Below are positions 1 to 26,239 of a stretch of DNA of 26,239 nucleotides, piece after piece (within the stretch, counting starts at the first letter, position 1; every line of letters starts with the position of its first letter). The stretch covers positions 5,955,552-5,981,790 of the forward strand of contig NC_087391.1 of NCBI RefSeq assembly GCF_963675165.1, given 5' to 3'. The notes under the pieces are model-generated. The model was not told the origin of the DNA and did no database searches. It saw nothing but the letters and a program-made list of their open reading frames with translations. A program made the translations under genes and the position numbers. The DNA is from Halichondria panicea (Eukaryota; Porifera; Demospongiae; Suberitida; Halichondriidae).

Positions 1-194
1 GTCCCACAACTAGGAACGCAAGTATCACAGCAATCTACAGAATAGAGAAGAGGTAATAGCATTAGCAGCAGGGAGCTGCCACCAACCTTCATGGTGCAGA
101 GTCGGTCCGGGTGTCTATAAAATTAAAAGAGGAGGCGAATTGTCTTTACTGCAAACAAAAGGTCATATAATTATAGCAAAGATGAGGACAATTA

Positions 195-206
195 TGCGCA
201 TGCGCA
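195..206. promoter_or_regulatory. NRF1-type palindromic site TGCGCATGCGCA
   Basis: The 12 bases are a perfect TGCGCATGCGCA palindrome, which matches the known NRF1/alpha-PAL consensus YGCGCAYGCGCR. It lies about 140 bp upstream of the start codon at 344, a normal promoter distance. Occupancy by an NRF1 homologue is inference. Confidence 0.45.
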
Positions 207-240
207 CAGTAGCAGTCATGGGGTTTCCTCACATGACAAA

Positions 241-253
241 GGGTCAAAGGTTA
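241..253 (+). promoter_or_regulatory. DR1-like nuclear receptor element
   Basis: GGGTCA and AGGTTA half-sites are separated by one base. This is the DR1 arrangement used by HNF4/RXR-type receptors, with one mismatch in the second half-site. It sits about 90 bp before the start codon at 344. Function is inferred from the motif only. Confidence 0.25.
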
Positions 254-343
254 CCTCATAGAAAGTGGGCGTAGCTAGCTAGCGCTATAGCATGCATGCA
301 ATAGCTGCCAGTGACTTGACATGTATGCTATAGTAGTGGATGG

Positions 344-3300
344 ATGGATGGTGATGGCGTGCTCTTGATATGTGTGGCTGGTCTGGTTGGACTAGTGAGC
401 CTCCTCACAGCTCTCTTTCTATCACCAATATTAACACAGAGGAGCTACAAACAACTCAACACTAGGTCTAGGAGGAAACAAAAACTGAAAAGCAGAAATG
501 TGAGGGGTGTATATGTATGTCTGTATATCTGTGTCAGTGTATTGTTGCAGGCTAGTGGGGTTGTGTGCACACCACGACCTCAGCCTCAGGAGACAGTGAG
601 ACATGTCGTATCCACTGGACTACACACTCCGTGCAAGCGGTATATAAAATGTGTTAAATAATAGCCAGTGTCTGTGGATATTGTTGATGCAGATGTAGAG
701 AGGTGAATGCCAAGAAGAATTGCAGGTAAGTCAGTGGACAGAATACTGTCCCCACAACTCTCTCCCCACCTCACACAGATACAACTGCTGTGCCACTTGC
801 TGTAGAGCTGAGGATAATAGCATCTGCAGGGTTCACTGCACTGGCTACAACACTTGTTCTCAGGCTGCCACTACTGCCTACTCCCTCACCTACTCCCACT
901 TTGATATCAGGTGCATGTGTGTGCAGTCTGACTGCATGACTAACCAGGCCACTGACTCTCTAGCTATGCTCACCTTAAGCTCTGTCCACCTCAAGTCCCC
1001 TCCATTGGTCCTCAACTGGTAGGCTAGATCATAACAAACCATTATACCTCCTTCACCAGTGACCTCAGATCTCTCTCAATCTGTCCAACAATCGCCTGGA
1101 GCACTTGCCACATGACCTGGGCCGCCTCTCTGGTCTAGAAGAGCTGTTCCTACAGTATAACCGTCTCTCCCTCCTCCCAGTGAGTACAGTTGTACAGTAC
1201 AGCAGTATGTGCTATTATAGCTCACAGGAGAGTTTGTGTCTCTGCACGCGTTTGGTGGAGCTGGATGTTAAGAATAATCTACTCACCCGCTTACCAGGTA
1301 AGACACTAGGTGGGATGTATCTCTCTGAGCTACAATTAAAGTGATGCCTTGTCAAAATAGTTGCCAAAAGGCTACATGTAGAAAAATAGCTGGCTATTTG
1401 CCCTTATTTTTATTTTTCCTGTCCCCAGACTCCCTTGTACATAGTGCCTATATCTCCCCCTCTGTTTTTCCTATATAGTGCCTATATCCCCTCTGTGTGC
1501 CTATAGTGCCTCTATCCCCTCTGTGTGCCTATAGTGCCTCTATCCCCTCTGTGTGCCTATATCCCCTCTTTGTGCCTCTATCCCCTCTGTGTGCCTATAT
1601 CCCCTCTGTGTGCCTCTATCCCCTCTGTGCCTATATCCCCTCTGTGTGCCTCTATCCCCACTGTGTGCCTATATCCTTTCTGTGTGCCTCTATCCCCTCT
1701 GTGCCTATATCCCCTCTGTGTGCCTATATCCCCTCTGTGTGCCTCTATCCCCTCTGTGTGCCTCTATCCCCACTGTGTGCCTATATCCTCTCTGTGTGCT
1801 TATATCCCCTCTGTGCCCATATCCCCTCTGTGTGCCTATATAGTGCCTATATCCCCTCTGTGTGCCTATAGTGCCTATATCCCCTCTGTGTGCCTCTATC
1901 CCCTCTGTGTGCCTATATAGTGCCTATATCCCCTCTGTGTGCCTATAGTGCCTATATCCCCTCTGTGTGCCTCTATCCCCTCTGTGTGCCTATATCCCCT
2001 CTGTGTGCCTATAGTGCCTCTATCCCCTCTGTGTGCCTATAGTGCCTATATCCCCTCTGTGTGCCTATATCCCCTCTGTGTGCCTCTATCCCCTCTGTGT
2101 GCCTATATCCCCTCTGTGTGCCTATAGTACCTCTATCCCCTCTGTGTGCCTATAGTGCCTATATCCCCTCTGTGTGCCTATAGTGCCTCTATCCCCTCTG
2201 TGTGCCTATAGTGCCTATATCCCCTCTGTGTGCATGTATCCCCTCTAGATGGTGTGGGAGGATTGCGTGCATTGCTCACTCTGAACTTAACCAACAATTG
2301 TCTGAAAGCCTTACCTCGTGAGATAGGGAGCCTCATATCACTAGAGGAGCTCTGTGTGCAGTGAGTCACTGTACAACACTGTGCATGTGTGCGTACTATC
2401 CTCCCCTCCAGTGGCAACCAACTATCACACCTCCCACACTCACTGCCCCACCTCTCAAGCCTCAAGGTACGTCATGCACACACACCCACACACACAACAC
2501 GCCCACACACTGTGTAGATGCTGTATGCTGGAGAGAACCTATTGACCTCACTACCGACCCAGTTTGGACGTCTGTGTCGTTTGGAGGAGTTAGATTTGTC
2601 TGATTGTTGTCTGGTTAGTATTCCTGAGTCACTGACTAACTGCAAGCGTTTGGTTCGATTGTGGCTCTCAGGAAACAAGTAACACATGACCTGTATTAGT
2701 ATATAGTGTGTATCAGCCACTGCAGACTGACTTCCCTACCACACAATCTGGGACACTTGCAAGCACTCAAAGAACTGCATCTCAGAAACAACTCTATCAA
2801 ATATTTTCCTTCTTCTGTGGAAAGACTGAACCTCTACACGTTTACAGGTACCCCCACCCACTCCACACCCCCCACACCCCCCACACCACACCACATCACC
2901 CACTCCCACACCACTCCCACTTTGTGCAGTAGCTATACTGTGTATTTAATATGTATGCCACTTACAGCTCAGAACAACAGTCTATACTCTGAATCTGAGG
3001 CAACCACTTTCTCCAAGAAGATAGTTTGCTGTGTTCCTCCATTGTTGGAGTTGTGTCTGAGAGCTGCTGTACAGTGGGGGCCATTCCTAGAGCAAGGGAC
3101 ACTACCTCAGCATCTGTACAGTGAGACGCTCTGTTTAATGCTGGGTCCCCAAGTACTAGAGGGGCTCTGTAATTTTATATTGGTCCAAATTCTGAAAGTT
3201 TAGAAAGAGCCCATTCAGATGGTATATATGCGACCATTCCCATTAACAGGCCGAAAAAGTATTTGATTCTAAAACATCTTCTGAAAGGGCTCTCTAAGCT

Positions 3301-3481
3301 TTCAAAAAAAAAAAATGCATGTGTCCCCCCTACAGATACACTGTGTGCACCAGTGCCTTGCTCATCCTGTGAGCTCCCAACATTTGACCATCACAATACA
3401 CTAATACTGTATAAAACAGTCGGAGTGTTCTATAGACTGCCTCTCATGTATACCTACTGTTGTGTGTGCAGCTCCCACTAG
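344..3481 (+). CDS. LRR protein with N-terminal hydrophobic segment, CC-type zinc motif and LRRC28/LRRC58-like C-terminus
   Basis: Thirteen exons with consistent phases: 344-499, 551-639, 693-725, 779-910, 964-1018, 1069-1179, 1228-1297, 2249-2360, 2412-2466, 2518-2678, 2717-2847, 2968-3120, 3336-3481. They encode about 467 aa. Residues 6-30 are a hydrophobic, signal-anchor-like segment followed by a basic stretch. Residues 80-112 hold the spacing C-x2-C-x8-C-x3-CC-x2-CC-x7-C-x2-H, like the zinc motifs of plant SHI proteins and DUS1L. About ten to eleven 23-residue LRRs follow (from about 130 to 395), for example LISLNLSNNRLEHLP. The C-terminus has a VPPLLELCLRA segment, C428-x2-C431 and a YRLPLM motif before C461/C462/C464, resembling the Cys-rich tail of LRRC28/LRRC58. 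The LRR and C-terminal exons are solid. Joining exons 1-4 to them rests on splice phase and on an LRR that spans the exon 4/5 junction. Role unknown; probably protein binding. Confidence 0.75.
1441..2245 (+). repeat. Intronic minisatellite, 19-nt TATCCCCTCTGTGTGCCTA unit
   Basis: Dozens of copies of a 19-base unit, many followed by a 9-base TAGTGCCTA spacer that makes a 28-base unit, fill most of the 951-nt intron 1298-2248 of the LRR gene. The array ends exactly at the acceptor: the last unit reads TGTATCCCCTCTAG, so the repeat resembles the gene's own pyrimidine tract. Long open frames through the array are repeat artefacts, not genes. Confidence 0.9.
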
Positions 3482-3620
3482 CCACTCAGCAGCTAGCAGT
3501 GGTAAGTGGTTTAAACAGGCAATAATAATTATTTTAACCTCTGCAGATATGACCTCCCATGCAACTCTCAATCCATGAAACAATCACATTCAATTTTTGT
3601 ACACAAAATTATTATTATTA

Positions 3621-4850
3621 CTATTTCTGAGAAAATGACTCGTAAATGTTTTGTGAAAATGTCAACAATTTCTGTTCTTCTAGTACTGACTGCATGACAC
3701 CAGAAGCCTCGCCACCAAACACAATGTGGGTGTGGTCTGTTACCATGGGGATCAGTCGGGCCAACGGTAACACAGTCAAGCTGCAAGATGATACACAATA
3801 TAAATGATTTCACCTCTCACTGGAAATTAATCCTAAACTACTGTACACAGTGGGACCACAATAGTCTTCACTTGGTATACTATAGTCTGTATGCTGGTCT
3901 TAAACTGTAATAATACCTTTGAGAGGCAGAATGGTAGCTCTGAGTGAGTGCTCCTGTTAGTGTAGTGAAGGCCACCTCCAAGCATGTCTCCAACACTTCT
4001 GAGAAAGCCTGGCTGTTATATCAGGGAAGGTGTGTGTGTGTGGGTGGAGTGTGGTATGTGTGTGTGGGTGGAGTGTGGTATGTGTGTGTGGGGAGGTGGG
4101 GCTTACCTTTCTAATACATCTCTCATGGCAGCACTCAAGTCAGGATTAGTCTGTAGAGGGTGATATATATACAATGTATTAGCTAGAGAGCTGCTTACCT
4201 TAGTGACAAGACTCTCTTGAGGCAAAGCAAACTGGATCAGGAAACACCTCCTAGACCTACACAGGCACAGTGTCAGAGATGGTGGACACACCACACACAC
4301 ACACTATGATACATACCTTCCTCCCAGTGATGCAGTTGAGTGTTGCACATCTCTCAATAGTTGCTCCAAGCCCTGACATGTGACACCTTCCTTGAGAGAA
4401 TAGGGGGCCAATACTGTATCAGCAGCTCTGCACACAGCCTCACACAAACCCACAACACCTACACACCACATAAAACACACACACACACACACACAGTTTA
4501 AAGGCCTACCTTCACTGAGGAGGTGTTCCACCATGGCTAGGTAGGACTTGTGAGCATCTTCAGTTACAGTGCTCTGTATAATGATATTGAATGGTTGGGT
4601 TACACACAAGTGAGTGGGTGTACCTTGTGCAGGTCTTGAAACATGCAGCCTCCTAGTATACTCAGTTGCACACTCATAAAGGAAGCCAATAATGTACTGC
4701 TGTACACACTTGCCACAAGACGTGCAAAACCTGTCATCATGAGGAGAGGGGTAAGAATGCTTTATAAATGCTAAGCATTGTAACTCACTCAAGCTCTTGA
4801 GGTCGTCCCACAGTGCCACCTTGTTGGAGGGTCTAAATAGTGGACACACA

Positions 4851-4912
<62 letters not shown>

Positions 4913-5300
4913 GCTCACTCACTTAGTCTTGAGCTGTTGTGTGATTGCGTCTGTGTTGAGTTGTAGGGAGAGAGTGTCTGCTAGTCTCGGTGCCACACTC
5001 AACACCGCACTCACAGTCGTGGCATGATTGCTCCGACAATGCTCTAACAATCTGACACAAACAGTCAATAATAACAACACTCAATGTCCAATTACCTTGA
5101 ACTGTGTAGACTAGGTAGTGCCTCGAATGAACGCCGCTCTTCAAGTATCCTCAGTACATATCGTCCAGCCCCATACAAGCCTAAGCACAGACACACACAC
5201 ACTGGGTTTAATACAAGTGCTATATATGACAAGTGGTACCTGTGGCAGCTAGCGCCGTCAACAACAACTTATTCTTGTGCCTTCGAAGGAGCTCCACCAT
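3621..5300 (-). CDS. PEX3: Peroxisomal biogenesis factor 3 (peroxin-3)
   Basis: PEX3 is an integral peroxisomal membrane protein that recruits PEX19 loaded with membrane-protein cargo. Eleven exons in transcript order: 5300-5240, 5180-5096, 5051-4923, 4832-4789, 4730-4624, 4573-4510, 4458-4317, 4256-4199, 4150-4107, 4012-3917, 3780-3621. All phases agree and give 329 aa (human PEX3 is 373). The N-terminus MVELLRRHKNK is basic and is followed by a hydrophobic anchor (residues 12-31). The family hallmark PSNKVALWDDLKSLS at about 93-107 matches the vertebrate PSNK-W-DLK block. VQLSILGG, the EHLLSEG helix and the C-terminal LPLARLIPMV and NIYESFSQ segments are also conserved. The gene diverges from the membrane-protein gene over 84 bp and converges on the LRR gene with 139 bp between stop codons. 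Confidence 0.93.
4027..4096. repeat. 25-bp tandem repeat in a PEX3 intron
   Basis: About two and a half copies of a GTGTGTGTGGGTGGAGTGTGGTAT-like unit lie inside the PEX3 intron 4013-4106. No function is visible. Confidence 0.7.
4853..4911. repeat. (CA)n microsatellite in PEX3 intron 3
   Basis: An essentially pure CA/TG run of about 29 units lies in the PEX3 intron 4833-4922. In transcript orientation it is a TG run between the donor and the acceptor at 4833. Shorter CA runs sit in other PEX3 introns (near 4480 and 5190). Confidence 0.9.
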
Positions 5301-5384
5301 CTTAGCTTTCTAGCTAGCTTCTGCTGACTTGGCTACCTCCGCCCCCTTTATCCAGCCCCGCCCCCTTTAGCAACCAAGGAGAAG
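5301..5384. promoter_or_regulatory. 84-bp bidirectional promoter, PEX3 / membrane protein
   Basis: Only 84 bp separate the PEX3 start codon (minus strand, 5300) from the start codon of the plus-strand gene (5385). The interval holds a 12-bp direct repeat CCGCCCCCTTTA at 5339-5350 and 5358-5369, which resembles two GC boxes. A shared bidirectional core promoter is inferred from spacing and GC boxes. No TATA box is evident. Confidence 0.6.
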
Positions 5385-6392
5385 ATGTTATGTTTGCTGC
5401 TAGTGCTGTGTCTGAGCTGTAGCTGTAGCAGAGGCTCTAGTGATTGTTTCACCAGGACCCACACCGTCTGTACAGGCAACTCTACCTACAACACCATCTG
5501 TGAGTGTCAACCCTTATGCTGTGTGACTAACCATGTTACATGTCATGTACAGATGATGTGAGAGTAGAGGTGATACCTGAAGCTGACACAGAGTTCTTCC
5601 AACATGTGGCTTCTCTGACTTGCTACCATGAAGCCACTAATACCTCTTATTGTTGGGAGGAGACTACCTCTCAAAGTGTCTGTAGTGGATTGCCCTGGTG
5701 AGTATAGTAGCACACACACACACACGCACACACACATGCACACACACACACATGCACACACAGCTCTGCAGTTAACCTGTCCCTAATAAGAGAAGGAAAT
5801 TACATACCATCCGAGTTGCTAGGCAATATCCTAATGAGAGAGGACACTAGGCTGGCTCTATTATTGTCTGGATACACTCTTCAACAAGTGGCCACAGGTA
5901 CACTAGCACTATAACCCCAGCACTACACTATACTGGAGTTAGCTGTGACCAATGCCCTTATGATGTGGAGGAGTTGATCAGTGATGTGCTCCATTTTTGA
6001 AGACAAGCACGGGCTATAATTATAGCCTTTGTGTTTTAACTGTTTGTAGGAAAACTTGAGTGCCCATCACAACTTGAACTAGGATGGTCATAATTATGCA
6101 GTTCTTTGGTAGATCCACAAGATGATCAATGATTGCATATAGAAATTGGCCTGTTTTGATTGCCGTAGGATTGTACATTTCACTTTTTAAAGGATACATT
6201 TGCAGCCCTGTCTAATGATGTGTTGAGATCAATGATTTGATTGTTCATTGTTCTGCAGGAGGTGTGGTTTCGAGTGATGTACCTATTGCCTCGTGGGTGT
6301 GCCTGTGTGTGGGAGTGGTACTGGCCGGAGTCGTGCTACTCAAGCCTCTTTGGTGGGACCTCTGCCACAAACCAAAGAACATGGCGTTTTGA
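5385..6392 (+). CDS. Small secreted-type single-pass membrane protein, family not recognised
   Basis: Four exons (5385-5499, 5553-5697, 5764-5897, 6259-6392) with matching phases encode 175 aa. Residues 1 to about 15 (MLCLLLVLCLSCSCS) form a signal peptide. The ectodomain is Cys-rich with several N-glycosylation sequons (NST, NTS, NLS). A membrane segment at about 141-160 (WVCLCVGVVLAGVVLL) is followed by a short cytoplasmic tail ending KPKNMAF. This is a type I topology. I recognise no domain, so no function is given. The start is the first ATG after the bidirectional promoter and immediately opens the signal peptide. The last intron (5898-6258, 361 nt) is unusually long for this locus and shows nothing else. 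A poly(A) signal follows at 6425. Confidence 0.75.
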
Positions 6393-6424
6393 ACATTGAC
6401 AATCTTTCATGTTCTTAGAATTGC

Positions 6425-6430
6425 AATAAA
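6425..6430 (+). terminator. Poly(A) signal AATAAA
   Basis: AATAAA lies 33 bases after the stop codon of the membrane-protein gene, which implies a very short 3' UTR. The FEZ stop codon on the other strand is only 63 bp further on. Confidence 0.6.
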
Positions 6431-6492
6431 TATAATCTGCACAGATAAATTATTAAAGATAAAAAGTGTAGAACTATTATCAGTGTTTGTGG

Positions 6493-7689
6493 TTAGTCCA
6501 ATCTTTGTTTGGTGTCTTGAGGACTGCAGGAGAGATCAAAGGAGGTGGTGACATGATCAGAGGAGGTGGTGACATGCAGGAGAGAGGTGCTGGGTGACAT
6601 GCAGGATAGAGTGTTAATTGCCTTACTGTGTTCCTGTATGTAGTCAGAGGCAAGACTTGGAACTTTAGGACTGTCTTCAACAATAGCATCGAGTACTATA
6701 ATAATTACTAACACGTGTACAGTATATAGTATGGGCCTCACTGGCTGTTAGTGTTGTGAGGAGCTGGTTAGACCAGAGCAGTCCCTCAGGGCAATGGTAG
6801 GGGAGCACTGAGTGCAGATACTGTACATACAATCAGTAACATTTATACTCAGAATAGTGGGGAACAGTGTGGAAGAAGAATGAATTCACCTTTCCCTCAT
6901 CTTTGACAGCCTTCTTTACTCGTAGAGACTGTACTCGAAGCAGAGCTCCCACAAATCGATTCTTGACGTCTAGTTCTCCAGCCCAACAATCTCGTTCTTC
7001 CAAACCCTCTACTAGAGTTCTAGACAGTCGTGTGAATTTTGCTCTCATCTCCTCTGTCATGGTGCGCAGTTCCTCCACATCCAGACTAGACAAACCTGCA
7101 CACACACACGCGGGGGGTAAGAAGAGTACAGTAATTAAGGCATCCCCCGAAACAACAATAATAGCACCATTATATTAAAGTGTGTACATTGTACGGGGGT
7201 GGTCTGCAAAATTAATTGTAAATTGACAATAGATAACATAGTTCTGACCTAGTGCAGCTCTGTAATGATCGAAGGATATGTCAACTGGACTCTCTGGTTT
7301 AGCAGGTTTGAAGAGGGTGGGTAGTATCTGGCAGCGGGACTCGGATGACCAGTCAAATCCCTCGCAGTCCGAGGGAAGGTCCAGTGGTGGACGACGTTCA
7401 TCAATGGGACCATGAGAGGTTAACAGAGGTAGTGCGGGATGTAGGGCAGAGCCTACCAACACAGACCAGGACCTGAGGACATGTGTAACAAGCTGTGAGT
7501 GCATGTATACACTTACTTTGGGTCCACACACATGCAGCTTTCCTCTGAGGGAGGAGGGGAAGGCTGCACTAGTGAGAAGCATGTCTCCAGAAGTGATCGC
7601 TGTGTAGCGCCAGTGAAGCGCGTCCATTCGCTATGAGTAGGAGCAGAGAAAGCGGACCAACCATCACCACTGTCTTCCTTCATGGCCAT
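6493..7689 (-). CDS. FEZ: FEZ-family protein (fasciculation and elongation protein zeta)
   Basis: FEZ proteins are kinesin-1 cargo adaptors with a conserved coiled coil. Five exons in transcript order: 7689-7517, 7472-7249, 7095-6890, 6820-6742, 6695-6493, phases consistent, 294 aa (vertebrate FEZ1 is about 390). Residues about 136-201 form the coiled coil; its block DVKNRFVGALLRVQ corresponds to the family's EVKNSFI-LIEVQ motif. The next exon starts YLHSVLPY, like YL-TVIPY in FEZ. The last exon carries EDSPKVPSLASDYI, matching the family's KEDSEKVPSLLTDYI. After this block vertebrate proteins end within a few residues, but here a tail of about 45 residues follows, including a short internal duplication (HVTTSSDHVTTSFD). 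The long acidic vertebrate N-terminus is shortened. ATG 7689 was chosen; an in-frame ATG at 7725 is an alternative. Confidence 0.88.
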
Positions 7690-7760
7690 TAGTACGGTAA
7701 AGATCCTCACAGCAGAGTTGAACAAAATAATCTGTCGAATGCCCTATACCAAATCTCACT
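7690..7760. promoter_or_regulatory. 71-bp bidirectional promoter, FEZ / Ser-rich protein
   Basis: The two start codons are 71 bp apart in divergent orientation (35 bp if FEZ starts at 7725). No GC box or TATA box is obvious. Shared promoter function is inferred from the spacing. Confidence 0.5.
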
Positions 7761-8005
7761 ATGTCAGCGCCTGTGGAGAGAAGCGGCCGCGATGCTCCTT
7801 CCAAAGAGCGCTCTGAGGGATTCAAGGAGAAAACTAGGGACAAGAGAAAGCCTTTAAAACACCATGAGAGTATGTTAGTACAGTGGTAGGCATGATGGAT
7901 CTTGCCCTTTGTATTTGTGTGTGTGTGTGTAGGAGGGAGATCTCCTGTGAAGAGATCTCGTTATTCCTCATCATCATCATCGTCCTCGTCCTCGTCCTCG
8001 TCCTC

Positions 8006-8036
<31 letters not shown>

Positions 8037-8545
8037 TCAGGTGGTCACTATATAATCTGTTACTATGTAAACTGTTATTGATTGGTTGTACAGAGGACGA
8101 TCATCGCCATCGCCACAAGCGTAAGAAGGTGAGGTAATGAGACGTGTATAGACTCTGTGTTTACAGTATCTGGCCCTTTGAGGGGCACACACCACACACC
8201 ACACACGGCCATGAGGTATCTATAGAGCAAGACAAAGAAACGTAGAATCAGTAAAGACAAGAGCCCTGTTCAACTCTCCAAGGTAAGCCTGTCAATACAC
8301 ATGCTCATATTAATAATTTTATAATTTATGTGTACAGGACAAGCGTCGCAGTGCAGTGTCTGGGAAGGTCATTAAAATGAAGGTCAAGAAATCCTCCAGA
8401 GACAAAGAAGTGAGTCACTTATAATGATGATTATACAGCATATTCATTTTATAGTGATAATTATGTTCATATCCTCCACCTATATATATAGCGGGAAAAG
8501 AATCGCAAGCAACTACTGGAGTTTCTGAATGCTTCTACAAACTGA
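7761..8545 (+). CDS. Small Ser-, Lys- and Arg-rich protein, probably nuclear
   Basis: Six exons (7761-7869, 7933-8040, 8094-8128, 8226-8282, 8338-8409, 8492-8545) with matching phases encode 144 aa. The N-terminal third is highly charged (KERSEGFKEKTRDKRK). Exon 2 encodes RGRSPVKRSRY and then an uninterrupted run of more than 20 serines written with both TCN and AGC codons, so the tract was built from two different trinucleotide expansions. His/Lys/Arg-rich segments (DDHRHRHKRKK) follow. The C-terminus REKNRKQLLEFLNAS looks like a short amphipathic helix. Composition suggests an SR-like nuclear or spliceosome-associated protein, but I cannot name the family. The acceptor of exon 2 could also be three bases downstream. 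Confidence 0.7.
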
Positions 8546-8566
8546 CAATTTAATTACTGTTGTTGA

Positions 8567-8572
8567 TTTATT
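8567..8572 (-). terminator. Poly(A) signal for AP5M1 (minus strand)
   Basis: TTTATT on the plus strand is AATAAA on the minus strand, 75 bases past the AP5M1 stop codon. It lies inside the 3' UTR of the convergent Ser-rich gene, so the two transcripts should overlap. Confidence 0.5.
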
Positions 8573-8619
8573 ATTCTGCAAACATAATTTTTGTTGTAAT
8601 GTTCAATATTGTTCACACG

Positions 8620-8625
8620 AATAAA
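8620..8625 (+). terminator. Poly(A) signal for the Ser-rich gene (plus strand)
   Basis: AATAAA lies 75 bases after the stop codon at 8545 and only 22 bp before the AP5M1 stop codon on the opposite strand. Confidence 0.55.
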
Positions 8626-8646
8626 ACTACAACACTAATCGAATAG

Positions 8647-10747
<2,101 letters not shown>

Positions 10748-11478
10748 CTAGGAGAGAGGGGCCATTAGACAATGCATAGCTAACACACGCACACACTCCA
10801 ACCAGGGCTCTAGGAGAGAGGGGCCATTAGACAATGCATAGCTAACACGCGCACACACTCCAACCAGGACTCTAGGAGAGAGGGGCCATTAGACAATGCA
10901 TAGCTAACACGCACACACACTCTAACCAGGACTCTAGGAGAGAGGGGCCATTAGACAATGCATAGCTAACACACACACACACTCCAACCAGGACTCTAGG
11001 AGAGAGGGGCCATTAGACAATGCATAGCTAACACGCACACACACTCCAACCAGGACTCTAGGAGAGAGGGGCCATTAGACAATGCATAGCTAACACGCAC
11101 ACACACTCCAACCAGGACTCTAGGAGAGAGGGGCCATTAGACAATGCATAGCTAACACGCACCCACACTCCAACCAGGACTCTAGGAGAGAGGGGCCATT
11201 AGACAATACATAGCTAACACACGCACACACTCCAACCAGGACTCTAGGAGAGAGGGGCCATTAGACAATGCATAGCTAACACGCACACACACTCCAACCA
11301 GGACTCTAGGAGAGAGGGGCCATTAGACAATGCATAGCTAACACGCGCACACACTCCAACCAGGACTCTAGGAGAGAGGGGCCATTAGACAATGCATAGC
11401 TAACACGCGCACACACTCCAACCAGGACTCTAGGAGAGAGGGGCCATTAGACAATGCATAGCTAACACGCGCACACAC
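10748..11478. repeat. 62-bp tandem array carrying copies of an AP5M1 3' splice site
   Basis: About 12 near-identical 62-bp units run from the start of the first visible AP5M1 exon into the assembly gap, so true copy number is unknown. In transcript orientation a unit contains a branch-point-like GTCTAATGG, the pyrimidine tract CCCCTCTCTCCTAG, the exon-like AGTCCTGGTTGGAGTGTG and a short TG/CG run. The genuine acceptor at 10748 belongs to the last unit. Units differ at a few positions (AGC or AGT after the acceptor; GCGC or GCAC). Confidence 0.93.
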
Positions 11479-11678
11479 NNNNNNNNNNNNNNNNNNNNNN
11501 NNNNNNNNNNNNNNNNNNNNNNNNNNNNNNNNNNNNNNNNNNNNNNNNNNNNNNNNNNNNNNNNNNNNNNNNNNNNNNNNNNNNNNNNNNNNNNNNNNNN
11601 NNNNNNNNNNNNNNNNNNNNNNNNNNNNNNNNNNNNNNNNNNNNNNNNNNNNNNNNNNNNNNNNNNNNNNNNNNNNNN
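11479..11678. other. Assembly gap, 200 N
   Basis: Exactly 200 undetermined bases, which suggests a default gap size. The left flank is still inside the 62-bp array; the right flank is unrelated. The N-terminal AP5M1 exons (roughly 200 residues by comparison with the human protein) should lie here or beyond, but I see none to the right. Confidence 0.97.
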
Positions 11679-12402
11679 GCGCCCTGGGATTTCCCACCCC
11701 TAGCCAAAATTCCCCCCCCCCCCCTGGAAATATGATGATGTCCTACCAAATTGTACAGTCATTCAGATAGATCTATACATGTAGCTATAATGATTATTCT
11801 ACGTGTATCAGTCAAATCAGTTGAGAAAAAGCCTCTTACATACATCAGGAGTGCATACATGTATATCCAATCTAGCACAATGACATGGTACAGTTCAAAA
11901 GTTAAGACAGGAGATTACATACACAAAATGCATGTATATACAATTATTATTATGATACCCTTTGAAATTTAAACTTTACAACATAAGCAGAGCATGTACA
12001 TAGTGGGACCTAGCCTCGAGACCAGGCCGATTAAAATACGTATTTTAATCGGCCTGGTCTCGAGGCTAAGTGCATGGGACCAGGCTCTGTACACACACTA
12101 TATAGAGGTCAATTTGAGTACCTTTTCTGCTTTGTTCAAAACATTTTTTATTAATATCATTTCTGGTATTTCTTTTTCGCCAACACAGCCTCCTTTGGCA
12201 CCAGAGGCACTATTCACCCCCTCATAAAGGTCGACTTACTACAAAACAATTATTAAACATCGACTCTTTTGTAACGTCGACTCAATTTTATAACATAGAC
12301 TCATAAACATTGACTCCGACTGCTAATATCGACTGCTGTTTATATAAACTGGTTTAAGGCAATAATAATAAGGTCGACCGATTTTTATAACTGCATGAAA
12401 TG
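11679..12402. other. Non-coding AT-rich region after the gap
   Basis: No exon is recognised. It contains a run of 13 C at 11712-11724, the 58-bp palindrome at 12011-12068 and several GTCGAC/TCGACT motifs between 12229 and 12377 that look like a decayed short repeat. Confidence 0.5.
12011..12068. repeat. Perfect 58-bp palindrome
   Basis: The 29-base arm starting TAGCCTCGAGACCAGGCCGA is followed directly, with no loop, by its exact reverse complement; the centre is TACGTA. A related end, TAGCCTCGATTCCAGGCC, occurs once more at about 24188. The arm is therefore probably a transposon terminus and the palindrome two termini joined head to head. Confidence 0.9.
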
Positions 12403-12424
12403 AAAGCACCGCAGGTGCTGATGC
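12403..12424 (+). repeat. Dispersed-repeat terminus AAAGCACCGCAGGTGCTGATGC
   Basis: This 22-base sequence recurs exactly, in reverse complement, at 18430-18451, and in a shortened form (lacking five bases) near 16861. It contains the near-palindrome GCACCGCAGGTGC. It is best read as the end of a short dispersed element. Confidence 0.6.
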
Positions 12425-12589
12425 CTCGGTGAGGTGCCAAAGCTACTTTTGCAAATTAATTTTGCTTTGCATGCAGGAAGAATCCAGAGGAACGCCTAGA
12501 TGGGCGTGCCAGTCCCCAGCCATAAAAGGGGGAGGACATGTATGAACGTACATACGTACTTCTAAATGGGATGTTTGATTATGACAAAC

Positions 12590-12722
12590 AGGGAGAAAAG
12601 AGGAGAAAAGAGGTGCAACGAATGCTCTGAACGTAAAAGAAGATTGTGGTTTGTGTCAAACATGCAAAGACAGTCATGCTGTTGGGGGCAGTATACGCAA
12701 GAAACAATGCTGTCAACATAAT
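12590..12722 (+). pseudogene. CXXC-type zinc finger fragment with a frameshift
   Basis: One frame reads GEKRCNECSERKR, and after a shift of one base another reads EDCGLCQTCKDSHAVGG and then RKKQCC. Together they follow the CXXC (CpG-binding) zinc finger: basic lead, CxxC, then C-x2-C-x2-C with the GG and KQ-C motifs. The third cysteine of the first cluster appears lost, no start codon is visible and the frame is broken, so this is a decayed fragment. Source unknown; CXXC and PHD fingers occur in some animal transposon proteins, and a PHD ORF lies 1.5 kb away. Confidence 0.5.
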
Positions 12723-14202
<1,480 letters not shown>

Positions 14203-14442
14203 TTAACATATTGAGCATTTCCACTGTTCACGGATGTCATGTTGGTCAATCCTCACGCAATTAATGTGGAACCAACGTGGACAGTAATCACATCCCACCC
14301 AATTCTCCTCGTCTCCTGCCTGCTGGCACTGCTGACAAATGTTTGTGTCGATCTTTTTGTTGATCTTTTTGTTCATGCGTCTGCGTTTCACCACAGGGGT
14401 GGTACTGTGTCTCCCCTTCATCCGTTTGCTGCGCTTCAACAC
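14203..14442 (-). CDS. PHD-finger C-terminal exon, probably of a truncated or transposon-borne gene
   Basis: The frame has a very basic lead (KRSKRMKGRH, KRRRMNKKINKK) followed by a complete C4HC3 PHD finger: C-x2-C (ICQQC), C-x2-C (GCDYC), H-x2-C (FHINC) and the W-x-C-x2-C end (WKCSIC), then the stop. PHD fingers read histone tails. The open frame continues upstream to about 14493 without an ATG; the first in-frame ATG is at 14424. The piece therefore looks like the last exon of a larger gene. Its 5' side is occupied by the start of the plus-strand DDE gene, so it may be truncated by that insertion or be a second gene of the same element. A terminal PHD finger is known from some pogo/Tigger-like transposases, but no transposase homology is visible on this strand. 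Confidence 0.6.
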   Translation of the reverse strand: MLKRSKRMKGRHSTTPVVKRRRMNKKINKKIDTNICQQCQQAGDEENWVGCDYCPRWFHINCVRIDQHDIREQWKCSIC

Positions 14443-14610
14443 AGGAGTATTGTTTTCAGTGCAAAGTGTAAGAGCACGCTTTAGTTGTTTGTCACGGCTT
14501 CACCACTGCTCGCTGGATCTCTGTTCGTACCACTGTCTGATGGAGGGGATGTAGTTGTGGACATATCTAGCTGGTGTGACTTCTTCTCAGAAGTTTCTAG
14601 GTTTGTGGAC

Positions 14611-16739
14611 ATGCTTGAGAGGCAGTACGGCTTGGCAAACGTGGCCTTCACTGAGTATGCTGTTTTGAGGATCTCAACAACTATCAGAAGCCTGCAGAGT
14701 ATAGAAGAAGCATTGATCGCTCATGAAAACTCCGATGATTTAGAGGAAATAATTGGTTATGTAAACGAGCTTTCTGACATTTTAATGGTGCTACAATCTG
14801 TTTGGAGTAGTTATGAGGAGGCCATGAAGAATACCTCGGTGGTACAACGAGTACCACCTACTGTTGGTAATGGTAGAGGAAGGCCACGGTTTGACATAAC
14901 ACAGGAACAAATTGAATATCTTCGCTATCTATCATTTAGCTGGAGTTCAATTTCCTCGTTGTTAGGAGTATCAAGAATGACACTTTACCGGAGAAAAAAA
15001 CAATTTGGCATTTCTTCAACAAATTCGTCTCTGACTGATTCTGAGTTGGACGAGCGTATTCGTGAGATCCGTAGAGAGCTACCATACAGTGGTGAAACAA
15101 TTGTTATGGGAAGATTAAGAAGTATTCAGTGCTGTATTCCGCGTAAGCGTGTCAGGGAAAGTATCCGACGAATTGACCCACTGAACACTCCTTTACGATG
15201 GGGAAGGAATCGACACTCAAGAAGACCATATTCTGTTCCGGGTCCTAACTGCTTGTGGCATTTAGGTAAATAAGTTATAGTATGAGTGTTTATATCCTAT
15301 GACAGTCACAATATGCCATGGTTCACTTTCAAAGTAGTACCGTGGATGCAGTATATGTAATACTTTTTAACAAGCTAGACAAAATTAATTATCTGCAAGA
15401 TTTTGTGCCAAACTTGTCTAGTCTAGGGATCACAAATACCGCAGTTGGCAGCCAGGGGAGGTTGAAAGGAAGTTGAGATCGTGCTCAATTAAAGCTATAA
15501 ATGTGCTGAGTTGGCGCTATTATTATTGTGTCTAGTCAGCCTTTTAGTTATACTTATTAAGATATCAAGAGCTAGAGATGAGGAGTAGAAGAGCACCTAC
15601 ACGCCAGACTCCTGTCCAGGAAGAGAAGTCTCATCTCCGTAGATCTAGTACTTTAGCTAGGAGAAACCTTAGTTGAGAATTTTAAATCAGAAGGTGCAGT
15701 GATCAATGTTGTACAGCTTGGGGTGAGAAAAAAGTCAGACCGCTCATTTTCTTGATGTCCAGTAGTTATCTATGAAACTGTTGACCAGACACAAAAATAG
15801 CGCCGATTCAGCACATTTATAGCGATATTTTTTGCATGTGACTTAACTTCCTTCCAACCTCCTCGTTAATCGGTTGGCAGCACCTGCATGAAAGTAGGAT
15901 GTATTTATTCATAACCATAACAAGGCATTATGTATATTATTTCCTTTCCAGATGGTCATCACAAGCTGATAAGATGGCGTCTAGTGACCCATGGAGGCAT
16001 TGACGGTTACTCCCGCCTGATTGTCTACCTCCACTGCAGCTCAAACAACAAGGCATCAACGGTTTATAAGTATTTTTTGTCAGCAGTTGAGGAGAACGGT
16101 CTCCCATCACGTGTGCGTACAGATTGTGGATTGGAGAATTTTGAAGTCGCTCGTCACATGCTACAACATCGTGGTCTTAACAGAGGTAGCATAATCACTG
16201 GTAGTTCCACGCATAATCAGCGAATTGAGCAGCTATGGCGTGATGTTCACGGTGCTGTCACGAAATTGTATTACGAACTGTTTTACCACTTGGAGGAGTG
16301 TGGACTCTTAGACCCTCTAAATGACATGCACCTCTTCTGTCTTCATTATGTGTACCTACCACGCATAAATAGGGCCCTGGGTATTTTCAAGCGTGCTTGG
16401 AACAATCATGGAGTACGCACGATGCACAATGCCACACCTCAACAGCTATTCACGGAAGGTGCCCTTCGTATGCACATTTCTGGATTGAACCCAGTTGAGT
16501 ATCCCAACAGTGAGTATTCTGAGTACGGTGTTGAAGAACTTCATGCCGATGAAAGTGATGATAACTCTGACTTGGAAGGTGTTCATGTCCCTCAAATGGA
16601 TGCTAACAATCAATATTCTCATCTTATCGAATTTGTGAGCAATCAAGTCAATCCACTTGCTGAAAGTGACAGTCTTGCTATTGATATTTACCAGCGTGTG
16701 CTGCGAACAATTGAACAATCTATTAACAATATAACCTAG
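14611..16739 (+). CDS. DDE integrase-core (rve-type) transposase or transposase-derived protein
   Basis: Two exons (14611-15265 and 15952-16739) encode about 480 aa. Residues about 90-135 form a helix-turn-helix region ([15 protein letters not shown], then [17 protein letters not shown]). The integrase core begins at LWHLDGHHK, where the exon junction lies inside the codon of catalytic Asp219. It continues with [23 protein letters not shown] (Asp276) and [12 protein letters not shown] (Glu311), giving D-56-D-34-E with all three acidic residues present. This layout is known from an integrase-core family repeated in fish, cnidarian and sponge genomes. The C-terminus is acidic ([11 protein letters not shown]). 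No stop or frameshift interrupts it, so it is either recently active or maintained. The frame is open upstream of 14611, so an earlier start or an upstream exon (acceptor-like TTCTTCTCAG at 14581-14590) is possible. Confidence 0.8.
15444..15881. mobile_element. MITE-like inverted-repeat element in the intron of the DDE gene
   Basis: About 80 bases near 15455-15537 (GGTTGAAAGGAAGTTGAG, then ATAAATGTGCTGAGTTGGCG and TGTGTCTAGTC) reappear as an imperfect reverse complement at 15784-15864. The pair is flanked by the direct repeat GTTGGCAGC at 15444-15452 and 15873-15881. Inverted ends, short length (about 420 bp), no coding capacity and a possible 9-bp target duplication indicate a MITE; nine bases is typical of Mutator-like elements. 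The extreme ends do not match perfectly. Confidence 0.65.
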
Positions 16740-17496
16740 CTGACTTTGTTCATATATATATACTCACATATAGACATCACTTGTTTGTCAGTTTGTATTA
16801 TTGTGCATGTGATTGATCCTTCAAGATGGGAGGCTATAGTGATCGCATTATGTATAATTGAAAGCAGGTGCTGATGCATCAATCAATTATTTCCAACGCA
16901 TGTAAAATATCAACCGCGAACGCTTGACGTAGCAGCTAAGAATTTTTGTTTAGCTTGCTCCAAGAACGTTGTTAAAAGAACAAGAAAAAGGTTGCACAGC
17001 ACTAGTGCAGTCAACTCAACTTACTCTAGCTCCTTGTCTGGCTAACAGTAGCCACAGTTAGGCTGACTAGCGCTAGCTATAAATGCGTCCTACAGTGTAA
17101 AGAACACATACGCTTCTTGTCATTCTTTATTTCCTTTAATTTAGTCAAAATCTTTGATCTCCGCTAAAAAAGTTCAGACTAAAGTGCTCAGACGGTGTCT
17201 CTACGACAGCGGCTGATTCATGAGACTACAATGGCTGGGGCTATATAATTTTGGTGTATGTGTATGGGTTGATTTATACTATGTATAAAGTGACTATAGC
17301 TAGCTGTAGAAATTAACATCTCTTCGCACAATACTCAAGGAAAAGAGAGCTGCATGCTGTACTGTCCTCAGAGGAAAGTAATTACATTTCGTTTCCCCAA
17401 TGGAGCCACAACTGTTGAAAGATTCAGCCTGTCATGACAGACCGTATAAAGGCAAGATTTTTTATAATTATTACCACCTTCATTATAATTATATAG
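16740..17496. other. Non-coding region after the DDE gene
   Basis: AT-rich DNA with no recognisable exon. It includes a shortened copy of the dispersed-repeat terminus near 16861 (AAAGCAGGTGCTGATGC). No terminal inverted repeat partner for the DDE gene could be fixed by eye. Confidence 0.4.
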
Positions 17497-17693
17497 GATT
17501 TGTACGAGCATGTGTTCTGCTCCAGTCAATTGCAAGATACACCCTGCTTTGGCTTGTTCACTACTTATCCAAGGCAATGCATGGATCCACTCTGTCAGTC
17601 TGAAATTGACCTTCCATCCGCTATTGCTGTTGAGCTAGAATCAAAGGATCTCAATTTTCCGAACCCCTTAGACTATCTTCATGACGAGGCAAG
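17497..17693 (+). pseudogene. Possible upstream exon of the HECT-like pseudogene
   Basis: An open stretch after an acceptor-like TATATAG encodes DLYEHVFCSSQLQDTPCFG and a segment ending NPLDYLHDEA. It precedes the HECT-like pieces on the same strand. A GT donor at 17694 would leave phase 2, which does not fit the next exon (phase 0); a GC donor two codons earlier (GAG|GCAAGG) would fit. No domain is recognised. Confidence 0.3.
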
Positions 17694-18041
17694 GTTTAGT
17701 ATAAATTTCAAAATTCAATAATTGCAGCGCTTTGGTATAGTAGATAAGATCTGGATATAACATTATTGGAGAATCAATCTCTCCGAACTCTGCTTTCTCT
17801 TTTAAGAGTAACAAAGTACGCTTCACCCTTACCCCTAGTGTCGTTGGCTTTAGGTACAGCCTAGCTAGCTAAAGTCTATTTGAGTTGAGTTCAACCCCGG
17901 AAATTATGTGGTCAATTATGGCTTCGTTTATGCTTTATATGTGTGGTGGAGTATGCCTGGGACTTTTACATGGTACCCTTACTATAATGACCTGATATGT
18001 CCTTCGAACCACACAATGTTTATTGTAATATTTATTTTTAG

Positions 18042-19683
18042 GGTGACTTACCAGCTCTGAATGTGAAAGAAGATGCTAAGGTGTTACGTAAAGGTATGTA
18101 TATAATAGTAATTATGCCTCGAGGTGTAGCCACACGAGGGATACGGTAAAGCTGACTGTGTATCTGCATGTGTGTCTTTTCCAGCTTTAACTGCTCAACG
18201 GTTGCAATGCGACGAAAACTAACAGCTTCTATGCTTTGAGCCACGTTGTTTTGGATTTTGCTTTGTGGATAAAGTGCGTCCAACCTCCTCTGAGTTTGCA
18301 TAGGGTCTATGTTGTGCTTTGGAGGAATGATGTGAGAATAGGCGATTTGATAGGCTGTTACTTGTGCTTGAGAATAAAAGAATAGCATAATAGGAAATTA
18401 TCTTGAGCATAACAACCCCTACCATTACAGCATCAGCACCTGCGGTGCTTTTTTACACAGCAAGTAGCATGTTACAAACAAGAAAATGTTGTGGCTATAT
18501 AGAGTCGAGGCAATAATTATTGTTTCCGCGAACGTATGCATAGTTGTGTCTACTCGTTAATTTTGTTCCTGTTAATACATGTGTACACTATAAACGTTGA
18601 ATCCCTTTTTATTAGCGGATAGTGCCCGTCAGCAGTTTATGGAGTCACTGGCTCTCAGAAGCAGTCTTCCTTTCATCATCACTCGCCAGCATGTGTTTGA
18701 AGAAATAATACTTCTCTACCGCAACCACGAGCAAGATGTCCTGCAAGTGTATCCGTTAGAGTTAAGTTTGCTGATGAGCGAGCAATGAGTTACGAGGGAT
18801 CTCTTTTCTGCGTTCTTTGAAGAAGCGTATAAGAAGCTGTTCGATGGATCCTCACTTCTCTGCCCCATTGTTCATCCCGGAATGGATGTGTCCAACCTCA
18901 AGACAGTGGGCTTAATCATTTCTCATGCATACTTATTAACCGGACTGTTGCCTACTCGGGTTTCATTTCCATGTCTAACACAATCTGTATTAGGTATTGA
19001 TGTTGTTATATCCTGAGGGGGTGCTCTTAGATTGTTTTGTGGACACCATTAGTAATCATGAAAGAGATATCATCAAGCAGGCAATTCAGTATGGTGCAGA
19101 CTCGAGCTCATTCACACCTTCCCTCCAATCAAATTTAATAAACATCCTCAGTCGCTTTAACATCCGTGAAATCCCAACCCCCCTGAATCTTCGGCAAATG
19201 CTAATTAACATATCCAAGTACGAATTTCTAGCCAAACCTGTGCATGGCTGCTCTTGTTTTGATGAATTTAGGTGCACCAGCTCAACATAAGCCTTTTTGG
19301 AAAACTGTCGACGTAAACAAATTGCTATCTATTTATCGTGCACAGAGTGTTTCCACATCTATGACTCTCAAAATGTTTGAGAATGCCGAGGGCGCAAATG
19401 AAATTCAAACACGCATTTTGCTGTACCTCAGACAGTATATTGGGAATATGTCGAACGATGAATTCGTACATTTTTGAGATTTGTAACTGGGGCTGCAACC
19501 TGTTCATCCCTGCAAGTTTCGGTGCTTTTCAACAACACAGACGGATTTTCGAGACGACCTATCGCTCACACTTGCTCACCCTCAATTGAACTATCTACAA
19601 GCTACCGCACATACAAGGAATTTGTGGATGAATTTAAGGCTTGTCTTAATTCATCATACGCATGGCTAATGGATTCTGTCTGA
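18042..19683 (+). pseudogene. HECT-like ubiquitin ligase pseudogene (C-terminal region)
   Basis: Exon 18042-18093 (GDLPALNVKEDAKVLRK) splices in phase to 18616. From there pieces of a diverged HECT-type domain follow in order: ITRQHVFEEIILLYRNHEQ; DLFSAFFEEAYKKLFDGSSL; SHAYLLTGLLPTRVSFPC; PEGVLLDCFVDTISNHERD; NLRQMLINISKYEF; IYRAQSVSTSMTLKMFE; RFVTGAATCSSLQVSVLFNN, ending with RRPIAHTCSPSIELSTSY near the C-terminus. The frame breaks near 18760, 18797 (an apparent loss of about 11 bases), 18993, 19243 and 19474, and no introns at those points restore it. HECT-like proteins with an FVTG...RRPIAHTC ending are a large family in sponges and other animals. The catalytic cysteine region corresponds to the AHTC segment. 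Five breaks make a functional ligase unlikely. Confidence 0.72.
18118..18451 (-). mobile_element. Short dispersed element inside a HECT-pseudogene intron
   Basis: The intron 18094-18615 contains a GC-richer block that starts at GCCTCGAGGTGTAGCCACAC and ends at the 22-base terminus shared with 12403-12424. The shared end and the location inside an intron suggest a non-autonomous element of about 330 bp. Its left boundary is approximate and no target duplication was found. Confidence 0.45.
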
Positions 19684-21620
19684 CTCAATAGATATACATA
19701 TAATATGTCGTGCCTCACTATAATAGTATACATGTATGCATGCATGGCATGGGCCGCATGCATGGCTAAATTATCTGACTCAATAGTATAGATATTATAT
19801 AATTATGTCATTGTGCCACACAATTTGTGCTGATGTATTTCGTTTATATGAATACAACTTCCAGAAATGACTTGACTGTGCTTATGTATAGGGAGTGACA
19901 ATTAACCATTAATAACTGAAATTGAGGTTCTTAATTATAGTAATTGTCAATAATTAAGAAACTCGATGGTGCTCAAATACACATTAATACCAAAGTCACT
20001 ACTTTCAGCCATTGGGTTTAGTAATTCTGACAATCATGTTCTGATGAATTTGAAGGAACATTATATACACGCACTGTATATAATCACTCTGCTCTAGTGC
20101 ATGTGCCATCTTTTGCTTCATATGTTCGTCCACTCATTCAAATGCCATCAATACTTCTTTGAAATCATATAGTGCACCTGACACGAACACTTGATGAGGC
20201 GAGAGATTGTGCTCTGTCCTAACAACAGCATGGTCATCTCACCCATCTCAAAACTCAGCTATTGAATTGGTAAATGAACATAGTGGAGGGCAAATCGATG
20301 AATATTATTGCTTGGGTCTAGGAAGCCACTATGCTCGAGATAATAGAAAAGTCTGTAGTACAACAACTGCCTACAGTCATGCAACGGTGTAAATCTCTCC
20401 AAAAACGCTCAATGCGTTGATTATGCACCGAACTGCCTGTTCATACTATACAAACTTAATTTTTAGTAATAAATTACCTGATTGCGTACAACAATTTAAT
20501 TGATTCTCGACCTATATGTACCTATTATGCGAATGCATGGTGATGCCGATGGAACATCGGGACAGACACATGCAACTACAAGCAGTTAAGCTATTTATTT
20601 CAGCTGTATGTTTCACGTAAAAAAGGTATGTATGGCAGCTGTATACCTATTTCCTAATAGTACCAGCAGCATGCACCTACACAACTGCATGCATGCATGT
20701 GTACACATGCACACTCTTGAGTAATTAAAAGTGTGACAGGCATAATTCAACTGCTCAACCTAGCTTGCTTCTATAAGCCATTGCATAACACCGTATTGCT
20801 GGTTACAGGAATTTCAGTAAGTAAGCAGCCGTCAGGTGAACATAATCATAATAATAATTATACTGAGTGGTATAAGACATCTTTTAATATAGTTGCACAT
20901 AATTGTACACTTGTGGACACAACAAAGATCATGCAGAGTTATTGGAAATGGTTATATTGATGTACTATGATAATAGCTGTCCATCCAATATAATAGTGGT
21001 GAGGAAAATAAGTTATAGCTTTAAGTGGTGAGGAATAAAGTTATTATGTAGCTAGCTAAAGCAACAAAGTCCAAGCCAAAGTTCAGACTGATCTTTGACA
21101 ATGTATGTATATAATTATACACAAGTACAAATTCAACCATCACTTCACTTGTCTCCTAGAACTATGCGCATGGGTCCAAAGGTCAAGAATGCAATACGCA
21201 ATAATTTTCTAGTGTCATTATCCTTGACCTTTTGACCCTGTCGAACCTCCTCTGGCACCTACCTAACACTTTTTCTAGTCCTCCACTGAATTTCCCCAGT
21301 ATATACATAGGAGAGCCAATGGGCACTAAAACTATAAAACTCTCCTATATTACTTCAGGGAATAATTAATGCTCGGTACTAAATCTCTCCTATAATAACG
21401 TACAGCTTTCATTGGGTGATGAAAATATGTATGTATTGGCATTCTTGCATGGTTAAAGTAACTAGCTAATTTTTAACCTCAGTATAGTAGTCAAGGTCAA
21501 CAAGGTTTTTCACAATGACAGGTGTCTAGAATACCACACAGCATGTTATTGCACTTGAAACAGGAAACATGACAATAAAAAGCTGTTTATAAAACACCAT
21601 TTTATATAAATTATAATAAA
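19684..21620. other. Gene-poor AT-rich region
   Basis: No supported gene. Around 20080-20215 short open stretches in two frames (for example HVPSFASYVRPLIQ) may be decayed coding sequence, but no family is recognised. The region has many ATAATTAT and GCATGCAT motifs and no RNA gene signature that I can see. Confidence 0.4.
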
Positions 21621-21832
21621 TATCGTATAGCAGGTAATTCGTGGGGTAAAAAATTCGTTCAACTCGAAAAACGGTGGTTTTCGTGAGTAAAATTTTTAAT
21701 TAGTCTCATGGCCTGCATTGCATTCCTACATTCCGGTAAGCCACGCCTACGTTAAAATTTCGTGGAGGTCAGCTTGCCCAAGCTAGAAAATAACGAATAT
21801 TTTAACCCACGAAAATTACTCGCTATACGGTA
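21621..21832. mobile_element. 212-bp MITE with terminal inverted repeats
   Basis: The left end TATCGTATAGCAGGTAATTC and the reverse complement of the right end TACCGTATAGCGAGTAATTT match over about 38 bases at roughly 80% identity, continuing into TCGTGGG-TAAAA--ATTCGTT. The element has no coding capacity and starts and ends with TA, compatible with TA target insertion. Confidence 0.75.
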
Positions 21833-23135
21833 GTGATGTAAAGTAGTAAACAACAATTGACATTGTGCATGGTGAAGCCATTATAGGTACAGTATACTAA
21901 GGCAGTCTTGATCTGAGACAGTCAACAATGTAGTATGACCAACTAAGGTGCTGCTAGACGATGAAGTGAGTTGGCCCTTGAAATAATTATTATGACTGAT
22001 CAAATTCAGCCTGAGGAGCAGTTTTGGAGGTACACCTGAGAATAGAAGGCACAAGTGGTTTCTTATAGGATACAATGTCCACTATAATAAAATTATTACC
22101 ACTATACTGTAAACATGTATACACTATATTATAGTTAAGCTGGTGATTTTTCCTTTAACCCACTAGCCTGGTCTAAAATAACCCTGATTATAAGTTTGTA
22201 ATTATAGCTCACCAAAAAACTTGATCAAAGGAAGTGTGTCATAAATTTCTTTTAAGTGGAGGTAGAGGTAAAACAGAGGGGTGAAAGAGGGAGACACCAC
22301 GAGACAGTCCAACATGCTCCGATCTGATACTTATAGGGAACTTTCACCTCTAAGTCTCCACAGCAAGCGCTATTAAATGTAGTGCGCTGTTTAAGATATT
22401 ACATGCGCGTTATGGTACTTATACGTTATAGTACTTAAAGCTTCATGCACTGTTTGCATAATAATAATCTACTAACCACCCACGCATAAAATAATTAATT
22501 GTATGGCCACATGAGCTTGAAATAATACCATGAGACTGCTGTTTAATCGCTGCTAACTCACATGTATATAGTGTACTTACAATATTTTCTGTTCAGCTGT
22601 TGTTAAATGTGGCTTCGCAATTAATCTCTTTCGGTCAGCAGATTTTGGTAACACAAGAGTATACATCTGTATATTGAATAAGTCGTTAGAAATTAGCATT
22701 ATGAAAAGAGTGTACTTTCCTTATAACAACTGCACACATACGTATATACAATTCACATGTAAGTTTACTACTCACTGAGCTGGGATATAACACAGGCACA
22801 TGGAAACCTATCTCTATGTCATGTATTCATGTATAACATTACTATAAAGGGGTGACATACCAGGCTTTGTACAGATACCAGAAATGAAGCTAGAGCAAAT
22901 GAGAATAAACGCTTGTCCAGTTTTGGTACTATGCACCCAAAAAATGGTTCTTCTTATTGCATACAAACATAGACACCTAAAATTTCAGCCCAGTTTACAG
23001 AGGCATAACAGAACAACATGTACATGTGTGTATAATCAAAACAGCACAACTCATGTTTTCATTGCAGGTAATTGTTTACGTTGAGTTTCATGCCATACAT
23101 TGAAAGGACTAGATGTTGGATTAAGTTGAAGGTAC
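21833..23135. other. Non-coding region
   Basis: AT-rich DNA. A possible minus-strand terminal exon follows an acceptor-like TTCTATTCTCAG (complement near 22035) but is open in two frames, so it is not called. No other feature is supported. Confidence 0.35.
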
Positions 23136-23216
23136 TTGCTTGGCTAACCTTTGTTTAATTTCTTTCCACTTTTCTGATGCAGCCTTATTTCTGTCATAAA
23201 AACATTGAAACACCCT
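23136..23216 (-). CDS. Possible internal exon of an unrecognised gene
   Basis: An 81-base phase-0 exon is bounded by TTTATGCAG and by the donor CAA|GTACCT. It encodes 27 residues, RVFQCFYDRNKAASEKWKEI and then KQRLAKQ, a charged helix-like segment unlike the surrounding AT-rich DNA. No partner exon could be fixed and the family is not recognised. Confidence 0.28.
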
Positions 23217-24685
23217 CTGCATAAATGCACATGACGTTACAGAACACCCAATCAATTTGAGAGAAAGGAATGAAGACACACAATTAAGATCACGAGTGGA
23301 ACTGGTTACGACCATTAAGAGAAACCATTATGTATTATAATAATACTGTAAATTGTTTGGCCACTACATTAATACTTCATTTAGCAAATTTAAAGTATAA
23401 GTATATACTCTGTTCCTAAGTTATTAGTACAACCCATGGATATCAATGTGTGCAGTAGCAGTCATGCACATAATCTAATTTCATTTTTATTGGGTAAGTA
23501 TAGAGCTAAAGTATCCTAAAGCAATAATTATTAATAGCTGCTCAACAGAATCAAGTGGGATCTAAAATAAAATACTTGCCTTTTTTAGTGAAGAACTCCT
23601 TTTACGAATATATTTTGTGGCAGTTTCTTTGCACACAGTATCATCATCATCGTCATCATTATTTCGACCACACACTCTTTTCCTACATGCTCTTTTGTTG
23701 GCAATTCAATTCTGCAATGGAAGAATGTATGTACATCTAGATGAATTTTATAGTCAATCAGAAAGTGGTGCACTCACTAAAATGAACGAGTACAGGATCT
23801 ACAATTGTATATTATACCAGTACATCATTGTACACTATCATGGTGAAACATAGTCAAATACATAGTTAAAATAATGAGTGTGTGGGGGGGGGGGTGAGAA
23901 GACCAATAGTGTACGCATAAGACTAAGCAAATTAACAACGTGTGCTTATAGAAATTACATTCCACCATGACACAGTTACCCAATGCATGGACATAAATAC
24001 AAAGCTATAATATTATCGGCTATATATATATGCAATATTTACGACTATAACCTATAATTATATGTACGGTGAAATAGGCGCAAAGTAAACTTTTCAGTAA
24101 TTAGCTAGGGGGTGGGGTATGAAATACTGGAATACTATAATTACAGACTACACACCGGCCACAGTGCACCACAACTACAACAAAAGTAGCCTCGATTCCA
24201 GGCCAGGAGGGTTGAAGGGTTGGAGTTGAACTGGTCAGCTACCAATGAATCATTATGATCAATGAGAGTGAAGGACCAATATCATGTGACATTTACAGCG
24301 TACTTCACTTGTCACTGGGGTATGACAATGAAACAGTCAAAAGGTCATAAAATATCACATGCATGGGGTTATCATTCACGCACTTCATCAAATAACTGAT
24401 CAAAATGAGGAGCTAACTCTTCAGCATGGTAAAAGTGGACCTTATTGACCCTGTCGTACATATACGTATCCCCCTACACACTCTTTGTAACTTTAGGAGG
24501 TACGTTGTATAGTATTCCCATGCTTGAACTCAAAATCATGTCACACATTCTAGATAGGAAGTTGACCCATTCCCAGTGGGAAGTGGGACTGTCAACTACT
24601 TTAGCTACATGAGTGTATAATTAATAGCCCGGGTAAGAGGTTTTGGTCAGGGCTACAATGTACGCCTTCAAATGTTATAACAACT
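23217..24685. other. Non-coding region
   Basis: AT-rich DNA with a G run at 23884-23893 and a TAGCCTCGATTCCAGGCC motif near 24188 related to the palindrome arm at 12011. A minus-strand open stretch around 23590-23700 (RACRKRVCGRNNDDDDDD) has a weak acceptor and is not called. Confidence 0.35.
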
Positions 24686-24934
24686 TTATTGGCTTATCCA
24701 GCTGTTGAACCATAAGCAGTTATCAAACTTCTCCTTGGACACATTATTCATCACATCATCAAATGCCTTAGCAATTAACAGTTTGCTTTTCCTGCTATGC
24801 ATAAACTCCACTTTAGCCGTCTTTGACTTTGATTCCAGTGATCCTGCTACAGTCTGCAGACACTGTTTCAGCTCAGCTAACGTCACTGTCAAGCCACCAT
24901 ACCACGTGGGTGTGCTATTATCTTGTACAAGTAG
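24686..24934 (-). CDS. Probable terminal exon of an unrecognised minus-strand gene
   Basis: After an acceptor TCACCATAG the frame is open for 82 codons: LLVQDNSTPTWYGGLTVTLA, then ELKQCLQTVAGSLESKSKTA, and on to FNSWISQ and TAA. The frame just upstream of the acceptor has a stop, which supports an exon boundary there. The stop is embedded in CAATAAAG, so the AATAAA poly(A) signal overlaps the stop codon. Composition looks like real protein, but I do not recognise the family and no upstream exon is fixed. Confidence 0.4.
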   Translation of the reverse strand, partial: LLVQDNSTPTWYGGLTVTLAELKQCLQTVAGSLESKSKTAKVEFMHSRKSKLLIAKAFDDVMNNVSKEKFDNCLWFNSWISQ

Positions 24935-25375
24935 CTATGGTGATGAAGACACTCCAGCTGCCTTCTGCACTCGTTGTATTAGCATCAGTCTATCCAAACA
25001 TGCGATAATTATAGATTAGATACAGTCAGCACGCACATACCCATCTACGGTACACGGGTAATACTTGATTACAACACATAAACAACTATAGTACCTATAA
25101 TAGAGCCTGGAAATAACATGTGAAGCCTGGTGATTCTACTAAACCACACCCAAACGTCATATCCGACCGTAATAAAACATACATTAAAAATATAGTTTGA
25201 GGCAGCCAGTACACGAATGGCCCATTTCAGGGCCACAGTATCTGTGCCAAACCAAATGGCCGGTATATCGAAATGGCCGTACTTTAGAGAGCTGGAATAG
25301 CGAGAGTTTACAGTATGTTATGTTATCGCTTCTATACTAATTAAAAAGCGAAACATAGATGAGATGAAAGTTCTT

Positions 25376-25627
25376 TTAAACAAGCAGAGCATATGCAATC
25401 CGTTCTTTCCTAGGTGCAGCGGGGTCGCGAGGGTAACAACGTTCATCTAGTGTGAGAGTGAATACTGTCCCCCGAACAAAATTCAGTAGTCGAATAATGT
25501 CCCTCCCTGCATGGTGAATTATCAGCAGCAGAGATATTTGTTCCAACTGGTTTCTCCAACCAGAAAGAGTTGAATACTTTAAAGTGGAAAGAGGAAGTTT
25601 ATTTAGACCCCTCAGGGCAGCAACCAT
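25376..25627 (-). CDS. Unclassified open reading frame
   Basis: An 83-codon frame starts MVAALRGLNKLPLSTLKYST and contains LEQISLLLIIHHAGRDIIRL. The open stretch extends nine codons upstream to a TAG. Composition is protein-like, but splice sites are weak and no domain is recognised. It could be an exon of the gene ending at 24686 only if an internal donor exists, and I do not see a good one. Confidence 0.2.
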   Translation of the reverse strand: MVAALRGLNKLPLSTLKYSTLSGWRNQLEQISLLLIIHHAGRDIIRLLNFVRGTVFTLTLDERCYPRDPAAPRKERIAYALLV

Positions 25628-26129
25628 GCAGGAGTATAAAGCTGATGAGGATTGAGACTATTTCTCCAATTTCCCTGCATGGTTAATATTATGAGTGTAG
25701 TCAGTATAAACTTTGTTGCAGTCTGCAAATATTAACATCAATATTTACAACAGGACATGCACTGCTCACTATATAAGTTCGTATATCTTATAACCTCCGA
25801 CGTTACAAATCTCTACATTCCAAGAACGGCACACTAAAATGCTGCAAGAGTCTCTCCCGGCAGATACGCTTTTCTCACTTCTTCCCCCCTCCCCCTGGGA
25901 AATGGTGTGGCTCCCAGACTATTAAAAACGCCCGGATACGATCTAACCAATGGATACAATAGTATTTAAACTTAGCAATACCTGATTCTATTATCACACA
26001 TGCACAGGTAACTCCAGGACATCTCCCCTGCAGTATAATCTTGAAGGTGACCAGCAAGGTACAGCTAGCTAGCTTAGGAGCCAGACTGCACATAACAACA
26101 GGCCCTGCATGCACTGTGAGGGACAAGTG

Positions 26130-26142
26130 GGGTCAAAGGTCA
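26130..26142 (+). promoter_or_regulatory. Perfect DR1 nuclear receptor element
   Basis: GGGTCA, one spacer base, AGGTCA. This is the consensus direct repeat bound by HNF4/RXR/COUP-type receptors. No start codon is assigned nearby, so the target gene is unknown. Confidence 0.35.
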
Positions 26143-26239
26143 CGCAGCCCGTTTGACATGCCCCCCGTGACGTCTTCATTTACTTCCTTCGTGTAATTAG
26201 ACTGGTTGAATTTTGTTACAAACGGCGTGCCATAATAGC

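Follow-up and report, generated by a model that had tools for sequence, protein, structure and literature searches.

Tandem duplication of a 3′ splice site in the AP5M1 gene of the sponge Halichondria panicea

The stretch of DNA analyzed here (the window) comprises 26,239 nucleotides from Halichondria panicea and forms the last 26 kb of a 5.98-Mb scaffold, C15. Its minus strand carries the trafficking gene AP5M1, whose 12 exons (Table 1) join into a frame of 457 amino acids without internal stops. By using a search of proteins with solved structures, we matched this frame to the AP-5 complex subunit mu-1 (PDB 8yab_E, E = 2.6e-66, residues 1–452), which supports the gene identity given in an initial annotation of this DNA. 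Pfam returned Adap_comp_sub (1.5e-11) for part of the 3′ half of the gene (exons 6–8) and no match for the 5′ half. Eight of the 11 AP5M1 introns are 44 to 82 nt long, and the remaining three all contain arrays. A scan of a prokaryotic genome collection with exons 6 and 7 yielded 53 pattern matches, none of which was confirmed, as is expected of prokaryotes.

Table 1. Positions of AP5M1 exons, repeat arrays, and assembly features. Coordinates refer to the window unless prefixed with C15; a slash marks a splice junction.
Feature	Coordinates	Strand	Remarks
AP5M1 exons 1–5	C15:615–1329		Exon 5 ends at C15:615, donor AAG/GTTTGTAT
62-bp array	10726–11478	minus	Each unit consists of the intron 3′ end and the exon 6 start
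Decoy acceptors (n = 11), first exon-side base	10809, 10871, 10933, 10995, 11057, 11119, 11181, 11243, 11305, 11367, 11429	minus	
AP5M1 exon 6 (138 nt, phase 0 to 0)	10610–10747	minus	Exon 6 contributes its first 27 nt to the unit; homology at start
AP5M1 exon 7	10313–10540	minus	
AP5M1 intron 7 (566 nt)	9747–10312	minus	Holds the second boundary array
AP5M1 exon 8	9649–9746	minus	
AP5M1 exons 9–12	9587–9493, 9410–9298, 9251–9155, 8732–8647 (with stop)	minus	
CCCCCTCACACACA-type repeat array	8734–9133		Fills intron 11 of AP5M1, which separates exons 11 and 12
Assembly gap (200 N)	11479–11678		Inside the AP5M1 intron 5 array
14.5-kb contig after the gap	11679–26239		Interspersed repeats in the first 1.5 kb and the last 1.2 kb, the stretches searched

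The start of exon 6 is fixed by protein homology. The exon opens with the residues SPGWSVGVYRG, opposite QPAWKVGAYKG in the solved protein, and across the exon 5/6 junction QK/SPGWSVGVYRG aligns with QKQPAWKVGAYKG. Exon 5 ends in a complete codon, which confirms phase 0 for exon 6. Judged by these alignments, the acceptor at 10747 is genuine, and the homology likewise bears out the proposal that the real exon beginning there is the last unit of a repeat array. We also sought domains of three AP-5 partners, and all were present (AP5Z1/SPG48, AP5S1, and the spatacsin C terminus), with some of the spatacsin-domain matches carrying stops. Because these partner domains are present, AP5M1 is probably still in use.

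The array at the boundary of intron 5 and exon 6 is far beyond chance. A string search of the minus strand revealed 12 exact 62-bp units in the window with the acceptor CTCTCTCCTAG/, at positions that run from 11429 and 11367 to 10809 and 10747 with all 11 spacings equal to 62, and TRF reported a period of 62 with 12.1 copies and a 97% match over 10726–11478. The acceptor GTCTAATGGCCCCTCTCTCCTAG is present in each of these units, and each unit is composed of 35 nt of intron end and 27 nt of exon 6 start. Ten further acceptor copies occur in the same orientation at C15:1–610, and the two scaffold ends combined therefore display 22 acceptors, namely 21 decoys and the real one. All 22 carry CTCTCTCCTAG, which together with the constant spacing leaves no visible copy lacking the acceptor string, and 21 of the 22 have the same bases from −32 to −1. 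Only eight unit types are seen. Units 4 through 12 are identical, with unit 10 read across the contig break, and the last unit (21) has AGC in common with the real exon. The exon 5 donor lies 43 nt from the first acceptor and, if the two halves abut, the 22 acceptors span distances of 43 to 1345 nt from that donor. The array of about 12 units reported by the initial annotation, with an acceptor in each, is thus confirmed for the window (12 of 12 units), and the array as a whole is larger, at about 22 acceptors.

The array in the window runs straight into a gap of 200 N. A DNA search of the sponge's own genome (131,455,214 bases in 39 contigs) placed the array, among the matches found, at two locations: the window and C15:1–610, which is the extreme left end of the same scaffold. 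There it adjoins AP5M1 exon 5 at its 5′ splice site (donor AAG/GTTTGTATTAGC), such that the left end of the scaffold holds exons 1 through 5, and exons 6 through 12 are near its right end. In this assembly of one haplotype, we read the two locations as the two ends of a single array. When the first 327 residues of AP5M1 were used for a protein search of the genome, eight of eight matches fell at these two ends, and the gene appears in the genome as a single copy. Because both scaffold ends together give an intact AP5M1, we infer that the scaffold join across the gap is wrong. The array ends from the two contigs meet in exact 62-bp register (a chance of 1 in 62), which suggests that one contig was cut while scaffolding. 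Note that the count of 22 copies is provisional, because the cut lies within nine identical units in a row, the joined unit included.

The 14.5-kb contig that follows the gap is probably foreign to its present place. The protein search with the first 327 residues gave no AP5M1 match within it. Its first 1.5 kb has at least 86 genome matches, itself included (40 of 2041 candidates scored), and among the matches listed for its last 1.2 kb are copies at 100% identity on contigs C1 and C4. C1 has TTAGGG arrays at or close to each of its ends; none were seen in bases 1–3600 and the last 640 bases of C15. It could be argued that the array is wholly an assembly artefact, given that it touches the gap and that the scaffold is misjoined at this very point. 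However, the array is found on both halves of the gene in the right orientation and phase, its units differ by base variants, and the contig ends agree in register as if a single contig had been cut. We therefore regard an artefact as scarcely credible. The coincidence of the array with a broken scaffold, which puts the halves of one gene at opposite ends of 6 Mb of sequence, could yield two false partial gene models.

The origin of the array may still be readable. When the array is collapsed, a 43-nt GT–AG intron remains between in-frame exons, about the size of the other small introns of the gene. Aligned by the period, exon sequence GTGTGTAT and intron sequence GTTTGTAT agree at seven of eight positions, of which the last five are identical, and diverge right after. 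The 5-bp microhomology TGTAT would be common to both putative breakpoints, in GT-rich sequence, and a duplication between them would copy 27 exon and 35 intron bases, or 62 in total. The founder 62-mer predicted from this placement has three differences from unit 15, three from unit 21, and five from the consensus. We propose that the array began as one microhomology-mediated tandem duplication and that slippage or unequal exchange would later have expanded and homogenized it. Among intron-derived positions 1 of 735 is changed, compared with 3 of 294 in exon-derived columns 1 through 14 (Fisher p = 0.07). This is a comparison of copies that are not independent, and columns 15 through 27, the GT-rich junction with 13 changes, were left out of it. 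With this p value and this dependence among copies, we do not claim that the intron-derived part of the unit is under selection.

Use of a decoy is predicted to close the reading frame. When the reading frame of the real exon is applied, 10 of the 11 window decoys continue for nine codons to a stop, as the initial annotation had asserted for all of them, but the decoy at 10933 reads only three codons, its TGG being TAG. Among all visible decoys, 20 of 21 read nine codons (one of these across the contig break) and one reads three. The earlier expectation that decoy use truncates the protein is upheld, in that the frame would end after 3 to 9 codons if no further splicing intervened. These decoy stops are essentially one inherited event. 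The nine-codon stop arose once because the intron TAG comes after the ninth exon codon, and all three frames of the unit are visited in read-through because the 62-nt period is not divisible by 3; one founder event and such a period rule out 21 independent stops. Among 20,000 random 62-mers of the same composition, 89% closed within 186 nt and 28% within 10 codons. The nine-codon stop is no evidence of design.

A second boundary array resides in intron 7. It contains eight decoy acceptors, CAG/GGTGATAGCTACAC, with GT runs, plus one copy without the CAG, and the real exon 8 acceptor, CAG/GGTGATAGCTCAGTG at 9746, comes after them. Seven of the eight decoys stop inside the array after 13 to 62 codons, and the eighth (9820) does not share the frame of exon 8 and, when read through the spliced later exons, stops past the array after 75 codons. 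No common unit sequence is visible between the arrays of introns 5 and 7, and for this reason boundary duplication seems to have struck AP5M1 twice, in separate events. No exon copy was seen in the intron 11 array (8734–9133).

A regulatory reading was also considered, wherein the cell would tune AP5M1 by its choice among poison acceptors and array length would set the productive fraction. All 21 visible decoys before exon 6 close the frame, and so do those of intron 7, seven inside the array and the eighth beyond it. Nevertheless, frame closure is expected for a 62-nt period, and homogenization explains the near-identity of the copies, and we judge regulation of this kind to be quite improbable. 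A wider conjecture, to which we give little credence, is that array length serves as a heritable and perhaps somatically variable attenuator. Each unit would add one more decoy with the same core, copy number would set the share of productive AP5M1 mRNA, and the same process would operate at several 3′ splice sites of the genome (two in AP5M1), so that splicing variation outside lancelets would repeatedly arise from boundary minisatellites.

We consider it probable that the array is a minisatellite born across an intron–exon boundary (a "mirage") and that its decoys are a tolerated load rather than a switch. Productive mRNA would arise from splicing to the last acceptor, the sole one with the rest of exon 6 directly attached. 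Because all acceptors share their core, the real one cannot stand out by its own strength. Recognition of the exon would instead set it apart by what follows, namely the whole 138-nt exon and its donor, and the decoys would mostly be ignored as pseudo-exons without a good adjoining donor and without most of the exon body. Any use of a decoy would lead to a stop within 3 to 9 codons and probably to decay of the transcript. We favor exon recognition with silent decoys because the frame is intact, the AP-5 partner domains are present, and lancelet mirages with this geometry are reported to leave regular splicing undisturbed.

Against tolerance stands the position of the first decoy, which carries the same acceptor signal as the real site at a distance from the donor close to the 44- to 48-nt introns of the gene. 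It is transcribed about 1.3 kb earlier, and simple proximity would favor it. If decoy use were to dominate, the first acceptor would be taken with a 43-nt intron, most transcripts would stop within nine codons and decay, and AP5M1 would be a strong hypomorph or a gene nearing loss, a fate that AP-5 has met in many lineages. The short first intron and the shared acceptor core are what this outcome would need, but no stop interrupts the 457-amino acid frame, the genome has domains of three other AP-5 partners, and normal mRNA is reported for the lancelet precedent. We therefore find dominance of the decoys unlikely, although clearly the most serious of the alternatives. Strong RNA structure that hides the decoys was also considered and rejected. 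A 620-nt portion of the array gave a fold of −183.5 versus a mean of −203.1 (SD 8.5) for 30 simple shuffles that do not preserve dinucleotides, making the array less stable than its shuffles, with no sign of a special fold.

Donor-like sites within the units were scored with a human donor matrix, by which eight genuine donors scored 0.07 to 6.83 and the real intron 5 donor 1.47. The best site was at −0.45 or lower in 18 of the 21 units, whereas units 3, 15, and 19 scored 1.76, 1.56, and 0.92, respectively. Of the acceptor and donor that a poison exon should own, the former exists in all units, and donor-like sites are weak in 18 of 21 and comparable with the real donor in three. These scores do not decide between silent decoys and decoy use. 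They also bear on a reading in which each unit would supply a microexon and a 43- to 49-nt intron, chained to add a repeat peptide (for example, 15-nt SPGWS units). The GT-rich unit and the scores of units 3 (15-nt exon, in frame), 15 (19-nt exon), and 19 (7-nt exon) relative to the real donor are compatible with such chaining, but the remaining 18 units score too low, and, by hand reading, consensus 19-nt exons joined end to end run into TAG at the junction of the first and the second. We hold chained microexons to be extremely improbable.

The interpretation in the initial annotation is partly supported by these results. It had offered three options, of which a tolerated burden is the one that the evidence favors, whereas the "splicing buffer" and the "poison-exon reservoir" find no positive evidence, with in-unit donors weak in most units. 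Retention of the splice motifs lends neither function support, because a recent, homogenized duplication yields them, and we found no evidence for a regulatory role of the array in the sequences examined. The earlier interpretation did not include the misjoin at the gap or the second boundary array of the gene, nor did it include the founder duplication and the ancestral intron of 43 nt.

A survey for further 3′ splice-site arrays covered 44 arrays in 23 stretches totaling 246,239 bases (the window, C15:1–20000, and 20 stretches of 10 kb, with all of these 20 on C1–C4). Eight candidates were proposed, one of them the AP5M1 intron 5 array; among the other seven, Pfam matched one (Sushi, in a repeat run taken as coding) and none of the remaining six. 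The survey is insensitive, because it missed the second AP5M1 array, and it says little on array frequency. At C15:14487–14950, a 118-bp array of 3.9 copies precedes an open frame that has no Pfam match. It holds 11 near-matches to a site resembling an acceptor and is possibly another boundary array. Within the window, a 19/28-bp pyrimidine-rich array at 1478–2246 with repeated TATAG ends stands directly before a likely acceptor of an LRR exon; no copy of the LRR exon was seen within its unit, and the adjacent LRR pieces, roughly joined, had LIC11098 and SHOC-2 as best PDB matches. The window also has an unbroken AC dinucleotide run of 436 bp at 13265–13700 (218 copies, 100% match). At 14206–15270, a minus-strand PHD finger (Pfam 2.7e-8) adjoins a plus-strand frame of 262 amino acids with a weak HTH_23 match below the cut-off, and the two are possibly parts of a transposable element.

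Mirages are known from lancelets, where two reports describe tandem repeats of intron/exon boundaries in Adh3, the globin genes BflGb6 and BflGb9, TnC, and PGBD5, state that regular splicing is left undisturbed, and note that boundary units escape homogenization (PMC3087553, PMC3902484). In AP5M1, as in the published account of BflGb6, the 3′ end of an intron and the 5′ part of an exon are repeated as a minisatellite that spans the splice boundary (PMC3087553). The same sources indicate that many lancelet repeats retain splice signals, as they do here, and that BflGb6, like AP5M1, was aberrantly assembled in a genome draft (PMC3087553, PMC3902484). The sponge array has about 22 copies of 62 bp, compared with the 6 and 3 units of 150 to 160 bp described for BflGb6. 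A unit that spans the intron–exon boundary is found in the intron 5 array and again in the array before exon 8, and units with splice signals are many, with 22 acceptors in the former and eight CAG decoys plus one that lost its CAG in the latter. By its sequence organization, the AP5M1 array fits the structural definition of a mirage. It differs from the lancelet examples in its sponge host and in the presence of two arrays in one gene.

Other systems resemble this locus less closely. Human internal tandem repeats at exon–intron boundaries within segmental duplications are reported to affect gene structure, but that account concerns recently duplicated paralogues and novel introns (PMC2812944), whereas in AP5M1, which was seen as a single copy, an intron of 43 nt that already existed became longer. 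Intron gain by tandem genomic duplication, as described for potato RdRp, likewise links a duplication within a gene to intron structure (PMC4974935). However, the AP5M1 intron was already present and no new position arose, as is evident from the short intron between in-frame exons that array collapse leaves. An introner would be expected in dispersed copies, and among the matches found in 131 Mb the only copies were C15:1–610 and the array in the window. We found no boundary minisatellite from a sponge in the open-access literature searched, the coverage of which was limited. The AP5M1 array would thus extend boundary minisatellites beyond lancelets to a sponge, in a case where the birth event is readable. 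Its approximately 21 near-identical decoys, at 43 to 1283 nt from the donor if the halves abut, would offer a natural test of how the spliceosome chooses among equal acceptors, whether by proximity, transcription order, or exon definition.
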